The position numbers and the translations under genes are program-made. Shown in pieces: positions 1-64,000 of a DNA stretch of 64,000 nt. Where the stretch lies: contig NZ_CP060412.1 of NCBI RefSeq assembly GCF_014297575.1, forward strand, positions 2,294,001 through 2,358,000. Direction: 5' to 3'. Position 1 is the stretch's first letter. Every line of letters starts with the position of its first letter. The stretch is from Dyella telluris. GTDB taxonomy: Bacteria > Pseudomonadota > Gammaproteobacteria > Xanthomonadales > Rhodanobacteraceae. The notes beneath the pieces are model-generated. The model was not told the origin of the DNA, did not search any database, and worked only from the letters and a program-made list of their open reading frames with translations.

Positions 1-221
1 AAGAGTGGAAAGGTACTGTCTAGCCCAAGGTCAACATCATCGTTGGTGCAATTGGCATCCCGCTCATCGAATTGGGAATGTGCGCGGGGCGAACACAAGC
101 GACATGCGAAGGTCGCGAAGCGTCAGGCCGTCAATGGAGGCACAAACGCTGGACTGTGGGACCTAGCCGATACGGCGCACCTAGCCAACGCTCGTCTACC
201 GCGGCCTTCTCTTGAAAGAGC

Positions 222-252
222 AATATTAAATTAATATTTTTGCGTTTTCGCA
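222..252. promoter_or_regulatory. AT-rich palindrome and small hairpin
   Basis: A perfect 8+1+8 palindrome (AATATTAA-A-TTAATATT) is followed at once by TGCG-TTTT-CGCA. No convincing gene covers bases 1-340, so this may be an operator or a decayed element end. I see nothing else of note in that stretch. Confidence 0.25.
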
Positions 253-340
253 GTATTAAAGCCGGTGAAGAGGGCCATACAGGGCTCACCTTTTGGTATG
301 AGCGCCGAAGCCATCGATCCTCAGACGGTCAAAGCCAGGC

Positions 341-829
341 CTAGGCGAGGTTGTAATAAAACTCGGCGTAGTAGTCGCCGGCCCCCACAGGCATCCGGCC
401 AAGCGTGGCTTGCACGGTCCGAGGCACCAAGTTCACCAGGCGGGAGACTTCCTCTGACATGTTGATTCCCACCTGAGCGCATTCAATAGCCGGATGAAAG
501 TACTCATCGATCTTCCTGCGGAGTATCGCTTCCGCGCGATGAGTACTGCCCGCGACCGCGATACAGAAACGAAAACCCTCTCCCGTGGCGTGATAGACCA
601 TGTAAGCCACAAAGAGCCCGCGTTCGAGAAAAAGTTGATCGTGGTTTGCATCAGACATGACGACCACCTCGTCTGATAGTGAAACAGGAACATGTTCACT
701 TGAACGGAAACCCTGTAGCAGCCGATGCCAGAGCGTAAGTGACTCTGACAGTGCGCTGGGGCGAATAGGCTCCGCCGCCAATTGCCGGAACTCAGTAAAA
801 GTCGCCCAGTCCTCTCCGGTAGCGCTCAT
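341..829 (-). CDS. Hypothetical protein, 162 aa
   Basis: I do not recognise this gene. The frame is open much further upstream, but I chose the ATG at 829 because the upstream part would run through the neighbouring gene in another frame and looks like shadow sequence, whereas the product from MSATGEDW onward has normal protein composition. It has no signal peptide or membrane segment and looks like a soluble alpha/beta protein. It overlaps the 3' end of the preceding minus-strand gene by about 38 bases, so the two are probably translationally coupled. Function is unknown; its accessory-island position suggests cargo. Confidence 0.55.
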   Translation of the reverse strand: MSATGEDWATFTEFRQLAAEPIRPSALSESLTLWHRLLQGFRSSEHVPVSLSDEVVVMSDANHDQLFLERGLFVAYMVYHATGEGFRFCIAVAGSTHRAEAILRRKIDEYFHPAIECAQVGINMSEEVSRLVNLVPRTVQATLGRMPVGAGDYYAEFYYNLA

Positions 830-1145
830 ACGCTTTGGCACATTGATCCTTGCTTGGTGGATGCGCCGAAGACCCGCGCGACACGGGGAGTTGCACACGG
901 TACCAAGCCTCAAACTCCGGCAAATCCAACATGACGTTGGAGCGCGCTGCGTCGTACTCGGGCCCAATGTCGCCCTCCCGTAGTTGCTCCAAAGCACTAA
1001 GTGTGCGGACCGTTTGATCGGCCTTTCGAGCACGCGCAGATGCTGAGCCAGCTGCATGGGCATAAGCACTCGCCCAGATGACTTTCTCCATTTCAGACAG
1101 TCGTGCCCAGAGATAGATCGGGCTGTGGTGTTTGATCGTGGCCAT
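792..1145 (-). CDS. Hypothetical protein, 117 aa
   Basis: This is an unrecognised small protein. The start is well supported: reading the minus strand, AAAGGAG lies about six bases before the ATG at 1145. The product is mostly helical, is rich in Ala and Arg at residues 28-45, and has no obvious membrane segment or catalytic motif. It is the first gene of an overlapping pair with the 162-aa protein downstream, so the two probably act together. The structured repeat at 1169-1292 lies just upstream and could be its leader or a divergent RNA. I infer no function. Confidence 0.6.
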   Translation of the reverse strand: MATIKHHSPIYLWARLSEMEKVIWASAYAHAAGSASARARKADQTVRTLSALEQLREGDIGPEYDAARSNVMLDLPEFEAWYRVQLPVSRGSSAHPPSKDQCAKAYERYRRGLGDFY

Positions 1146-1168
1146 GGCTCACTCCTTTCATTGAAGGG

Positions 1169-1292
1169 AACGCCTAGGCGGATAGTTCCGCACGCCTAAA
1201 AGACCACAACGGGTTGTCATCGATTGAGACAGGACCATACGCATCGCGGCAAGCGATGGCGTATATGCGCGGCTGCGCATGTGCACTCGAGT
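1169..1292 (+). ncRNA. Structured dispersed repeat, copy 1 (candidate ncRNA or cis element)
   Basis: About 120 bases align, at roughly 70% identity by eye, with 24210-24336 in the same orientation. Three hairpins can be drawn: TAGGCG/CGCCTA near 1175-1199, ACAA/TTGT near 1206-1217, and a strong one near 1236-1266 (ATACGCATCGC with GCGATGGCGTAT, one bulged G). In copy 2 an A-T pair of the third stem becomes G-C and another becomes a G-T wobble, so pairing is kept. No long shared reading frame explains the conservation. Strand is assigned arbitrarily. Confidence 0.4.
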
Positions 1293-1453
1293 CCATGCCC
1301 GATCTCAATGCATCTGGGACCGTTTGCAAGCTGCATTTTCTTAAGCGGAACAATGCTTTTCGGCTCGATTGGCGTTAGTAGTACGCGCAACGTTTCTCTT
1401 TATAAACAATGACTTGCGTAATTCATAGGCAAAGAGTACTGTGACCTCGTACC

Positions 1454-1486
1454 GATCTAATCCGATTCAGTCAGATCTAGTCCGAT
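1454..1486. promoter_or_regulatory. Paired 13-bp direct repeats upstream of HTH gene
   Basis: GATCTAATCCGAT (1454) and GATCTAGTCCGAT (1474) are two near-identical repeats exactly 20 bp apart. They lie 18 bases before the GTG start at 1505. The spacing of about two helical turns fits a dimeric operator, plausibly for the HTH protein itself. Confidence 0.35.
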
Positions 1487-1504
1487 CCAATCGCGGAGGA
1501 CGCA

Positions 1505-1786
1505 GTGCGCCGATCAGCAACCTTCCAGATGCTTGTGAAGTCGCACGGATTCATCCTGTCCGCGGGAGCGACCGCCAAGGTGATGGGCTTCGGGAGTACC
1601 GATGCGCTGCGCTTTGCACGGGCTGCCGGTCGGCTCCCGATCCAGATGTTTCTTGTCGAAGGGCGCCGAGGCTGGTTTGCCTCGGCCGAAGACGTTGCTA
1701 CATGGCTAGATAAGACGACGGTCGCCAGTCGAAAAAACTCGCCCAAGAAGGCTAAGAACACCAAACAAAAAGCCACCGCTGATTGA
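1505..1786 (+). CDS. Small HTH/excisionase-like DNA-binding protein
   Basis: The start is a GTG at 1505, directly after a GGAGGA ribosome site at 1496-1501. The 93-aa product reads as a compact DNA-binding protein: its middle (residues 25-70) resembles winged-helix or excisionase-type modules that end in a short motif before a helix (SAEDVATWL), and it closes with a very basic Lys/Arg/Ser-rich tail. The family assignment is tentative. It is monocistronic, with repeats that look like an operator in front and a strong terminator overlapping its stop codon. By position it could regulate the transposition genes that follow. Confidence 0.6.
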   Translation: MRRSATFQMLVKSHGFILSAGATAKVMGFGSTDALRFARAAGRLPIQMFLVEGRRGWFASAEDVATWLDKTTVASRKNSPKKAKNTKQKATAD

Positions 1787-1800
1787 GCGGTGGCTCTTTT
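1771..1800 (+). terminator. Rho-independent terminator of HTH gene
   Basis: AGCCACCGCT pairs perfectly with AGCGGTGGCT around a five-base loop, and CTTTT follows. The stop codon of the HTH gene lies inside the hairpin. Confidence 0.85.
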
Positions 1801-1814
1801 ATGTCAACGCCAGA

Positions 1815-1858
1815 GAGACGCGTCGTCTCAGGAGGGTCGCTAACGGGAATCCCTAGCG
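1815..1858. repeat. Two short dyads in intergenic region
   Basis: GAGACG-CGT-CGTCTC (1815-1829) is a perfect dyad. CGCTA..GGGA-A-TCCC-TAGCG (1838-1858) is a second, nested one. They sit between the HTH gene and the tnsAB gene and could be regulator or transposase sites; function unknown. Confidence 0.3.
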
Positions 1859-1883
1859 GAACAACGTAAGCCAGGAATGAAAA

Positions 1884-1917
1884 GGCCTACGTGGGTTGGC
1901 GCTCACGTAGGCCCTAT
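1884..1917 (+). terminator. Stem-loop upstream of tnsAB
   Basis: GGCCTACGTG (1884-1893) and CACGTAGGCC (1904-1913) form a perfect 10-bp stem with a weak T-rich tail (CTATT). It could be a second terminator or a transposon-end structure. Confidence 0.4.
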
Positions 1918-2066
1918 TAAGTGCAGACTTTAGGTCGTCGGCACTTGTAGCTTCCTGCGCTCCCCATCAAAAGTCAATAGGCCCTCGCTGGGCCTACATG
2001 CCGCGCTTTGCCTCTGTGGTGGTCCATCTGGCCGCCCTTGGGAGAGTGCGGCCTGGAGGAGATCGC

Positions 2067-4526
2067 ATGGTAACAACTGCTCTAAAACTTGACCTGCCGT
2101 TCGTGGAACAGGAGCGGCTCGGTGGCCCCGACAAAACGCAGCGCCTAGAAAGCTACGGGCGAGCGGAATGTTCGCGATTCCAGATCGCACAAATTGAAGC
2201 CATGGCGGCCGATAGCGGTCTGCGCTTGGTCGGCAAGGGTGCGCTGAACAACATGCGCACCCGCTTCGTGTCCATTAAGAACAAAGCAGTGAGGGTTATC
2301 GAAAGCCACACCTGTGAACGAACATTTGCTTACCTGCTTGAGTTCGATCCTGGCGTTGTCGGCTACTACGTCCAAGTGCCTTGCCGGGGTATTGAGAGGA
2401 CCAACGAGAACGGTGCACGGCATGTTTCCCATGCCACGCTGGATTTCTTGGTCTTTCGCCTCGACTGCATTGAGCTCGTCGAGTGCAAAACCGAAGCGTG
2501 GCTGGAAGCCCACGAAGGTAAGGACGGATGGCATCGCGAGGGAGACGGGTGGACCTGCGATCCGTACAAGCAGTGGGCGGAAGCGCGAGGTCTCGTCTTC
2601 CGGGTATTTGTACTGACCGAGCCGTTTGCTAACCAGCTGCGTACGTTGGAAGCGATGTACGCAACGATGGATCTTCCGCTCACGAGGGAAGAGTTGCGTG
2701 TGGCCGAACGCGCAATTGCCCTGTTGGCGAAGAAGCCGTACTCCATCGAGGATATGGGTGAGACGCTTCCAGGATTCAACGGTCGTATTGCATTGAGCCT
2801 TCTCGCACAGCACAAATGCTACGGACTCGTGCAAAGCACGCCCTTCGATTTGCCGCAACACTTCTATCTGTACTCGGACCAGGAACAAGCCAGGCTGGCT
2901 GATGCCCAAGCATTCAGCGCGCTACGAACGACGATCGCTCAGCCTGCCGATCTGGATCCTCTTACCACCGCAAGCGCAACCGATCTTAAGTTCGCGCTTA
3001 AGCGGTACGAGATCGTGCAACGCATAGAGGCGGGACTCGAAAAAGGTTCCGTCCGCATGCGGAAACTTGTAGCCAACGTGCGTGAAGCGGTGTCGCAAGG
3101 CAAGCCAGCGCTCTCGGCCTGCCTTACTCAGTATGCGAAATCAGGCAACCGCGAGTCCCGGCTCGATCCGATGCAGCAAGAGTGCATGACGTGGGTTATC
3201 CGCGCGCTCTGGAACCGGGGAAAGGTAAGGACGCGGAAAAACCTGTGGTTCGAGCTCGAGAAGGAATGCCAGCGCCATCACGTTGTGACGCCGTCTCGTG
3301 AGACCCTCAATTACTACCTTCGACAGGACGATGCCACGAAGCGTGCACTTGCCGCGGGAGGTATGCGCGCCTATCAAGCTGCCAGGCCCATTTCAGACCC
3401 AACGCTTCGCTCGGGGAAGGCTATCGGCTACGGGCACACACTGCATATTGATTCGTCCCAGTTTGACGGCCGTTGCGGAAAGCAGGTCGAGGAAGCCTTT
3501 TCGGGCAACAAACCTTGGTTCTATATCGGCATCGACGAGGCGATTGAGAAGCCGATGGCTAAGGCCATCTATTTCGGAAAGGCCTGCACGAACGGTGTGG
3601 CGCTTCTGATGCGTGATTTTGTTCGACGTCATGGCTTCTTGCCGTTCGTGATTGTTCTGGACCGCGGATCGGAGAACGACTCCAAATGGCTACAAGCATT
3701 CTGCTTGGAAAAGGGCATCACGCTTATCCAATCCCCGACGGGTGGAAGCCGCTTCAACGGGCAGGCAGAAAGCGCCATCAAGCGCATTAATGAGAACGTC
3801 GCACATGATCTGCCTGGGTCCACGAAGCCCGATCAGAAGGGCCGCAAGGTCGACGGCAAGTACAAGAGCGAAAAGACTGCGCGTTTGACTTTTCACGTAT
3901 TGAATCAGGCGCTGGAGGACTACGCATTCAAGGACATGCCGGAAACACCCACCGACGACGATTACTCGCCAGACGACCGCATGGACGAGGCCATGAGTCG
4001 CTACGGAGTGATGGGACGTCCTCAAGTGCTCGACGATGATTACCTGATCAAGACCTCGGTAGATATCAAATTCACAGGGAAAGCCACCGAAAAGCGCGGG
4101 ATCAAGCTCGCTAGCGGGATCTTCACCAGCAAGCCGCTCAGCATCCTGCTGCGCCGATTTCAGCCCGAGGAAGTCCGGCAGGACTGTGAGAACGGGTCGC
4201 TGCTCTTCGTCAAGATTGGTGGGACATGGGTCAAGGCGTTTTTGAATGCGATCCTGACACTTGCATCGCAATCCGTAGAAGAGCGCCTCTTCGATCACTG
4301 TTGGGCGCCCTATGCACGGCGGAACGGACGTAAACGTGCGCAGGACTCTGATCGGAAGCGGTATCACCGACATCAGGAAGCCGAGGCTAGGGCCGAGGCC
4401 GCGGCAGCTCAAGCGGTGGTTGATGCCAAACAAGGGTCGGAGCAGCAGGACACTGAAGCGCCTGACGAGGATTTCGACGCATTGGACGCCTGGAACAACT
4501 GCGAACCCCTGACGGAGGAGGACTGA
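2067..4526 (+). CDS. TnsA-TnsB fusion transposase of a Tn7-like element
   Basis: The 819-aa protein starts at the ATG at 2067, behind GGAGGAG. The N-terminal ~250 residues look like the TnsA endonuclease: Glu92 in LLEFDP, Asp126 in TLDFLV and Lys141 in VECKT match the family's E-D-K active site. The rest is a TnsB-type DDE integrase with Asp462 (HIDSS), Asp532 (VLDRGSEN) and Glu568 (NGQAES), a 35-residue D-to-E spacing, then an Arg/Ala-rich C-terminal tail. TnsA cuts 5' ends and TnsB cuts and joins 3' ends, so the fusion should support cut-and-paste movement. It is followed after one base by tnsC and then tniQ. TnsAB fusions are known in some Tn7 relatives. Confidence 0.85.
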   Translation: MVTTALKLDLPFVEQERLGGPDKTQRLESYGRAECSRFQIAQIEAMAADSGLRLVGKGALNNMRTRFVSIKNKAVRVIESHTCERTFAYLLEFDPGVVGYYVQVPCRGIERTNENGARHVSHATLDFLVFRLDCIELVECKTEAWLEAHEGKDGWHREGDGWTCDPYKQWAEARGLVFRVFVLTEPFANQLRTLEAMYATMDLPLTREELRVAERAIALLAKKPYSIEDMGETLPGFNGRIALSLLAQHKCYGLVQSTPFDLPQHFYLYSDQEQARLADAQAFSALRTTIAQPADLDPLTTASATDLKFALKRYEIVQRIEAGLEKGSVRMRKLVANVREAVSQGKPALSACLTQYAKSGNRESRLDPMQQECMTWVIRALWNRGKVRTRKNLWFELEKECQRHHVVTPSRETLNYYLRQDDATKRALAAGGMRAYQAARPISDPTLRSGKAIGYGHTLHIDSSQFDGRCGKQVEEAFSGNKPWFYIGIDEAIEKPMAKAIYFGKACTNGVALLMRDFVRRHGFLPFVIVLDRGSENDSKWLQAFCLEKGITLIQSPTGGSRFNGQAESAIKRINENVAHDLPGSTKPDQKGRKVDGKYKSEKTARLTFHVLNQALEDYAFKDMPETPTDDDYSPDDRMDEAMSRYGVMGRPQVLDDDYLIKTSVDIKFTGKATEKRGIKLASGIFTSKPLSILLRRFQPEEVRQDCENGSLLFVKIGGTWVKAFLNAILTLASQSVEERLFDHCWAPYARRNGRKRAQDSDRKRYHRHQEAEARAEAAAAQAVVDAKQGSEQQDTEAPDEDFDALDAWNNCEPLTEED

Positions 4527-4527
4527 C

Positions 4528-5586
4528 ATGGCAAGGGTTCTTCCACATGCAAACTACGTTGAGCCGCGAAAGCAGCTCCAGAGGGCGCTTGCCAATCCGG
4601 CGCGCGGCCGATTCATCTGGGTCATTGGGCCATCAGGGGTGGGCAAGACGACCTTGCGCAGGTCGATCCTGCGTTCCATGTGCGGTGACCCTGCTCTATG
4701 GGGTGCAGGCAACATTCCCGTAATCGAGAAATTTGCTCTCCTCCCGAACAAGGCGTACTTCAATTCGCTATGGCTGGCGCAAAGTTTGGTTCGCGAGCTA
4801 TTTGTTCCCAACGTGAACTGGTTGCGTGACGACGACGACCTGGAAAATCCCACGTTCTTAGCCGTGACATCGGAGATCCAGCGGGCGCACCGATCGCTTC
4901 ACGGCGCCTTGCTGCCAAAGGGCTCCGAGCCAGCGATGTGGGAGCATTTCCAACGGCTTGCACCTCAAAGGAAGGTGTGGCTGACGGCCATCGACCAAGC
5001 GCACGCACTTTGTACGAACCACCGCAACAAGGACCCTGCAGACCACATCCTGAACCTGCTATCGATTCTCGATGTCACAGACATGAACTTCCTGCTTAGT
5101 GGCGTGCACGGCGCCGCCGACTTGTGGGCGGCACGTCCTGAAGTCAGGCGTCGATCCACGGTCATCTGGATGCCGCCCTACAGTTACGAGCGCCGGGGCG
5201 ACCGCGATCCTTTCCTAACGCTTGTGCGGACATTGGGCAAGGGATACACATTCTCTAAGCCTGGCTTGCTCTTTGGCATGGCGCCGGAGCTCATGGCTGC
5301 ATCGGCCGGTATATTTGGCGTTCTGAAAAAGATCCTCGTCGATGCAAAAGAGCGCGCAGATTTCGCTGGCCGTCGAGCCATCACGAAGGGCGACATCACC
5401 GCCTCGTACTACGGCAGTCGTGACTTAAAAAAGTTGTGGGACGATGTCGGCTTCTTCGAAGACGTCATGAAGTCCGCAGACACCTCATCGATTGCCAAGA
5501 ATGTGGCCAGTGCTTGGGGCATAGAGCGCAAACCGAAGGCCAAGAAGCCCACGAACGATGTTGGCCCTGATAAGGAGGCCGCGTGA
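4528..5586 (+). CDS. TnsC/TniB-like AAA+ transposition regulator
   Basis: This 352-aa ATPase has a Walker A motif at residues 34-42 (GPSGVGKTT) and a Walker B-like strand at 150-157 ending in Asp156-Gln157, where many family members have Asp-Glu. TnsC proteins bind ATP and DNA and link target selection (TniQ/TnsD) to the TnsA-TnsB transposase. The start lies one base after the tnsAB stop, behind a GGAGGAGG site, and the gene is followed one base later by tniQ, so all three are one operon. The Glu-to-Gln change at Walker B could slow ATP hydrolysis; that is inference. The Lys/Ala-rich tail is probably disordered. Confidence 0.85.
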   Translation: MARVLPHANYVEPRKQLQRALANPARGRFIWVIGPSGVGKTTLRRSILRSMCGDPALWGAGNIPVIEKFALLPNKAYFNSLWLAQSLVRELFVPNVNWLRDDDDLENPTFLAVTSEIQRAHRSLHGALLPKGSEPAMWEHFQRLAPQRKVWLTAIDQAHALCTNHRNKDPADHILNLLSILDVTDMNFLLSGVHGAADLWAARPEVRRRSTVIWMPPYSYERRGDRDPFLTLVRTLGKGYTFSKPGLLFGMAPELMAASAGIFGVLKKILVDAKERADFAGRRAITKGDITASYYGSRDLKKLWDDVGFFEDVMKSADTSSIAKNVASAWGIERKPKAKKPTNDVGPDKEAA

Positions 5587-5587
5587 T

Positions 5588-6952
5588 ATGGAACAGGTCT
5601 CGTTTGCTTGGACAGCTCTTCCATCGCTGAAGCTGCGAGGTCTGGGTACGCCGCTCGCGGAGCCCATCGATTACTACGTACTTCGGATGTCCTGGGTGAC
5701 GGGGTGGTCCGTGAACCAGCTGGCTACCCTCATGCAAGACGATCGCGAGGAGGGTTTTGGGCCGCTACGCCCCAGTTGTCACATCTTCGGGCACCGCAGG
5801 GAAGCGCAGATATCCGCATTTGAACAGCTCTCAGGAAATCCGGACCTACGATATGGAACTCTGTGGGTACTCAAGGAAGTACTCAATACCAAGGGGCTGT
5901 ATCGTCAGACTGGGGTGCCACGGCGCTGGTGTCCCGTTTGCTACCAAAAATGGGATAACGATACCGATTGGGAACCCCTGGTTTGGTCCATCCCTTACGT
6001 AAGTTGCTGCCCAACGCACGGGTGCGACCTGGTCAACGCGTGCCCTAGCTGTGGCAAGGAACAAAGTCGGGATACGGCGCTTGGTCTTCGCCTGCGTTGC
6101 GAGTCTTGCGACGCTCCATTGGGCGGTGAGGGAACGAAAACCGAGCGGGCTAAATTTTATGATTGGGTGGACCAGGAAATCCTTAAACTCGTGGCGTTCT
6201 GCTCAACGCCTGGCGAGCAGCTCGTACCCGCCGACACTCTGCTGCAGTTTGCGGAGGAGTTCGAAAACCATGCACGAAGCAAAGGCATTCTTCAAAAGGT
6301 TCGTCGATGTTTGGGTATGCAGCGTGGTGAGGCTTTTAACCGATCCATCTCCCTCAGCGCACTCATCAACTTCAGTGCGCTTCTCGGGGTCTCTGTGATC
6401 GATCTGCTCTCGCGACCCAAAGAGGCAATGAGCGCTCCGCTGCTGGACCTTTGGGATGGATTCCACTGGTTGTGCGACCCCTTTGCGGAGAAGAACGACG
6501 CCGTGCGTGCAGCGCGTTGGCTGGCGAAGAAGGTGCTCGCACGGCGCGGTCGCTGGTATATCCCCTCCATGCGCGTACTCACTAAGGATATCGGTGTATC
6601 CGCGTCGCGCCTGAAAGCCTTCGATCCTGAAAGTTATGGGGCTTACATCGATGCCTATTTGAAGCAGTGCCGCCCCGCGACTCGTTACACCCGGGGAGTG
6701 GCCTTTGCCGCGGCGCGGAATGAGATCGAAGACCAGAATCCGACGAACTGTACGCATTCGCGCATGTGGTGGCTTCCCCACCATGTAGAGAAGGTGGCAC
6801 CGGTCAATTTGGAAGACGCGTACTACGCTTCTTATGGCGCGATCGTGTACTGGCGCTTGCTCGCGCATGCTAAGAGTCACGCACAGGGGGCTGTTGCGGC
6901 AAAAGAGGACATTCGCTGGACTGAATCAGCACAGACGGGGATTGCGGCTTAG
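5588..6952 (+). CDS. TniQ/TnsD-family target-site protein
   Basis: The ATG at 5588, behind AAGGAGG, was chosen over an earlier in-frame codon inside tnsC. The 454-aa protein has the TniQ N-terminal pattern (residues 20-50, GTPLAEPIDYY then SVNQLATLM) and zinc-binding clusters: Cys115/Cys118 with Cys141/His144, and Cys152/Cys155 with Cys171/Cys174. TniQ/TnsD proteins choose the DNA target and recruit TnsC. The long C-terminal part (200-454) is likely the DNA-recognition region; the target cannot be predicted here. No Cas gene or CRISPR array is visible nearby, so this looks like a conventional, not RNA-guided, Tn7 relative. Confidence 0.85.
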   Translation: MEQVSFAWTALPSLKLRGLGTPLAEPIDYYVLRMSWVTGWSVNQLATLMQDDREEGFGPLRPSCHIFGHRREAQISAFEQLSGNPDLRYGTLWVLKEVLNTKGLYRQTGVPRRWCPVCYQKWDNDTDWEPLVWSIPYVSCCPTHGCDLVNACPSCGKEQSRDTALGLRLRCESCDAPLGGEGTKTERAKFYDWVDQEILKLVAFCSTPGEQLVPADTLLQFAEEFENHARSKGILQKVRRCLGMQRGEAFNRSISLSALINFSALLGVSVIDLLSRPKEAMSAPLLDLWDGFHWLCDPFAEKNDAVRAARWLAKKVLARRGRWYIPSMRVLTKDIGVSASRLKAFDPESYGAYIDAYLKQCRPATRYTRGVAFAAARNEIEDQNPTNCTHSRMWWLPHHVEKVAPVNLEDAYYASYGAIVYWRLLAHAKSHAQGAVAAKEDIRWTESAQTGIAA

Positions 6953-6967
6953 AGGTTTGCGGCACTG

Positions 6968-7004
6968 ATGAGGGGTGCCGCGTAAGCGGCATCCCTCATT
7001 TTGC
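6968..7004. terminator. Bidirectional terminator between convergent operons
   Basis: ATGAGGGGTGCCGC pairs with GCGGCATCCCTCAT around GTAA, with one G-T pair, and is followed by TTTTG. It separates tniQ (plus strand) from the end of the ParB/RepB operon (minus strand). Confidence 0.8.
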
Positions 7005-7026
7005 TTCAGGCTGGTCGAGCCAGACT

Positions 7027-7938
7027 TTAGCTGCCCGGGGGCGACGTGACCGACGAAGCCAGCGACGTCATTTCGGCTACTTCCTGAAACTCAGCCAGGT
7101 ACTCCGGTTGGTTGTCTTCCAGCCATTGGACAATGCTTGGTCTCTTAAGCCACTTGGACAAGTAGGCTTTGGCGATGGTCAGTTCTAGGACATCTTCGCC
7201 ATAGCTTTCTTCGATGTACTTAGTTCGCTTCTGCGCCGCGGATAGTTCGCGTTCAAGGCGAGCGATCTGCTCGCGCGAGATGTCCTGTGGCCCATCTTTT
7301 GCTCTCTTGAGTACGAGTTGGTCATCCGGCGTGGCAGCCAGAATGGTCTTGACGAAGCCAGACGAATAGTTCTTCTGCCCGATCATGAGCTCCGTGGCCT
7401 CGATCTGACGCATGGGCTTCATCTTCTTCAGCACTTCGAACACGTTCTTGGGGCATGGGCCATCCGCGAGAAGCTCGACGACTTCGTCGCATATGCCATC
7501 CAGCATCCGAAAGCGCCGCCGAACCGTAGAAACGTCCAACCGTAGCGCGCGCGCAAGCCGGTCCTCGTGAGCTCCCTGCTCAATGGCACGGACGACCATC
7601 TTGTGTTCTTGGACCGCGGAAAGCCGGCTGATGCGCTTGTTATATGTATAAGCTTCGTCATCGGTGGCGACGAGGCACTCCACCTCGGTCCACCCCAGTT
7701 CCTTCGCTATTTCAATGCGCAGGAGTCCATCGAGGAGGTAATACGTACCTTCTTTCTGTGGGTTGGGTACGACGACAGGGCACTCGACCATGCCTATTTC
7801 GTGGATGGATGCGGCGATCTGGGCGTACTTATGGCTCTGTTTGAGGGCCGCGCGCATCGCCTTCAGAGGAACGATGGCGTCGAGCGGGATCACGCGAGTC
7901 TCGCTCTCAAAACCGGGCGGCGGCATCTTGTTGTTCAT
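7027..7938 (-). CDS. ParB-like protein with RepB-type C-terminus
   Basis: This 303-aa protein has a ParB N-terminal fold (residues 15-90, with LLDGLLRIEIAKELG at the nucleotide-pocket position), a helix-turn-helix around 115-140 (EDRLARALRLDVSTVRRRF) and a C-terminal half like the plasmid partition RepB C-terminal domain. ParB/RepB proteins bind DNA sites and CTP to organise DNA. No ParA is encoded beside it, so ordinary partition is unlikely. Its ATG overlaps the stop of the preceding gene as ATGA, so it is co-translated with the other ParB-like protein, and both follow a serine recombinase. A role in control or targeting of recombination is inference. Confidence 0.75.
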   Translation of the reverse strand: MNNKMPPPGFESETRVIPLDAIVPLKAMRAALKQSHKYAQIAASIHEIGMVECPVVVPNPQKEGTYYLLDGLLRIEIAKELGWTEVECLVATDDEAYTYNKRISRLSAVQEHKMVVRAIEQGAHEDRLARALRLDVSTVRRRFRMLDGICDEVVELLADGPCPKNVFEVLKKMKPMRQIEATELMIGQKNYSSGFVKTILAATPDDQLVLKRAKDGPQDISREQIARLERELSAAQKRTKYIEESYGEDVLELTIAKAYLSKWLKRPSIVQWLEDNQPEYLAEFQEVAEMTSLASSVTSPPGS

Positions 7939-8819
7939 GGCGCGCCTCCCTTGGCCATCCTGCGTTCGAGTGGGCTTGGGATGGTGTCGAGCCCCTCTTT
8001 GCGGAGGATGGCCACGAATGATGCTTCTAGCCGGAGATGTTTGAGAGCCTGGACGACAAAGAAAAGCCGCGTCTGCGTGAAGTCCGCTGTCTTGGCCAAG
8101 AGTTGCTGTTTGCCAACTTCCCGCTCAAAGATCCGTCGGAGATTCTCTGCGGTAAGCTTTCTGCTCCCTTTGCGGTTTATCCCCGATGAATGACGCTCGT
8201 TCTTCCCGCGTAGCGCCCGTTGATCCAGGATCTTCCGAAGCAGGGCGAGCTTCTTTCCTTTGACGACGCCATGCGTGTAGGCATCGGCCAGCGCCTCCTG
8301 TATCCCCGCGTCATCGCTTCTAGCAATGGTCACGGCGAGGCTGACGGGGACGATGCCCTTTTCGACGGCGGCGAGGAGGCGCTCTTCGCCCCGCTCGAGC
8401 AAACCGAGGATCATGTTTACCCAGGAGGCGGTCACGCCGAGCTTGTCGGCAACCTCGGTGTCGTTGTAGCCGCGCCGATGCAGGCTCTCGATTTCCCGCA
8501 TGAGCTCCACGGCCTGGTGCTGGCGTCGCGCGATGTTCTCGACGAGGCTCATGACCATGCAATCTTCCTCATCGGCGGTAATGACGATGCAAGGGATGCG
8601 GTCCATTCCAAGAATCTGATATGCCTCAAGACGGCCTTGTCCACAGACCAGGTCGAACTCCTCCTTCCCATCATCGCTGGCCCGTCTTGTGACCGTGATG
8701 GGGCGCTTGAGGCCGATCTTTTCTATGTTCTCCACAATGGCCCGGTACTGGCGCTGGTTTCGGGCTCGAGGGTTGAGCACATGGATCTGAGATACGGGTA
8801 CGAGCTCAATGGTTCGCAT
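7935..8819 (-). CDS. ParB/RepB/Spo0J-family protein
   Basis: This 294-aa protein has the ParB N-terminal domain: a start typical of the family (IELVPVSQIHVLNPRARN), the CGQGRLEAY box near residues 57-66 and ENIARRQ near 93-99. A central HTH follows (EVADKLGVTASWVNMIL, about 118-135). The C-terminal third is less conserved and may mediate dimerisation. It lies 13 bases after the recombinase gene and overlaps the second ParB/RepB gene by four bases, so it is the middle gene of a three-gene operon. It should be a sequence-specific DNA-binding protein; the sites are not identifiable here. Confidence 0.75.
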   Translation of the reverse strand: MRTIELVPVSQIHVLNPRARNQRQYRAIVENIEKIGLKRPITVTRRASDDGKEEFDLVCGQGRLEAYQILGMDRIPCIVITADEEDCMVMSLVENIARRQHQAVELMREIESLHRRGYNDTEVADKLGVTASWVNMILGLLERGEERLLAAVEKGIVPVSLAVTIARSDDAGIQEALADAYTHGVVKGKKLALLRKILDQRALRGKNERHSSGINRKGSRKLTAENLRRIFEREVGKQQLLAKTADFTQTRLFFVVQALKHLRLEASFVAILRKEGLDTIPSPLERRMAKGGAP

Positions 8820-8832
8820 ACCAGTCCTCCGT

Positions 8833-10416
8833 TCAAGCGGCTCTGGCGAAGGCCGATCTCCCTGTCAGAGCGATCAAGGGTTCAAGGGAATCGAAGCGAT
8901 AGGCGTCCAAGGTGACAGCGTTGTTGTCCTCAGCTAGACGGAGCGGATGAATCGGTAGGTCAATGCGAGGAAAGAAGTAGTAGTCGAGGATAGTGTGCTG
9001 GTCGGCCGCCAGGCGTGCGACCAAAGTAATGTCCGGCGCGAGGCTGGTATCGAACCGGATTCGCCAGCGGAAGGCCCCGCTGATGAGTTGAAGGCAGCGG
9101 GTCAAGACCACTGACAGCGTGAACTCGTCATTGATCCACATGAGGTTCGATTGGCTGGGATCAGCACTGACGTTGCCGCACACCTTCTTAAGGTCAGCCA
9201 CGACGTTTTCGACGACATCCGGGAGCATTTGCCGCAAAGATCGGTTGATCTCGATGTACCGGTAATCTCGCTGGGCGCGAAAGCCGATCAACGAGTACGC
9301 TCGAACGAGCCCGCCAAAGCGACTGGCGTAGATATGGCTTGAGGGCATCCCTTCCTGCTCGTCTATGAGTAGGCCTGACAGGGTGCCCGTTCTTTCGTAG
9401 AGGCCTCGAAGCATCGCGAGCATCGCATCGCTATCGAGGTGCTCGGACCGAGCGGCAACAATGGCCTGGACTCGCTCAAATAGTTCGGGTGCGATGATGG
9501 AGTCGAACGCGCCATTGTGGCGAATCCACATGTCCTCGGCGTTCCGCACCCGCTTCTGCTTCAGCTTGAAGGAAGTGTGGTTATAGACGTTGTTGCCGAT
9601 GTACTTCTCGTTCGTCAGGATCTGGTGGATCGTGCCTCGCGTCCATGGGCGACCTTGGTCAGTCGTCAGTCCCAACGAGTTCAGTTCATCAGCTATGGCT
9701 CGCTCGTTCTTCTTCGCATGGAGAAAGGAGCGGTAGATCTCACGAACGACTGCGATTTCTTCGTCGGGGCCAGGCACAAGCACGACCCGATCAGTCTGGA
9801 GGCTCTTTTGCTCTCCACGGCCAAGTTGGCCCTTGGGCATGCGTTGTTCGTCCAGGAGCATCCTGCGAAGGCCGTAGCCAGGTGCCCCGCCTTGGCGGAA
9901 GCCGAGTTCTATAAGGCGGCATTGGCCCTGAAACACTTTGTTGGACAGCTCCCGGCTGTATTCGCCGGCCATGGCGCGCTTGACGCTCTTCATGATGGTC
10001 GCCATGGGGCTGCCATCGTTTTCGAAGGGCTCAGTGCAGTAGAAGACCTTTATCCCCGAGCGCCGGCACAAGTATTCGTAGTACGCACTTTCGTCGGCGT
10101 CCTGAAACCGGCCCCAGCGACTAATGTCGTAGACCAGAACGGCCCCGAAATCCGGAGAACCGGACTCGACATCGTGGATAAGTCGTTTGAGAGCGTCTCT
10201 GCCTTCAAGGCTCAGGCCGCTCTTGCCCTCGTCCGCATAGGTACGAACGATGTCCATCCCGTGCTGGGTGGCGTATTTCGCAATGGCGGCCTGTTGATTC
10301 TCGGTTGAGTAGCGCTGGTGGTCAGTGGACATGCGCACGTACTGGGCAGCCCTGAGGGGCAACCCAAGAACACCTTCCGACGGCGTTTCCGCCTTCCAGC
10401 CCACTGCCGCTCCCAT
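8833..10416 (-). CDS. Large serine recombinase
   Basis: The 527-aa protein begins at the ATG at 10416, with AGGG eight bases upstream; a GTG six bases earlier is possible. The resolvase domain occupies residues 22-170, with catalytic Ser30 in YVRMSTD, the DEGKSG box and VYDISRWGR. A recombinase domain follows (QGGAPGYGLRR to DQGRPWTRGTIHQILTNEKYIGN), then a long C-terminal DNA-binding region. Such enzymes integrate and excise elements at att sites. It heads an operon with two ParB/RepB-like genes. The usual zinc-ribbon cysteines of phage integrases are not evident, so this is a subfamily variant. Confidence 0.85.
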   Translation of the reverse strand: MGAAVGWKAETPSEGVLGLPLRAAQYVRMSTDHQRYSTENQQAAIAKYATQHGMDIVRTYADEGKSGLSLEGRDALKRLIHDVESGSPDFGAVLVYDISRWGRFQDADESAYYEYLCRRSGIKVFYCTEPFENDGSPMATIMKSVKRAMAGEYSRELSNKVFQGQCRLIELGFRQGGAPGYGLRRMLLDEQRMPKGQLGRGEQKSLQTDRVVLVPGPDEEIAVVREIYRSFLHAKKNERAIADELNSLGLTTDQGRPWTRGTIHQILTNEKYIGNNVYNHTSFKLKQKRVRNAEDMWIRHNGAFDSIIAPELFERVQAIVAARSEHLDSDAMLAMLRGLYERTGTLSGLLIDEQEGMPSSHIYASRFGGLVRAYSLIGFRAQRDYRYIEINRSLRQMLPDVVENVVADLKKVCGNVSADPSQSNLMWINDEFTLSVVLTRCLQLISGAFRWRIRFDTSLAPDITLVARLAADQHTILDYYFFPRIDLPIHPLRLAEDNNAVTLDAYRFDSLEPLIALTGRSAFARAA

Positions 10417-10450
10417 CCCCACGGCCCTGAGGCTTGGGATGATTAGGCAA

Positions 10451-10482
10451 AATATTGGAGTTTGTCAAGAAAATCCAACATT
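10451..10482. promoter_or_regulatory. Dyad operator candidate before the recombinase operon
   Basis: AATATTGGA (10451-10459) and TCCAACATT (10474-10482) form an inverted repeat with one mismatch, in an AT-rich stretch between the XRE gene and the recombinase start. It is well placed to be bound by the upstream XRE regulator. Confidence 0.4.
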
Positions 10483-10507
10483 TGTGATTTCGGCTACCTG
10501 GCCTGAT

Positions 10508-10822
10508 CTAGGCATCCGCAGTCGGCTCAACCATGGCGTCCATCAGTCGCAACAAGGCGCTTCGCTGGCCACCAGAAAGCGCTTGAAACCGCGTAATCAG
10601 GCGAATTTCCTCAGCTGCAGGCGGGTGTGGGAGATCGGATGCCACTAGCTCCCAGGGATGACACTTCAAGGGTTCGGCCAGTCGCAGGAGCCAGTCCACC
10701 GTAAGGCGCCGCTTTCCAGTCTCGAGAAGGCTGACCTGCTGATTTGTGGTGCCTGCTTCGGTGGCGAGGGTATCGAGAGATAGTCCTCGGGCTTCACGCA
10801 TGACCCGAATCCGATTTTCCAC
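10508..10822 (-). CDS. XRE-family HTH regulator
   Basis: I place the start at the GTG at 10822, four bases after the stop of the preceding gene, giving 104 aa that begin VENRIRVMREARGLS as XRE proteins usually do; longer starts would overlap that gene. The HTH spans about residues 4-58, including LATEAGTTNQQVSLLETGKRRL. The C-terminal 40 residues are probably a dimerisation part. It acts in the cytoplasm as a transcriptional regulator, probably of its own operon or of the recombinase operon just downstream, where a dyad is found. Confidence in the family is high; the target is inferred. Confidence 0.75.
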   Translation of the reverse strand: MENRIRVMREARGLSLDTLATEAGTTNQQVSLLETGKRRLTVDWLLRLAEPLKCHPWELVASDLPHPPAAEEIRLITRFQALSGGQRSALLRLMDAMVEPTADA

Positions 10823-10826
10823 GTAG

Positions 10827-11135
10827 CTAGCAGCCTTTGGGAGGATGGGATTGCCGTTTAGTTTGCACAAGGCGGGGCAGTACACCAATGACAGCATGGT
10901 CCACATCCGCAACGCCCGCGACTAAACAATAGTCGTTAGCAATTTGCCCCCTCGGGACCCAACGAGGCAAAGTTAGATGCCAATTGACCTTCGACGGATG
11001 GAACACTGGGAACTCAACGCCTCGGTCCTCCAGAATTGCGATCACCTGCTCCTTGGAACGTTGGGCATCGAGTTTTGGGGAATCGGGCGAGTTTCCACAT
11101 CCTTGGCCAAGTTCTGAGATCACAATGAAATCCAT
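10827..11135 (-). CDS. Hypothetical protein upstream of XRE regulator
   Basis: This 102-aa frame begins at an ATG behind GGTGAGG (nine bases) on the minus strand and ends four bases before the XRE gene, which supports a two-gene operon. The product (starting MDFIVISELGQG) has no recognisable motif, signal peptide or membrane segment. The middle (residues 24-70) has good protein character, with alternating hydrophobic strands, while the last 20 residues are basic. It may be a partner of the XRE protein, as in toxin-antitoxin-like pairs, but no toxin family is recognisable. Confidence 0.4.
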   Translation of the reverse strand: MDFIVISELGQGCGNSPDSPKLDAQRSKEQVIAILEDRGVEFPVFHPSKVNWHLTLPRWVPRGQIANDYCLVAGVADVDHAVIGVLPRLVQTKRQSHPPKGC

Positions 11136-11279
11136 GGTCCGATGCCTCACCACGCGTCGAAGGCTACATCCTCATTCACTGGGCTAAAACTGTCTGGCCG
11201 CCCGGGGCATTGATACGCCCAGCGGAGATGGGATGTCGCTGAAATGATGAACGAAACATAAACAGAAATAAAAGTAATT

Positions 11280-11317
11280 GTCTAAGATTGGAAAAAAGTA
11301 TTGCTCTAATGTCTAAG
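11280..11317. promoter_or_regulatory. Direct repeats GTCTAAG upstream of the restriction locus
   Basis: GTCTAAG occurs at 11280-11286 and 11311-11317, 31 bp (three helical turns) apart, in an AT-rich stretch just before the first gene of the restriction locus. It probably contains the promoter and an operator. The 219 bases between the divergent genes hold nothing else recognisable. Confidence 0.35.
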
Positions 11318-11354
11318 CATAAGTACATTGCCACCCATGACGGAGACCCTGGCA

Positions 11355-11600
11355 ATGCACACGACGAAACACTTCCAACAGCGAATGTCCCATCGAGGTA
11401 TCACCAAAGCGATGGTGGACATTGTGATGAGCTACGGAGAGGCAGAGGGGGACAAGGTGGTCCTTAACCGTAGGAATTCTGGCCGATTGCTTGAGGCTGT
11501 TCGGACTCTAGTCAAGATTCTGGATAAGGGTGGCTTGGTGGTTGTGACCAGCGGCGACGCCCAGCTGACCACGTACAACTACCAAGGGCGTTGCAATTGA
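11355..11600 (+). CDS. DUF4258-like small protein
   Basis: The ATG at 11355 lies nine bases after GGAG and gives an 81-aa product; an ATG at 11337 is less well supported. The N-terminus (HFQQRMSHRGIT) has the His..Arg-Met..Arg-x-Ile pattern of DUF4258 proteins, a small fold often compared with RelE-like toxins. It ends two bases before the methylase-like gene, so the two are co-transcribed and likely linked in function. It may be a nuclease or toxin-like accessory of the restriction locus; the family similarity is seen by eye and the activity is unproved. Confidence 0.55.
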   Translation: MHTTKHFQQRMSHRGITKAMVDIVMSYGEAEGDKVVLNRRNSGRLLEAVRTLVKILDKGGLVVVTSGDAQLTTYNYQGRCN

Positions 11601-11602
11601 AT

Positions 11603-13447
11603 ATGTCCACCGACAATGCCGGGCAGGTGCTGTTCCAGGTTCAAGACCTACTGCGCAATTCTCCCCTGGCTTCCAACGAATCAGGTCTACTGGCCTTCCA
11701 GCTTCTCGTGTGGGCGCAACTCTCCACTAAGGGCAAGCTCGATCTAGATAGCACCGTGGATGCGGCCCTGGCGCACGGCGCCACCGGCATAGTCGATGCG
11801 CTTAGCAGACTGGCTTTGACGGATGGCCCGATGGGTCAAGCCTTTGGCGATGCTGCGCGTAGGGCCCAATTCTCCGGTGACTACATCGTTTCGGCGGTAA
11901 CGGCAGCAAAGCGCCTAGCCGACGGAGGGATCTTCGAGCGCTTTTCACCAGCAGACGTCGTGGCCCACTTGCCACAGATAGGCACAGAACCCGTCACCGT
12001 CCCAGCAGAGGTGGCGAGGCTGATGGTTAACTTGGTTGTGAAAGGGGACCAGAGCTCGGTCTATAGCCCGTGGGAGTCCAGTGGACAGTTCGTTGGCGCG
12101 TTGCTTAACCAGCATGTCAGCCTATACGTCGAAACTCCATTCTCGACACCACTCCCGGCGCTCCTGAGCTTGTTCCGTGAGGCACCTACAGAAATGGTCC
12201 TCGCTAACCCGCTGCGCTCGCCCACGGCTATAAAAGGCGGACACCTGCAAAAGTTTGACGCGGCACTGTCAATCCCGCCGCTGAACATGGTCGTCAGCGA
12301 CGAAGCAGCGATGACCGATCTATATGGCCGCTTCCCGATCAAGAAGGCCACTTGGAACGGGCTCAACGTGCTACACATCGTGGCTCAGACCGGTGGCAAG
12401 GCAGCCATCATTGTCGCTAACAGCTTCTTGTTCGGACCTGGCAGGGACAGGGAGGTGCGCGAGTATCTGCTCCACAAGGGAATGGTGGAGGCGGTTATCG
12501 CATTGCCTGCTGGTCTGTTCAACATCACCAACATTCCATCAGCCTTGCTGCTACTCGATACGCAAGCCAATTGCCGCAAGGTTGGCTTTGTTGATGCCAC
12601 CCGGCCGTACTTCACCAAGGCGCTCAACAAAGGTAAGACGACGCTCGTCAACACCAACGCCATTGTCAGTTTCTGCAGTGCCTTGATGGGCGAACAGAGC
12701 GTGCTGGCGGCCGATGCGTTGGATGACACACTCGCTGTTGTCACTCCTGTCGAGGACATCCTCGGCAATGAGGCGTCATTGCAGGTTGATCGCTATGTAA
12801 TGGCCCACGAACAACGCAATTTGCAGGCGTGGCTGCGGGCAATGCCTACGGTCGCACTAGAAGATCTCGCCGACTTCCACAATCCCATCCCGAACAAGGA
12901 CCGCAACTCAGGTGCTCCTGCAGCGATCGAGGTCTATGAGGTGGGAGCGGCTGATCTGCCAAGCGCGGGATACATTGCCACTCCTGAGAAAACGGTCAGC
13001 GTGCAGCTGTCTAGCCGTCGTTCCGGCAACGCAGAAGAGGCTTTTCTTCGCCAAGGTGACGTTCTCCTTATTACCAAGGGCAGCGTGGGCAAAGTAGGTA
13101 TCGTGCCGGCCGATGTGCCGCCTGCAGGACCGGGCGGTTGGGTAGCCGGGCAATCGGCCATCGTTCTACGCGGCAGAGGTCAGTACGGCGATCTACGTGG
13201 CCTGGGACTTTGGATGCGCTCGCAAATGGGCAGAGACGTGCTCGCTGGCATTACATCGGGCGCCACCATCCCAATGATCTCGATTCAGACACTGCGCAGA
13301 CTCCAAGTGCCTGTCCTAACGCTAGAAGCCACACATCGTGCCGTAGAGGTGCTTAATCGTGAGGCAGAGATCCAGCGGGGGATTGAAGCCTTAAGAACTG
13401 AACAAGCCGGTCTGTCCGAACGGCTTTGGAATGAGCTACTGAACTGA
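11603..13447 (+). CDS. N6-methylase-like protein with degenerate motifs, fused to an HsdS-like region
   Basis: This 614-aa protein has the layout of a type I methylase core (residues about 1-380) followed by a specificity-like region (about 400-600; GDVLLITKGSVGKVG and the final IQTLRRLQVPVLTLEATHRAVEVL resemble HsdS target-recognition modules). The catalytic motifs are altered: the SAM-binding position reads YSPWESSGQF (154-163) where HsdM has DPTCGTGGF, and the NPPF position reads IPPL (224-227). Methylation activity is therefore unlikely. It sits between a DUF4258 gene and an intact hsdM-hsdS-hsdR set. A regulatory or DNA-recognition role, or a separate system, is inferred. Confidence 0.7.
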   Translation: MSTDNAGQVLFQVQDLLRNSPLASNESGLLAFQLLVWAQLSTKGKLDLDSTVDAALAHGATGIVDALSRLALTDGPMGQAFGDAARRAQFSGDYIVSAVTAAKRLADGGIFERFSPADVVAHLPQIGTEPVTVPAEVARLMVNLVVKGDQSSVYSPWESSGQFVGALLNQHVSLYVETPFSTPLPALLSLFREAPTEMVLANPLRSPTAIKGGHLQKFDAALSIPPLNMVVSDEAAMTDLYGRFPIKKATWNGLNVLHIVAQTGGKAAIIVANSFLFGPGRDREVREYLLHKGMVEAVIALPAGLFNITNIPSALLLLDTQANCRKVGFVDATRPYFTKALNKGKTTLVNTNAIVSFCSALMGEQSVLAADALDDTLAVVTPVEDILGNEASLQVDRYVMAHEQRNLQAWLRAMPTVALEDLADFHNPIPNKDRNSGAPAAIEVYEVGAADLPSAGYIATPEKTVSVQLSSRRSGNAEEAFLRQGDVLLITKGSVGKVGIVPADVPPAGPGGWVAGQSAIVLRGRGQYGDLRGLGLWMRSQMGRDVLAGITSGATIPMISIQTLRRLQVPVLTLEATHRAVEVLNREAEIQRGIEALRTEQAGLSERLWNELLN

Positions 13448-13607
13448 AAAATCTGGAACCAAAGCCGGAGCTAGAGTTGCGTTTCCGCGCCATATCAAAT
13501 TTTCCATAGCCTTATGGTTTTCAGCCCCGGAGATTGCCCATGACGCGATCCGCAGAGCTCCATCTAGGCCCCTGCAGCCCCTGGGCCATTCAAAGCCCGG
13601 AACCGGC

Positions 13608-13620
13608 AATAGTCGCTATT
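13608..13620. promoter_or_regulatory. Small dyad upstream of hsdM
   Basis: AATAG-TCG-CTATT lies 17 bases before the hsdM start. The 190-base gap between the degenerate methylase and hsdM otherwise holds AT-rich sequence suited to a promoter, suggesting hsdM-S-R can be transcribed on its own. Confidence 0.3.
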
Positions 13621-13637
13621 TTCATAACGAAACAATC

Positions 13638-15689
13638 ATGACCAAAAACGCACAAGTAGCTTCAGTCACGGTGGAAACTCCCAAAGCCATAGACACGACT
13701 CTAGCAGCCTTCATTTGGAAGAATGCCGAGGATCTATGGGGCGACTTCAAGCACACTGACTTCGGCAAGATCATCCTGCCGTTCACGCTGCTACGTCGCC
13801 TGGAGTGCGTGCTGGAACCCACGCGAGAGAAGGTTCGCGAGACTCACGCCAAGTTCAAGGACAAGGGGCTAGACACCGATCTGATTCTGCGCCAAACCGC
13901 GGGCTTGCCCTTCTACAACACCTCGCAGTACTCGCTGGCCACCTTGGGCGCGACCAAGACGAAGTCCAACCTGGAGGCTTATATCGCCGGCTTCTCGGAC
14001 AATGCCCGCGTCATCTTTGATCAGTTCAATTTCACCGACACAATCGGGCGCCTGGCCCGCGCCGACATCCTGTTCAAGATCTGCCAGAACTTCGCCAATA
14101 CCGACCTGCACCCGGATGTCGTGCCTGATCGGGTGATGTCCAACATCTACGAACACCTGATCCGTCGGTTTGGTGCAGAGGTCAATGAGGCGGCTGAAGA
14201 CTTCATGACGCCGCGCGACGTGGTCCACCTGGCCACCACCCTGCTGCTCGATCCCGACGATGCCCTGTTCCGTAACAACCCCGGCCTGATCCGTACGCTC
14301 TACGACCCAACCTGCGGCACCGGCGGCTTTCTCACGGACGCCATGAACCACGTCGATGGGTTTGCCGCCAAGGGTAAGGCGCCTCCTGTGCTGATTCCCT
14401 TCGGCCAGGAGCTGGAACCGGAAACCCATGCCGTCGCCTTGGCCAATATGCTGCTGCGCCGTCTGGAAACAGACCCCGCACGCGACCTCTCGGCTAACAT
14501 CGCCGGGCCTAAGTCCACACTGTCCCAGGACGCCTTCACGGGACAGCGATTCCATTACTGCCTGTCCAATCCGCCCTTCGGCAAGAAGTGGGAGAAGGAC
14601 CAGGCCGCGGTTGAGCGCGAAGCCAAGGAAAAGGGCTTTGAAGGCCGCTTTGGAGCAGGCACCCCGCGGGTGTCCGACGGCTCCATGCTCTTCATCCAAC
14701 ACCTGATTTCCAAGCTTGAGCACCCGAAAAAGGGCGGTGGCCGTGCGGCCATCATCCTATCGGGGTCGCCTCTGTTTACCGGCAACGCCGGTCAGGGTGA
14801 GACTGAGATCCGCCGTTGGTTGCTGGAAAACGACTACGTCGACGCGATTGTGGCCCTGCCTACAGACATTTTCTTCCGCACCGGCATCGGCACCTATATC
14901 TGGCTTCTGGCCAACAACAAACCCGCAGCACGCACAGGCAAGGTCCAGTTGATCGACGCCACGGGCATGCACACGCCCATGCGCAAGTCAGAGGGCAACA
15001 AGCGCCGCTTCATCAGCGACGAGCAGATCCAAGCTATCGCCCGGCTCTACGCCGACTTTGAGGCCGGAGAAAGCGTTCGGATAGTGGACTACCGTGACTT
15101 CGGCTACCGCCGGATCAAGGTTCAGCGCCCCTTGCGCTTGATCGCCAAGATCACCGAGGAAGGGATCGAAACCCTGCAAGCCAGCAAGGCGTTCACCAAG
15201 CTCGACGAAGCCGAGCAAGCCGCATGGGTTGCGCTGCTGCGCAAGCACTTGGGCCAGACACACGGCTACGAGTGGTTGGAGAACTTATCCGCGCTCGCAA
15301 AGAAGGCCGGTCTACCCAAGATTGCCAAGCCCTTGGCCATCGCCATCGAGAACGCATTGGGTGTGCGGAATCTCGACGCACCGGAAGTCCGCGATGAGGA
15401 CGGCAGTCCTGTGCCGGACAAGGAACTGGAAGATTTCGAGAGCGTCCCCCTGGACCAGGCCATCGACCACTACATGGCAGCCGAGGTTCTGCCCCACGTG
15501 CCAAACGCTTGGGTAGACAAAGGCTATACCGATGACCAGGACGGCAAGACGGGCAAGGTCGGCTACGAGATCAACTTCAACCGCTATTTCTACAAGTACG
15601 TGCCACCGCGCGACCTGCACGAGATCGACGCCGAGCTTAAAGCGGTGGAAAAGGAGATCGCTGCGCTGCTGGATGAGGTGGCGGAGTGA
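13638..15689 (+). CDS. hsdM: Type I restriction-modification methyltransferase subunit (HsdM)
   Basis: This 683-aa adenine-N6 methyltransferase has an intact SAM motif (DPTCGTGGF, residues 223-231) and catalytic NPPF (311-314). The HsdM N-terminal helical domain is seen before it (residues 15-200: LWGDFKHTDFGKIILPFTLLRRLE). The C-terminal 170 residues extend beyond the basic HsdM core, as in the larger type I subfamilies. With HsdS it methylates host target sites; with HsdR it forms the restriction complex. Its stop overlaps the GTG of hsdS by four bases (GTGA), so the pair is translationally coupled. Confidence 0.95.
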   Translation: MTKNAQVASVTVETPKAIDTTLAAFIWKNAEDLWGDFKHTDFGKIILPFTLLRRLECVLEPTREKVRETHAKFKDKGLDTDLILRQTAGLPFYNTSQYSLATLGATKTKSNLEAYIAGFSDNARVIFDQFNFTDTIGRLARADILFKICQNFANTDLHPDVVPDRVMSNIYEHLIRRFGAEVNEAAEDFMTPRDVVHLATTLLLDPDDALFRNNPGLIRTLYDPTCGTGGFLTDAMNHVDGFAAKGKAPPVLIPFGQELEPETHAVALANMLLRRLETDPARDLSANIAGPKSTLSQDAFTGQRFHYCLSNPPFGKKWEKDQAAVEREAKEKGFEGRFGAGTPRVSDGSMLFIQHLISKLEHPKKGGGRAAIILSGSPLFTGNAGQGETEIRRWLLENDYVDAIVALPTDIFFRTGIGTYIWLLANNKPAARTGKVQLIDATGMHTPMRKSEGNKRRFISDEQIQAIARLYADFEAGESVRIVDYRDFGYRRIKVQRPLRLIAKITEEGIETLQASKAFTKLDEAEQAAWVALLRKHLGQTHGYEWLENLSALAKKAGLPKIAKPLAIAIENALGVRNLDAPEVRDEDGSPVPDKELEDFESVPLDQAIDHYMAAEVLPHVPNAWVDKGYTDDQDGKTGKVGYEINFNRYFYKYVPPRDLHEIDAELKAVEKEIAALLDEVAE

Positions 15690-16987
15690 ACGTTCCAGTG
15701 AAACATAGCGGGGTTAATTGGCTTGGCGATATTCCTGCCCATTGGAGTGTTGTCCAGAGCCGACGTCTATTTGTCGAGCGCAACCAAAAGGCACGGCCCG
15801 GAGATTTGCAGCTGACGGTGTCGCAGAAGTACGGCCTCCTCCCACAAGCCGAGTTCATGGAACGGGAAGGCAGAAGAATCGTAGTCGTGCAAAAAGGTCA
15901 TGACATTCTCAAGCGCACACTGCCAGGTGATTTTGTGATTAGCATGAGGAGCTTTCAGGGGGGGCTCGAGTTGTCCGAGCACGAAGGCTGCGTAAGCTCC
16001 GCCTATGTTCCGCTCACGCCAGTCAAGTGGGTGGTTCCTGGCTACTTTCGGTGGGTCTTCAAGAGTGCAACCTACATTCAGGCGCTACAGGCGACATCCG
16101 ATCTTGTTCGTGATGGACAAGCCTTGCGATTTGAGAATTTCGCGAAAGTCCCTTTACCGCATGTTCCCGAGTCAGAACAGATGGCAATTGCCGTCTACCT
16201 CGATCGCAAAACCACGCGCATCGATTCTCTAGTAACAAAGAAAAGCCAATTCATCGATCTGCTGCGTGAAAAGCGGCAAGCGCTGATCACGCAGGCTGTG
16301 ACAAAGGGGCTGGGTGCACGGGTGCCGATGAAGGACAGTGGAGTTGAGTGGTTAGGAAGAATACCGGCACATTGGAAGCCCATGGCTTTGAAGCACTTGG
16401 TATCAACCCCTATAACGGACGGACCTCACGAGACGCCAGTCAAACAGGATTCTGGCGTGCCCTTTATTTCTGCTGAGGCCGTCTCAGGAGGAAGCATTGA
16501 TTTCTCGAAGGCGTGGGGGTTCATTTCCAATGAAGACAACGCGCGTTTTTCTAAGAAGTACAAGCCCGCATTGAATGATATCTATATGGTCAAATCTGGG
16601 GCCACTACCGGCGTAGTGGCAATCGTTGATTGCGATGTCAGTTTCAATATCTGGTCGCCATTAGCTGCTATGCGACCAAGCAATGCGGTTGTTCCGAGGT
16701 TTCTGCTTCACGCACTTCGCTCTGCGGAGTTTCAGGCAGGAGTGGCCCTGAACTGGAGCTACGGCACTCAGCAAAACATCGGAATGAAAGTTCTGGAGAC
16801 TTTGCCGGTTCCCACTCCACCCAAGGATGAGCAACACGTAATCGCCACCTATCTCGACTGCGCCACTTCCCGCATCGACGCACTGATAGCCAAGACAGAG
16901 CGTTCGATCGAGCTGCTTCGCGAGCATCGCACCGCCCTCATTACCGCCGCTGTCACCGGCAAGATCGATCTGCGCGCCTCGGCCTAA
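15686..16987 (+). CDS. hsdS: Type I restriction specificity subunit (HsdS)
   Basis: This 433-aa specificity subunit starts at a GTG overlapping the hsdM stop. It has the usual two-half design: each half opens with a matching motif (SGVNWLGDIPAHW near 8-20; SGVEWLGRIPAHW near 216-228) and ends with a conserved helical spacer (TRIDSLVTKKSQFIDLLREK; SRIDALIAKTERSIELLREH). The two target-recognition domains between them differ, so the recognised site should be bipartite and asymmetric. It should assemble as M2S with HsdM and add two HsdR for restriction. The site cannot be read from sequence. Confidence 0.95.
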   Translation: MNVPVKHSGVNWLGDIPAHWSVVQSRRLFVERNQKARPGDLQLTVSQKYGLLPQAEFMEREGRRIVVVQKGHDILKRTLPGDFVISMRSFQGGLELSEHEGCVSSAYVPLTPVKWVVPGYFRWVFKSATYIQALQATSDLVRDGQALRFENFAKVPLPHVPESEQMAIAVYLDRKTTRIDSLVTKKSQFIDLLREKRQALITQAVTKGLGARVPMKDSGVEWLGRIPAHWKPMALKHLVSTPITDGPHETPVKQDSGVPFISAEAVSGGSIDFSKAWGFISNEDNARFSKKYKPALNDIYMVKSGATTGVVAIVDCDVSFNIWSPLAAMRPSNAVVPRFLLHALRSAEFQAGVALNWSYGTQQNIGMKVLETLPVPTPPKDEQHVIATYLDCATSRIDALIAKTERSIELLREHRTALITAAVTGKIDLRASA

Positions 16988-16996
16988 GGACACGCC

Positions 16997-19900
16997 ATGC
17001 ACCCAGTTTTCACCGATACCGCCCACCGCGAGAAGTACTTCGAGGAGTACATAGTCAAGCAGCTGGCCGCTCGCGGCTGGAAAGTGGGCGACACCTCCGG
17101 CTACGACCAGAACTACGCGCTGTACCCCGAAGATCTGGTCGAGTGGGTGAAGACGACCCAGCCCAAGCGCTGGGAGAAGCTGGTGGCAGGAAACGGCGAC
17201 AAGGCCGCCGCCACGCTTATGGACCGTCTGACCCAGGGCTTGGAACGCGAGGGCACGGTCAACGTGCTTCGCAAGGGCATCAAGGTGGCCGGTGCGGGCG
17301 AGATTGCGCTCAGCGAAGGCTCGCCCGAGGACGAGCGCGACCCTTCTGCCTGGGAGCGCTACAAAGCGAACATCCTGCGAGTAGTGCCGCAGCTTATGTA
17401 TCGCCCGGGCAGCAAGCTGGCCATCGATCTGGTGTTCTTCATCAACGGCCTGCCCGTGGCCACCGTGGAGGTCAAGACCGATTTCACCCAGTCCGCGGAA
17501 GCCGCCGTTGAGCAATACAAGAAGGACCGCTTGCCGATGGAACCGGCCACACGCCGTCCCGAGCCGCTGCTGACCTTCAAGCGCGGCGCTGTCGTTCACT
17601 TCGCCATGTCCGACAGTGACATCCAGATGGCCACCAAGCTGGATGGCAAGAACACCTACTTTCTGCCCTTCAACCTGGGCCGCGATGGCCGTGCCGGTAA
17701 TCCCATCCGTGAAGACGGGGAGTACCCCGTGGCTTACTTCTGGGAGCAGGTCTGCCAGCGGGACAATTGGTTGCGGATCTTCCACAGCTTCGTGTACACC
17801 GAGAAGAAGGATGTGGTGGACCTGGCGGGCAACCACCATCGCAAGGAGACGCAGATCTTCCCACGCTTCCATCAGTGGGACGCGGTCACCCGGATGATTA
17901 CCGACGCCAAGGCCAATGGCCCTGGCATGACGTACCTCTGCGAACACTCGGCGGGCTCCGGCAAAACCAGCACCATCGCCTGGACGGCGCATGACCTGAT
18001 CCGCCTGCGTACTTCCGAGAAGGGCGAGCCCTACTTCCATTCGGTCATCGTGGTCACCGACCGTACGGTGCTCGACAAGCAGCTTCAGGACGCGGTCCAG
18101 CAGATCGACCACCAGAAGGACCTGATCGCCGCCATCGGTGACAAGGACACGGGTCGCAGCAAGTCTGCTGAGCTTGCGGAAGCCATGGAGCGGGGCACGC
18201 CCATCATCGTGGTCACGCTGCAAACCTTCCCCTACGCCATGGAGCAGGTGCTAACCAATGGCAAGCTCAAGGACCGCAACTTCGCGGTCATCATTGACGA
18301 GGCCCACACCAGCCAGACCGGCTCGGCCGCATCCAAGCTGCAGGCCACGCTGGCACTGCGCGATGCCAAGGAAATGGAGGGCCTGACCGTCGAGGAGCTG
18401 CTGGAGAAGATCCAATCCTCTCGCGTGCGCCCGAAGAACGTCAGCTATTTCGCCTTCACCGCCACACCCAAGCACGCCACCCTGACCTTGTTCGGGCGGC
18501 CTGCGGATCCGACCAGGCCACCCAGCAAGGACAACCTGCCGGAGTCCTTCCACAAGTACCCGATGCGCCAGGCTATCGAGGAGGGCTTCATCCTCGATGT
18601 CCTGCAGGGCTACTTGTCCTACAAGACCGCGTTTAACCTGGCCGAGCCGGCGAAGGACGGCAAGCGAGTCTCGCAGAAGACTGCCAAGCGCGCATTGGCT
18701 AAGTGGCTCAACCTGCATGCGACCAATGTCACTCAGAAGGTCGAGTTCATCGTCGAGCATTTCGCGGCAAACATCGGCCCTCTTCTGGGCGGCACCGCAA
18801 AGGCCATGATCGTGACCTCGTCGCGCGCCTCCGCTGTTCGCTACAAGCGCGCCTTCGACGCCTACATCGAGGCACATCCGCAGCACAAAGCCTTTCAGGC
18901 CTTGGTGGCGTTCTCCGGCTCGCTCATCGGCAAGGAAGTTGTTCACAGCTCCGACGAGCAGTTGAAGGACGATCCCTTCGCAGCGCAGGACGACGAGCAG
19001 TTCACCGAAAGCTCAATGAACCCGCGCCAGTACGGCACCGACCTGCGCAAGGTCTTTGACCGGCCCGAGTTCCGGGTCATGATCGTGGCCAACAAGTTTC
19101 AGACCGGCTTCGACCAGCCCAAGCTGTGCGCGATGTACCTGGACAAGAAGATCACCAACCCCGTGGAGATCGTCCAGACACTGTCCCGCCTCAATCGCAT
19201 CGCGCCCGGCAAGGACACCACATACGTCATCGACTTCGTCAACGAGCCCCAGGTCGTCTTGGACGCATTCGCCAAGTACGACGCCGGTGCGCGCATCGTC
19301 GATGTCCAGAACCCCAATGTCATCTATGACCTTCAGGCCGATTTGGATAGGGCTGGGATCTATACGCCTCAGGAAGTGACCAACTACGCCGTCGTGCGCT
19401 TTAAGTCGGCAGCGACCTATGCGGCAGGCGAGCAGGCGCAGCACAAGGACCTGTACGCCGCCACCAGCTTGCCCACGCAACGCTTCAACGATCTGGTCGC
19501 CGCTGCGCGCACGGCCATCCAGGCCGCGGAAGCTGCGTATGAGGCAGCCAAGGTCCAGGGCAACGAGGCAGGCATGAAACAGGCCGATGCCACCCGGTCG
19601 ACGCACGCTGAAGTCCTGCAGCGGCTCATGGACTTCAAGTCCGGGCTGACGCGTTTCGGATCGCTGTATACCTACATTGCCCAAACCATCGACCTGGGCG
19701 ATCCAGAACTGGAAGGATTCGCCAGCTTCGCTCGCCTGCTCGCCAAGCGCCTCCATGGTGTGCCACCCGAGCAAGTCGACGTGTCGGCCCTGGTCCTCAC
19801 CGGCTTTGACATCAAACCTCAGTATCTCCCCGGAAGCGACGAGCCGCCCAAGGAAGACGCCGTCATCCTGAAGCCGGTTGGTCCTGGTGGTGGCGGGCAG

Positions 19901-20248
19901 GCCCAGCTGCCGGTCTACCTGCGCCAGGTGATCGCGCGCCTGAACTCCATCTTTGGTGAAGCCACACCCCTGACCGATAAGGTGGCTTTGGTGAACCACC
20001 TTGCTGACATCGTGCGCGAAGATTCCAATACGGTTGCGCAGGTCAGGAACAACCCCCGAGAAGTGGCCATGGCTGGCAACATCAAGGGCTCCGTGCAAGC
20101 TGCCCTCGTTCGGGCGTTGGATTCTCACAGTATCCTCGCCGAGCACGTGTTGAAGCACGACCAACAGGCGTTGGCGCCGCTAGTGGGATTGATCTACGAG
20201 CTAGTCAAGGCGGGTCAGAACATCGACCGTGCGGCGCTGGGAGCTTAG
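16997..20248 (+). CDS. hsdR: Type I restriction endonuclease subunit (HsdR)
   Basis: The 1083-aa motor-nuclease subunit starts nine bases after hsdS. An N-terminal PD-(D/E)xK nuclease is visible around residues 140-162 (AIDLVFF then VEVKTD). The SF2 translocase follows, with Walker A at 320-324 (GSGKT), DEAH at 434-437 and a SAT-like FTATPKH box. The C-terminal part (about 800-1083) is helical and likely contacts HsdM-HsdS. It cleaves unmodified DNA after ATP-driven translocation. All signature motifs are intact and the frame is unbroken, so the system should be functional. Confidence 0.95.
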   Translation: MHPVFTDTAHREKYFEEYIVKQLAARGWKVGDTSGYDQNYALYPEDLVEWVKTTQPKRWEKLVAGNGDKAAATLMDRLTQGLEREGTVNVLRKGIKVAGAGEIALSEGSPEDERDPSAWERYKANILRVVPQLMYRPGSKLAIDLVFFINGLPVATVEVKTDFTQSAEAAVEQYKKDRLPMEPATRRPEPLLTFKRGAVVHFAMSDSDIQMATKLDGKNTYFLPFNLGRDGRAGNPIREDGEYPVAYFWEQVCQRDNWLRIFHSFVYTEKKDVVDLAGNHHRKETQIFPRFHQWDAVTRMITDAKANGPGMTYLCEHSAGSGKTSTIAWTAHDLIRLRTSEKGEPYFHSVIVVTDRTVLDKQLQDAVQQIDHQKDLIAAIGDKDTGRSKSAELAEAMERGTPIIVVTLQTFPYAMEQVLTNGKLKDRNFAVIIDEAHTSQTGSAASKLQATLALRDAKEMEGLTVEELLEKIQSSRVRPKNVSYFAFTATPKHATLTLFGRPADPTRPPSKDNLPESFHKYPMRQAIEEGFILDVLQGYLSYKTAFNLAEPAKDGKRVSQKTAKRALAKWLNLHATNVTQKVEFIVEHFAANIGPLLGGTAKAMIVTSSRASAVRYKRAFDAYIEAHPQHKAFQALVAFSGSLIGKEVVHSSDEQLKDDPFAAQDDEQFTESSMNPRQYGTDLRKVFDRPEFRVMIVANKFQTGFDQPKLCAMYLDKKITNPVEIVQTLSRLNRIAPGKDTTYVIDFVNEPQVVLDAFAKYDAGARIVDVQNPNVIYDLQADLDRAGIYTPQEVTNYAVVRFKSAATYAAGEQAQHKDLYAATSLPTQRFNDLVAAARTAIQAAEAAYEAAKVQGNEAGMKQADATRSTHAEVLQRLMDFKSGLTRFGSLYTYIAQTIDLGDPELEGFASFARLLAKRLHGVPPEQVDVSALVLTGFDIKPQYLPGSDEPPKEDAVILKPVGPGGGGQAQLPVYLRQVIARLNSIFGEATPLTDKVALVNHLADIVREDSNTVAQVRNNPREVAMAGNIKGSVQAALVRALDSHSILAEHVLKHDQQALAPLVGLIYELVKAGQNIDRAALGA

Positions 20249-20636
20249 TAATCAATCGAGGAGGGGTAAGCGAAGGTGGGGATGGTGCAGGAAGGATATA
20301 TTCGACACCAGTAGAAGTTGTGCTTCATCAGGCCGCCGGCGCTAGGCGACTTGCGTGAGTCGGCCATAACCAGGGTTAGCAATCTGCGCTCGCTGATTCC
20401 GGGCCATATCAAGCTGTGGCGGCTCTGCGAGGATTCAATTGAGCGGCATGATGGGGCTAATGGCCCCTGCTTACGTCGCATGTCGGCCGAATCTTCGATC
20501 GAGGGATTTTCAGCTTTGAGACAGATGGCGCTGTTCTGTCGCGCCAAGGCGGGGCGTAGCTACTTTCAGGATGACGAGCTGCGCCGCAGCCACACCGCGG
20601 CTCACTACGGACAGGCAGGTATAGGGGAGATGCAAT
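20249..20636. other. Intergenic gap between hsdR and mcrB
   Basis: These 388 bases contain only short overlapping frames with poor protein character; the longest (20318-20662) runs into mcrB and has no good ribosome site. A GGGGAG site sits just before mcrB. The stretch probably carries the mcrBC promoter; nothing else is recognised. Confidence 0.4.
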
Positions 20637-22805
20637 ATGGCTTTGGTGGCTCCGGGCTATGACTATTCGGCGGTACTGACCAGTGCAAAGGAGTGGATTG
20701 CGCGGTGCCTCGTAGGCGACGGCTCCATGTTCTTCGGGCGAACGTTGTGGACGGCCGAGAATTTCCAGGCCTTGCATGTCCATTACGTTCTCCGGTTGGA
20801 TACCGGCGAGGGGTCCTTTCTTGCAAAGCTCCACGCCCAGCTAGACGATGCGCCGCGTGATGCGAAGTTGTTGATGGCTGAAATCTATTGGGCCATGCAG
20901 CTGTTTCCGAACAACTCGTTGCCTGAGACCAAGGTTGCTCAGATTCAACAGATCGCATCCTGGGCGGATGAAACAATCGAGCTTGATTGCCGTTGGCTCG
21001 AGAAGGACGTTTTGGCGGGCGTTGGCTCGTCGGGGCCCGGGTACAGCACGCACTTCTGGCGTGAATTGGTCTTTGTAATCCGCCTGTGCCAGCGTGTGAA
21101 GTCGCTTGGACAAGGTGAACGTGTTTCAATATTTGAGCACTACCAGGCTCTGGCAGACCTATTGGCGGAAGAGACGCGGACCGACGACCGCCAGTTCCGC
21201 CACATGCTGCGCTTCTTTGCGTTTCCCGAACGGGTGGAACGCATGTCCAGCAACCGCAACCGAATCGACGTGTTGGTCGCGTTCGGCGTGGCCGATCGCC
21301 GCGCAATATCAGGCTGGTCGGATGTGGATCTTGACGACGCCCTGCTCGACCTGCGGGGTCGCCTCGGCGAAGAGCTGGGCACGCAGGTACTGGATTTCTA
21401 TGATCCGCCGCTCGTGTCACGCTGGAAAGCGGATACCCACCAGCCCAACGATTCGGAGCCGGAAGTCAACGAAGACACCGCGGCCAATGATTCAAGTGCC
21501 GTCCACATGGGATCACCAGTCAACCTGATCCTGTTCGGTCCACCAGGCACCGGCAAGACCCGGCACATCGAAGGCCTGAAAGCCCTCTACAGCGATACGC
21601 TGGCCGATGTCGACCGCCCCGACTGGTTGCGCGGTCTGGTGACCGATATGGGCTGGCTGCCGGTGTTCGCCGCAGCGCTTGCTCACCTTGGGCATCCTTC
21701 CACGGCCAGGGATATTGCTGGAACCGAGCTGTGCGTGGCGAAAGCGGCGCCGAGCCAACGCCGGCCGCGCCAAGTGCCACCGCCGGTTGCTATCTACCTG
21801 CAGGAGCATGCGTCGGCGTCTCTGCAAAGCGCACCGAGCGTGACAAGGCGTGCCCCTGCAATCTTTGATCGCAGTGACGATGGCCGCTGGGTTCTCGTGG
21901 AGAACTGGCGTGAGCTAAGCCCTGAATCGGCGGCGCTGTTCGACGCATGGCAGCAGGGTCCCCAGGCTGGCGCCGCGGCGTTGCGGCGCTATCGGATGGT
22001 TACTTTTCATCCGAGCTATGGTTATGAGGATTTTATTGAAGGTATTCGTCCCGTCGAAGACGAAACGGGACAAGTCGCGTTTCGTCTGGTCGATGGCGTC
22101 TTCAAGCAGCTATGCGAACAGGCGGCAAAGAACCCGCGGCACCGCTATGCGGTATTTATCGACGAGATTAACCGCGCGAACCTCTCCAAGGTATTCGGCG
22201 AATTGATCACACTCATCGAGTTGGACAAGCGCGTCACCGTCGACGGTCAGGGCGGTTTCTCGGGTTCAACGGTCTACCTGCCCGGCTCCCAGATGCACTT
22301 CGGGGTCCCCTCGAACGTGGACATCTACGGCACGATGAATACCGCCGATCGCTCAATCGCCCTGATGGATGTCGCCCTTCGCCGCCGCTTCACTTTCCGC
22401 GAAATGTCGCCAAACTACGACGTACTTGGCATTACGCGTGATGGCATAGACCTCTCACGCCTCTTGAAAGTCATGAATGCACGCATCCAATACCTCCTGG
22501 ATCGCGAGCACTGCCTGGGGCACGGATATCTGACTTCCGTGGACGCTGCCGACGGGCTAGCCCGAACGTTTGCCCAACAAATCATCCCGCTCCTCCAGGA
22601 GTACTTTTTTGACGACTGGAGCAAGATTCGCCTGATACTTTCCAGCGTGAGCGGCGATTGCCCTTTTCTTGGCGATGTGACAACAAGGGCGACGGAACTC
22701 TTTCCCGGAGTAACTGTGAACGACTTGCCGGCCCAACAAACGCGCTTTCGCGTGACCGATCCGGAAACCTGGACGGTCGAACATTTTGTATCGCTTTACG
22801 TCTAA
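20637..22805 (+). CDS. mcrB: McrB-like AAA+ GTPase of an McrBC restriction system
   Basis: The 722-aa protein starts behind GGGGAG. The N-terminal ~290 residues are a variable, probably DNA- or modification-sensing region. The AAA+ core follows: Walker A at 301-308 (GPPGTGKT), a Walker B region with Asp509-Glu510 in FIDEINRANLSKVFGEL, and the McrB signature GTMNTADRSIALMD from 565. McrB family proteins hydrolyse GTP and drive McrC to cut DNA that carries modified cytosine. The insert between Walker A and B is longer than in E. coli McrB. mcrC follows after 13 bases. Confidence 0.9.
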   Translation: MALVAPGYDYSAVLTSAKEWIARCLVGDGSMFFGRTLWTAENFQALHVHYVLRLDTGEGSFLAKLHAQLDDAPRDAKLLMAEIYWAMQLFPNNSLPETKVAQIQQIASWADETIELDCRWLEKDVLAGVGSSGPGYSTHFWRELVFVIRLCQRVKSLGQGERVSIFEHYQALADLLAEETRTDDRQFRHMLRFFAFPERVERMSSNRNRIDVLVAFGVADRRAISGWSDVDLDDALLDLRGRLGEELGTQVLDFYDPPLVSRWKADTHQPNDSEPEVNEDTAANDSSAVHMGSPVNLILFGPPGTGKTRHIEGLKALYSDTLADVDRPDWLRGLVTDMGWLPVFAAALAHLGHPSTARDIAGTELCVAKAAPSQRRPRQVPPPVAIYLQEHASASLQSAPSVTRRAPAIFDRSDDGRWVLVENWRELSPESAALFDAWQQGPQAGAAALRRYRMVTFHPSYGYEDFIEGIRPVEDETGQVAFRLVDGVFKQLCEQAAKNPRHRYAVFIDEINRANLSKVFGELITLIELDKRVTVDGQGGFSGSTVYLPGSQMHFGVPSNVDIYGTMNTADRSIALMDVALRRRFTFREMSPNYDVLGITRDGIDLSRLLKVMNARIQYLLDREHCLGHGYLTSVDAADGLARTFAQQIIPLLQEYFFDDWSKIRLILSSVSGDCPFLGDVTTRATELFPGVTVNDLPAQQTRFRVTDPETWTVEHFVSLYV

Positions 22806-22818
22806 TGCGGCCCTGCGC

Positions 22819-24150
22819 ATGACATCGCCTGCGTCTTTGGTTGTTCTCGAACACGAGTTCCTTCCGTATTGGTCGCGAACCGGCGCAACCAACCACCTTG
22901 GCGAGCGAGAAGTCAGCGCCTTGCACGAGGCGAACGCATCACGTCCCGGCTTTTGCGATTTTCTCGCCGACGGCGTCCGGTTTCGTCAGTTCTGCGGCAT
23001 CGTGGGGTTTCAATCCCGCTCACTCGAGATTCTGCCGAAAGTCGGTGGACAGGATCATCCCGATGCATGCCGCACCGTACTGTTGCGCTGTCTTCAGGAT
23101 GCAGGACTGGCGCCCCATCGCCTTCGAAGCAAAGCCGCGCAAACCTTGAAGTCGGCAACTCTGTTGGACGCATTCATCGATGCCTACCTCGATGAGGTGG
23201 CGACGTTGCTTCAACAAGGGTTGTACAAGCGATATCGGACCGATCTTGAGGATCTTAACGTTGTACGAGGCAAAATCGTTTTTCGACGGCAGGCCACTGC
23301 GTTAGCGCACCGGCCGGATGTGATTCATTGCGCTTTCGACGAGCTAACTGCAGATAACGCTCTCAATCGATTGTTGAAATGTGCGCTCCAGCTTGTTTCG
23401 AAGTCGGCAAGTGGCCAGTTACAAAAACGGTCGTTAACGCAGTTATGGTCGTTTGCCCATATTGCGGACATCATTCACAGTGGCAAAGCATTGCCGTCGT
23501 TGTCGTTCGACCGCCAAAGCGAGCGTTATCGTAGTGCAGTCCAATGGGCGCGTTGGATCGTACAGTTGCTTTCGCCGTCGCTGCGCGCCGGTGCTACGCA
23601 GGCGCCGAGCCTGCTCTTCGACATGAACAAGGTTTTTGAAGGACTCGTTTCGCGAAAGATCCGTCAAGATCTGGCGCATCTGGGTGGCCGAGTCGCCGCG
23701 CAGGATGTGAGCACTTGCTTGGCCACCTACGCAGGCAATACGGCTATCGGATTGAGGCCAGATTTTGTGTTGCGCAGGGATGAAAGCATAAGAGCGATTG
23801 TCGACGCAAAATGGAAGCACCTGCGGCTGGATGCATCCGGCTTTCCACAGCCTTCAGAGAAGGACGTGTACCAGATGCTTGCCTATGCTGCCGCTTTTAA
23901 ATGCCACGACTTGATCTTGGTCTATCCCTGGCATGAAGGCCTTTCACGGGCGCGAAGGGCGCCACTACTGTTGCCAGAGATTCACGGCACACGGGTACGG
24001 GTTGAACTGGAATTTCTCGATATCGCCGACCCGAGTTACGCAGTGGTGCAGTCCAGGTCAGGCACTCATGCGGGCATCTGGGCGAATTTGCTCGATCTGG
24101 CGGGTAGCTCTCCGTCGACGGCCGCGGAGAAAAATCGACTTTTTAGTTGA
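22819..24150 (+). CDS. mcrC: McrC-like nuclease subunit
   Basis: I chose the ATG at 22819, since the earlier in-frame codon lies within mcrB. The 443-aa protein has an N-terminal region that should contact McrB (FCGIVGFQSRSLEILPKVGG near 57-76) and a C-terminal PD-(D/E)xK nuclease: Asp315 in LRPDFVL and Asp329-Ala-Lys331 in VDAKWK. With McrB it forms a modification-dependent endonuclease. Having both type I restriction, which cuts unmodified DNA, and McrBC, which cuts modified DNA, in one island gives complementary defence against phage. The system looks intact. Confidence 0.9.
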   Translation: MTSPASLVVLEHEFLPYWSRTGATNHLGEREVSALHEANASRPGFCDFLADGVRFRQFCGIVGFQSRSLEILPKVGGQDHPDACRTVLLRCLQDAGLAPHRLRSKAAQTLKSATLLDAFIDAYLDEVATLLQQGLYKRYRTDLEDLNVVRGKIVFRRQATALAHRPDVIHCAFDELTADNALNRLLKCALQLVSKSASGQLQKRSLTQLWSFAHIADIIHSGKALPSLSFDRQSERYRSAVQWARWIVQLLSPSLRAGATQAPSLLFDMNKVFEGLVSRKIRQDLAHLGGRVAAQDVSTCLATYAGNTAIGLRPDFVLRRDESIRAIVDAKWKHLRLDASGFPQPSEKDVYQMLAYAAAFKCHDLILVYPWHEGLSRARRAPLLLPEIHGTRVRVELEFLDIADPSYAVVQSRSGTHAGIWANLLDLAGSSPSTAAEKNRLFS

Positions 24151-24209
24151 TCTACCAAAGAGGGTTCTTGGGTGAAGCACTCCAATGTACGGCCTAGCCC
24201 GCGGAGAAG

Positions 24210-24336
24210 CGAACGAGTTAGGTGGGTGGTTGCCGCGTGACTAAAGGACCACATCGGTTTGTCACAGGTTGAGACATGAAGATGCGCGTCGCTGCCAGCG
24301 ATGGCGCACACGCGCGCCTGCGCCTATACGTGGCTC
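24210..24336 (+). ncRNA. Structured dispersed repeat, copy 2 (candidate ncRNA or cis element)
   Basis: This is the same element as 1169-1292, in the same orientation, between mcrC and the next gene. The main hairpin is GTCGC/GCGAT with an upper stem TGCGC/GCGCA and the same bulged G. Relative to copy 1, one A-T pair is replaced by G-C and one by G-T. The TAG/CTA base stem and ACA/TGT mini-hairpin are also kept. The remaining gap (24151-24537) holds nothing else recognisable. Confidence 0.4.
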
Positions 24337-24537
24337 GCTCGATAGGACCGCCAGCATCACCACCGTTGAAGACCTTGGCATCTTGGCAGCCGGTATGCGT
24401 ACCTCTTTCGGGCTTGCCTTCACTTCGGGAGCTGCCATGAGCTGGCCCTCAACGTTGCACCTCGCCTGGGTGGCGCCTCCGTGCTAGGTTGCGTGGTGAC
24501 AAGGTAGTCAGTCGAATACGCACCGGAGATTCGAACA

Positions 24538-25440
24538 GTGTTGTCAGCCCTTTTTGAAGTGACTTACCGACGTGACCTGTGCCTTCAATCGGGCCCTGCA
24601 ACCATCGTTCCGGCAGCCAAGATCAGGCTTTTGAAATCCGCGCCAAGGACAAGCGAAGGGCTAAGCGTTGTCAAGGTTACTGAGGACGAAAGGGTTCTCC
24701 TGTTCGGTGACTTTTCCGGATTCCACCTCTACGTAATCGTCACCCACACCAAGTTTCGAGTCGACCCGTCAAGTGTTCGCGCCATGAAGGGGGACAGGTT
24801 CTCGGCGACTGTCTACTGTGAGCCCATGAACCATGGGCGGGAGGCCGCTCGCCATTCGCGCGTGCTGCAGCTTTGGTTCAAAAGCCCTGTGCTCCACGCT
24901 GAACACGTCGAAGCCTGCGCGTATGGCAACGAGCCGAATGGCTTTGCCTTCCATGTTCCTGGTTGTGGCGTCCAGAAATACTTTTGCGACATGGCCTTCG
25001 TAACCGGCTATAGCACCAGGCCTGTCACCATTCCTGCGAACATCGAATACATCGGTATGTCCGCAAGGGGTGGAAGTGAAGTACATAGCCGCTTCCAAGG
25101 AGGGCATGACAAGCTTGAATCTGTCCTTTCAGAGCTGGTGCAGCGCCAGTCGTTTTGCGACGTGTCGATTTTGGTGTACAAGCCCGGTGAGCTCGAGGCG
25201 AACTTGGCATTCCACACCGTCGTAGAAATCCTTGAGGCGGGGCTCATTGGCCACTTTAAGCCAAAGCACAATACAGAGCATCGAAACTTTCCCTCTTCCG
25301 CGCACAAGCTGACGGGCGCAGCGCGGTCCCTCGGAGCCAACGGCTTGAAGCTCCAGTTGGAAGCGCCAAAGAACGTCGTCCTGTATTCAGACGGCCAGCC
25401 CCTTCCGCGAAACATTCACGATGCGGACTACGACCTATAA
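24538..25440 (+). CDS. GIY-YIG-like nuclease-related protein
   Basis: The 300-aa product starts at a GTG behind GGAG. I do not recognise the N-terminal ~160 residues, which contain clustered Cys and His (for example VPGCGVQKYFCDM). The C-terminal half fits the GIY-YIG nuclease pattern: IEYIGMSA near 169-176, an Arg about ten residues on, GGHDKL, then a Glu in VVEILEAGLIGHF followed by KPKHN. Those positions match the family's YIG, Arg, Glu and Asn residues, although the first strand is IEY rather than GIY. It stands alone after the McrBC locus and may be a DNA nuclease or toxin; the activity is inferred. Confidence 0.6.
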   Translation: MLSALFEVTYRRDLCLQSGPATIVPAAKIRLLKSAPRTSEGLSVVKVTEDERVLLFGDFSGFHLYVIVTHTKFRVDPSSVRAMKGDRFSATVYCEPMNHGREAARHSRVLQLWFKSPVLHAEHVEACAYGNEPNGFAFHVPGCGVQKYFCDMAFVTGYSTRPVTIPANIEYIGMSARGGSEVHSRFQGGHDKLESVLSELVQRQSFCDVSILVYKPGELEANLAFHTVVEILEAGLIGHFKPKHNTEHRNFPSSAHKLTGAARSLGANGLKLQLEAPKNVVLYSDGQPLPRNIHDADYDL

Positions 25441-25467
25441 CTGAGGCTTGCTGGCGCTGGGTGTTGT

Positions 25468-25720
25468 CTAAGCCTGTGCCAGGCGCTGTTTGAAGAACTC
25501 AATGAAGCGGCTATACCAGAATGGACGCAGCCCATCGGGTGTGCGCGGGGCCCTGGCGAACGCCGCGAACGCTGCACTGGCCCGCGCAAGGGCCAACTCG
25601 CTGGCCTACCGGTGTGCTCGGCCCCAAAGCTAGAGGCGCAGACCTAGTTCGCCCCAGTTTTTGCGAGTTTTGCTTGAAAGTGCGCGAGGCGCCCGTCGAC
25701 GCAACTCGGGTGCAAAATCG
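25468..25720 (-). pseudogene. Decayed minus-strand coding remnant
   Basis: One minus-strand frame reads like real protein (ending PDGLRPFWYSRFIEFFKQ, then a stop near 25471) but carries at least two internal stops further upstream and has no start. It looks like the relic of a short gene or a transcribed repeat. I cannot name the family. Confidence 0.3.
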
Positions 25721-26416
25721 CACTGCGCGTGAGATTGTCGCAACACCCAGCCATGCAACGTATTAGTGGTGCTGACTACCAACAACTGACACGTACTAAG
25801 CGGCTCCGCGCCGCGCAACATCAGTCTCATGGGACATAACCCGCCAAAATGACCGTTGCCGCGTTGTGCCTCAGGCAGGCACGCACGACCTGGCGCGGGT
25901 GCACACTGGCGCCGTCTACCGTGCCCGCGTACAGGCTAGTTCGTATTCCATTGAGGTGCCAAAACCTTTGAAAATATTAAGATATGATGGGTTCGTGGCG
26001 TCCATTGCTCGGTGTGGTCAGGGCTGGGATTCCTTGTCGAGTACCGGATGAATTCGGTGTGGGATGGCCACTTTTGTGACTGACTTCCGTGCCCGCCAAA
26101 CCCGTGCTGGCGGAATTCTGGCCAAAGCCCAGTGCCAGAACCCGTTGCAGGTCGTGTCTGTTGGACTGGCGCGATTGGCCAGCGCACCGGATTTGCGGTC
26201 CACAGCTTCGTTGAGTCGGTTCACATTTTCTTAGGAGGCTACGCGGCAAATTGACTCCGCGGAGTCGTCCGGGTAGACGAATGGTTGAAAATCGCAGTCG
26301 CAGCGAGCAGTTATCGACGGGCATCGCGTATTGGTGGCATTATTTTTGCTTTGCTTGCCTGGTGTGCGACGCAATCTGGTCCCAACGACTGATTTGGACG
26401 GCCAGGGGGGATACTC
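25721..26416. other. Gene-poor stretch before the SocA-like operon
   Basis: Several overlapping short frames exist on both strands but none has both a ribosome site and convincing composition. It includes short AT-rich patches and probably carries the promoter for the gene at 26417. I see no named element. Confidence 0.35.
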
Positions 26417-26842
26417 ATGAATCAACAGCAACTGTTATTGGCTGCATTGGCGTCGGGGAGTCATGATGACTTTTCGCCCGTACAGCTGCAAAAGCTCATG
26501 TTCTTGATAGATCGCAACATCGGGCCGGCGATCGGTGGACCCTTTTTCAAGTTTGCGCCCTACGACTACGGCCCGTTCGATGTAGGCGTGTACCACGCAT
26601 TCGGCGCCTTGGAGATGATGGGGCTGGCCGAATCATTCGGGTCAGGGAAGGAACGTCGGTACCGAGTAAATGAGTCTGGTCGAGCAATGGCAGTCGATGT
26701 GCTCAACAGAATCCATCCTGAGTACAGTAAGTACATTGCCGAAGTTGCCCATTTTGTGCAGAGACTTTCCTTCACAGCGCTGGTGTCGTCGATTTATAAG
26801 AGCTATCCGGAGATGAAGGTCAACAGCGTATTCAGGGGATGA
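26417..26842 (+). CDS. SocA/Panacea (DUF4065)-like protein
   Basis: The 141-aa protein starts behind AGGGGGGAT. It has the Panacea/SocA layout: FSPVQLQKLMFLID near residues 18-31, a YGPFDVGVY box near 54-62, a small winged-helix-like middle with a YRVNESGRAMA turn, and a closing IYKSYPEM segment. Members of this family act as antitoxins or as adaptors that present proteins for degradation (SocA, PanA). The next gene, three bases away, encodes a proteasome-like Ntn-hydrolase, so a link between recognition and proteolysis is attractive. That link is inference; the family call itself is fairly firm. Confidence 0.7.
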   Translation: MNQQQLLLAALASGSHDDFSPVQLQKLMFLIDRNIGPAIGGPFFKFAPYDYGPFDVGVYHAFGALEMMGLAESFGSGKERRYRVNESGRAMAVDVLNRIHPEYSKYIAEVAHFVQRLSFTALVSSIYKSYPEMKVNSVFRG

Positions 26843-26845
26843 TGG

Positions 26846-27601
26846 GTGACTGCTCTTGTAGGGATTTATTGCAGGGACGGTGTTGTCATTGGGGCTGACA
26901 GCGCAGCCACATCGTCAGCGGCAGGCGGGATGCGGACCATAGAGCAGCCCGTCATGAAGATTGAGATTGTGGACGAGCGGCTGATCATTGCAGGCACTGG
27001 ACAGATTGGTCTCGGGCAGCGCTTTTCAGCCAGAACCAAGGATCTTTGGCAAGCAAAAAAGTTCTCTGGCCTGGACCCAATCCCCTCCGCGAACATGATG
27101 GCCGCGAACGCGATTCAAGACTTCACCTCGACGAACGCCCCGAGGGGACAATACGGCGCGCTGGTAGCTTTTCCATCCAAGGGTGACCGCCATCTTGTGG
27201 AGTTTGCAATCGACGACTTCCAACCGGAGTTTAAGAACGCAAACCTTTGGTATGTGTCCATGGGGAGCGGTCAAACCATCATCGACCCGCTCCTGGGTCT
27301 GATGCGAGAGGTGTTCTGGAGCGATGGGCCGCCTAGCATTCAAGACGCTATTTTTGCGACGACCTGGATGCTCGACCATGCTGTGGCGGTCAATCCCGGA
27401 GGGGTAAATGCGCCCGTCCGCCTGGCCATCCTGGAGAAGTCTCGAGACGAGTGGAAAGCCAGGCTGTTGACCGAAGATGAGTTACTTGAACATCGAGACA
27501 ATGTCGGCGCTGCCAAGGGGGCGCTCCGGAACTACAAGAGCCATATGGCCCACAGCGAGGGTGCGGTGGAGTTGCCGCCGGTCCCCGCGACGGCTGGTTG
27601 A
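26846..27601 (+). CDS. Proteasome-family Ntn-hydrolase-like protein
   Basis: The 251-aa product starts at a GTG three bases after the SocA-like gene. If the initiator Met is removed it begins TALVGIYCRDG, like a mature proteasome beta subunit or HslV: Thr1 would be the nucleophile, Asp17 falls exactly where the family has it (VIGADSAATS), and Lys37 in VMKIEIV matches Lys33 after a short insertion. The region NPGGVNAPVRLAIL resembles the family's D..SGG strand but has Asn-Pro there. No propeptide is present. It may be a peptidase or an inactive relative; it is not HslV, as no HslU is nearby. Confidence 0.65.
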   Translation: MTALVGIYCRDGVVIGADSAATSSAAGGMRTIEQPVMKIEIVDERLIIAGTGQIGLGQRFSARTKDLWQAKKFSGLDPIPSANMMAANAIQDFTSTNAPRGQYGALVAFPSKGDRHLVEFAIDDFQPEFKNANLWYVSMGSGQTIIDPLLGLMREVFWSDGPPSIQDAIFATTWMLDHAVAVNPGGVNAPVRLAILEKSRDEWKARLLTEDELLEHRDNVGAAKGALRNYKSHMAHSEGAVELPPVPATAG

Positions 27602-27816
27602 AGCGGTCCTTCTTGCTCTAGCTGTCGCCAGATAACGCCCTGATCCTAGCCTGGCCCAGGGGCAGGCATGCCGGACCCGACTGAAGTATATTTCTACGGA
27701 TTGGAAGCTCGAATCGCCCCCAAGACTGTCTCGAGCGCTCTCTGGCAATTGCTCGTCGGAAACTAGCGTAGCGAGACTCAGGGAATGAAGTTGGGCCTCT
27801 ACCTGCCACGGAATGT

Positions 27817-28650
27817 ATGAGAATTCAAAAAGCAGACCCTCGCGTCTCTTATCGCAACAATCCGTTGGTCGAAGTGATATGCCAGGCTCGCTTCAGGCGG
27901 TCGGAAATCCTTGAGCGACCACCCGGTTTATTGGAGGACCTCGCGTCAGAAGGTTATACAAACGTCGCTGAAGTCAGTCCGGTGAATATCCACATCAATG
28001 TGGTCGGCCAGCAGGTTGGTGGAACGGAAGTTCGCGAGTCAGTTTCTCCGGCCATGGCAGGAGGATTGCAGTCTTACAACTGTGTAACCCCAGACGACAA
28101 TTGGACAGTGTCGTTCAATGCTGAGTCTGTTTCGCTCTCGTGCAAGAAGTATTCGAGCTGGTCGGAATTTCAGCCGAGGCTTGTCAAAGCGATCGAACTA
28201 TACGGAAAGTGGTATCCAGGTACTAAGGCGGTTCGACTTGGCCTGCGATACAAGGACGTGATTGACAGAAACAAGCTTGGATTGGCTCATCGAGAGTGGC
28301 ACGCGCTCATTGAACCGTTCCTCCTGGGGGCTCTATCGCTCAATGTTTTCGTCGATGATGGCGCGATTCCCGACTCCGAAGTAGCCGGATGCCTGACGCA
28401 GGCGCTTGTTAGGTTAGAAGGCTGCTCGCTCACGCTACAGAGCGCGCTGCTGCGGTCTGTGGCTGACGACAAGAAAACCGTTTTTCTGATTGACTCCGAT
28501 TTTTCCAAGGACTCGGAAGAAATTTCGGAATTGGCGAATTCGGCAGAGGTACTAAGAACCAATTTGAAAGTGTTGCACGAACATGCCGGAACACTGTTTC
28601 GGCGCGTGATCAAGGAGGAATTGCATGGCGCTCTCGAACCTATTAGCTGA
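27817..28650 (+). CDS. TIGR04255-like protein
   Basis: The 277-aa protein opens with YRNNPLVEVICQARF, the hallmark start of the sporadically distributed TIGR04255 family (x-NxPLxEVxxQxRF). The rest alternates strands and helices (for example RLGLRYKDVIDRN near 148-160), with no membrane segment or known catalytic motif. The function of the family is unknown, but members often occur in variable islands. Its 3' end overlaps the next gene by 26 bases and that gene's GGAGG site lies inside it, so the two are coupled. A 215-base gap without recognisable features separates it from the proteasome-like gene. Confidence 0.7.
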   Translation: MRIQKADPRVSYRNNPLVEVICQARFRRSEILERPPGLLEDLASEGYTNVAEVSPVNIHINVVGQQVGGTEVRESVSPAMAGGLQSYNCVTPDDNWTVSFNAESVSLSCKKYSSWSEFQPRLVKAIELYGKWYPGTKAVRLGLRYKDVIDRNKLGLAHREWHALIEPFLLGALSLNVFVDDGAIPDSEVAGCLTQALVRLEGCSLTLQSALLRSVADDKKTVFLIDSDFSKDSEEISELANSAEVLRTNLKVLHEHAGTLFRRVIKEELHGALEPIS

Positions 28651-29119
28651 CCAGAATTACGCAGAAGTCGAGGCTGTTTACGGCGGCGAACGGATGTTTG
28701 CGGCTGCAGGCTTGCGTCACATGGCGACGTTGGCAGTCCCCGGCTACGGGAGCCCCATCCACACCGGTGGAACGGAAACGTGGACTTGGGACTACTTGTT
28801 TCGACAAACGCAGCACGCCCTGCTTACTGAAGCCTGGCGCAAGTTTCTGATTGACGTCGATGCGGCAACTGATTCGGCCACGTTGCAGGTCACGGCGGAC
28901 GTGGCGTTCAAGACTATTCGAGAGAAGGGACCAGCCGGTTTCGATCTGTCGACACTAGAACCTGGTCAAGTCAACGGCGAGCACCTGGTCATGTTGCTGC
29001 GTTGCATTTCGTCTTGGAGAACGCTTTTGCCTGGCTGGGATCGAGCAATCGGGATTGCCAAGCTAGCGCTGGAATCTGAAGGCAAAGATCCTGAGGACGT
29101 CCTCTTCGGAATGCTTTGA
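28625..29119 (+). CDS. Hypothetical protein, middle gene of the TIGR04255 operon
   Basis: The 164-aa product starts behind a strong AGGAGG site located within the preceding gene. I recognise no family. It is acidic and mostly helical in its second half, with a central Trp-rich stretch (TETWTWDYLF near 50-59), and has no signal peptide or membrane segment. It is wedged between the TIGR04255-like gene (26-base overlap) and a peptidase-like gene (four-base gap), so it is most likely a partner or adaptor of one of them. Confidence 0.65.
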   Translation: MALSNLLADQNYAEVEAVYGGERMFAAAGLRHMATLAVPGYGSPIHTGGTETWTWDYLFRQTQHALLTEAWRKFLIDVDAATDSATLQVTADVAFKTIREKGPAGFDLSTLEPGQVNGEHLVMLLRCISSWRTLLPGWDRAIGIAKLALESEGKDPEDVLFGML

Positions 29120-29123
29120 GATT

Positions 29124-29864
29124 ATGGTATTGGCACCGCTTAACCCAATTACATTTGGGCATGATGAAGTGGTCGTCACCCTGTCGCAGGGGCGTACGGA
29201 TCACGGCCACACCGGTCTTGGCTTTTGGGACGAGCAGGGTGTTCCGAACGTCTATCATTTGGATGGACATCATCGAGTCCTCCTAGAGCCCGCGGCGGCG
29301 AAGCAGGGTGCTTGGCTGACCGAACCAGTTCCAATTCCGCCCACTGCCCTCAAGCAATTGGCCGTATATGTCCGGGGCGTCGTCAAATCGCTCTGCCAGC
29401 AGGGCGGAACCGTCGACTATGGGATCGACTTCATTGCGGCCAAGGGGAGCTTCGCCGAGAACGGCGACTACACCCCGCCGGTCGGCTCTACCGGGCTCAC
29501 GTGCTCTTCATTTGTTGTCGAATTGCTGAGGGGTTTCCACCTCAATTTGATTGATGAGACAACGTGGCAGTCGTCCGAGGACAACGTGAAGTGGGCGACT
29601 GGCCTTGCCGAGATCTTCGACAACGTAGCAAAGCAAGTACGTGCTGCGAATCAAGGCGACGCGCTGGCGCAAATGTTTGAAGAACGCGCACGAGTCATTA
29701 CCGCTGCTGCGCCTCAAGGTCTACGGCTGTTGCCTACCGAAGTTGCCGGCGCCGTATCTATGCCGCCGGATCGATGGCCGGTGGCCTACAACGATGCTCA
29801 AGGGCCGGCGCACCAGGCGCGAGCGGTACTCAGCGAAGCGGTAGCCGCCGCCACTACAGGTTGA
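29124..29864 (+). CDS. Permuted papain-like (NlpC/P60 or YiiX-type) peptidase candidate
   Basis: The 246-aa protein has a His early (HTGLGFWD near 29-36, then VYHLDGH) and a Cys later (GLTCSSFVVELLRG near 124-137). This His-before-Cys order and the CSSFV helix resemble the permuted NlpC/P60 or YiiX-like papain fold, in which Cys is the nucleophile. No signal peptide is seen, so it probably acts in the cytoplasm. It is the last gene of a three-gene operon with a TIGR04255-like and an unknown protein. A peptidase or amidase effector role is inferred; fold prediction would settle it. Confidence 0.55.
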   Translation: MVLAPLNPITFGHDEVVVTLSQGRTDHGHTGLGFWDEQGVPNVYHLDGHHRVLLEPAAAKQGAWLTEPVPIPPTALKQLAVYVRGVVKSLCQQGGTVDYGIDFIAAKGSFAENGDYTPPVGSTGLTCSSFVVELLRGFHLNLIDETTWQSSEDNVKWATGLAEIFDNVAKQVRAANQGDALAQMFEERARVITAAAPQGLRLLPTEVAGAVSMPPDRWPVAYNDAQGPAHQARAVLSEAVAAATTG

Positions 29865-29915
29865 TCACAGACAACATTTGGCAATTGTTTGCGGATTCCA
29901 GTCGCGTTGAACATC

Positions 29916-30035
29916 GATTCCGGCAAGCGCTGTGCACCCCGCTGTGCTGGGCTGCGCGAGAACGAGTACTACGGCAACTACTTTGAGGGGTCTCAGCTAG
30001 TGCGATATGAGCCCACCGAGGTCGGGGTGCCGTGA
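29916..30035 (+). pseudogene. Orphan C-terminal coding fragment
   Basis: A frame with protein-like composition (LRENEYYGNYFEGSQL, then YEPTEVGVP and a stop at 30035) lacks any start codon or upstream extension. It is probably the tail of a deleted gene at the edge of the island. The family is not recognised. The rest of 29865-30446 holds no supported gene. Confidence 0.3.
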
Positions 30036-30349
30036 CGTCCGCTTCCGACGCGGAGCCGGCGATCTTGGTGTAGCGGCCCGGGTGGCGACGCATGGCTACC
30101 AGCACAAGTCTGGCCATGCCTTCTGAACCACGCGCGTAGGCATCCTAGTGCAGGTATTCGTGCCCTAGGCCGGGCAAATTCGCAGAAAAAAACCGCAGAG
30201 TGGATCGAAACCAAGGCGGATCGCCCTCTGAAACTACGGATCTCGTGGCCTCTCCTAAGGCCTTGAGGCTCGTTTTGGACTCAATGCCTACACGAGCATG
30301 GAGGGGCAACTCACTGATTTGCAGTTCCTTCCGGCAAGAATCCGAAAGG

Positions 30350-30403
30350 CATAGTTTGTTCCAGGGCCAAAAGCCATAGTTTGTAAAACCCGCACAAACC
30401 ATG
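30350..30403. repeat. CATAGTTTGT repeats near the island/core junction
   Basis: CATAGTTTGT occurs at 30350-30359 and 30375-30384 as direct repeats 25 bp apart, with a near-match in inverted orientation at 30394-30403 (one mismatch). This spacing is like the binding-site arrays at transposon ends or a regulator's operator. Confidence 0.35.
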
Positions 30404-30446
30404 GGCCTAAGAACATCCCTGAACTCCGGCCCGGGGCCGAAACTCG

Positions 30447-30482
30447 TTGCACCAAGCCAGCGCATTGTCCATGATGGTGCAA
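30447..30482. promoter_or_regulatory. NtrC-like half-sites at the ntrB start
   Basis: TTGCACCA (30447-30454) and TGGTGCAA (30475-30482) are exact inverted half-sites of the NtrC consensus (TGCACCA..TGGTGCA) but 20 bp apart rather than about five. The second overlaps the ntrB start codon, suggesting autoregulation. Confidence 0.4.
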
Positions 30483-31484
30483 TGAACGATACGGCAGCTC
30501 GGACATGGGCGGAGCCGTTGGCGACCGGGGTGGCGCTGGCGGACACGCGGCTGCGCCTGAAGTGGGTGAACCCCGCGCTGGCGGAGCTGCTGGATATCGG
30601 GCCACGAAGTGCCGTGGGGCAGTCGCTGGCGGTGCTGCTGCATCGGCCCGAATGGATGGCGCAGGCGGAGCGCGCCCTGCAGGAACCATCACCCCATCAG
30701 CTGCGTGGCATCGATGTGCCGTCCTCGCGCGGGTCGATGGCGCGGGTCGATGTGGCCATGCAACGACTGGCCAGTGGTGAACTGCTGCTGGAAGTGCACG
30801 CGCTGGCACCGCCGTCCGCGTCGGATGCACCGCTTTCGGCCACGCTCCGTGGCTTTGCACATGAAGTGAAAAACCCGCTGGCCGGGCTGCGCGGCGCCGC
30901 GCAGCTGTTGCAGCGGCGCGTGGAAGACGAACAGCTGCGCAGCCTTGCCGGGCTGGTGATCGCCGAGGCCGACCGCCTGGCCGCGCTCGCCAACCGCCTT
31001 CTGCACCACGGTGCGGCCGCGCAACTGGGCGAGGTGAACATCCATGAGCAGCTCGAGCGCCTGGTCGAGTTGCTGCAGGCCGAACCGACGCCGCTGACGC
31101 TGCGCCACGACTACGACCCCAGCCTGCCCGATGTCTATGGCGACGCGGACCGGCTGCTGCAGCTATTGCTCAACCTGGCGCGCAATGCCATCGAAGCCGG
31201 GGCCAGGACGCTGACCTTCCGCACGCGCGCCGAAGTGGGCGTGCGGCTGGGCGAGCGCATGACCCGCATGGCGCTGCGCGTGGACGTGATCGACGACGGT
31301 CCGGGCGTGCCCGAGCACCTGCGCACCACCTTGTTCGAACCGCTGGTATCGGGCCGCGCCGACGGCACCGGACTGGGCCTGGCGCTGGCGCGCGAGATTG
31401 CCCGCGAACACGGTGGCGAACTGCGCCACCTCGGTCGCCCCGGCGAAACCACGTTCTCCCTTTACCTGCCGATGGGGCACGCGC

Positions 31485-31492
<8 letters not shown>
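30482..31492 (+). CDS. ntrB: Nitrogen regulation sensor kinase NtrB (GlnL)
   Basis: The 336-aa cytoplasmic histidine kinase has an N-terminal PAS domain (about 10-115), the phospho-acceptor His127 in FAHEVKNPL and a C-terminal HATPase domain with the N box near NLARNAIEAG and G boxes DDGPGVP and GTGLGLALA. It phosphorylates NtrC under nitrogen limitation and dephosphorylates it when PII signals sufficiency. The start at 30482 sits within a candidate NtrC half-site. The gene overlaps ntrC by eight bases. glnA, often found upstream, is not present in the window's preceding 30 kb, where the accessory island lies instead. Confidence 0.92.
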
Positions 31493-32882
<1,390 letters not shown>

Positions 32883-32892
32883 GAGATCACGC

Positions 32893-33342
32893 ATGAGCAT
32901 CACGATCCGTGCCGCCGGGCGCGCCGATATCACCCACATCGCGCAATGGAACGTGGCGATGGCCTGGGAAACCGAACACAAGGCGCTGGATCCGGCCGTG
33001 CTTGAGCGCGGCGTCACCGCTGTGTTCGACGAGCCTCGCCGCGGGTTCTACCTGGTGGCCGATCGCGCCGGCGAAGCCGTCGGCTGCCTGCTGGTGACCT
33101 ACGAGTGGAGCGACTGGCGTGCCGGTGATTTCTGGTGGATCCAGAGCGTGTACGTGGTGGAATCCGCCCGTCGCGAAGGCGTCTTCCGTCGGTTGTACGA
33201 CGATGCACAGCAGCGCGCGAAGCAGGCCGGCGCGGTGGGGATGCGCCTGTATGTGGAGACGGAGAACGAGCGTGCACAGCGCACCTATGCCGGGCTGGGC
33301 ATGGAGCGCTGTCATTACTTCATGTACGAAGCGGAGTTCTGA
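32893..33342 (+). CDS. GNAT-family N-acetyltransferase
   Basis: The 149-aa protein starts 11 bases after ntrC and is probably in the same transcript. It shows the GNAT fold: a first strand SITIRAA, a central strand with WWIQSVYVVESARREGVFRRLYDDA near 81-105, where the acetyl-CoA loop would be (its RREGVF is a variant of the usual Q/RxxGxG), and a final LYVETENERAQRTYAGLGM. The substrate is unknown; amino acids, small amines or protein N-termini are possible. It is a common neighbour type in core genomes and nothing suggests transfer. Confidence 0.85.
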   Translation: MSITIRAAGRADITHIAQWNVAMAWETEHKALDPAVLERGVTAVFDEPRRGFYLVADRAGEAVGCLLVTYEWSDWRAGDFWWIQSVYVVESARREGVFRRLYDDAQQRAKQAGAVGMRLYVETENERAQRTYAGLGMERCHYFMYEAEF

Positions 33343-33345
33343 GGG

Positions 33346-33414
33346 GCAGGTCGCGCACAGGGTGCGCGCCTGCATGGCCACGGTTTTCTTGTAGGGGCGC
33401 ACCCTGTGCGCGAC
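33346..33414. repeat. REP-like inverted pair
   Basis: TCGCGCACAGGGTGCGC (33351-33367) and its exact complement GCGCACCCTGTGCGCGA (33397-33413) bracket 29 bases. This is the palindromic REP-type unit seen again, diverged, at 44331-44444. It separates convergent genes and may act as a terminator. Confidence 0.7.
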
Positions 33415-33424
33415 GCGGCTCGCC

Positions 33425-35914
33425 TCAGGCCACCAGCAACTGCTGGCTGAACTCTTCCGGCGGAATCGCCGTACCGAACAGGAAACCCTGCAGCAGCGAA
33501 CACCCCGCGCGGCGCAGGTGTTCCGCTTGGGCCGCCGTTTCCACGCCCTCGGCCACCACGTTCATTTCCAGCCCGCGGGCCATGGTGATGATGGCGTCGG
33601 TAATGGCTGCGTTGTCGGCGTCGCTGGCGATGTCGCGCACGAAGGTGCGGTCGATCTTCAGCGCGTCGATGGGGAAATACTTGAGGTAGGACAGGCTGCA
33701 ATAGCCGGTGCCGAAGTCATCCAGCGCCAGGCTGACGCCCAGGTCCTTGATGCCCTGCATCAGGGCGCGACTCTGGTCACCGGCCGACATCACCATGCGT
33801 TCGGTGAGCTCCAGTTCGATCAGCGAGGGCGGCAGCTGGGCCTCTTCCAGCGCATTCTTCAGGGTGGCGTGGAAGCCGGGGTGCTGGAACTGCGGCGCAG
33901 CCACGTTCACCGCCACCACGATGGGCTTGCCCGCGCGATACCACTGCCCGGCCTGCCGGCAAGCCTCGCGGATCACCCATTCGCCGATGGGCACGATCAG
34001 GCCGCATTCTTCCGCCACGGGAATGAACTGGTCGGGCATGTACACGTCGTGGCCGTCCACCTGCCAGCGCAACAGCGCTTCGGCGCCCACGATGACGCCG
34101 GTGCGCGCATCGACCTTGGGCTGGTAGTGCAGCTGCAGGTGGCCAAGCTTGAGGGCGCGACGCAGGTCCTGCTCGATACGCAGCCGCGCGGCCGGCAGTT
34201 CGCTCATCTGCGAGGTGAAGAAGCGGTAGTCGTTGCGCCCCTTCATCTTCACTTCGTACATGGCGATGTCGGCGTTGCGCAGCATGGCTTCCGCGTCGCG
34301 GGCATCGTCGGGATAGACACTGATGCCCACGCTGAAGGTGATGTTGAACTCGCCCATCTTGCTGGCGGGCGAGGCCTGCCACAGGCGCATCAGCTTTTCG
34401 CACAGCTGGCTCGCGCCCGAACGGCCGTCCACGTGCGACAGCAGCACCACGAATTCGTCGCCGCCAATGCGGCTGACGGTGTCCTCGTTGCGCAGGTGAT
34501 GGCGAAGATGCGCGGAGAATGCGCGCAGCAGTTCGTCGCCGGCCGAGTGGCCCAGCGCGTCGTTGATCTGCTTGAAGTGGTCGATATCGATGTGCAGCAG
34601 CGCGGCTTCGTCGTGGCGTCGCACGGCCGCTGCCAGCACCTGCTCCAGGCGCGACTGCAGCAGGCTGCGGTTGGGCAGGCCGGTAAGCGTGTCGTGCTGC
34701 GCCAGGTGCGCCATCTTCAGCGCCAGCGCGCGCGTCTCGCTCACGTCGTGGAAGACCAGCACGCCGCCGATGACGCTGCCGGCGTGATCGTGGATGGACG
34801 CCGCGGAATCCTCGATGGGTGTCTCGAAACCGTTACGGTGCAGCAACACCGCATTGCCCTTTAGTTCGACGATGGCGTCGCGGGCTATCGCGTCCATCAG
34901 CGGGTTGTGCAGCGGTTCGCGGGTGCGGCTGTCGATCAGGCGGAATACCTCGCTCATCGGCCTGCCGACCGCTTCGGTCTGGCTCCAGCCGGTCATCGCC
35001 TCGGCGATGGGGTTGAGCGAGGTCACCCGGTGCTCCAGGTCGGTGGTGATGACGGCGTCGCCGATGGAGCGCAGGGTCACCTCGGCCAGTTCGCGCTCGC
35101 GGAACAGCGCCTCCTCATAGGCCTTGCGCTGGCTGATGTCCAGGATCTGCGCCACCGCGTGGTAAGGCTCGCCATGGATCGCACGCACCAGTGACACGCT
35201 CAGCAGCACGTACACCACGTGGCCATCGCGATGGATATAGCGTTTCTCAAGCTGGTAGGTTTCGCGGCGCCCTTCACGCAGCGCCCGGGTCAGTTCGCGC
35301 GATGCCGGCAGGTCGTCGACATGGGTCAGGTCGGGCAGGGCGCGGACCAGCAGTTCCTGCTCGCTGTAGCCGAGCATTTCGCATAGCGCCGCGTTGACCC
35401 GCAGCATGTAGCCTTCGATGGTGACCAGGGCCATGCCGATGGGTGCGTGCTGGAACGCGCCAAAGAAACGCTGTTCGCTTTCGCGCAGCTGCTGTTCCAG
35501 CGCATGGCGCGCGGTGATGTCGATGAACACGGTGAAGATGCCGCGCACGTGGCCGTCTTCATCCAGGTCGGGCTGGAAATTGCCGTGCACGTAGCAACGG
35601 GCCGAGCCGGCAAACAGCTCGCCTTCGTAGACCGATGCTTCACCCTCGAAAGCCTGCTCGAGGTAGCTGCCGGCGCGTTGCAGGTTCCAGTCGCCCAGCA
35701 CTTCGTCGACGGTGCGGCCGATCATCCGTTGGGGATCGATATCGAGCCAGTGGCGATGGGTGGCGTTGACGAAACGGAAGCGCCGCTGGCGGTCGATGTA
35801 GGTGATCAGCGCGGGCGCGCCTTGCAGCACGTGAGCAGGCCACTGGGCCTCGCCTCCTGCAGGCACAAACTCGTGATCCGTCTGGCGCATCTGGGTTTCG
35901 GCCCGGTGGCGCAC
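33425..35914 (-). CDS. PAS-GGDEF-EAL cyclic di-GMP signalling protein
   Basis: The 829-aa protein starts at a GTG with AAGG eight bases upstream; an ATG at 35890 is the alternative. Three PAS-like sensor domains fill residues 20-390 (for example ALITYIDRQRRFRFVN, then FQHAPIGMALV). A GGDEF domain follows with an intact GGDEF near 484, then an EAL domain with EALLRW near 610 and DDFGTGYCSL near 720. Both cyclase and phosphodiesterase signatures are intact, so it may make or break c-di-GMP depending on the signal. No membrane segment is seen, so it is likely a cytoplasmic sensor controlling motility or biofilm. Confidence 0.92.
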   Translation of the reverse strand: MRHRAETQMRQTDHEFVPAGGEAQWPAHVLQGAPALITYIDRQRRFRFVNATHRHWLDIDPQRMIGRTVDEVLGDWNLQRAGSYLEQAFEGEASVYEGELFAGSARCYVHGNFQPDLDEDGHVRGIFTVFIDITARHALEQQLRESEQRFFGAFQHAPIGMALVTIEGYMLRVNAALCEMLGYSEQELLVRALPDLTHVDDLPASRELTRALREGRRETYQLEKRYIHRDGHVVYVLLSVSLVRAIHGEPYHAVAQILDISQRKAYEEALFRERELAEVTLRSIGDAVITTDLEHRVTSLNPIAEAMTGWSQTEAVGRPMSEVFRLIDSRTREPLHNPLMDAIARDAIVELKGNAVLLHRNGFETPIEDSAASIHDHAGSVIGGVLVFHDVSETRALALKMAHLAQHDTLTGLPNRSLLQSRLEQVLAAAVRRHDEAALLHIDIDHFKQINDALGHSAGDELLRAFSAHLRHHLRNEDTVSRIGGDEFVVLLSHVDGRSGASQLCEKLMRLWQASPASKMGEFNITFSVGISVYPDDARDAEAMLRNADIAMYEVKMKGRNDYRFFTSQMSELPAARLRIEQDLRRALKLGHLQLHYQPKVDARTGVIVGAEALLRWQVDGHDVYMPDQFIPVAEECGLIVPIGEWVIREACRQAGQWYRAGKPIVVAVNVAAPQFQHPGFHATLKNALEEAQLPPSLIELELTERMVMSAGDQSRALMQGIKDLGVSLALDDFGTGYCSLSYLKYFPIDALKIDRTFVRDIASDADNAAITDAIITMARGLEMNVVAEGVETAAQAEHLRRAGCSLLQGFLFGTAIPPEEFSQQLLVA

Positions 35915-36002
35915 CCGCCGCGCCTTATCGACGCATCATGCGCCAACCAGGGGCGGCTGTGCAGTAGTCCCGACGCGCGAGTTTTTGGTGGTCGGGCAAC
36001 GT

Positions 36003-37130
36003 TCAGTGCAGTGCTTCGGCGGGCGCGCCCAGCCGGCCGTCCGCGTCGAGCAGGATGCAGCCCAGCGCATGCAGATCCGATGAAACCTGATGCTGGTCGG
36101 CCAGGGCTGCAACCAGCGGCCCCAGCGCCTTCGGATGCAGCGGATAACCGTGGGCAAGCACGCGTGCGCGACCACCGTTTCCGCGCTGTGCCAGCGTCAC
36201 CGCCACCACGCCCAGGCCCGGAGCTTCGTGCGCGTAGAGCGCCGGGGCGTCATAGCCGGCGTCGGGTTCACCGAAAGTCTCAAGCAAGTAACCGCTGGCC
36301 GGTTCGCCGCCGATCAAGGTCAGCGGCACGTGGTGCGCATCGAGCAGTGCCGCGTACTGGCGCAGCTCGAACACCGCACCGGCGACATCATGGGCGCGCT
36401 GGCTGTGGTCGCCGGGCTGGTGCTGCAGCCAGTCGGCGGGTGACTGGGTTTCGACCTTGCCGTCGTGGTAACGCAGCGCCAGGCCGCGCGCGCTCATGGT
36501 GTTCTCGTCGCGATAAGGCGTGAGCAGTGCCGTTTCCAGCAGCGTCCACAGCGGCGCGAGGTTCACGTGTTCGTACTGCACGCAGGTCAGCGCGAGCAGG
36601 TCATTGCGGCTGAGGTAGCGCGCGTGTTCCAGGCGGATCCCCAGCGTGCGCATCAGCCAATCGGCGGTGCGTTCGCCGGCTTCGCCGCGACCCACCAGTT
36701 CCACCTCCAGCTTGTCCGACAGGCTCTCGGCCACACCCTCGGGTGCGAGCAGCGAGATCGGCAGCAGGCGCATCGGGCCGTCGGCGAACGCGGCTTCCGG
36801 CTCCAGCGGCTGGGCGGGCATGTGGCCCTCGTGGGTGCCGAAGGCCACCACGTTCTCCAGGTGACCGCGCGGCACGCGGCGGGCCAGTTCGTCCAGCGTG
36901 GCCCAGACCGGGAAACCGGGGCGCAGCAGCTCCACCGTGTCGAACAGGGCACCGGCCACCGCAAGGCAGGCTTCGTCCACCTGGGGCACCAGCGTATGGA
37001 GGTCGGCGGCGATCAGTGCGGCCAGCTCGGCGGCCTCGTCACGGGTCAGCGTACGGCGGCCAGGCGGATCACCTGCCGAGAGTTCCAGCGCAAGGACCAC
37101 CGGCAGGGCGACGAGTGTTTGTGCTTCCAC
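36003..37130 (-). CDS. Conserved hypothetical protein, 375 aa
   Basis: The start appears to be a GTG at 37130. I do not recognise a named family. The protein is acidic, Leu/Ala-rich and soluble, with an N-terminal region that reads like a strand (TLVALPVVLALEL) and repeated helical segments. It has no signal peptide of normal form and no catalytic motif I can identify. Base and codon use match the core genome, so it is a resident gene. It is flanked by the c-di-GMP protein (same strand) and, divergently, by the thiolase gene; the 124-base gap on that side probably holds both promoters. Confidence 0.7.
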   Translation of the reverse strand: MEAQTLVALPVVLALELSAGDPPGRRTLTRDEAAELAALIAADLHTLVPQVDEACLAVAGALFDTVELLRPGFPVWATLDELARRVPRGHLENVVAFGTHEGHMPAQPLEPEAAFADGPMRLLPISLLAPEGVAESLSDKLEVELVGRGEAGERTADWLMRTLGIRLEHARYLSRNDLLALTCVQYEHVNLAPLWTLLETALLTPYRDENTMSARGLALRYHDGKVETQSPADWLQHQPGDHSQRAHDVAGAVFELRQYAALLDAHHVPLTLIGGEPASGYLLETFGEPDAGYDAPALYAHEAPGLGVVAVTLAQRGNGGRARVLAHGYPLHPKALGPLVAALADQHQVSSDLHALGCILLDADGRLGAPAEALH

Positions 37131-37254
37131 GGATCACGAACCCGAACAGTAAGAAACCAGATTCTAGCATTTGGGGGATTTTGGGCTTTCGCGGGGTGGC
37201 AGGCCGCGTTAGCCTTGACGACTCGGCTTTTTCGAACCTTGGATTGCTCCAGCC

Positions 37255-38538
37255 ATGGAAAACACGCTCAAGCGCGTCGGTGTGATCGGCGGCGTACGTA
37301 TCCCGTTCTGCCGCAACAACACCGCTTACGCCGATGTCGGCAACTTCGGCATGTCGGTGAAGGTGCTTGGGTCGCTGGTGGAGCGGTACGGCCTGCACGG
37401 GCAGGAGCTGGGCGAAGTGGCCATGGGTGCGGTGATCAAGCACTCGTCGGAGTGGAACCTGGCCCGCGAGGCCGTGCTGTCCTCGGGCCTGAAGGCCACC
37501 ACGCCGGCCATCACCACGGCCCGCGCCTGCGGCACCTCGCTGGACAACGCGATCATCATCGCCAACAAGATCGCCACCGGGCAGATCGAGGCGGGCATCG
37601 CGGGCGGTTCGGACACCACCAGCGACGTGCCCATCGTGCTCAGCGAGCGCATGCGCAAGCGCCTGCTCGCCATCAATCGTGCAAAAGGCTGGCAGGACAA
37701 GCTGCGTGCCGCCAGCCAGGGCTTCTCGCTGAAGGAGCTCAAGCCGGCGTTCCCGGGCGTGGCCGAGCCGCGCACCGGCATGTCGATGGGCGACCACTGC
37801 GAGAAGATGGCCAAGGAGTGGCATATCGCCCGCCAGGCCCAGGACCAGCTGGCGCTGGACAGCCACCACAAGCTGGCCGCCGCGTATGAAACGGGCTTCT
37901 TCGACGACCTGGTGGTGCCGTTCCGCGGTTTGAAACGCGACGGTTTCCTGCGTCCGGACAGCACCATGGAGAAGCTCGCATCGCTGAAGCCGGCGTTTGA
38001 CCGCAGCTCTGGCCACGGCACGCTCACGGCAGGCAATTCCACGGGTCTTTCCGACGGTGCCGCGGCCGTGCTGCTGGGCACCGAGGAATGGGCGGCGGCG
38101 CGCGGCCTGACGGTGCAGGCGTGGTTCCGCGATGCGGAAGTCGCCGCCGTCGATTTCGTCCACGGCGAAGGCCTGCTGATGGCGCCGACCGTGGCCGTGC
38201 CGCGCATGCTGGCGCGCCATGGGCTCAGCCTGCAGGACTTCGATTTCTACGAGATCCACGAAGCCTTCGCTGCGCAGGTACTGTGCACGTTGCGCGCGTG
38301 GGAAAGCGCCGATTACTGCAAGAACCGCCTGGGCCTGGCCCAGCCGCTGGGTTCCATCGATCCGGCGAAGCTCAATGTCCATGGCTCCAGCCTGGCGGTG
38401 GGCCACCCGTTCGCCGCCACCGGTGCGCGCATCGTCGCCACGCTGGCCAAGATGCTCGAACAGAAGGGCTCGGGCCGCGGCCTGATATCCATCTGCACGG
38501 CCGGCGGCATGGGTGTCACCGCCATTCTCGAGCGCTGA
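37255..38538 (+). CDS. fadI: Acetyl-CoA C-acyltransferase (FadI-like thiolase)
   Basis: The 427-aa thiolase has the nucleophile Cys92 (TARACGTSL), His335 (EIHEAFAAQ), His384 (AVGHPFAATGAR) and the acid/base Cys414 (ICTAGGMGV), the full catalytic set. Its length and the VGGVRIPFCRNNT-type start resemble FadI-type beta-ketothiolases, which cleave 3-ketoacyl-CoA to acetyl-CoA in fatty acid oxidation. An acetyl-CoA acetyltransferase role is possible. It stands alone rather than next to a fadJ-like gene, so the choice between degradation and acetoacetyl-CoA synthesis stays open. Confidence 0.85.
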   Translation: MENTLKRVGVIGGVRIPFCRNNTAYADVGNFGMSVKVLGSLVERYGLHGQELGEVAMGAVIKHSSEWNLAREAVLSSGLKATTPAITTARACGTSLDNAIIIANKIATGQIEAGIAGGSDTTSDVPIVLSERMRKRLLAINRAKGWQDKLRAASQGFSLKELKPAFPGVAEPRTGMSMGDHCEKMAKEWHIARQAQDQLALDSHHKLAAAYETGFFDDLVVPFRGLKRDGFLRPDSTMEKLASLKPAFDRSSGHGTLTAGNSTGLSDGAAAVLLGTEEWAAARGLTVQAWFRDAEVAAVDFVHGEGLLMAPTVAVPRMLARHGLSLQDFDFYEIHEAFAAQVLCTLRAWESADYCKNRLGLAQPLGSIDPAKLNVHGSSLAVGHPFAATGARIVATLAKMLEQKGSGRGLISICTAGGMGVTAILER

Positions 38539-38566
38539 GCGGCGTCCCGCACCGCCGTCGTTTCCG

Positions 38567-39088
38567 ATGTTTCGTCTTCGTACCACCGCCAGCCTGAGCC
38601 TGCTCGCGCTGGCCATCGGTGTGGCCGGCACGGCCTGGCTGAGCACGCTCACCGACCAGTGGAAGGGGCCTGCCGGGTCGTCATCACCGCGAACGGACAA
38701 GGTGCGCATGGTGCTGCGTCGCCATGCGCGCGCGCCGGCCGCCAGCGAGCGCGCCGTCGCTGCGGTGGCGGCGCGATCGGTCGCTGAACCCACGAAACCC
38801 GCCGTGGAAGCGCTCCCCATGCTCACTCCGGTCGATATGCCGGCCCTGCCGGCGTCATGGCTGCAGCGCACGGCCTTTGCCAGCGGGCGGGTAGTGCTGC
38901 GCCTGGGCATCGACGCCGAAGGCCGCGTGGGGCAGGCCCGCGTGGCCGAATCCAGCGGCAACCCGGGCCTGGATGAGCGTGCCTTGCGTACCGTCGAACA
39001 CTGGCGCTTTGCCGTGCCGGCTGATCACCCGGAGGGCTTGAGCGGCCAGCTCGTCATGCGATTCGACGACACGAAGAGCCAGGAGTGA
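38567..39088 (+). CDS. TonB C-terminal domain protein
   Basis: The 173-aa product starts at the ATG at 38567 and has an N-terminal hydrophobic segment (residues 7-26, a signal anchor), an Ala/Pro/Arg-rich linker and a C-terminal TonB-like domain (SGRVVLRLGIDAEGRVGQ, then LDERALRTVEHWRF). Such proteins sit in the inner membrane and either energise outer-membrane receptors or serve as stand-alone periplasmic modules. No exbB or exbD gene is next to it. Its stop codon lies inside the long perfect inverted repeat at 39074-39166. Confidence 0.8.
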   Translation: MFRLRTTASLSLLALAIGVAGTAWLSTLTDQWKGPAGSSSPRTDKVRMVLRRHARAPAASERAVAAVAARSVAEPTKPAVEALPMLTPVDMPALPASWLQRTAFASGRVVLRLGIDAEGRVGQARVAESSGNPGLDERALRTVEHWRFAVPADHPEGLSGQLVMRFDDTKSQE

Positions 39089-39166
39089 GTGAAGAGAAGT
39101 GAGGAGTGAGAGAAGAGCGCGGGCCCTCTCTGTTTTCTCACTTCTCTTCACTCACTCCTGGCTCTT
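39074..39166. terminator. Perfect 30-bp inverted repeat between convergent genes
   Basis: Bases 39074-39103 are the exact reverse complement of 39137-39166, with a 33-base spacer. The stem includes the stop of the TonB-like gene, and a 14-base piece (CCTGGCTCTTACAG) is also duplicated at 39157 and about 39172. It probably terminates both convergent genes; the length and perfection are unusual and suggest recent duplication. Confidence 0.6.
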
Positions 39167-39179
39167 ACAGCCCTGGCTC

Positions 39180-41045
39180 TTACAGCACACCCTGTGCGCC
39201 TGAGCCAAACGCCGTGATCAGCCGCGTGTAGATCAGCTTGGGCGACACGTCGACATCGGGGAAGTCGCCCACCGGCGTGTAGCAGCTGAAGAAGCCCGGG
39301 TCGCTGGGTCGCATGGGTGTGCAACCGGCCTTCAGGTCGTAGCTGGTGGCATAGCGATACGGCCACAGGTCGAACACGGGCAGGCTGGCGGACACGTCGC
39401 CGATCGCCGTGCTCAGGCTGCTCTGCTGGCGGGGCGCGATCACCCACGCGTTCTCCGGCTGCGTGTCACGCAGGATGCTGTCGCGCAGCGCGGTGGCGAA
39501 ACGCGGGTCGTACACGATCACACCGGCTTCGGTGTTGTAGTGATCCGAGCGCGGGTCGAAATTGTGCGAGCCGACCATGGCGAAATCGTCGTCCACCACG
39601 ATGGACTTGGCGTGAAGGGCGAAGCGGCGGCCGGACGTGGTCAGCGGTGCGGGACGGTTGCGGCGCGCGCTGCCATGGCTGCCGAGCAGGCCGCGTTCCG
39701 TGCCCACGCGCTGGTGTTTGGCGCTGGTGCCCGTGGTCGGGGCCGACGGACTTTCGTCATCGGCCGCATCGGCATTGTCCTGGGCTGGCCCCATGGCATG
39801 CGGCTTCATCTCGTAGATCTCGAAACCGTAATCCTCGAGATAGCGCCTGCGGTGCTTGTACGACAGCGCATACACCGCAAACGCATCGGTGGACGCCAGC
39901 GAGTTGGTGGACACCACGATGCGTGGCGGTGAGGCGCTCTGGTGCAAGCGCTCGAAGATGGCCTTGGCGCGATCGCTCATCACCAGATACGGCGTCTGCA
40001 GCACCACCTCGTGCTGCGCGGCACCGACCATGCGCATCAGGTGTGCGGTGAATTCACGCGTGCTGCGCTTGTCGGGCTGGTCGGTCTTGGCGGGCAAGTC
40101 GCTGTAGAAATCCACGCGGCCGGTGCGCAAGGTGTCCGACACCAGCACGTCGTTGATCCAGTCGTCATCCAGGGCCTCTTCCAGCACGCGTTGTACTCGC
40201 AGCGGGTGCGCATAGCGCGGCTCGGGCAAGGGCGTGGGATGGTCATCGTGAAGCAGCTGCCGATTGACGTCGCGCAGGTGGGTAAGGGGCGTGGAGCGCT
40301 TGTGGTGCCAGAACATCTCGAAACTCGCGGCCATCTTGAGCGCCGCGGGGCCGCCCACCATCACGTCGCGATCCACGTAGTCGAAGTCGTTGTCCCAGTC
40401 GAAGTAACGATCCTGGTAATTGCGGCCGCCGGTGATGCCGACCAGGTGATCCACCAGCAGCAACTTGTTGTGCATGCGCTGGTTGAAGGTCATGAAGCAG
40501 CACACGATGCTCGCGCTGAAGTCCATCACCGAGGTGCGTGCCTCGTGGAATGTCGGGTTGTACAGGCGAATCTCGAGGTTCGGATCCACCATGGCCAGTC
40601 GATCCAGCAACACGGGGTCGCCGAAGGAAAACAGCTGGTCGGCCAGGATGCGCACTTTCACGCCACGTCGCGCGGCCTTGATCAGTTCGTTGAGCACCAG
40701 CTGGCCGGCGTCGTCCTGATCCCAGATGTAGGTCTGCACGTCGATGCTGTGCTGCGCGGCGCGGATCAGGTTGAGGCGGGCCACCATGGCCGCTTCGCTG
40801 TCGTTGAGCAGCGTGACCACGTGCACTGGCTGGTCGGTCGTGGAGTCGGCCATGGCCTGTTGCGCCGCGTTGATCAGCGGCGACGCGATGGCGCAGTGGT
40901 CTTCGCGCTCGCAGCTGCCCTGGTGTTGCATGCCGGCGGCCACCACGGCATCGGCGCGGCGGACGCGCGACGGCGACACGCTGCATCCCGACAGGATCAG
41001 GATCGCTACAAGCAGGGTGGAAACGGCGATCCAGCGTTGGCGCAT
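39180..41045 (-). CDS. Phospholipase D-like lipoprotein (cardiolipin synthase-related)
   Basis: The 621-aa protein starts with a lipoprotein signal (LILSGC, lipidated Cys21). It has two HKD motifs: His192-x-Lys194 with Asp199 (MHNKLLLVDH) and His478-x-Lys480 with Asp485 (LHAKSIVVDD), the catalytic pair of the PLD superfamily. A low-complexity insert with Asp/Ala/Ser lies near 420-470. It is likely an envelope-anchored phosphatidyltransferase or phospholipase, for example of the ClsC type; the substrate is unproved. It is transcribed alone or ahead of other minus-strand genes, and ends at the long inverted repeat. Confidence 0.88.
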   Translation of the reverse strand: MRQRWIAVSTLLVAILILSGCSVSPSRVRRADAVVAAGMQHQGSCEREDHCAIASPLINAAQQAMADSTTDQPVHVVTLLNDSEAAMVARLNLIRAAQHSIDVQTYIWDQDDAGQLVLNELIKAARRGVKVRILADQLFSFGDPVLLDRLAMVDPNLEIRLYNPTFHEARTSVMDFSASIVCCFMTFNQRMHNKLLLVDHLVGITGGRNYQDRYFDWDNDFDYVDRDVMVGGPAALKMAASFEMFWHHKRSTPLTHLRDVNRQLLHDDHPTPLPEPRYAHPLRVQRVLEEALDDDWINDVLVSDTLRTGRVDFYSDLPAKTDQPDKRSTREFTAHLMRMVGAAQHEVVLQTPYLVMSDRAKAIFERLHQSASPPRIVVSTNSLASTDAFAVYALSYKHRRRYLEDYGFEIYEMKPHAMGPAQDNADAADDESPSAPTTGTSAKHQRVGTERGLLGSHGSARRNRPAPLTTSGRRFALHAKSIVVDDDFAMVGSHNFDPRSDHYNTEAGVIVYDPRFATALRDSILRDTQPENAWVIAPRQQSSLSTAIGDVSASLPVFDLWPYRYATSYDLKAGCTPMRPSDPGFFSCYTPVGDFPDVDVSPKLIYTRLITAFGSGAQGVL

Positions 41046-41080
41046 GCCGCGATGATACGGGAGAACGTTTCCATGACCGC

Positions 41081-41650
41081 TTAACGCTGGGCGTAATCCA
41101 GGCTGATCATCAAGCCCAGCTGTACCTGGTCAGAGATGGCGGTGCGGTGGCCGCTCATGCCGAAATCACTGCGCTGGATGGTGCCGCGCACGGAGATCAC
41201 GCACTGCTGGGGCGATTCGAGCGGACACGGCGAGGGAAGCAGCTCGAAGTGTGCCGGCCTGGTCACGCCGCGCAGGGTCAGCGTGCCGCCGAGGTCGCCG
41301 CCTTTCTCCAGCATGCCCAGCGAGATGGGATCGGAAACAAAGTGGATCGAAGGAAAACGCGATGCGTCGAAGAATTCCGGCGCAAGCACCCAGCGGCGGA
41401 TACGGTCCGAACCCATCTGGATGCTGTCGACGGTGATGTGGGCATCGACCACGGCGGTGTCATGCAGCGAACTCAGCGTGACATCGCCGTCGATTTCCTC
41501 AAAGCGGCCGTTGATCTGGCTGAGCCAGAACAGCTTCACGCCGAAATCGGCGTGGGATCGCGCGGGATCTATGCGGTAATCCGCCGCCTGCGCCGGCTGG
41601 ATGAAGAGCAGCATCAGCAGCAGGCAACAACTGGCGAGCGGTATCGTCAT
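41081..41650 (-). CDS. YceI-family periplasmic protein
   Basis: The 189-aa protein starts at the ATG at 41650, giving a clean signal peptide (LASCCLLLMLLFIQPAQA) cleaved before ADYRIDPARS. The mature part has the YceI beta-barrel pattern: HADFGVKLFWLSQINGRF near 30-48, ITVDSI, a central RFPSIHFVS strand and GTLTLRGVTRPAHF. YceI proteins bind isoprenoid or fatty ligands in the periplasm. It lies 13 bases after sixA on the same strand, so it is probably in the same transcript. No unusual feature is seen. Confidence 0.88.
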   Translation of the reverse strand: MTIPLASCCLLLMLLFIQPAQAADYRIDPARSHADFGVKLFWLSQINGRFEEIDGDVTLSSLHDTAVVDAHITVDSIQMGSDRIRRWVLAPEFFDASRFPSIHFVSDPISLGMLEKGGDLGGTLTLRGVTRPAHFELLPSPCPLESPQQCVISVRGTIQRSDFGMSGHRTAISDQVQLGLMISLDYAQR

Positions 41651-41663
41651 GGAGATCAGGGCG

Positions 41664-42137
41664 TCATGGCGACCAGAAGGCATCCAGGCGGGCATTGCCC
41701 GGTTCAAGCGAGCCGTTGAGATGGAGCACCGCGAGGCCAGCCGGGGGCATGCCGCGGAACTCGTCGGAGCGTCCTTCGACCAGCAGGGCCACCAGGCGCT
41801 CGATACCGGGGTTGTGGCCCACCAGGACCACGGTACCGGCATCACCATGCTGGTCCAGCAGGGCCAGCAGTTCGCCGGGCGTGGCTTCGTAGATGTCGTC
41901 GGCAAACTGGGTGACGGGTACATCGCCATAGGCGGCCAGCGCGAGTTCGGCGGTGGCGCGGGTGCGCTCGGACGGCGAGCAGAGCACGCGGTCGGGTTTC
42001 ACGCCGTGCGAAACCAGCCATTTGCCGGCGGCCTTCGCCTCCTGCTCGCCGCGTCCGCTCAGGCGCCGCCCCTGGTCGCTTGCACCCCCCGCAGCAGGCT
42101 GGGCTTCGGCGTGTCGCAACAGGATAAGTTCGTGCAT
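41664..42137 (-). CDS. sixA: Phosphohistidine phosphatase SixA
   Basis: The 157-aa protein has the RHG signature with His9 in LILLRHAEA, a LCSPSERTRATAELAL segment and the second active-site His in VLVGHNPGIERL. Size and motifs match SixA, which removes phosphate from histidine-containing phosphotransfer proteins or PTS components. It is followed by yceI and preceded, at a gap of 39 bases, by a ParA-like gene, all on the minus strand. The family assignment is firm; the physiological substrate is not known here. Confidence 0.88.
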   Translation of the reverse strand: MHELILLRHAEAQPAAGGASDQGRRLSGRGEQEAKAAGKWLVSHGVKPDRVLCSPSERTRATAELALAAYGDVPVTQFADDIYEATPGELLALLDQHGDAGTVVLVGHNPGIERLVALLVEGRSDEFRGMPPAGLAVLHLNGSLEPGNARLDAFWSP

Positions 42138-42176
42138 GTCTGGCTCCCCGGGTCGGGCTGACGGCGTGGCGTGAAA

Positions 42177-42809
42177 TCAGTGCTGTCGTTTGATCCAGCG
42201 CAGGAGGTGTTTCCAGTCCTCCTGGTGGCTGCGGACGTTTTCCGAAGCGTAATCAAAGATGCCCTTGCCCAGTGCGGTCAGCAACACATAGGCCTGGCTG
42301 TCGCGCAATTGCGCCACCACCGGAAACGGCGACCGTTCCGACAGTTGCGTCATGGCGTCCTGGCTGGCGTTGGTCCAAGGCTTGAGGCGATTGCCGACCA
42401 ACCCCACGGGCAGCTTTCCCCGTTTGATGCGATTGACCCGCTGGAGTTCCTCCAGGAAGCCGAAGGTGGCATCGAGATCGAAGGTGGACGGCAGCACCGG
42501 CACCAGCACCACGTCGGCCTTCTCCAGGTAAGGCTCAAGGTCACGTTCCTGCGAGCCGGCAGGGGTGTCGATCAGGACGCGTTGCGTATCGGGGGGAAGT
42601 TTTTCCAGCGCCCGGCGGCTGCCTTCAAGGGCGAGCACGCCCGGGACGTTGTCCGGCCGGCTGGCGGCCCAGCGGAAACCCGATTGCTGCCGGTCGGCAT
42701 CGACGATGGCCGTGTGCTTGCCATCCTGCGCCCAGTGCGAGGCCAGCTGCGTGACCAGTGTGCTCTTGCCACAACCGCCTTTGCTGCTTGCTACCAGTAC
42801 CGTCAGCAT
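42177..42809 (-). CDS. ParA-family ATPase
   Basis: The 210-aa protein has the deviant Walker A of ParA/MinD proteins at residues 10-17 (KGGCGKST), switch-like IVDADRQQS and a LIDTPAG box near 78-84. It lacks the N-terminal HTH of plasmid ParA, so it resembles orphan ParA-like proteins that position cargo such as chemosensory or envelope complexes, or the VirC1 type. No parB-like gene is adjacent. It lies upstream of sixA on the same strand. It should be a cytoplasmic ATPase; the cargo is unknown. Confidence 0.85.
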   Translation of the reverse strand: MLTVLVASSKGGCGKSTLVTQLASHWAQDGKHTAIVDADRQQSGFRWAASRPDNVPGVLALEGSRRALEKLPPDTQRVLIDTPAGSQERDLEPYLEKADVVLVPVLPSTFDLDATFGFLEELQRVNRIKRGKLPVGLVGNRLKPWTNASQDAMTQLSERSPFPVVAQLRDSQAYVLLTALGKGIFDYASENVRSHQEDWKHLLRWIKRQH

Positions 42810-42916
42810 GTTGCCGCCCCAGTGTCCAAGCTGGTCCCAAGCCTACACGATGGCCGGGGACCCGACGCAAGCACGGGCGTGTGACAAAGCGCCCGTGTCT
42901 GCGTGACATCCGCTGA

Positions 42917-43945
42917 TCAGCCGGGCTTGCCGGGATCCCAGTCGGCCGGTGCATCCACCGGCATGTTGAAATCGTGCAGGGCGGTCAGCACCAGGCTCAT
43001 CTGGTTGCCGCCGGAGCGGGCCAGTTTCAGCAGGTGCTGGGCAATGGCGGTATCGCTCTTGGCGCGCAGCGAGAGCTGGGAGAAGCCCTGTACCTGCCAC
43101 ACCAGGTTGCGGCGCAGGCGCTTGGCGTCTTCCTGCTGGGAGGTGTCGTCATTGAGCACCTCGCGCAGGTGCAGGCCCAGCGAGCGCGACAGCGGGCTGG
43201 AGCCCCACTCGAGCAGCTTGCCCAGCTTCAGGCAGTCGTCCTTCACGGTGGGCTTGTCGGCGTTGTCCTCGCACAGGCGCGAGGTGGCCTGCAGCGCGGG
43301 CTGCGGTTGGCCTTCGGCAAGACCAAACACCAGGGTCAGCTGCACGTCCGCGCCGTTCATCGCCGAGAGCGGGCCCACCACATTGGTCGGCGGCGGCAGC
43401 AGGGTCACCGCGCCGGACAACGCCTTGAGGGTCGCGCCGGTGTAGTCGTCGTAGATCTTGGCCGAGGCCGCCTTGGCCAGGTCCTGCCGGGCGTCGTCGT
43501 TTTTGCCGTCACGCAGGTCGGTGCCCAGCTTGAGCATCCACACGGCGGCGTTGTCGGGGGCCTGTTCCAGCAGCTTGGCGAGTGCGTCGGCATTGGGGCA
43601 ATCGGACCCCTTGCTGTCGCAATCGCTCAGGCGTGCCCAGCTGATCTCCGGCCCGGCGCCCGGTGCGGCGGCAGCCCGGTCGATCAGGCTGTGGTAGCTG
43701 TTGAAGTCTGGCTGGTCCTGCAGCGGCCGGGCCAGCAGGGCGGCGCCCATCAGCGGGATCGGATCGGCCTGCGGAGCGGACACACTGATGAGGTCCTTCT
43801 GGTATTGCAGCAGCGCCTGATGGTAGGCGGCCTGCTGCGCATCCGGGGCTTTGGCGGGTGCCTTGGCGGGCGTTTTTGCCGCCAGTGCGGAACCCGACGC
43901 TGCGGCCAGCAGCAGGGCAAGAGGGAGGAGGCGCCGTCCGAGCAT
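42917..43945 (-). CDS. Secreted hypothetical protein with helical repeats
   Basis: I chose the ATG at 43945 because it gives a clear signal peptide (LLPLALLLAAASGSALA) in front of a Lys/Ala/Pro-rich linker. The mature ~320 residues are mostly helical and carry tetratricopeptide-like pairs of helices (for example LAKLLEQAPDNAAVWMLKLG), with scattered Cys that could form disulphides (SDCDSKGSDC). I do not know the family. Location should be the periplasm. It may be part of the minus-strand cluster that continues with the ParA-like gene, although a 107-base gap separates them. Confidence 0.7.
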   Translation of the reverse strand: MLGRRLLPLALLLAAASGSALAAKTPAKAPAKAPDAQQAAYHQALLQYQKDLISVSAPQADPIPLMGAALLARPLQDQPDFNSYHSLIDRAAAAPGAGPEISWARLSDCDSKGSDCPNADALAKLLEQAPDNAAVWMLKLGTDLRDGKNDDARQDLAKAASAKIYDDYTGATLKALSGAVTLLPPPTNVVGPLSAMNGADVQLTLVFGLAEGQPQPALQATSRLCEDNADKPTVKDDCLKLGKLLEWGSSPLSRSLGLHLREVLNDDTSQQEDAKRLRRNLVWQVQGFSQLSLRAKSDTAIAQHLLKLARSGGNQMSLVLTALHDFNMPVDAPADWDPGKPG

Positions 43946-44111
43946 CAATGAGTCCTTACACAAAGCCAACAATCAGGATAGCGCCCAAGGATTAAGCTCG
44001 CCTGATCCGCTGGACGCCAGGGACGTGAGAACGCGTCCTGCCTTGCTAGCATGGCCGCTTCGCGACGCCCCGGGGTGACAGGTCATCCTGCGCAACACAG
44101 GAGAAGAACAC

Positions 44112-44312
44112 GTGAATGATATTTCCCAACTGGCCGATGGCCGCGCCGCGCCTTGGTTCGTGGGCTGGGGCACGCTGGCGCTGATCAATGCCGGCCTGGC
44201 CCAGGGCAAGAATCGCAGCGGCCTGCTGTGGTTCCTGCTCTCGCTGGTGCTGGGCCCCATCGCCACCCTGATTCTGGTGTTCCTGCCCAAGGCGCGTCAG
44301 ACCTTGTTCTGA
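44112..44312 (+). CDS. Small two-helix membrane protein
   Basis: The 66-aa product starts at a GTG behind AGGAG. Two hydrophobic helices (WFVGWGTLALINAGL near 15-29 and LLWFLLSLVLGPIATLIL near 38-55) are joined by a short basic turn (AQGKNRSG), and a basic tail follows. It should be an inner-membrane protein. No family is recognised, although similar short two-helix proteins are common in Xanthomonadales. It is divergent from the secreted protein gene on its left and is followed by a REP-like pair and a terminator. Confidence 0.7.
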   Translation: MNDISQLADGRAAPWFVGWGTLALINAGLAQGKNRSGLLWFLLSLVLGPIATLILVFLPKARQTLF

Positions 44313-44330
44313 GGGCGTGGCGGCCTTTAT

Positions 44331-44444
44331 GCAGGAGCGCACGTGTGCGCGACCGCTGCCCGAGGGCTTTTGCCGCCGTGGATAGCTGGAAATCGGCCGT
44401 TCGCCGGGTTTCGTTCCATCGGCCTGTCGCGCACAAGTGCGCTC
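44331..44444. repeat. REP-like inverted pair
   Basis: GGAGCGCACGTGTGCGCGAC (44334-44353) is matched in inverted orientation by GTCGCGCACAAGTGCGCTC (44426-44444). It is a diverged version of the pair at 33346-33414, with a longer spacer. Confidence 0.6.
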
Positions 44445-44475
44445 TTTCAGGCCAGGCAGGTGCGGGGCCAGACAC

Positions 44476-44510
44476 AAAAAAGCCCGGCGTGTTCCCACGC
44501 CGGGCTTTTT
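44476..44510. terminator. Bidirectional terminator
   Basis: AAAAA-AGCCCGGCGT-GTTCCC-ACGCCGGGCT-TTTT: a 10-bp stem with A and T tracts on the two sides. It ends both the plus-strand small membrane gene and the minus-strand speE. Confidence 0.9.
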
Positions 44511-44526
44511 GCTGAAACTGGGGGGC

Positions 44527-45381
44527 TTACTCGCCCAGCGCTTCGCGCATGAATTCCGGCTGGGCCAGCGCCGCCTTGTGGATATCGGCGTTGTAGTAGC
44601 GGGTCGGGAAGTTCTTGCTCAGCGCGCCGCGCTCGCGGAAGCCGGCCAGGTCGCCGCCCTTGCGGACCATGGTGCAGCTCCACCAGCCGGTGGGGTAGCA
44701 CGGCTGCGGGAACGGCAGGGTCTTCACCGCGCTGAAGCCGGCGGTGCGCATGGCCGAACGCATGGACTTGATCAGCTCAATGTGGGCAATCGGCGATTCC
44801 GACTGCTGCACCAGGATGCCGCCGTGGCGCAGGGCCTTGTAGCAGCTGGCGTAGAAGGCGGCGTTGAACAGGCCTTCGGCCGGGCCGACCGGGTCGGTCG
44901 AGTCCACGATGATCAGGTCCAGCGATTCCGGCTCGGCCTCGGCCATGTACTTGATGCCGTCGATGAACAGCAGCTCGGCGCGCGGATCGTTGTTGGAATC
45001 GCACAATTCCGGGAAGTACTGCTCGGCCAGGCGGGTGACGCGCTCGTCGATCTCCACCTGCACCGCGTGCTCCACTTCCTCGTGCTTGAGCACTTCACGC
45101 AGGGTGCCGCAGTCGCCGCCGCCGATGATCACCACGCGCTTGGCGCGCGCATGGGTGAACAGGGCCGGGTGGGTCATCATTTCGTGGTAGAGGAAGTTAT
45201 CGCGGCTGGTCAGCATCACGCAGCCGTCGATCACCATCAGGTTGCCCCAGTCGGTGGTCTGGTAGATCTCGATGGTCTGGAACGGGGTTTTCTCGGCGTG
45301 CAGCAGCTTCTCCACGCGGTAACCAATGGAGGAGCCGGAGGCCTGGTGGGCTTCGGTGAACCAGCTGGGATGCTGCGACAT
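44527..45381 (-). CDS. speE: Spermidine synthase
   Basis: The start is the ATG at 45381 (MSQHPSWFTEAHQ); the longer frame upstream is not needed. The 284-aa protein has all SpeE marks: YQTTDWGNLMVIDG near 40-53, HEMMTHPALFTH, the SAM/dcSAM-binding GGGDCGTLREVLKH near 87-100, VEIDERV, and the catalytic DSTDPVGPAEGLF near 156-168. It transfers an aminopropyl group from decarboxylated SAM to putrescine. It is divergent from speA across 269 bases, so the two polyamine genes can share a control region. Confidence 0.95.
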   Translation of the reverse strand: MSQHPSWFTEAHQASGSSIGYRVEKLLHAEKTPFQTIEIYQTTDWGNLMVIDGCVMLTSRDNFLYHEMMTHPALFTHARAKRVVIIGGGDCGTLREVLKHEEVEHAVQVEIDERVTRLAEQYFPELCDSNNDPRAELLFIDGIKYMAEAEPESLDLIIVDSTDPVGPAEGLFNAAFYASCYKALRHGGILVQQSESPIAHIELIKSMRSAMRTAGFSAVKTLPFPQPCYPTGWWSCTMVRKGGDLAGFRERGALSKNFPTRYYNADIHKAALAQPEFMREALGE

Positions 45382-45650
45382 GGGGATGTTCCTGACGATC
45401 GATGGGTTCAAAGAACGGGAATTGTAGCCGAACGGGGTCCCCGGGGCGGCCCCGCGGATCGGCACATTGTCACAAGAGGCCGTTACAATAGCCGTCCGAA
45501 CCGCCGCCTCTGGCCCATCCGCGGTTCCCAGGTCAGTCCGGCCCCGCGGCGTGCAAGGCTTCCGGCCGGCTGACTTTGCCTCGTCAAGGCTCCGCCGCTG
45601 CGACGACATGTTCAGGGTGTAACACGCCCGCAGTACCCAAGGAGCCCTCC

Positions 45651-47540
45651 ATGTCGAAGCACTGGAACGTCGACGCTGCCCGTCATACCTACGCCGTCCC
45701 GCACTGGGGCGACGGCTACGTCGATGTGAACGACGCCGGCCATATCGTGATGCGCCCCCACGGCGCCAAAGGCCCGGCCCTGTCGCTGCCGGCCATCGTG
45801 GACCGCGCCCGCGCCGACGGCCTGCGTCTGCCGCTGCTGGTCCGTTTCCCGGACATCCTGGCCGACCGCCTCAAGCGCCTGCAGGACGCCTTTGCCAAGG
45901 CCATCGGCGAATGGAGCTACGAAGGCGGCTATACGGCGGTCTACCCGATCAAGGTGAACCAGCAACGCGGCGTGGCCGGCGAGCTGGTGGCCGCCGGCGA
46001 GCACGGCTTCGGCCTGGAAGCCGGCTCCAAGCCCGAACTGATGGCCGTGCTGGCCATGGCCCGCCCCGGCAGCATCGTGATCTGCAACGGCTACAAGGAT
46101 CGCGAGTACATCCGCCTCGCGCTGATCGGCCTCAAGCTGGGCCTGCGCGTGCACATCGTGATCGAGAAGCTCTCCGAGCTTGACCACGTCTTCACCGAAG
46201 CCAAGGCGCTCAACGTCGAGCCGCTGCTTGGCGTGCGCGTGCGCCTGGCATCCATCGGCGCGGGCAAGTGGCAGAACACCGGCGGCGACAAGGGCAAGTT
46301 CGGCCTCTCGCCCAGCCAGGTGCTTACCCTGGTGGAACGCCTGGAAAAGGCTGGCCTCAAGCACACGCTCAAGCTGCAGCACTTCCACATGGGCTCGCAG
46401 ATTTCCAACGTGCGCGACATCGCCAACGGCATGCGCGAAGCCACGCGCTACTTCGTGGAACTCAAGCGCATGGGTGTGCCGCTGGACATCGTCGACGTCG
46501 GCGGTGGCCTGGGCGTGGACTACGAAGGCTCGCGTTCGCGCAGCCATAACTCGATCAACTACTCCATCGAGCAGTACGCCGCCACCATCGTGCAGTCGCT
46601 GGCCGAAGCCGTGGCCGAGGCGAACCTGCCCGCGCCGCACATCATCACCGAAGCCGGCCGCGCCATGACCGCCCACCACGCCGTGATGGTGGTGAACGTG
46701 ACGGAAGTGGAAGAAGTGCCCGAGGGCAATATCCCGTCCGCGCACGAGCACGAGCCCGCCGTGCTGCGCCGCCTGCGCGAGACGTGGGCAGAGCTCGACG
46801 CGCGCCCGGCGCTGGAGCTGTTCCACGAAGCGCAGCATCACCTTGCCGAAGGCCAGGCGCTGTACGCATTGGGCCAGCTGAGCCTGGAAGACCGCGCGCG
46901 GCTGGACGACATGTACTACGCCATCGCCAACGCGGTGCGCATGCGCCTGCTGCCGGCCGAGCGCTCGCATCGCCAGGCCATGGACGAGCTGGACGAGAAG
47001 CTGGTCGACAAGTACTTCGTCAACTTCTCCGTGTTTGAATCCGTGCCGGATATCTGGGCTATCGACCAGATCTTCCCGATTGCGCCGATTGCACGCCTCA
47101 ACGAGGAGCCGACGCGCCGCGGCGTTATCGTGGACCTCACCTGCGATTCCGACGGCCGCATCGACGACTACGTGGATGCTGAAGGCGTGGACGTGAGCCT
47201 GCCGCTGCATGCCCTGAAAGAAGACGAGAGCTACCGCCTCGGCATCTTCATGGTGGGCGCATACCAGGAGACGTTGGGCGACATCCACAACCTGTTCGGC
47301 GACACCGACGCGGTGAATGTGCGTGTGCAGGGCGATTCGTATGTTTTCGCGCACAAGCGCCGCGGCGACACCACCGACCTGATGCTCGACTATGTGGGCT
47401 ACGACCTCGACGCCCTGCGCCGCAGCTACCGCGAGCGCATCGCGGCGGCCGGCGTGGAAGGCGAAGCGGCGGAGCAGCTGTTCGTCACGTTGAATGATGG
47501 GTTGACGGGCTATACCTATCTTTCGGAAGGCGCGCACTGA
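45651..47540 (+). CDS. speA: Biosynthetic arginine decarboxylase
   Basis: The 629-aa PLP enzyme begins at the ATG at 45651, behind AAGGAG. Lys101 in VYPIKVNQQRG binds PLP, HFHMGSQISN and DVGGGLGVDYEGS follow, and Cys498 in VDLTCDSDG is the catalytic cysteine. It converts arginine to agmatine, the first step to putrescine, which SpeE, encoded divergently, turns into spermidine. Length and order fit SpeA of the fold III family. The gene for agmatine-to-putrescine conversion is not in this window. Confidence 0.95.
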   Translation: MSKHWNVDAARHTYAVPHWGDGYVDVNDAGHIVMRPHGAKGPALSLPAIVDRARADGLRLPLLVRFPDILADRLKRLQDAFAKAIGEWSYEGGYTAVYPIKVNQQRGVAGELVAAGEHGFGLEAGSKPELMAVLAMARPGSIVICNGYKDREYIRLALIGLKLGLRVHIVIEKLSELDHVFTEAKALNVEPLLGVRVRLASIGAGKWQNTGGDKGKFGLSPSQVLTLVERLEKAGLKHTLKLQHFHMGSQISNVRDIANGMREATRYFVELKRMGVPLDIVDVGGGLGVDYEGSRSRSHNSINYSIEQYAATIVQSLAEAVAEANLPAPHIITEAGRAMTAHHAVMVVNVTEVEEVPEGNIPSAHEHEPAVLRRLRETWAELDARPALELFHEAQHHLAEGQALYALGQLSLEDRARLDDMYYAIANAVRMRLLPAERSHRQAMDELDEKLVDKYFVNFSVFESVPDIWAIDQIFPIAPIARLNEEPTRRGVIVDLTCDSDGRIDDYVDAEGVDVSLPLHALKEDESYRLGIFMVGAYQETLGDIHNLFGDTDAVNVRVQGDSYVFAHKRRGDTTDLMLDYVGYDLDALRRSYRERIAAAGVEGEAAEQLFVTLNDGLTGYTYLSEGAH

Positions 47541-47567
47541 GCCACACGCCAACGGTGCCTTTCCTAC

Positions 47568-47595
47568 CGTCATCCCTGCGAAAGCAGGAATGACG
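47568..47595. repeat. Palindromic dispersed repeat after speA
   Basis: CGTCAT-CCCTGC-GAAA-GCAGG-AATGACG is an imperfect palindrome of a kind widely dispersed in proteobacterial genomes. It may help terminate speA transcription. The rest of 47541-47747 holds only the ribosome site for the next gene. Confidence 0.6.
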
Positions 47596-47747
47596 ATGTA
47601 GGAGAGGCCGTGCTCGAGTTGTCCATTCGTCGCATGGATGCGCGCCCACGAGCTGTGCCAGCCTGTGCCTTCCCCAGCGGGCAGGTGGTGCAGCCCACAA
47701 CCTGATTCCGTTTCTGCTTTCCCCGTTCCCCATCGACAGGAGTGGTT

Positions 47748-48533
47748 ATGGCAAGTCTCGACGGCAAGGTGGCACTCATCACTGGCGCAGCCAGCGGCCT
47801 GGGCAAGGCAATCGCCGAGCTTTATGCGAAGAACGGCGCGGCAGTCGCCATCGCCGACATCAACCAGCAGGCCGCCGACGCGGCCGCGGCCGAGATCAAT
47901 GCGGCAGGCGGCAAGGCCATCGGCATCGCCATGGACGTGACGGATGAAAACGCCGTCAACGCGGGCACTGACAAGGTGGTCGCCCAGTTTGGCCACCTGG
48001 ACATCCTGATCTCCAACGCCGGCATCCAGATCATTAACCCGATCGACCAGTTCTCGTATGCGGACTGGAAGAAGATGCTGGCCATCCATCTCGACGGTGG
48101 CTTCCTCACCACCCGCGCCGCGCTCAAGCACATGTACAAGGATGATCGCGGCGGCATCGTCATCTACATGGGTTCGGTGCATTCGCACGAGGCGTCCAAA
48201 CTCAAGTCGGCTTATGTCGCCGCCAAGCACGGCCTGCTGGGCCTGGCGCGCACGCTGGCGAAGGAAGGTGCGGCCCACAACGTGCGCTCGCACGTGATCT
48301 GCCCGGGCTTCGTGCGCACGCCGCTGGTGGAAAAGCAGATTCCCGAGCAGGCCAAGGAGCTGGGCATCAGCGAGGCCGAGGTGATCAAGAACGTGATGCT
48401 GAAGGACACGGTGGATGGTGTATTCACCACGGTCGACGACATCGCGCAGACCGCGCTGTATCTCGCCGGCTTCCCGTCGGCGGCGCTTACCGGCCAGTCG
48501 ATCGTGGTCAGCCACGGCTGGTACATGCAGTAA
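47748..48533 (+). CDS. 3-hydroxybutyrate dehydrogenase
   Basis: The 261-aa SDR starts at the ATG at 47748 behind ACAGGAG. It has the NAD site [10 protein letters not shown] (residues 13-22), NAG at 90-92 and Ser..Tyr-x-x-x-Lys (SAYVAAKHG). The segment [20 protein letters not shown] is diagnostic for D-3-hydroxybutyrate dehydrogenases, which interconvert 3-hydroxybutyrate and acetoacetate in PHB or ketone use. It is followed 12 bases later by a patatin-like gene, a pairing consistent with PHB or lipid turnover, and the two are likely co-transcribed. Confidence 0.9.
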
Positions 48534-48545
48534 GGGCGGCCTGTG

Positions 48546-49724
48546 ATGGATGCTGCCAAACAGATGCCGTCCGCCGAGGAACTGGCCAGGGCGGTAAAGC
48601 GTGACTACAAAACCGTCGCCCTGGTCCTCCAGGGCGGTGGTGCGCTGGGTGCGTACCAGGCCGGCGTGTTCGAGGCGCTGAACAACGCCGGTATCCACCC
48701 GCACTGGATCGCCGGCATTTCCATCGGTGCGCTCAACGCCGCCGTCATCGCCGGCAACCCGCCCAAACACCGCGTGGAACGCCTGCGCGAATTCTGGCAG
48801 ACCATCACGCGGGAACCGCTGTTTCCCGTGTGGCCCACCCCGCCGCTCGATCCGGGGGCGTGGGAGCTGCCGTGGCAGAACGGCCTCAGCGGGTGGGCCG
48901 CGTGGCGTGCTCTGGTCGAAGGCCAGCCCGGCTTCTTCACGCCGCGGCCGTTTCCGCTGTGGCCATGGCGTGCATCGCCGACATCCGCCAGCTGGTACGA
49001 CACCTCGCCGCTGAAGACCACGCTGGAACGCCTGGTCGATTTTGACCGCATCAACCACAAGACCGCGATGCGCGTGTCCGTGGGTGCGGTGAACATCCGC
49101 ACCGGCAATTTCGCCTACTTCGACAACACCGAGGGCGAGCTGCGGGTGGAGCACTTCATGGCATCGGGTGCGTTGCCGCCGGGATTCCCGGCGGTCGAGA
49201 TCGACGGCGAGTTCTACTGGGATGGCGGCATGGTTTCCAACACGCCGCTGTACCAGGTGCTCACCGATGCGTCATGCCGCGATTCGCTGATCTTCCAGGT
49301 GGACCTGTGGAGCGCCCGTGGCGAGGTGCCGCGCGACCTGGCGGAGGTGACGTCGCGCGCCAAGGACATCCAGTACTCCAGCCGCACGCGCCTGATTACC
49401 GAATACATGGCGCAACGCCAGCGCCGGCAGCGCATACTCCACGACCTGATGGCGCTGGTGCCGGAAGACCAGCGCAAGCAGCGCGCGTATCGGCAGGCCG
49501 AAGTGTTTGCCAACAGCGCACTGGTGAACCTCTTCCACCTGATTTACCGCAACAAGCCGTACGAAGGGCACTACAAGGACTACGAGTTCAGCGTCGACAG
49601 CATGCGCCAGCACTGGAGCAGCGGCATGGAGGACATGCTGTGCACGCTTCGGGAACCGCAGTGGTTTGCCAAGCCGACGCCGGAACACCCCTTCGTGACG
49701 CACGACGTCCATTGTGAAGATTGA
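48546..49724 (+). CDS. Patatin-like phospholipase (DUF3734 type)
   Basis: The 392-aa protein has the patatin catalytic pair: an oxyanion loop QGGGALGAYQAG, nucleophile Ser59 in GISIGA, and Asp226 in WDGGMVSNTP. The C-terminal third (from about 290) has the extra region seen in patatins next to 3-hydroxybutyrate dehydrogenases. It should hydrolyse phospholipid or PHB-related esters, probably in the cytoplasm. It starts 12 bases after the dehydrogenase gene and is followed 16 bases later by a 3-hydroxyacid dehydrogenase, so the three form one operon. Confidence 0.9.
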   Translation: MDAAKQMPSAEELARAVKRDYKTVALVLQGGGALGAYQAGVFEALNNAGIHPHWIAGISIGALNAAVIAGNPPKHRVERLREFWQTITREPLFPVWPTPPLDPGAWELPWQNGLSGWAAWRALVEGQPGFFTPRPFPLWPWRASPTSASWYDTSPLKTTLERLVDFDRINHKTAMRVSVGAVNIRTGNFAYFDNTEGELRVEHFMASGALPPGFPAVEIDGEFYWDGGMVSNTPLYQVLTDASCRDSLIFQVDLWSARGEVPRDLAEVTSRAKDIQYSSRTRLITEYMAQRQRRQRILHDLMALVPEDQRKQRAYRQAEVFANSALVNLFHLIYRNKPYEGHYKDYEFSVDSMRQHWSSGMEDMLCTLREPQWFAKPTPEHPFVTHDVHCED

Positions 49725-49740
49725 CCCTCCAGGAAACTCC

Positions 49741-50601
49741 ATGACCATCAAGGCAGCATTTATCGGACTCGGCGCCATGGGCACGCCCATGGCCGGCCAC
49801 CTCAAGACCCATGGCCTTCTCCACGCCGTTGCCAGCCGCACGCAGTCCAATGCGGATGCCGTGGCGAAGGAACTCGGCGTCGCTGCACCGTCGCTGGCGG
49901 ACATCGCATCGCAGTGCGACGTGATCGCGCTATGCGTCACCGCCGATGCCGACGTGCTCAGCACGGTCGATGCGCTGGCACCGCACCTGAAGAAGGGTGC
50001 CATCGTGGTCGATCACTCCACCGTTGCGCCCGATACCGCCAAGCAGGCGGCAGCGAAGCTGGCGACGGTCGGCGCGCAGTTCCTCGACGCGCCGGTGTCC
50101 GGCGGCGTGGAAGGTGCGAAGAACGGCAAGTTGTCGGTGATGGTCGGTGGTGACGCCGAGGTACTCGAACGCGCGCGCCCGCTGCTCGAAGCCTATGCGC
50201 TGCGCGTCACCCACCTGGGCGGCGTGGGCTCCGGCCAGGCCACCAAGGCGGTGAACCAGGTGCTGGTGGCCGGCATTGCGCAGGGCGTGTGCGAAGGCCT
50301 GGCTCTCGCCGAAGCACTGGGCCTGGACCCGGAACGCCTGCTGCCCACGCTGGGCGCGGGTGCGGCCGGCAACTGGTTCCTCGAAAAGCGCGGCGCCACC
50401 ATGCTGCGCAACGAGTTCAGCGTCGGCTTCAAACTCGGCCTGCTGCACAAGGACCTAGGCATCGTGCGCCGCATCGCCGAAAGCGCCGGCACCAACCGCA
50501 GCGTGATCGAGCGTTCGCTCGCCGACTATGCAGAGCTGATGAGCCAGGGCTACGGCGACGACGATATCTCGGGCCTGATCCGGCTGAAGCGGAAGGGCTG
50601 A
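49741..50601 (+). CDS. 3-hydroxyisobutyrate dehydrogenase-like enzyme
   Basis: The 286-aa protein starts at the ATG at 49741 behind CAGGA. The Rossmann motif GLGAMGTPMAGHL lies at residues 9-21, then DHSTVAPDTAK and the substrate segment DAPVSGGVEGAKNG near 118-131, and the catalytic Lys in GQATKAVNQ near 168. This matches beta-hydroxyacid dehydrogenases (3-hydroxyisobutyrate, tartronate semialdehyde). The exact substrate is uncertain. It is the last gene of the operon with 3-hydroxybutyrate dehydrogenase and the patatin-like protein. Confidence 0.85.
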   Translation: MTIKAAFIGLGAMGTPMAGHLKTHGLLHAVASRTQSNADAVAKELGVAAPSLADIASQCDVIALCVTADADVLSTVDALAPHLKKGAIVVDHSTVAPDTAKQAAAKLATVGAQFLDAPVSGGVEGAKNGKLSVMVGGDAEVLERARPLLEAYALRVTHLGGVGSGQATKAVNQVLVAGIAQGVCEGLALAEALGLDPERLLPTLGAGAAGNWFLEKRGATMLRNEFSVGFKLGLLHKDLGIVRRIAESAGTNRSVIERSLADYAELMSQGYGDDDISGLIRLKRKG

Positions 50602-50617
50602 CCGGAGCGTTGCGATG

Positions 50618-50649
50618 CATGCATGGCAACGCGTGTTGCGCCATGCATG
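50618..50649. repeat. Hairpin after the hydroxyacid operon
   Basis: CATGCATGGC (50618-50627) pairs with GCCATGCATG (50640-50649) around a short loop that can extend with CAAC/GTTG. It lacks a T tract, so it is a stabilising or partial terminator structure. Confidence 0.5.
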
Positions 50650-50873
50650 TGGGTAAAGGATGCGGCAAACGAAGGATAGGAGGCCAATGAAGGGAAAGTC
50701 GATCTGCGACCCATTGAACCAGTCCGCCGAATGTAACGCTGGCCTTCAGTCACCGCCGGGGCTAGATGCAGACCAGGCGGCGATGAAGTGTTCAAGCAGG
50801 CGATGATGTCTTGCCTCCGAAAGTCATCCGGCAGGTGAAATGAGTTGTCGCCGCCATTGAAGTGGAAAAGAAG

Positions 50874-50897
50874 AGCCGCGCATTGCGCGGCTTTTTT
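50874..50897 (+). terminator. Rho-independent terminator
   Basis: AGCCGCGC-ATT-GCGCGGCT followed by TTTTT. It ends plus-strand transcription before the MFS gene. The rest of 50650-51118 has no convincing gene; its GC is lower than that of the flanking core. Confidence 0.85.
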
Positions 50898-51118
50898 GTT
50901 TCCGAACAGGTTGATTGATCATGTTGGGCTGATTCCTATAGCTCGTGAGAAAACACCGGCACGTATTTTCGCTGAGGCTGACTGGGACATCGGCTGCAAT
51001 CCAATCAACATCTCGCTGATCCTTCGGTATCTTCGGAAACGCCGTATTCAGCGAACGACATGGCCGTCGGTAGATGGCGAGCTATGGCTCCTGTCTGATG
51101 CAGGACGTAGGAGAGACT

Positions 51119-52324
51119 TTGAACTTTCAGCGAATGGAAGCGGCGTCCGCCTTCTATCTGTTTCTTGGTACGACGTTCACAGCGGCGGGATATGGGGCGA
51201 CATTCCTTTTCTCGCTCTATTTTCGTCTGCATGGCGCCGGCGACCTGGATACGAGCCACGCGCTTCTCGCCGCATTGCTGGGGACCTTCGTTGGCGTTCC
51301 TGTCGTGGGATGGTGGTCTGGAAGAATTGATGCACCGCGATTGGTGGCGGCCGCCGCTTTCATTATGGCGAGCGGTTACGCCATATTTTCGGTCACTCCG
51401 ATTGATATGTTTCCAAGTACTCGCTTCGGAGGCTTCCTTATCGGTTTGGGTTGGGGGATGTTCTATGTCGGGGCACCGATCGCCTTGTCCGAGCGCGTCC
51501 AGGACGTTGACCGTGGCGCGTGGTTCACAAAGTTCAGCGCCTTTCAGATGGCCGGGATCTGCGGTGGCCCTGCAGTTTTGGGAGCACTGGTTGATTCCGG
51601 GGTGGTTGATACGAATGTGGCGTTCGTTGGCGTGATCGTGGCGGTACTGATTGCGTCTGTGTTCTTTTGCCTGTTTTCGGCGCGCAATCCGATTCCCAGG
51701 GATCAGCCTAGGACAAGTCGCTGGGTCAGAGAAATTGCTTATCTCAGGACGAGCGAAGCGATCAGGCCGATTGTCATGTGCGGCCTTGGTGGATGTGTCT
51801 TCTCAGGAATCATGGCGTTTCAGGTCGCTATGACCAGCGGTACTGAAGCGAGACCTAGTCTGTTTTTTCTGATTTTTGCAGCGACGGCCATACTTGCGCG
51901 CATCACGCTGGTGGTGCCGCTGACGAGGGCACCTCAGGTGCCCATTGTCACGGCGTTGCTCGGCATCATGACTACCGGAGTGCTCTTCCTCTTTGGCGTT
52001 CCCTACTCCGCAGCCTTCCATGTACTGGCAGCCATCCTGACTGGCTTTGGGTATGGACTCGCCTATCCCGTGATACAGACCTGGGCGGTCAATAAGTCAG
52101 AGCCACGTCATCGTCACGCCGCGTTGTGTTGGTTTGTTTTGGCGTACTTCGTGGGGATCTTCGGGTTTCCAGTGATTGGCGGCTGGATTCTCAGCCGGTT
52201 CGGGCTAACTAGTCTGCTGCTTAGCATCGCGATCATTGCCGCTACTGAGTGTGCAGTTTCCGCGTCCGCGTTGGGGCCGGGCGCGGCATCTGACAAGCTC
52301 GCTGGACGACGAACCGAAGGCTGA
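51119..52324 (+). CDS. MFS transporter
   Basis: I favour a TTG start at 51119 with GGAG five bases before it; an ATG at 51074 (longer) or 51134 (shorter) is possible. About 401 aa with roughly twelve hydrophobic helices (for example FYLFLGTTFTAAGYGATFLFSLYF near the start), and a GRIDAPR loop after helix 2 that resembles the MFS GxxxDRxGRR motif. The substrate is unknown; drug or metabolite efflux is usual. Its GC and codon choice (many A/T third positions) differ from its neighbours, suggesting acquisition. It is monocistronic between two terminators. Confidence 0.82.
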   Translation: MNFQRMEAASAFYLFLGTTFTAAGYGATFLFSLYFRLHGAGDLDTSHALLAALLGTFVGVPVVGWWSGRIDAPRLVAAAAFIMASGYAIFSVTPIDMFPSTRFGGFLIGLGWGMFYVGAPIALSERVQDVDRGAWFTKFSAFQMAGICGGPAVLGALVDSGVVDTNVAFVGVIVAVLIASVFFCLFSARNPIPRDQPRTSRWVREIAYLRTSEAIRPIVMCGLGGCVFSGIMAFQVAMTSGTEARPSLFFLIFAATAILARITLVVPLTRAPQVPIVTALLGIMTTGVLFLFGVPYSAAFHVLAAILTGFGYGLAYPVIQTWAVNKSEPRHRHAALCWFVLAYFVGIFGFPVIGGWILSRFGLTSLLLSIAIIAATECAVSASALGPGAASDKLAGRRTEG

Positions 52325-52391
52325 AGTCCTTCCGTCCGCCGGCGCCCAGATTTGGTGAGACCACCAAGGGAATTTTGTGATGGGAGCAAAG

Positions 52392-52423
52392 AAAAAGGCC
52401 GTGTCTTTCGACACGGCCTTTTT
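52392..52423. terminator. Bidirectional terminator
   Basis: AAAAA-GGCCGTGT-CTTTCG-ACACGGCC-TTTTT: a perfect 8-bp stem with A and T tracts. It ends the MFS gene (plus) and the SPOR gene (minus). Confidence 0.9.
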
Positions 52424-52445
52424 CATGCAACGTTGGAAAGGCGCC

Positions 52446-53210
52446 TTAGCGGCCTTCCTTCAGCGCAATGGCATTGATGCCGGCAGACGACAGGCGCTGC
52501 TTGGCCGATTCCAGTTCGGTGGCCGAGTGGAACGGGCCCAGGCGCACGCGGTTGTAGGTCTGGCCGTTGACGTTCACGGGCGATACGTTGGCCACGAAAC
52601 CCTGCATGGCGAGCTTTGCCTTCAGCGTTTCGGCATCGGACGGGCTGGGGAAGGCGCCCACCTGCAGCAGGTAACCGTTGCCCGCGGGAGCTGCAGCGGT
52701 GGCGTTGGCGGGAGCCGGCGTGGGCGCGGCGTGCACGGCCGATTCGGGCGCGGGCGTGATGGCTTCGGACACGGCTGCCGGCGCCTGCTTCTGCGCTGCC
52801 GCCTGGGCCTGCTGCTGGGCAGCGGCCTGCGCAGCCTGCTGGGACGCCTGCTGCTTCTGCTGCTGCTCGGCCTTGGCCTGCGCACTGATCACGGCGTCGG
52901 GAATGCGCACTTCCTTCTCCGACAGCACGGAGTAGAAGTCGTACTGCGGCTTCTTCGCTGCAGGCGTGCCGTTGTCGGTGCCGGAGGTCGATTCATTGCC
53001 GGCGGCGCCTGCGTCGCTGCCGCGCTGCGCGGTGGCCTGCGCGTTGGGCTGCGGGCCTTCGTTGGGCTGCGGCGCCATCGGCAAGTGTCCGCGCATGGCA
53101 AACATCAGCACCGCGCCGATCAGAATGCCGATGACGGCCCAGCCCCAGCCCGGCATGCCGCCGCTGGAGTTGCGGACGGCCTGTCGACCTTTGCCCTTGC
53201 GTGCTGCCAT
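52446..53210 (-). CDS. SPOR-domain (FtsN-like) membrane protein
   Basis: The 254-aa protein has a basic N-terminus, one transmembrane helix (WGWAVIGILIGAVLMFAM near 22-39), a long Gln/Ala-rich linker (110-175, with a coiled-coil-like stretch) and a C-terminal SPOR domain (GYLLQVGAFPSPSDAETLKAKL to the end). SPOR domains bind denuded peptidoglycan at the septum, so this is a division or cell-wall protein of the FtsN type. Its ATG directly follows the argS stop, and the two are co-transcribed, an arrangement conserved in this group. Confidence 0.9.
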   Translation of the reverse strand: MAARKGKGRQAVRNSSGGMPGWGWAVIGILIGAVLMFAMRGHLPMAPQPNEGPQPNAQATAQRGSDAGAAGNESTSGTDNGTPAAKKPQYDFYSVLSEKEVRIPDAVISAQAKAEQQQKQQASQQAAQAAAQQQAQAAAQKQAPAAVSEAITPAPESAVHAAPTPAPANATAAAPAGNGYLLQVGAFPSPSDAETLKAKLAMQGFVANVSPVNVNGQTYNRVRLGPFHSATELESAKQRLSSAGINAIALKEGR

Positions 53211-54902
53211 TTACATCTTCTCCGGGGCACTGAGTCCCAGCAAATCCAGACCGTTGCGGATGACCTGACGCGTGGCGAGCACCAGCGTGATGCGCGCGTT
53301 GCGCAGCTCGGCGTCGTCCACGATCCACTTGTGCTCGTGATAGTAGCTGTGAAGGGCGCCCGCGAGTTCGCGCAGATATTGCGCGATCAGGTGAGGTTCC
53401 AGATTGGCCGCGGCGGCTTCCAGCACTTCGGGGTAGCGCGACAGCTCGGTGAACAGGGCCTGTTCATGCTCGGTGTCCAGGCGTGCGAGCTGGGCGACGC
53501 CGGCCTTCGTATCCACCGCCGGCAGGCCGCGCTCGGCCAGTTCGTCCAGCACGCGGCACACGCGGGCGTGGGCGTACTGGATGTAATAGACCGGGTTGTC
53601 GTTGCTCTGCGAGCGCGCCAGGTCGATGTCGAACACCAGCTGGGAATCGGCCTTGCGGGCGATCAGGAAGTAGCGGGTCGCGTCGCGGCCGGCTTCTTCG
53701 ATCAGGTCGCGCAGGGTGAGGTAGCTGCCGGCGCGCTTGGAGAGCTTCACCTCTTCGCCGCCACGCATCACCGTCACCATCTGGTACAGCACGTAGTTCG
53801 GGTAACCCTTCGGAATGCCTTCGTCCAGCGCCTGCAGGCCGGCCTTCACGCGGGCCAGCGAGCCGTGGTGATCGGAGCCGAGCACGGTCACCGCGTTGAC
53901 GTAGCCGCGCTGCCACTTGGTCATGTGGTAGGCCACGTCGGGCACGAAATAGGTGTAGGTGCCGTCGGACTTGCGCATCACGCGGTCCTTGTCGTCACCG
54001 TAGTCGGTGCTGCGCAGCCACAGCGCGCCGCCTTCCTCGTAGGTGTGGCCGTGGGCAACCAGTTTGCCGACGGTTTCTTCCACCTTGCCCTGGGTGTAGA
54101 GCGAGGACTCGAGGTAATACACGTCGAAACCGACGCCGAAGGCGGCCAGGTCCAGGTTCTGCTCGCGGCGCAGGTAGGCCACGGCGAAATGGCGGATGGC
54201 GTCCAGGTCGTCGACGTTCTTCGCGCCGGTGACCACGTGGCCTTCCACGTCGACGCTGTCGCCGTTGAGGTAAGCCTGTGCCACGTCGGCGATGTAGTCG
54301 CCGCGGTAGCCGTCTTCCGGCCAGCCGGCGTCGTTGGGCGTGATGCCGCGCGCACGGGCCTGGGTGGAGATGGCCAGGTTGTGGATCTGCACGCCGGCGT
54401 CGTTGTAGTAGAACTCGCGCTTCACGGCCCAGCCGGCAGCGTCGAGCACGCGGGCGATGCAGTCGCCCAGCACGGCATTGCGGCCGTGCCCCACGTGCAG
54501 CGGGCCGGTGGGGTTGGCGGAGACGAACTCCACGCCAGCTACCACGCCCTTGCCGCTGGTGCTGCGGCCGTAGGCGTTGCCGTTGGCCAGCACCTGGCCC
54601 ACTTCCGCGTGGTAGGCGGCCGGGGCGAGGAAGAAGTTGATGAAACCCGGACCCGCGATCTCGACCTTGCCCACCAGTGCGTTGGCGGGCAGGGCGGCGA
54701 CCAGCTTCTCGGCCAGTTCGCGCGGTTTGGCGCGGGCCGGCTTGGCCAGCAGCATCGCGGCATTGGCGGCAAAGTCACCGTGCTCACGGCTGCGCGTTCG
54801 CTCGATGACGAAGTTGGGCACTTCGAGGTCGGCAGGCAGGGTGGCGTCATTCTGCAGGGTACGAATGGCCTGCAGCAGCAGTTCGCGCAGCTGTTCTTTC
54901 AC
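53211..54902 (-). CDS. argS: Arginyl-tRNA synthetase
   Basis: The 563-aa class I synthetase charges tRNA-Arg. It has the ArgS N-terminal Add-1 domain (residues 1-100), the HIGH-type motif HVGHGRN near 135-141 in [13 protein letters not shown], the KMSKS-type loop KLSKRAG, and the DALR anticodon-binding C-terminal domain. Length matches the family. Like many ArgS it lacks a canonical second lysine in KMSKS. The gene is essential, on the minus strand, and followed without gap by the SPOR gene. Confidence 0.97.
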
Positions 54903-55006
54903 GGTAAGGGTCTGACGGATATGGAACCCTTGATCTTATCAGACGAAGGCCCGTCCGGCCGGGCGACTTACGGTGCGGGCGCGTGCTGCGATGCGGTGGG
55001 GAAGTC

Positions 55007-55015
55007 TGTGGATAA
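55007..55015 (-). promoter_or_regulatory. Single DnaA box-like site
   Basis: TTATCCACA on the minus strand is a perfect consensus box within 105 bases of the argS start. It stands alone, so it may be a regulatory or titration site, not an origin. Confidence 0.3.
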
Positions 55016-55229
55016 CTCTGTGGGGAATATCACCGGCCTCACCGATAGTCGTATGAAATTCCCGGTGGAAATCACAGTGTCATGAAAAATATCAAATTGA
55101 ATCAATCGATTGCATGGCACACATGAGGGCGGCAAGAGATTGTGAACGGAAATGGCCGTCTCAGGCCGAATGTGCATAAGTTGCGGAACGGTACGCGGCT
55201 TGGGTGTCCGGCGGTTTTGACGCGGTGCT

Positions 55230-55380
55230 CGTCATGCCCTTGTCATGCGGCACCGCCACACTGAGCTCCGTCCCCCAGGCACCTCCCCGCCGACGGGGAC
55301 AGGAGAACGCCGTAACTCTCCTCTCTCCCCACAAGACGGCCATACGGCGCGGACTCTCCCCCCGCGCCGTTGTTTTTTTT
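55230..55380 (+). ncRNA. Candidate C-rich small RNA with terminator
   Basis: In the 485-base gap between argS and radC (both minus strand) the plus strand holds a clear intrinsic terminator: ACGGCGCGG/CCGCGCCGT (55344-55370) then TGTTTTTTTT. Upstream lie C-rich segments (CACCTCCCC, CTCCTCTCTCCCC) and a competing pairing CGCCGTA (near 55307) with TACGGCG (near 55343). No plus-strand protein gene precedes it, so a small RNA is the simplest reading. An AT-rich stretch near 55083-55115 could hold the promoter. Confidence 0.35.
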
Positions 55381-55387
55381 GGGGGGT

Positions 55388-56059
55388 CTAGACCAGCCCC
55401 AGCGCCGCCATCGAGACCGGGTCGCCCCGGCCGATCACCAGGTGGTCCAGCACCCGCACCCCGATCAGTTGCAGCGCATCCTTCAGTTCCCGCGTGATGG
55501 CGTGATCGGCGGCGCTGGGTTCGGCCACGCCGGACGGGTGGTTATGGGCCAGGATCACGGCAGAGGCGTTGTGGCGCAGGCAGGCCCGGACCACTTCGCG
55601 GGGATGGACGCTGGCGCTGTCGATCGTGCCGCGGAAAAGTTCCTCAAAAGCCAGCACCCGGTGGCGATTGTCCAGGAACAGGCAGCCAAAAACTTCATAG
55701 GGAAGGTGTCGGAGCTGCGCCCGCAGGTAGTGGCCGCTGTCGCGGGGATTGCCCAGCGTGGGTGATTCCTTGAGCTGCTCGCCCAGCGTCCGCCTCGCCA
55801 GCTCCAGCGCTGCGACAAGGCGGGCGCGCTTGGCCGGGCCAATACCACGCAGCCGCACGGTGCCGCCGGGGTCGGCCAGCAGGTTGCCCAGGCCGCCGCT
55901 TTTGCCGAGCAGCTCTCGGCCCAGCGCGATGGCGTCCTTGCCGGCGACGCCGCTACCCAGCAGGACGGCGATGAGTTCGGCATCGGACAGCGCGGCGCAG
56001 CCACGGGCCAGCAGTTTTTCACGGGGTCGCTCGCCCTCGGGCCATTCACGGATGCTCAT
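55388..56059 (-). CDS. radC: RadC-family JAB/MPN-domain protein
   Basis: I chose the ATG at 56059 (MSIREWPEGERPREKLL), the usual RadC start. The 223-aa protein has helix-hairpin-helix motifs in the first half (LRGIGPAKRARLVAALELA) and a metal-binding JAMM motif in the second (FLDNRHRVLAFEELFRG, then HNHPSG...SAAD). RadC proteins are no longer thought to be plain DNA-repair factors; a DNA-processing or peptidase-like role is debated. In this group it usually lies near coaBC and dut; here LysR and SDR genes stand between them. Confidence 0.93.
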   Translation of the reverse strand: MSIREWPEGERPREKLLARGCAALSDAELIAVLLGSGVAGKDAIALGRELLGKSGGLGNLLADPGGTVRLRGIGPAKRARLVAALELARRTLGEQLKESPTLGNPRDSGHYLRAQLRHLPYEVFGCLFLDNRHRVLAFEELFRGTIDSASVHPREVVRACLRHNASAVILAHNHPSGVAEPSAADHAITRELKDALQLIGVRVLDHLVIGRGDPVSMAALGLV

Positions 56060-56140
56060 GCCAGCGAGCGTGCCGGCCACGTCGCCGGGCGGCCAGCGGT
56101 GCGCGTCCGCCCCTGCGTCGGCCTTTGAGCCGATGAGGCG

Positions 56141-57043
56141 TCAGGCCATCGCCGGCACCCGGGCGGCGAACTCGGCGCTGAGCCAATCAATGAACACCCG
56201 CACGCGCGGTGACAGCTGCCGGTTCTGCGGATACAGCACGTAGACCGGTGACGGCGTGGGCGGAAAGCGGGCCAGCACCGGCACCAGCGTGCCGCGGGCA
56301 AGGTCCTCCTGCACGCGGTAGCTGGGAACCTGGATCAGCCCGAGACCGAGGCGCGCGGTGGCGATGTACATCTCCGCGCCCGCCACGCTGACCGCATGCG
56401 GCAGCAACACTTCGCGCAGCGCGCCGTCCTGCTGGAATTCCAGCGGCAACGCGCTGCCGGTGGCCGATGAGACGAAGGCCACCATGCGGTGCCCGTCCAG
56501 GTCGTCGGGTGACGCAGGGTTGCCGTGTCGCTCCAGATAGGCAGGACTGGCATAGGTGCCTTCCTCCAGCAGGGCAATCTGCCGTCCGATCATGCTGCTG
56601 TCGGTGGGTTTGCCCACGCGCAGCACGCAGTCCACGCCTTCGCGGACCAGGTCAACGTAACGGTCGCCTTCGCCGATGCGCAGCTGGATCCCGGGGTGGC
56701 GGGCCAGGAAGTCCGGCAACCCCGGCAACATGAAGTGCCGCGCCAGCACACTGTGCACATCCACCCGCAGCAGGCCGCTGGGGTGGGCACCCGTGAAGGC
56801 GGCTTCGGCTTCCTCGATCTCGGCCAGGATGCTCAGGCAACGCTGGTAATAGGCCTCGCCATCCAGGGTGGGCCGCACCTGCCGGGTGGTGCGTTCGAGC
56901 AGCCGCACGCCGAGCCGGGCTTCGAGGCGTTTGACCACTTCGGTGACGGTAGAGCGGGGCAGGTCCAGATCCTGCGCGGCCATCGTGAAGCTGCGCCGCT
57001 CCACGATGCGGGCGAACAGGTGCATGGCGTCGACCTTGTCCAT
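56141..57043 (-). CDS. LysR-family transcriptional regulator
   Basis: The 300-aa protein has the LysR N-terminal winged HTH (residues 2-60: DKVDAMHLFARIVERRSFTM, then LDLPRSTVTEVVKRLEARLG) and a C-terminal substrate-binding domain. It resembles the CrgA/AaeR-like branch that controls divergent oxidoreductase genes. It is transcribed away from an SDR gene; a palindrome ATCCG-N11-CGGAT lies between them (57055-57075), fitting the T-N11-A rule for LysR boxes. It probably activates the two SDR genes when an unknown inducer binds and represses itself. Confidence 0.92.
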   Translation of the reverse strand: MDKVDAMHLFARIVERRSFTMAAQDLDLPRSTVTEVVKRLEARLGVRLLERTTRQVRPTLDGEAYYQRCLSILAEIEEAEAAFTGAHPSGLLRVDVHSVLARHFMLPGLPDFLARHPGIQLRIGEGDRYVDLVREGVDCVLRVGKPTDSSMIGRQIALLEEGTYASPAYLERHGNPASPDDLDGHRMVAFVSSATGSALPLEFQQDGALREVLLPHAVSVAGAEMYIATARLGLGLIQVPSYRVQEDLARGTLVPVLARFPPTPSPVYVLYPQNRQLSPRVRVFIDWLSAEFAARVPAMA

Positions 57044-57054
57044 TTGTTCGCTTT

Positions 57055-57091
57055 ATCCGAATGATGATGGCGGATTTGAGCAGATTATCCG
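57055..57091. promoter_or_regulatory. LysR-type operator between divergent genes
   Basis: ATCCG-(11 bases)-CGGAT at 57055-57075 is an exact dyad of LysR-box form. TTATCCG occurs at 57053-57059 and again at 57085-57091, 32 bp apart (three helical turns), suggesting a second half-site for the activator tetramer. Confidence 0.55.
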
Positions 57092-57157
57092 TCAAGGCGA
57101 AAAGAACATCCTAGCTCCACGCCGACACCCGGTCGGCCCTTCCCGAGGATGCTCCCC

Positions 57158-57898
57158 ATGTCTGCTCACGCTTCCCAAGTCGCCATCGTCACTGGCGCTT
57201 CCCGTGGCATCGGCGCCGCCGTGGCCGAACGCCTGGCCCGCGATGGCTTCACCGTGGTGATCAACTACGCCGGTGATGCCGCCTCCGCCGAGGCGCTGGC
57301 CCGCAAGATCGAAAGCGAGGGCGGCCGCGCCCTGACCGCCCAGGCCGACGTGGCCGACCCGGCCGCCGTTCGCCGCATGTTCGACGCGGCGGAAACCGCG
57401 TTCGGCGGTGTCGACGTACTGGTCAACAACGCCGGCATCATGCAGCTGGCGCCGATCAGCGACACCGATGACGACCTGTTCGATCGCACCATCGCGATCA
57501 ACCTCAAAGGCACCTTCAACACCTTGCGCGAAGCGGGCAAGCGCCTGCGCAACGGGGGCCGCATCGTCAATTTCTCCACCAGCGTGGTGGGGCTGAACTT
57601 CCCGACCTACGGCGTCTACGTGGCCACCAAGGCCGCGGTGGAATCGATGACGCACATCCTCTCCAAGGAACTGCGCGGCCGCGCCATCACGGTGAACGCC
57701 GTGGCACCGGGCCCGACCGCCACCGACCTGTTCCTCAAGGGCAAGACGCCTGAGCAGGTCGAGCAGCTCGGCAAGCTGGCGCCGCTGGAACGCCTGGGCA
57801 CGCCTGCGGATATCGCCAGCGTCGTGGCCTTCCTGGTGGGCCCGGACGGCGGTTGGGTGAACGGCCAGGTGCTGCGCGCCAACGGCGGCGTGATCTGA
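57158..57898 (+). CDS. Short-chain dehydrogenase/reductase (FabG-like)
   Basis: The ATG at 57158 is preferred over 57149, since GAGG then lies nine bases upstream. The 246-aa SDR has the cofactor site TGASRGIGAAV (near 11-21), NNAGI, and Ser/Tyr-x-x-x-Lys at YGVYVATKAA. Gly/Ser/Arg after the first strand (TGASRG) favours NADPH. It is the first gene of a LysR-controlled pair. The substrate is unknown; aldehydes or ketones from stress or plant compounds are likely for this class. Confidence 0.88.
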   Translation: MSAHASQVAIVTGASRGIGAAVAERLARDGFTVVINYAGDAASAEALARKIESEGGRALTAQADVADPAAVRRMFDAAETAFGGVDVLVNNAGIMQLAPISDTDDDLFDRTIAINLKGTFNTLREAGKRLRNGGRIVNFSTSVVGLNFPTYGVYVATKAAVESMTHILSKELRGRAITVNAVAPGPTATDLFLKGKTPEQVEQLGKLAPLERLGTPADIASVVAFLVGPDGGWVNGQVLRANGGVI

Positions 57899-57929
57899 GT
57901 TTCCTTCCTCATTGCCTGGAGAACGCATC

Positions 57930-58829
57930 ATGAAGAACGTCATCGTCATCACCGGCGCATCCAGTGGCTTCGGCCTGATGAGCGCCCGTGCCCTGGCCCA
58001 TGCCGGCCACATCGTCTATGCCGGCATGCGCGAAACCCACGGCCGTAACGCATCGCGCGTGGCGGAGTTGCAGCAGTACGCGAAGGAGTTCGACGTGGAC
58101 CTGCGCGCCATCGAGATGGATGTGGCCTCGCAGTCCTCGGTGGATGCCGCCATCGCGCAGATCGTCCAGGCACACCAGCGCCTCGACGTGGTGATCCACA
58201 ACGCCGGTCACATGGCCTACGGCCCGGCCGAAGCGTTCACGCCGGAGCAGTTTGCCCAGCTCTACGACACCAACGTGCTGAGCACGCAACGGGTGAACCG
58301 GGCGGCGCTGCCGCACCTGCGCAGGCAGGGCAAAGGCCTGGTGGTGTGGGTGTCCTCCAGCAGCGTGCGCGGCGGTACGCCGCCCTATCTCGCACCGTAT
58401 TTCGCCGCCAAGGCCGGCATGGATTCGCTGGCGGTGAGCTACGCGGGCGAGCTGGCACGCTGGGGTATCGAAACCTCCATCGTCGTGCCGGGCGCATTCA
58501 CCCAGGGCACCAATCATTTCGCCCATGCCGGCGCGCCAGCTGACGAGGCCGTGGGCAAGGCTTATGCGGATGGCCCCACCGGCGATTTCGGTGAGGTGGC
58601 GTTCAAGGGGCTCGCCTCACTGGAGCCCGCCGACGCGGATCCCGAGTCGGTAGCCCGGGCCATTGTGGAGGTGGTGGCCAAGCCGTTCGGCCAGCGCCCG
58701 TTCCGCGTGCACGTGGACCCGTCAGAAGACGGCGCGGAAATCGTCAACGGCGTGGCTGACCGCGTGCGCGCGGAACTGCTGCGGCGCATCGGTCTGGGGG
58801 ACATCCTGCACCCCCGCTCGATCGGCTGA
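57930..58829 (+). CDS. Short-chain dehydrogenase/reductase, extended
   Basis: The 299-aa SDR starts at the ATG at 57930 behind TGGAGAA. The cofactor site is TGASSGFGLMSA (near 8-19), NAGH near 90, and the catalytic Tyr-x-x-x-Lys is YFAAKAGMD. It is longer than its neighbour, with a C-terminal extension after about residue 240 as in SDRs acting on larger substrates. It lies 31 bases after the first SDR gene and should be co-regulated by the LysR protein. The substrate is unknown. Confidence 0.86.
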   Translation: MKNVIVITGASSGFGLMSARALAHAGHIVYAGMRETHGRNASRVAELQQYAKEFDVDLRAIEMDVASQSSVDAAIAQIVQAHQRLDVVIHNAGHMAYGPAEAFTPEQFAQLYDTNVLSTQRVNRAALPHLRRQGKGLVVWVSSSSVRGGTPPYLAPYFAAKAGMDSLAVSYAGELARWGIETSIVVPGAFTQGTNHFAHAGAPADEAVGKAYADGPTGDFGEVAFKGLASLEPADADPESVARAIVEVVAKPFGQRPFRVHVDPSEDGAEIVNGVADRVRAELLRRIGLGDILHPRSIG

Positions 58830-58930
58830 TCACGGGGCGGGCGGCCGTGTGCCGCCCGCTTCCGTTTCACCGAGTGGACCGAATGATTCCGGTAAGCTAC
58901 CGGGCCAAACGGTAGTCAGGCCCAAACACC

Positions 58931-60136
58931 ATGAGTCTTGCCCAACGCCGCATCCTGCTGGGCGTGTCCGGCGGCATCGCTGCCTACAAATCCTGCGAGC
59001 TGGTTCGTCGCCTGCGCGACCTCGGTGCCGAGGTGCGCGTGGTGATGACCGAGAACGCCGCGCATTTCGTCAGCGCGACCACGTTCCAGGCCTTGTCCGG
59101 CCAGCCCGTGCGAAGCAGCCTGTGGGACGCCGAGGCCGAGGCGGCCATGGGTCACATCGAGCTGGCGCGCTGGGCCGAGCGCATCCTCATTGCACCGGCC
59201 AGTGCCGACCTCATCGCCCGCCTTGCCCACGGCATGGCCAACGACCTGCTCACCACCGTCTGCCTGGCCAGCGCCGCGCCGCTCTACGTGGCGCCGGCCA
59301 TGAACCAGCAGATGTGGGCGCATCCGGCGGTGCAGGCCAATGTGGAGTTGCTGCGCCAGCGCGGCGTGCACCTGCTGGGCCCGGCGTCGGGCGACCAGGC
59401 CTGTCGCGACATCGGCTCGGGCCGCATGCTCGAACCGCTGGAGCTGCGCGAAGCCATCGTGGCCTCGTTCGGAGCGCAGGTACTACGCGGACTCAAAGTC
59501 GTCGTCAGTGCGGGACCGACCTATGAAGACATCGACCCGGTGCGTTTCATCGGCAACCGCAGCTCGGGCCGCATGGGCTTTGCCGTGGCCGAAGCTGCTG
59601 CGCAGGTGGGCGCCGAGGTGACGCTGGTGGCCGGCCCGGTCAGCATGGCCACGCCGCCGGGCATTGCGCGCCGCGTCGACGTGCGCAGCGCCGCGCAGAT
59701 GCGCGACGCGGTGATGGCTGCGTCCAACGGTGCGGACATCTATATCGCCGCCGCTGCCGTGGGCGATTACCGCCCCGCGGAAGTGGCCGGCCACAAGCTC
59801 AAGAAGCAGGACGGCGCGCCGCTGGAGCTGCGCCTCACCGAGAATCCGGACATCCTGGCCACGCTGGCTGCGCAAACCGTGCGCCCCTTCTTGGTCGGCT
59901 TCGCCGCGGAAACGCATGATGTGGAGCGCTATGCGCAGGACAAACTCAAGCGCAAGGGACTGGACATGATTGCCGCCAACCAGGTGGGCGGTGGCCTCGG
60001 CTTCGAGGCTGCCGACAACGCGCTCACCCTGTATGGCCCCGAGGGGGCCATCGATCTGCCGCGCGCGTCGAAGACGGAACTGGCGCGCCAGCTGGTGGCC
60101 AGGGTGGCGGAGCGTTATCGGGCGGTGCGCGGATGA
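58931..60136 (+). CDS. coaBC: Phosphopantothenoylcysteine decarboxylase/synthase (CoaBC)
   Basis: The 401-aa bifunctional enzyme makes 4'-phosphopantetheine for CoA. The N-terminal CoaC flavoprotein part (1-190) has SGGIAAYK, the catalytic His in [18 protein letters not shown] and the active-site Cys in [11 protein letters not shown]. The C-terminal CoaB part begins [21 protein letters not shown] near 190 and includes the dimer strip SSGRMG. It overlaps dut by four bases (ATGA), the conserved core arrangement, so the two are translationally coupled. Confidence 0.96.
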
Positions 60137-60588
60137 TTGATGTTGAACTGAAGATTCTCGATCCCCGCCTGGGTGATTCGATTCCCCTACCGCAAGCAGC
60201 CACCGTCGGCAGTGCCGGCATGGATCTGCGCGCGGCGATTGATGCGCCGCTGACCCTGCAGCCGGGCGAGAGCGTGCTGGTGCCCAGTGGCATGGCCATC
60301 CATATTGGCGATCCGGGCTGGTGCGCGTTGATCGTGCCGCGCTCGGGCCTGGGCCATAAGCATGGCCTGGTGATGGGCAACCTGGTGGGTGTGATCGATG
60401 CCGATTACCAGGGGCCGCTGATGATTTCGTGCTGGAACCGCGGTACGCAGCCTTACACCATCGCCGTGGGTGATCGCATCGCCCAGCTGCTGCTGGTGCC
60501 GGTGGCGCAGGCGCGGTTGAAGGTCGTGCAGGAGTTCGCGCCGTCGCAGAGGGGCGAGGGTGGGTTCGGTTCGACCGGCGTCAACTGA
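60133..60588 (+). CDS. dut: dUTP diphosphatase (dUTPase)
   Basis: The 151-aa trimeric dUTPase has all five motifs: AGMDLRAAI near 30-38, [10 protein letters not shown] near 73-82, [11 protein letters not shown] with the catalytic Asp near 90, the RIAQLLLVP strand and the C-terminal Arg/Phe arm [10 protein letters not shown]. It hydrolyses dUTP to dUMP, keeping uracil out of DNA. Its start overlaps the coaBC stop. The size is normal and there are no oddities. Confidence 0.97.
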
Positions 60589-60656
60589 GTGATCATGAGC
60601 AGCGGGCAGGACTGTCCGCACGTATAACGACCAGACAGCCTGCGTGGGGACAGGGC

Positions 60657-62978
60657 ATGGCGAAGATCTTCAACATGGGCAGCCGGGGCGAGGCCTCGTT
60701 CGATCGGCAGGCACTGCTGTGGTTTGCGGCAGGCACCCTGCTGGTGCTCGTCGGCCTGTTCTGCCTCTGGCAGACCTGGCAGATCGCGGACGAGCGCAAT
60801 GCCATCGAGCGCGTGCACCTGGCGCAAAGGCAGGCCGCCGAGGCCATTGCGGCGGAGATCGCCAGCGAACGTGGCCACGTGGAGGCGGCGGTGCACTCGC
60901 TGAGTGCCGAGAGCGTCGTTGCCGATCCCGCCGCCGCTGCCAACGAACTGCGACCGCTTATTCCCGCCGCGCTGATGGTGGAGGTTTACAGCGGCAGCCT
61001 GGATGAAGTGCTGCATGCCAATTACCGCGTCTTTGGTTATGGCAAGGCGGCACAGCTGCTGGCCGCGCAGTCGGCTGATGGCAAGCCACTTGCCCAGACC
61101 GTGCCGGACGGCAAGGGCGCGCGCGTGCTCTCGATCGTCGTGCCCGTGGGGCCTGCCGCGCATCCGCAGGCGTGGGTATGGACGACGCTGCCGTTCTCCC
61201 CGGTGCAGGAGCGTTTTGAGTCCGTCTCGGCGTCCGGCGGCAGGCTGGAACTTCGGCAGGGTGATGATCGCGGTGATCTGCGCCTGCTTGCATCGGGCAA
61301 CACGTCCGCCGAACGCGAATCCAATGGTTTGGCCGTTGGCGGCAGCACATTCAGCATTCTTGCGGCACTACCGCCGGCGTTCATCGTGCTGCCACGCGTA
61401 TGGCCACTGACGGCCCTGATCGGTTTGCTGGCGCTGGGGGCCGGCGTGTACCTGATCTGGACGCGTCGTCGCCTGGGTAGCGCGGGCAGCGTTCCGGATG
61501 TCGACGAACCTGTCTTTTCCGAACTGCTCGAGGCACCGCCCGAACCCGTGGCGTCGCCGGCGCCCGCGCGCATGGCGCCACCCAAGCCCGCGCCTGCCAC
61601 GATCGATCCCACGATCTTCCGCGCTTACGACGTGCGCGGCGTGGTGGGCAAATCGCTGACCCGCGAGGTGGCGCAGCAACTGGGGCAGGCCATCGGCTCA
61701 GTCATGCGCGAACAGGGGTTGCGCGAAATCGTGGTCGGCCGCGATGGCCGCCTGTCCGGCCCGGAGCTGGCGGGTGCGTTGTCCGATGGTTTGCGCGAGG
61801 CCGGCGTGGACGTGATCGATCTCGGCGCCGTGCCCACCCCGGTCGTCTATTACGCGGCCTACCGCTTCAATACCGGTTGCGGCGTGGCGGTGACCGGCAG
61901 CCACAATCCGCCCGATTACAACGGCTTCAAGATCGTGGTGGGAGGCGAAACCCTCGCCGAAGGGGCCATCCAGGATCTCTACCAGCGCATCGTCACCGAT
62001 CGCCTGGAGAAGGGCGGCCGGGGCAACCTTCGCCATATCGATGTGCTGCCGGACTATATCGAGCGCATCACCTCGGATGTGCAGGCCGAACGCCGCCTCA
62101 AGGTGGTGGTCGACTGCGGCAACGGCATCCCGGGCGTGGTCGCGCCGCAGGTGCTGGAAGGCATCGGTTGCGAAGTCATTCCGCTTTATTGCGATGTCGA
62201 CGGCACGTTCCCGAACCATCATCCTGATCCGTCCGATCCGCATAACCTGGAAGACCTGATCTTCGCGGTGAGGCAGACCGGCGCCGATCTGGGCGTGGCT
62301 TTTGATGGTGACGGCGATCGCCTGGGCGTGGTGACCAAAGAAGGCGAGATCATCTTCCCGGACCGCACGCTGATGCTGTTCGCGCGCGACGTGCTGTCGC
62401 GCCAGCCAGGTGCCACCATTCTTTTCGACGTGAAATGCACCGGCCACCTGAAGGGCGAAATCCTCGATGCCGGCGGCAGCCCGCTGATGTGGCGCACGGG
62501 GCACTCGCTGATGAAGGCGAAGATGCGCGAGACGGGCGCAGAGCTTGCCGGCGAGATGAGCGGCCACTTCTTCTTCAAGGAGCGCTGGTACGGCTTCGAC
62601 GACGGCATCTATGCCGGCGCGCGCCTGATGGAAATTCTTGCCGGCGACCTGGAAGAGCGCACGCCCGAAGAGATCTTCGCCACCTGCCCCAAGGGTGTTT
62701 CCACGCCCGAGCTCAAGGTGGAGATGGCCGAGGGCGCGCACTACCGCTTCATGGACGCATTCCGCCAGAAGGCGAGCTTTGGCGACGCCACGCTCACCAC
62801 CATCGATGGCGTGCGCGCGGACTGGTCGGACGGCTGGGGCCTCGTGCGTGCTTCCAACACCACGCCCGTGCTGGTGTTGCGTTTCGATGCCGACAACGAC
62901 GCGGCGCTGGCGCGCATCAAGAAGGTGTTTCGCGAGCAGCTGCTGGCGGTGGATCCGTCGCTCAAGCTGCCGTTCTAA
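60657..62978 (+). CDS. Phosphomannomutase/phosphoglucomutase with membrane-anchored N-terminal domain
   Basis: The 773-aa protein has two parts. Residues 20-41 and about 235-258 are hydrophobic helices bracketing a sensor-like periplasmic region, followed by a Pro/Ala linker (to about 320). The rest is an alpha-D-phosphohexomutase of the AlgC/XanA family: YDVRGVVG near 325, phospho-Ser415 in VTGSHNPPDYN, metal-binding Asp550-Gly-Asp552-Gly-Asp554 and EMSGH in the sugar loop. It interconverts mannose or glucose 6- and 1-phosphates for LPS and exopolysaccharide. The N-terminal addition, absent in Pseudomonas AlgC, is typical of this order. It follows dut by 68 bases. Confidence 0.92.
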   Translation: MAKIFNMGSRGEASFDRQALLWFAAGTLLVLVGLFCLWQTWQIADERNAIERVHLAQRQAAEAIAAEIASERGHVEAAVHSLSAESVVADPAAAANELRPLIPAALMVEVYSGSLDEVLHANYRVFGYGKAAQLLAAQSADGKPLAQTVPDGKGARVLSIVVPVGPAAHPQAWVWTTLPFSPVQERFESVSASGGRLELRQGDDRGDLRLLASGNTSAERESNGLAVGGSTFSILAALPPAFIVLPRVWPLTALIGLLALGAGVYLIWTRRRLGSAGSVPDVDEPVFSELLEAPPEPVASPAPARMAPPKPAPATIDPTIFRAYDVRGVVGKSLTREVAQQLGQAIGSVMREQGLREIVVGRDGRLSGPELAGALSDGLREAGVDVIDLGAVPTPVVYYAAYRFNTGCGVAVTGSHNPPDYNGFKIVVGGETLAEGAIQDLYQRIVTDRLEKGGRGNLRHIDVLPDYIERITSDVQAERRLKVVVDCGNGIPGVVAPQVLEGIGCEVIPLYCDVDGTFPNHHPDPSDPHNLEDLIFAVRQTGADLGVAFDGDGDRLGVVTKEGEIIFPDRTLMLFARDVLSRQPGATILFDVKCTGHLKGEILDAGGSPLMWRTGHSLMKAKMRETGAELAGEMSGHFFFKERWYGFDDGIYAGARLMEILAGDLEERTPEEIFATCPKGVSTPELKVEMAEGAHYRFMDAFRQKASFGDATLTTIDGVRADWSDGWGLVRASNTTPVLVLRFDADNDAALARIKKVFREQLLAVDPSLKLPF

Positions 62979-63000
62979 GCAGCACGCGTTCGCACAAAAA

Positions 63001-63027
63001 AGCCCCGGTCCAGCCGGGGCTTTTTTC
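63001..63027. terminator. Bidirectional terminator
   Basis: An A tract, then AGCCCCGG-TCCAG-CCGGGGCT and a T tract. It ends the phosphomannomutase gene (plus) and the DUF4124 gene (minus). Confidence 0.9.
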
Positions 63028-63045
63028 TTGCAGTGGCCGTTGGGC

Positions 63046-63696
63046 TTACTGGCCCTGGCGCTCCTTGTCCTGCGCCACCTTCAGTGCGCGGTAGTGCTCC
63101 AGATCCCGTGCGTTCTTCTGCACCATGCCGTCGCGTGTGGTTTGCTGGTGTTCCAGGGTATCGCGCTGGTGAGCCACCACGTCGCGCTGCTGGGCGATGC
63201 TGTCATTCAGGAACTTCGGGATCGGTTGCTTGGCGCGTTCCAGATCGCCGGCGCGTGTAAGCAGGTCGGTCAGGGCCTTTTCCTGGATACGCAGGTTGTT
63301 GCGCGTCGTGGCGATCTGCTGATCCTGGTTGTCCAGGCTCTCCTGCTGCGATTTCTTGTAATCGGCTTCGGTCGGGTAGGCACTCATCATCTGCCTGTCC
63401 TCACGCGCGCGCTGCTCGGCCTGCCGGTCGTTGGTGGCCTTCTCTGTCGCGGCCTTCTCCGCGGCAGCCCGTTCTTCCGGAGTCAGCTGGCGGTCCACGT
63501 GCTGAACCACGATGCCGCGGTCGCTCACCACGTCGTAGCCGTATTTGAGCGCATCGGACGTCAGGCTGTCGCTGTAATGCGGCAGGCCCGCGGCATCCTT
63601 CCAGCGGTAGCGGTAGTGTGAAACGCCGTCCTTCGACTGGGCGTGCAGGCCGGCTGTCAACGCAAGCATTGCGATGACGAAAAGACTTCTACGCAT
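63046..63696 (-). CDS. DUF4124 domain protein, periplasmic
   Basis: The ATG at 63696 is preferred over 63702, because GGGGG then lies at normal distance. The 216-aa protein has a signal peptide (LFVIAMLALTAGLHA), a DUF4124-type beta region near 25-60 (YRYRWKDAAGLPHYSDS), and a long helical, Gln/Glu-rich second half (75-216) with coiled-coil character. DUF4124 proteins are exported and of unknown role. It lies downstream of pyrE on the same strand, with a 111-base gap containing its promoter or leader. Confidence 0.85.
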   Translation of the reverse strand: MRRSLFVIAMLALTAGLHAQSKDGVSHYRYRWKDAAGLPHYSDSLTSDALKYGYDVVSDRGIVVQHVDRQLTPEERAAAEKAATEKATNDRQAEQRAREDRQMMSAYPTEADYKKSQQESLDNQDQQIATTRNNLRIQEKALTDLLTRAGDLERAKQPIPKFLNDSIAQQRDVVAHQRDTLEHQQTTRDGMVQKNARDLEHYRALKVAQDKERQGQ

Positions 63697-63807
63697 GAAC
63701 ATTCCCCCTTGTGGGCGGAAAGTATAGCCGGCGACACCGTGACACCCGCCACGTCGGCACGGTGTCACGGTCGGGGTGGCGGGCGGCTTCGCCAACACCA
63801 TCACGAA

Positions 63808-64000
63808 TCAGGCGTTGACGCCGTAGCGTTCGCGGTAGGCCAGCAGTCGGGCATGTTCGGTGGCCAGCTCCGGCCGCTCGCCCGCATAGGCCAGCACGTC
63901 GTTCAGGCCGGTGATGGCAATCACCGGGATACCAAACTCGGCAGTGACTTCCTGCGCGGCGGAAAGCTCACCCTGGCCGCGCTCTTGCCGGTCCAGCGCG
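63808..64000 (-). CDS. pyrE: Orotate phosphoribosyltransferase, C-terminal part (gene continues beyond window)
   Basis: Only the last 63 residues are present; the 5' part lies outside the window. The segment ALDRQERGQGELSAAQEV matches the conserved C-terminal loop of PyrE, followed by GIPVIAITGLNDVLAYA and a normal end at YGVNA. PyrE makes orotidine monophosphate in pyrimidine synthesis. It is on the minus strand, upstream of the DUF4124 gene. Confidence 0.9.
   Translation of the reverse strand, partial: ALDRQERGQGELSAAQEVTAEFGIPVIAITGLNDVLAYAGERPELATEHARLLAYRERYGVNA

Follow-up and report, generated by a model that had tools for sequence, protein, structure and literature searches.

The window, a stretch of 64,000 nucleotides from Dyella telluris (NZ_CP060412.1, positions 2,294,001 to 2,358,000), encodes a small SocA/Panacea-like protein and, directly behind it, a proteasome-like hydrolase. 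The pair and the genes around it are as follows:

1998-10422: Tn7-like genes for an 842-aa protein, an AAA protein and TniQ, two neighbouring RepB/ParB-type genes and one for a large serine recombinase, all preceding the defence genes
11591-13447: extra N6-methylase-type gene, directly before type I hsdM-hsdS-hsdR
24538-25440: 300-aa ORF with no family match, between McrBC and the pair
26417-26842, plus strand: SocA/Panacea-like protein, 141 aa, Panacea-like fold, winged-helix features
26846-27601, plus strand: proteasome-like Ntn hydrolase, 251 aa, GTG start, Pfam Proteasome match and predicted fold
27817-29864: three tightly spaced genes encoding a TIGR04255-family protein (117.5 bits), a 164-aa and a 246-aa protein

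The two genes of the pair are encoded on the plus strand and separated by three bases, as the initial annotation had reported. Upstream lie the Tn7-like genes, two RepB/ParB-type proteins, the serine recombinase, a type I restriction system and McrBC; the AAA protein and TniQ were assigned by Pfam, and the preceding 842-aa protein had no Pfam match. The proposed defence-gene setting holds for this window, where the type I restriction system and McrBC adjoin. The 164-aa and 246-aa proteins downstream had no family match, and a TCSSFVVELL stretch in the latter presumably recalls NlpC/P60 cysteine peptidases. The search for a third conserved gene found no homologue of these two, the TIGR04255-family gene, the other window neighbours, McrB or McrC at E ≤ 0.01 among the ORFs of the 33 other loci scanned.

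The 251-aa protein matched Pfam Proteasome with 30.3 bits (cut-off 22.4), and all 64 aligned members of its family matched this profile at E ≤ 0.01. Its model is a proteasome beta fold with H1-H4, a C-terminal helix and no long insertions, and it has no propeptide. T2, D18, K38 and G52 were invariant in the 64 aligned members and in all 38 intact pairs, in which Gly140 and Ser141 were invariant as well. The predicted fold is thus that of an Ntn hydrolase, as the initial annotation had supposed, and the catalytic residues are those expected of the proteasome type. By sequence alone the best PDB-chain match reached only E 0.38; HslV and BPH were absent from the structural neighbours among the matches listed, an absence that excludes neither. 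As modelled, the family is one of proteasome-type Ntn hydrolases with an intact active site, with putative peptidase activity and ring assembly. Among known anti-phage systems, no PADLOC-DB 2.0.0 family matched the hydrolase at E ≤ 0.1.

The assignment of the upstream gene to the SocA/Panacea type was supported by its Panacea-like fold, though its sequence score against Panacea (PF13274) is 14.2 bits, below the cut-off of 25.7. Scores were also below the cut-offs of the DarG profile (15 bits, cut-off 250) and of the SocA model (12.6 bits, cut-off 190), and PADLOC matches included PDC-M19A (7.5e-11), a type I specificity model (1.8e-7) and DarG (5.6e-7). PF13274 was carried by 16 of 120 SocA homologues among the matches listed and, at E ≤ 0.01, by 17 of 51; in the window's own genome it detected no second Panacea gene, though the SocA of the window escaped it as well. 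Among solved structures the closest relative is the DarG chain of 7yk3, an antitoxin domain, a likeness that is insignificant by sequence (E 0.37). The protein carries a YGPF motif at residues 51-54 and a conserved C-terminal tail, YPxMKxNSVF, in which N136, S137 and F139 were found in 34, 37 and 36 of the 38 pairs, respectively. In the lone-chain model the final seven residues are without secondary structure; the block 131-140 averages a pLDDT of 85, and a value as low as 58 is confined to the last residue. A loose form of NSVF is the C-terminal end in 117 of the 120 homologues among the matches listed. We considered this tail as a docking signal specific to the protease, an idea weakened by relatives beside other genes that end similarly, such as haloarchaeal ones ending in NSVW, NSKL or ESVI.

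To learn how often the two genes occur together we scanned one genome per species for the hydrolase family (84,980 species), which gave at least 95 relatives, with at least 80 loci kept. Of 80 kept loci, 30 were family members (L001-L030) and 50 were archaeal proteasome-type matches (L031-L080). As L028 begins inside the hydrolase gene, 29 genome loci were testable, and a SocA homologue adjoined the hydrolase in 28 of them (in partial form in L020 and L023), the sole exception being L009. Protease scans of viral contigs added seven distinct contigs, all with an adjoining SocA (that of L115 lies partly off the contig), and whole-genome searches added one further pair (L120), so that SocA adjoined in 36/37 loci, or 37/38 counting the window. 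The predicted recurrence of the pair was therefore confirmed, and the pairing is near-obligate. The 28 genome loci, mostly from metagenome bins, span one archaeon and nine bacterial phyla (Pseudomonadota, Chloroflexota, Acidobacteriota, Nitrospirota, Nitrospinota, Latescibacterota, Planctomycetota, Bacteroidota and a candidate phylum). As controls, SocA was absent from all 50 archaeal proteasome-type loci, four of which (L048, L053, L063, L073) have fewer than 450 bases upstream, and from all 13 loci with weak matches in the genome searches. Searching viral contigs from the SocA side, we found the protease adjoining in 12 of 20 loci (broken in L093), six of them on contigs already found by the protease scans; of the other eight, two stop at a contig edge and six lack it, namely L085-L087 and, with neighbours of other kinds, L096, L102 and L104. 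The pair is rare. Apart from the window's own, strong matches were found in 0/147 relatives, 0/397 genomes of the order, 0/368 of the class and 1/397 of the phylum; these sets overlap, and scoring in the last three covered the top 6 or 7 candidates of each genome. No protease turned up in annotated phage and plasmid records; for SocA, annotated phage records yielded none and plasmid records six distant haloarchaeal matches. In one Latescibacteria chromosome the pair occurs twice, at separate sites (L007, L011).

Arrangement was examined in 38 intact pairs, a set from which damaged, incomplete and duplicated copies were left out (L009, L011, L020, L023, L028, L085-L087, L093 and L115). The genes were -4 to +8 bases apart in 36 of the 37 same-strand pairs and 25 bases apart in one; the pair of L017 is convergent. 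GTG or TTG starts were found in 10/37 protease genes. A search for an operator palindrome found none. The flanks vary by locus: among the 476 neighbour ORFs of 33 loci, eight clusters recurred at three loci or more. The Chloroflexi group L024-L026 accounts for seven of these clusters, two of which extend to L029 and L030, and the remaining one is shared by L002, L007 and L009. Because of their common flanking clusters, L024-L026 may be inherited vertically. In a protease tree of 26 of the 38 pairs, which left out the viral pairs and L120, phyla were mixed, with Methanolinea beside an alphaproteobacterium at 95/93. Phylum labels nonetheless changed only 11 times on this tree, whereas shuffled labels changed 14.6 times on average and reached so low a count in 1/200, indicating that inheritance within groups also contributes. 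The SocA and protease distance matrices of the 38 pairs were correlated (r 0.652, 0/5000 permutations), which points to joint inheritance and by itself is no demonstration of contact.

We next turned to the neighbourhoods elsewhere, using PADLOC and Pfam scans of two batches of 105/106 picked ORFs each, with the very long ORFs of L015 and L030 omitted. Some neighbours were restriction or AbiE genes and many families belonged to ordinary metabolism; the highest pooled counts were PbeA (5/105, PADLOC) and ResIII (6/105, Pfam). On viral contigs, where twenty hand-picked proteins were scanned, the pair or a lone SocA lay near terminase (L085, L091, L102, L115), portal (L094, L102), head (L098) or integrase (L090) genes, or a weak virion-protein match (L101). 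In L085-L087 (one element, where only the start of the protease gene remains), L093, L115 and L023 the protease frame is broken and the SocA frame kept, which fits decay of a toxin with retention of its antitoxin. L020 is the reverse, with SocA truncated and the protease intact up to the contig end, and in L009 both are damaged or lost. This asymmetry of 4 versus 1 is not significant, includes metagenome assemblies and proves nothing. The single open frame of L020 was also considered as a natural SocA-protease fusion. No fusion was seen: the SocA part is truncated there, and a search with the frame listed 66 proteins, 198-287 aa long, none of which spanned more than 67% of the query (best 7997 candidates by shared words).

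These results establish a strongly conserved two-gene module of a Panacea-type protein and a proteasome-type threonine hydrolase. Its near-constant pairing across varied bacteria, an archaeon and phages suggests an undescribed self-contained unit, most likely serving as a toxin-antitoxin or defence unit. In a judgement that is almost evenly balanced, we view it as a mobile module in which a Panacea-like antitoxin accompanies a proteasome-like Ntn hydrolase effector. Computation shows the folds of both proteins, the intact active site, a pairing that is near-obligate, inheritance of the two genes together, and their occurrence on viral contigs and in one defence island; partner binding, toxicity, neutralisation, trigger, substrate and oligomeric state we infer. 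The hydrolase would be translated directly behind SocA, and methionine removal would expose its catalytic Thr1. The Panacea-type protein would bind it and hold it inactive, probably sensing a trigger such as infection. Once released or switched, the hydrolase might cleave cell or phage proteins, or ligate like its relative connectase, and this action would stop growth or infection. As the nearest solved relative of the SocA-like protein is an antitoxin, a restrainer is tentatively favoured over the recogniser with its own peptidase that was first proposed and that stays one of the two main readings. The antitoxin reading is weakened by the reverse decay of L020, by a SocA tail that is not protease-specific, by the many metabolic neighbours, by the Panacea score of the window protein below the cut-off and by its insignificant sequence likeness to DarG. 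Partners can also activate proteasome-type enzymes, as HslU and HbYX tails do, and this too counts against it.

Its chief rival is that the SocA-like protein serves a self-compartmentalising protease as its activator, gate or substrate adaptor, the two forming a miniature recogniser-protease machine, which we regard as rather unlikely. The Caulobacter SocA is a proteolytic adaptor that delivers SocB to the host protease ClpXP (PMC8832971), and the unstructured end of the conserved SocA tail is what a docking tail might look like. There was also no AAA+ family among the neighbours (best 25 of 112 and of 96 Pfam families), so the hydrolase may need another kind of partner. However, tested PanA proteins need neither ClpXP nor Lon (PMC8832971), the solved relative is an antitoxin, SocA relatives without a protease have similar tails, and the tail is not modelled with low confidence. 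It is improbable that the SocA-like protein does no more than repress transcription of the pair through its winged helix, with the hydrolase a stress protease of unrelated function. Least credible is a head-maturation or packaging role of the phage hydrolase, with chromosomal copies as prophage remnants: the terminase, portal, head and virion-protein neighbours speak for it, but protease genes are broken in such cassettes (L085, L115), proteins picked at L089, L090, L093, L095 and L100 are tail, helicase, integrase, transglycosylase, unknown or of no family, and no phage structural family was among the neighbours on genome contigs (best 25 of 112 and of 96).

The toxin-antitoxin or defence reading is closest to PanAT, in which a Panacea/DUF4065 antitoxin accompanies varied toxins (PMC8832971, PMC10440598), and which is defined as a locus of two genes no more than 100 bases apart that is conserved in two or more species (PMC8832971). 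Our pair fits this definition and resembles PanAT in its antitoxin-first, closely spaced, mobile two-gene loci, with YGPF located where PanA has GPV; it differs in its effector, a proteasome-type Ntn hydrolase of putative toxicity, and the word "proteasome" is absent from the main texts of both papers. A DarG-type antitoxin domain blocks its toxin (PMC12170906), but 141 aa leave no room for a macrodomain and the effector is not an ADP-ribosyltransferase. As in the SocAB of Caulobacter, a small Panacea-type protein is tied to proteolysis, whereas here the partner itself is the protease gene and not a host ClpXP. The notion that proteasome-type Ntn hydrolases are rare in proteobacteria outside HslV and Anbu has to be corrected, as PMC8665760 describes 22 new proteasome-like prokaryotic families. 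The fold and the catalytic Thr, Asp, Lys and Gly are common to our hydrolase and to BPH, Anbu, connectase, WPH, PMI and other families (PMC8665760); lacking long insertions in its model, it does not resemble the PMI families, a distinction drawn from their descriptions alone. Bacterial relatives of the proteasome pose an open question, as they form numerous families of which hardly any has a known function, and PMC8665760 reports no gene neighbourhood that hints at one; in contrast, the near-obligate neighbour found here, of a known antitoxin class, makes one such family a testable two-protein system. We found no paper on the pair in the open-access literature; it may have been noticed before, with Dataset S1 of PMC8832971 the likeliest place. 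With slightly less confidence than for the antitoxin reading above, we propose a phage-borne, inter-domain module for toxin-antitoxin or abortive-infection action, its effector being a threonine protease or protein ligase of the proteasome family that the Panacea-type protein restrains. If so, proteasome-type enzymes would have been recruited as toxins or immune effectors too, Panacea-type antitoxins would restrain proteases besides their other, unrelated toxins, and phage SocA copies kept after protease loss would be counter-defence antitoxins.

Panacea-like genes were also seen in other arrangements. In L102 (3389-4219) a Panacea-like domain that is much extended at its C-terminus lies between the genes for terminase and portal, and L096 (4001-5217) has two tandem Panacea-like genes without a protease. 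Directly behind the Methanolinea pair, on the opposite strand, lies a second Panacea-like domain (L016, 3518-4342; E 1.3e-10) fused to a further C-terminal domain, which resembles DUF488. In L107 and L108, haloarchaeal plasmid relatives of SocA are convergent with DUF6338 genes, and DUF6338 is perhaps another Panacea partner.
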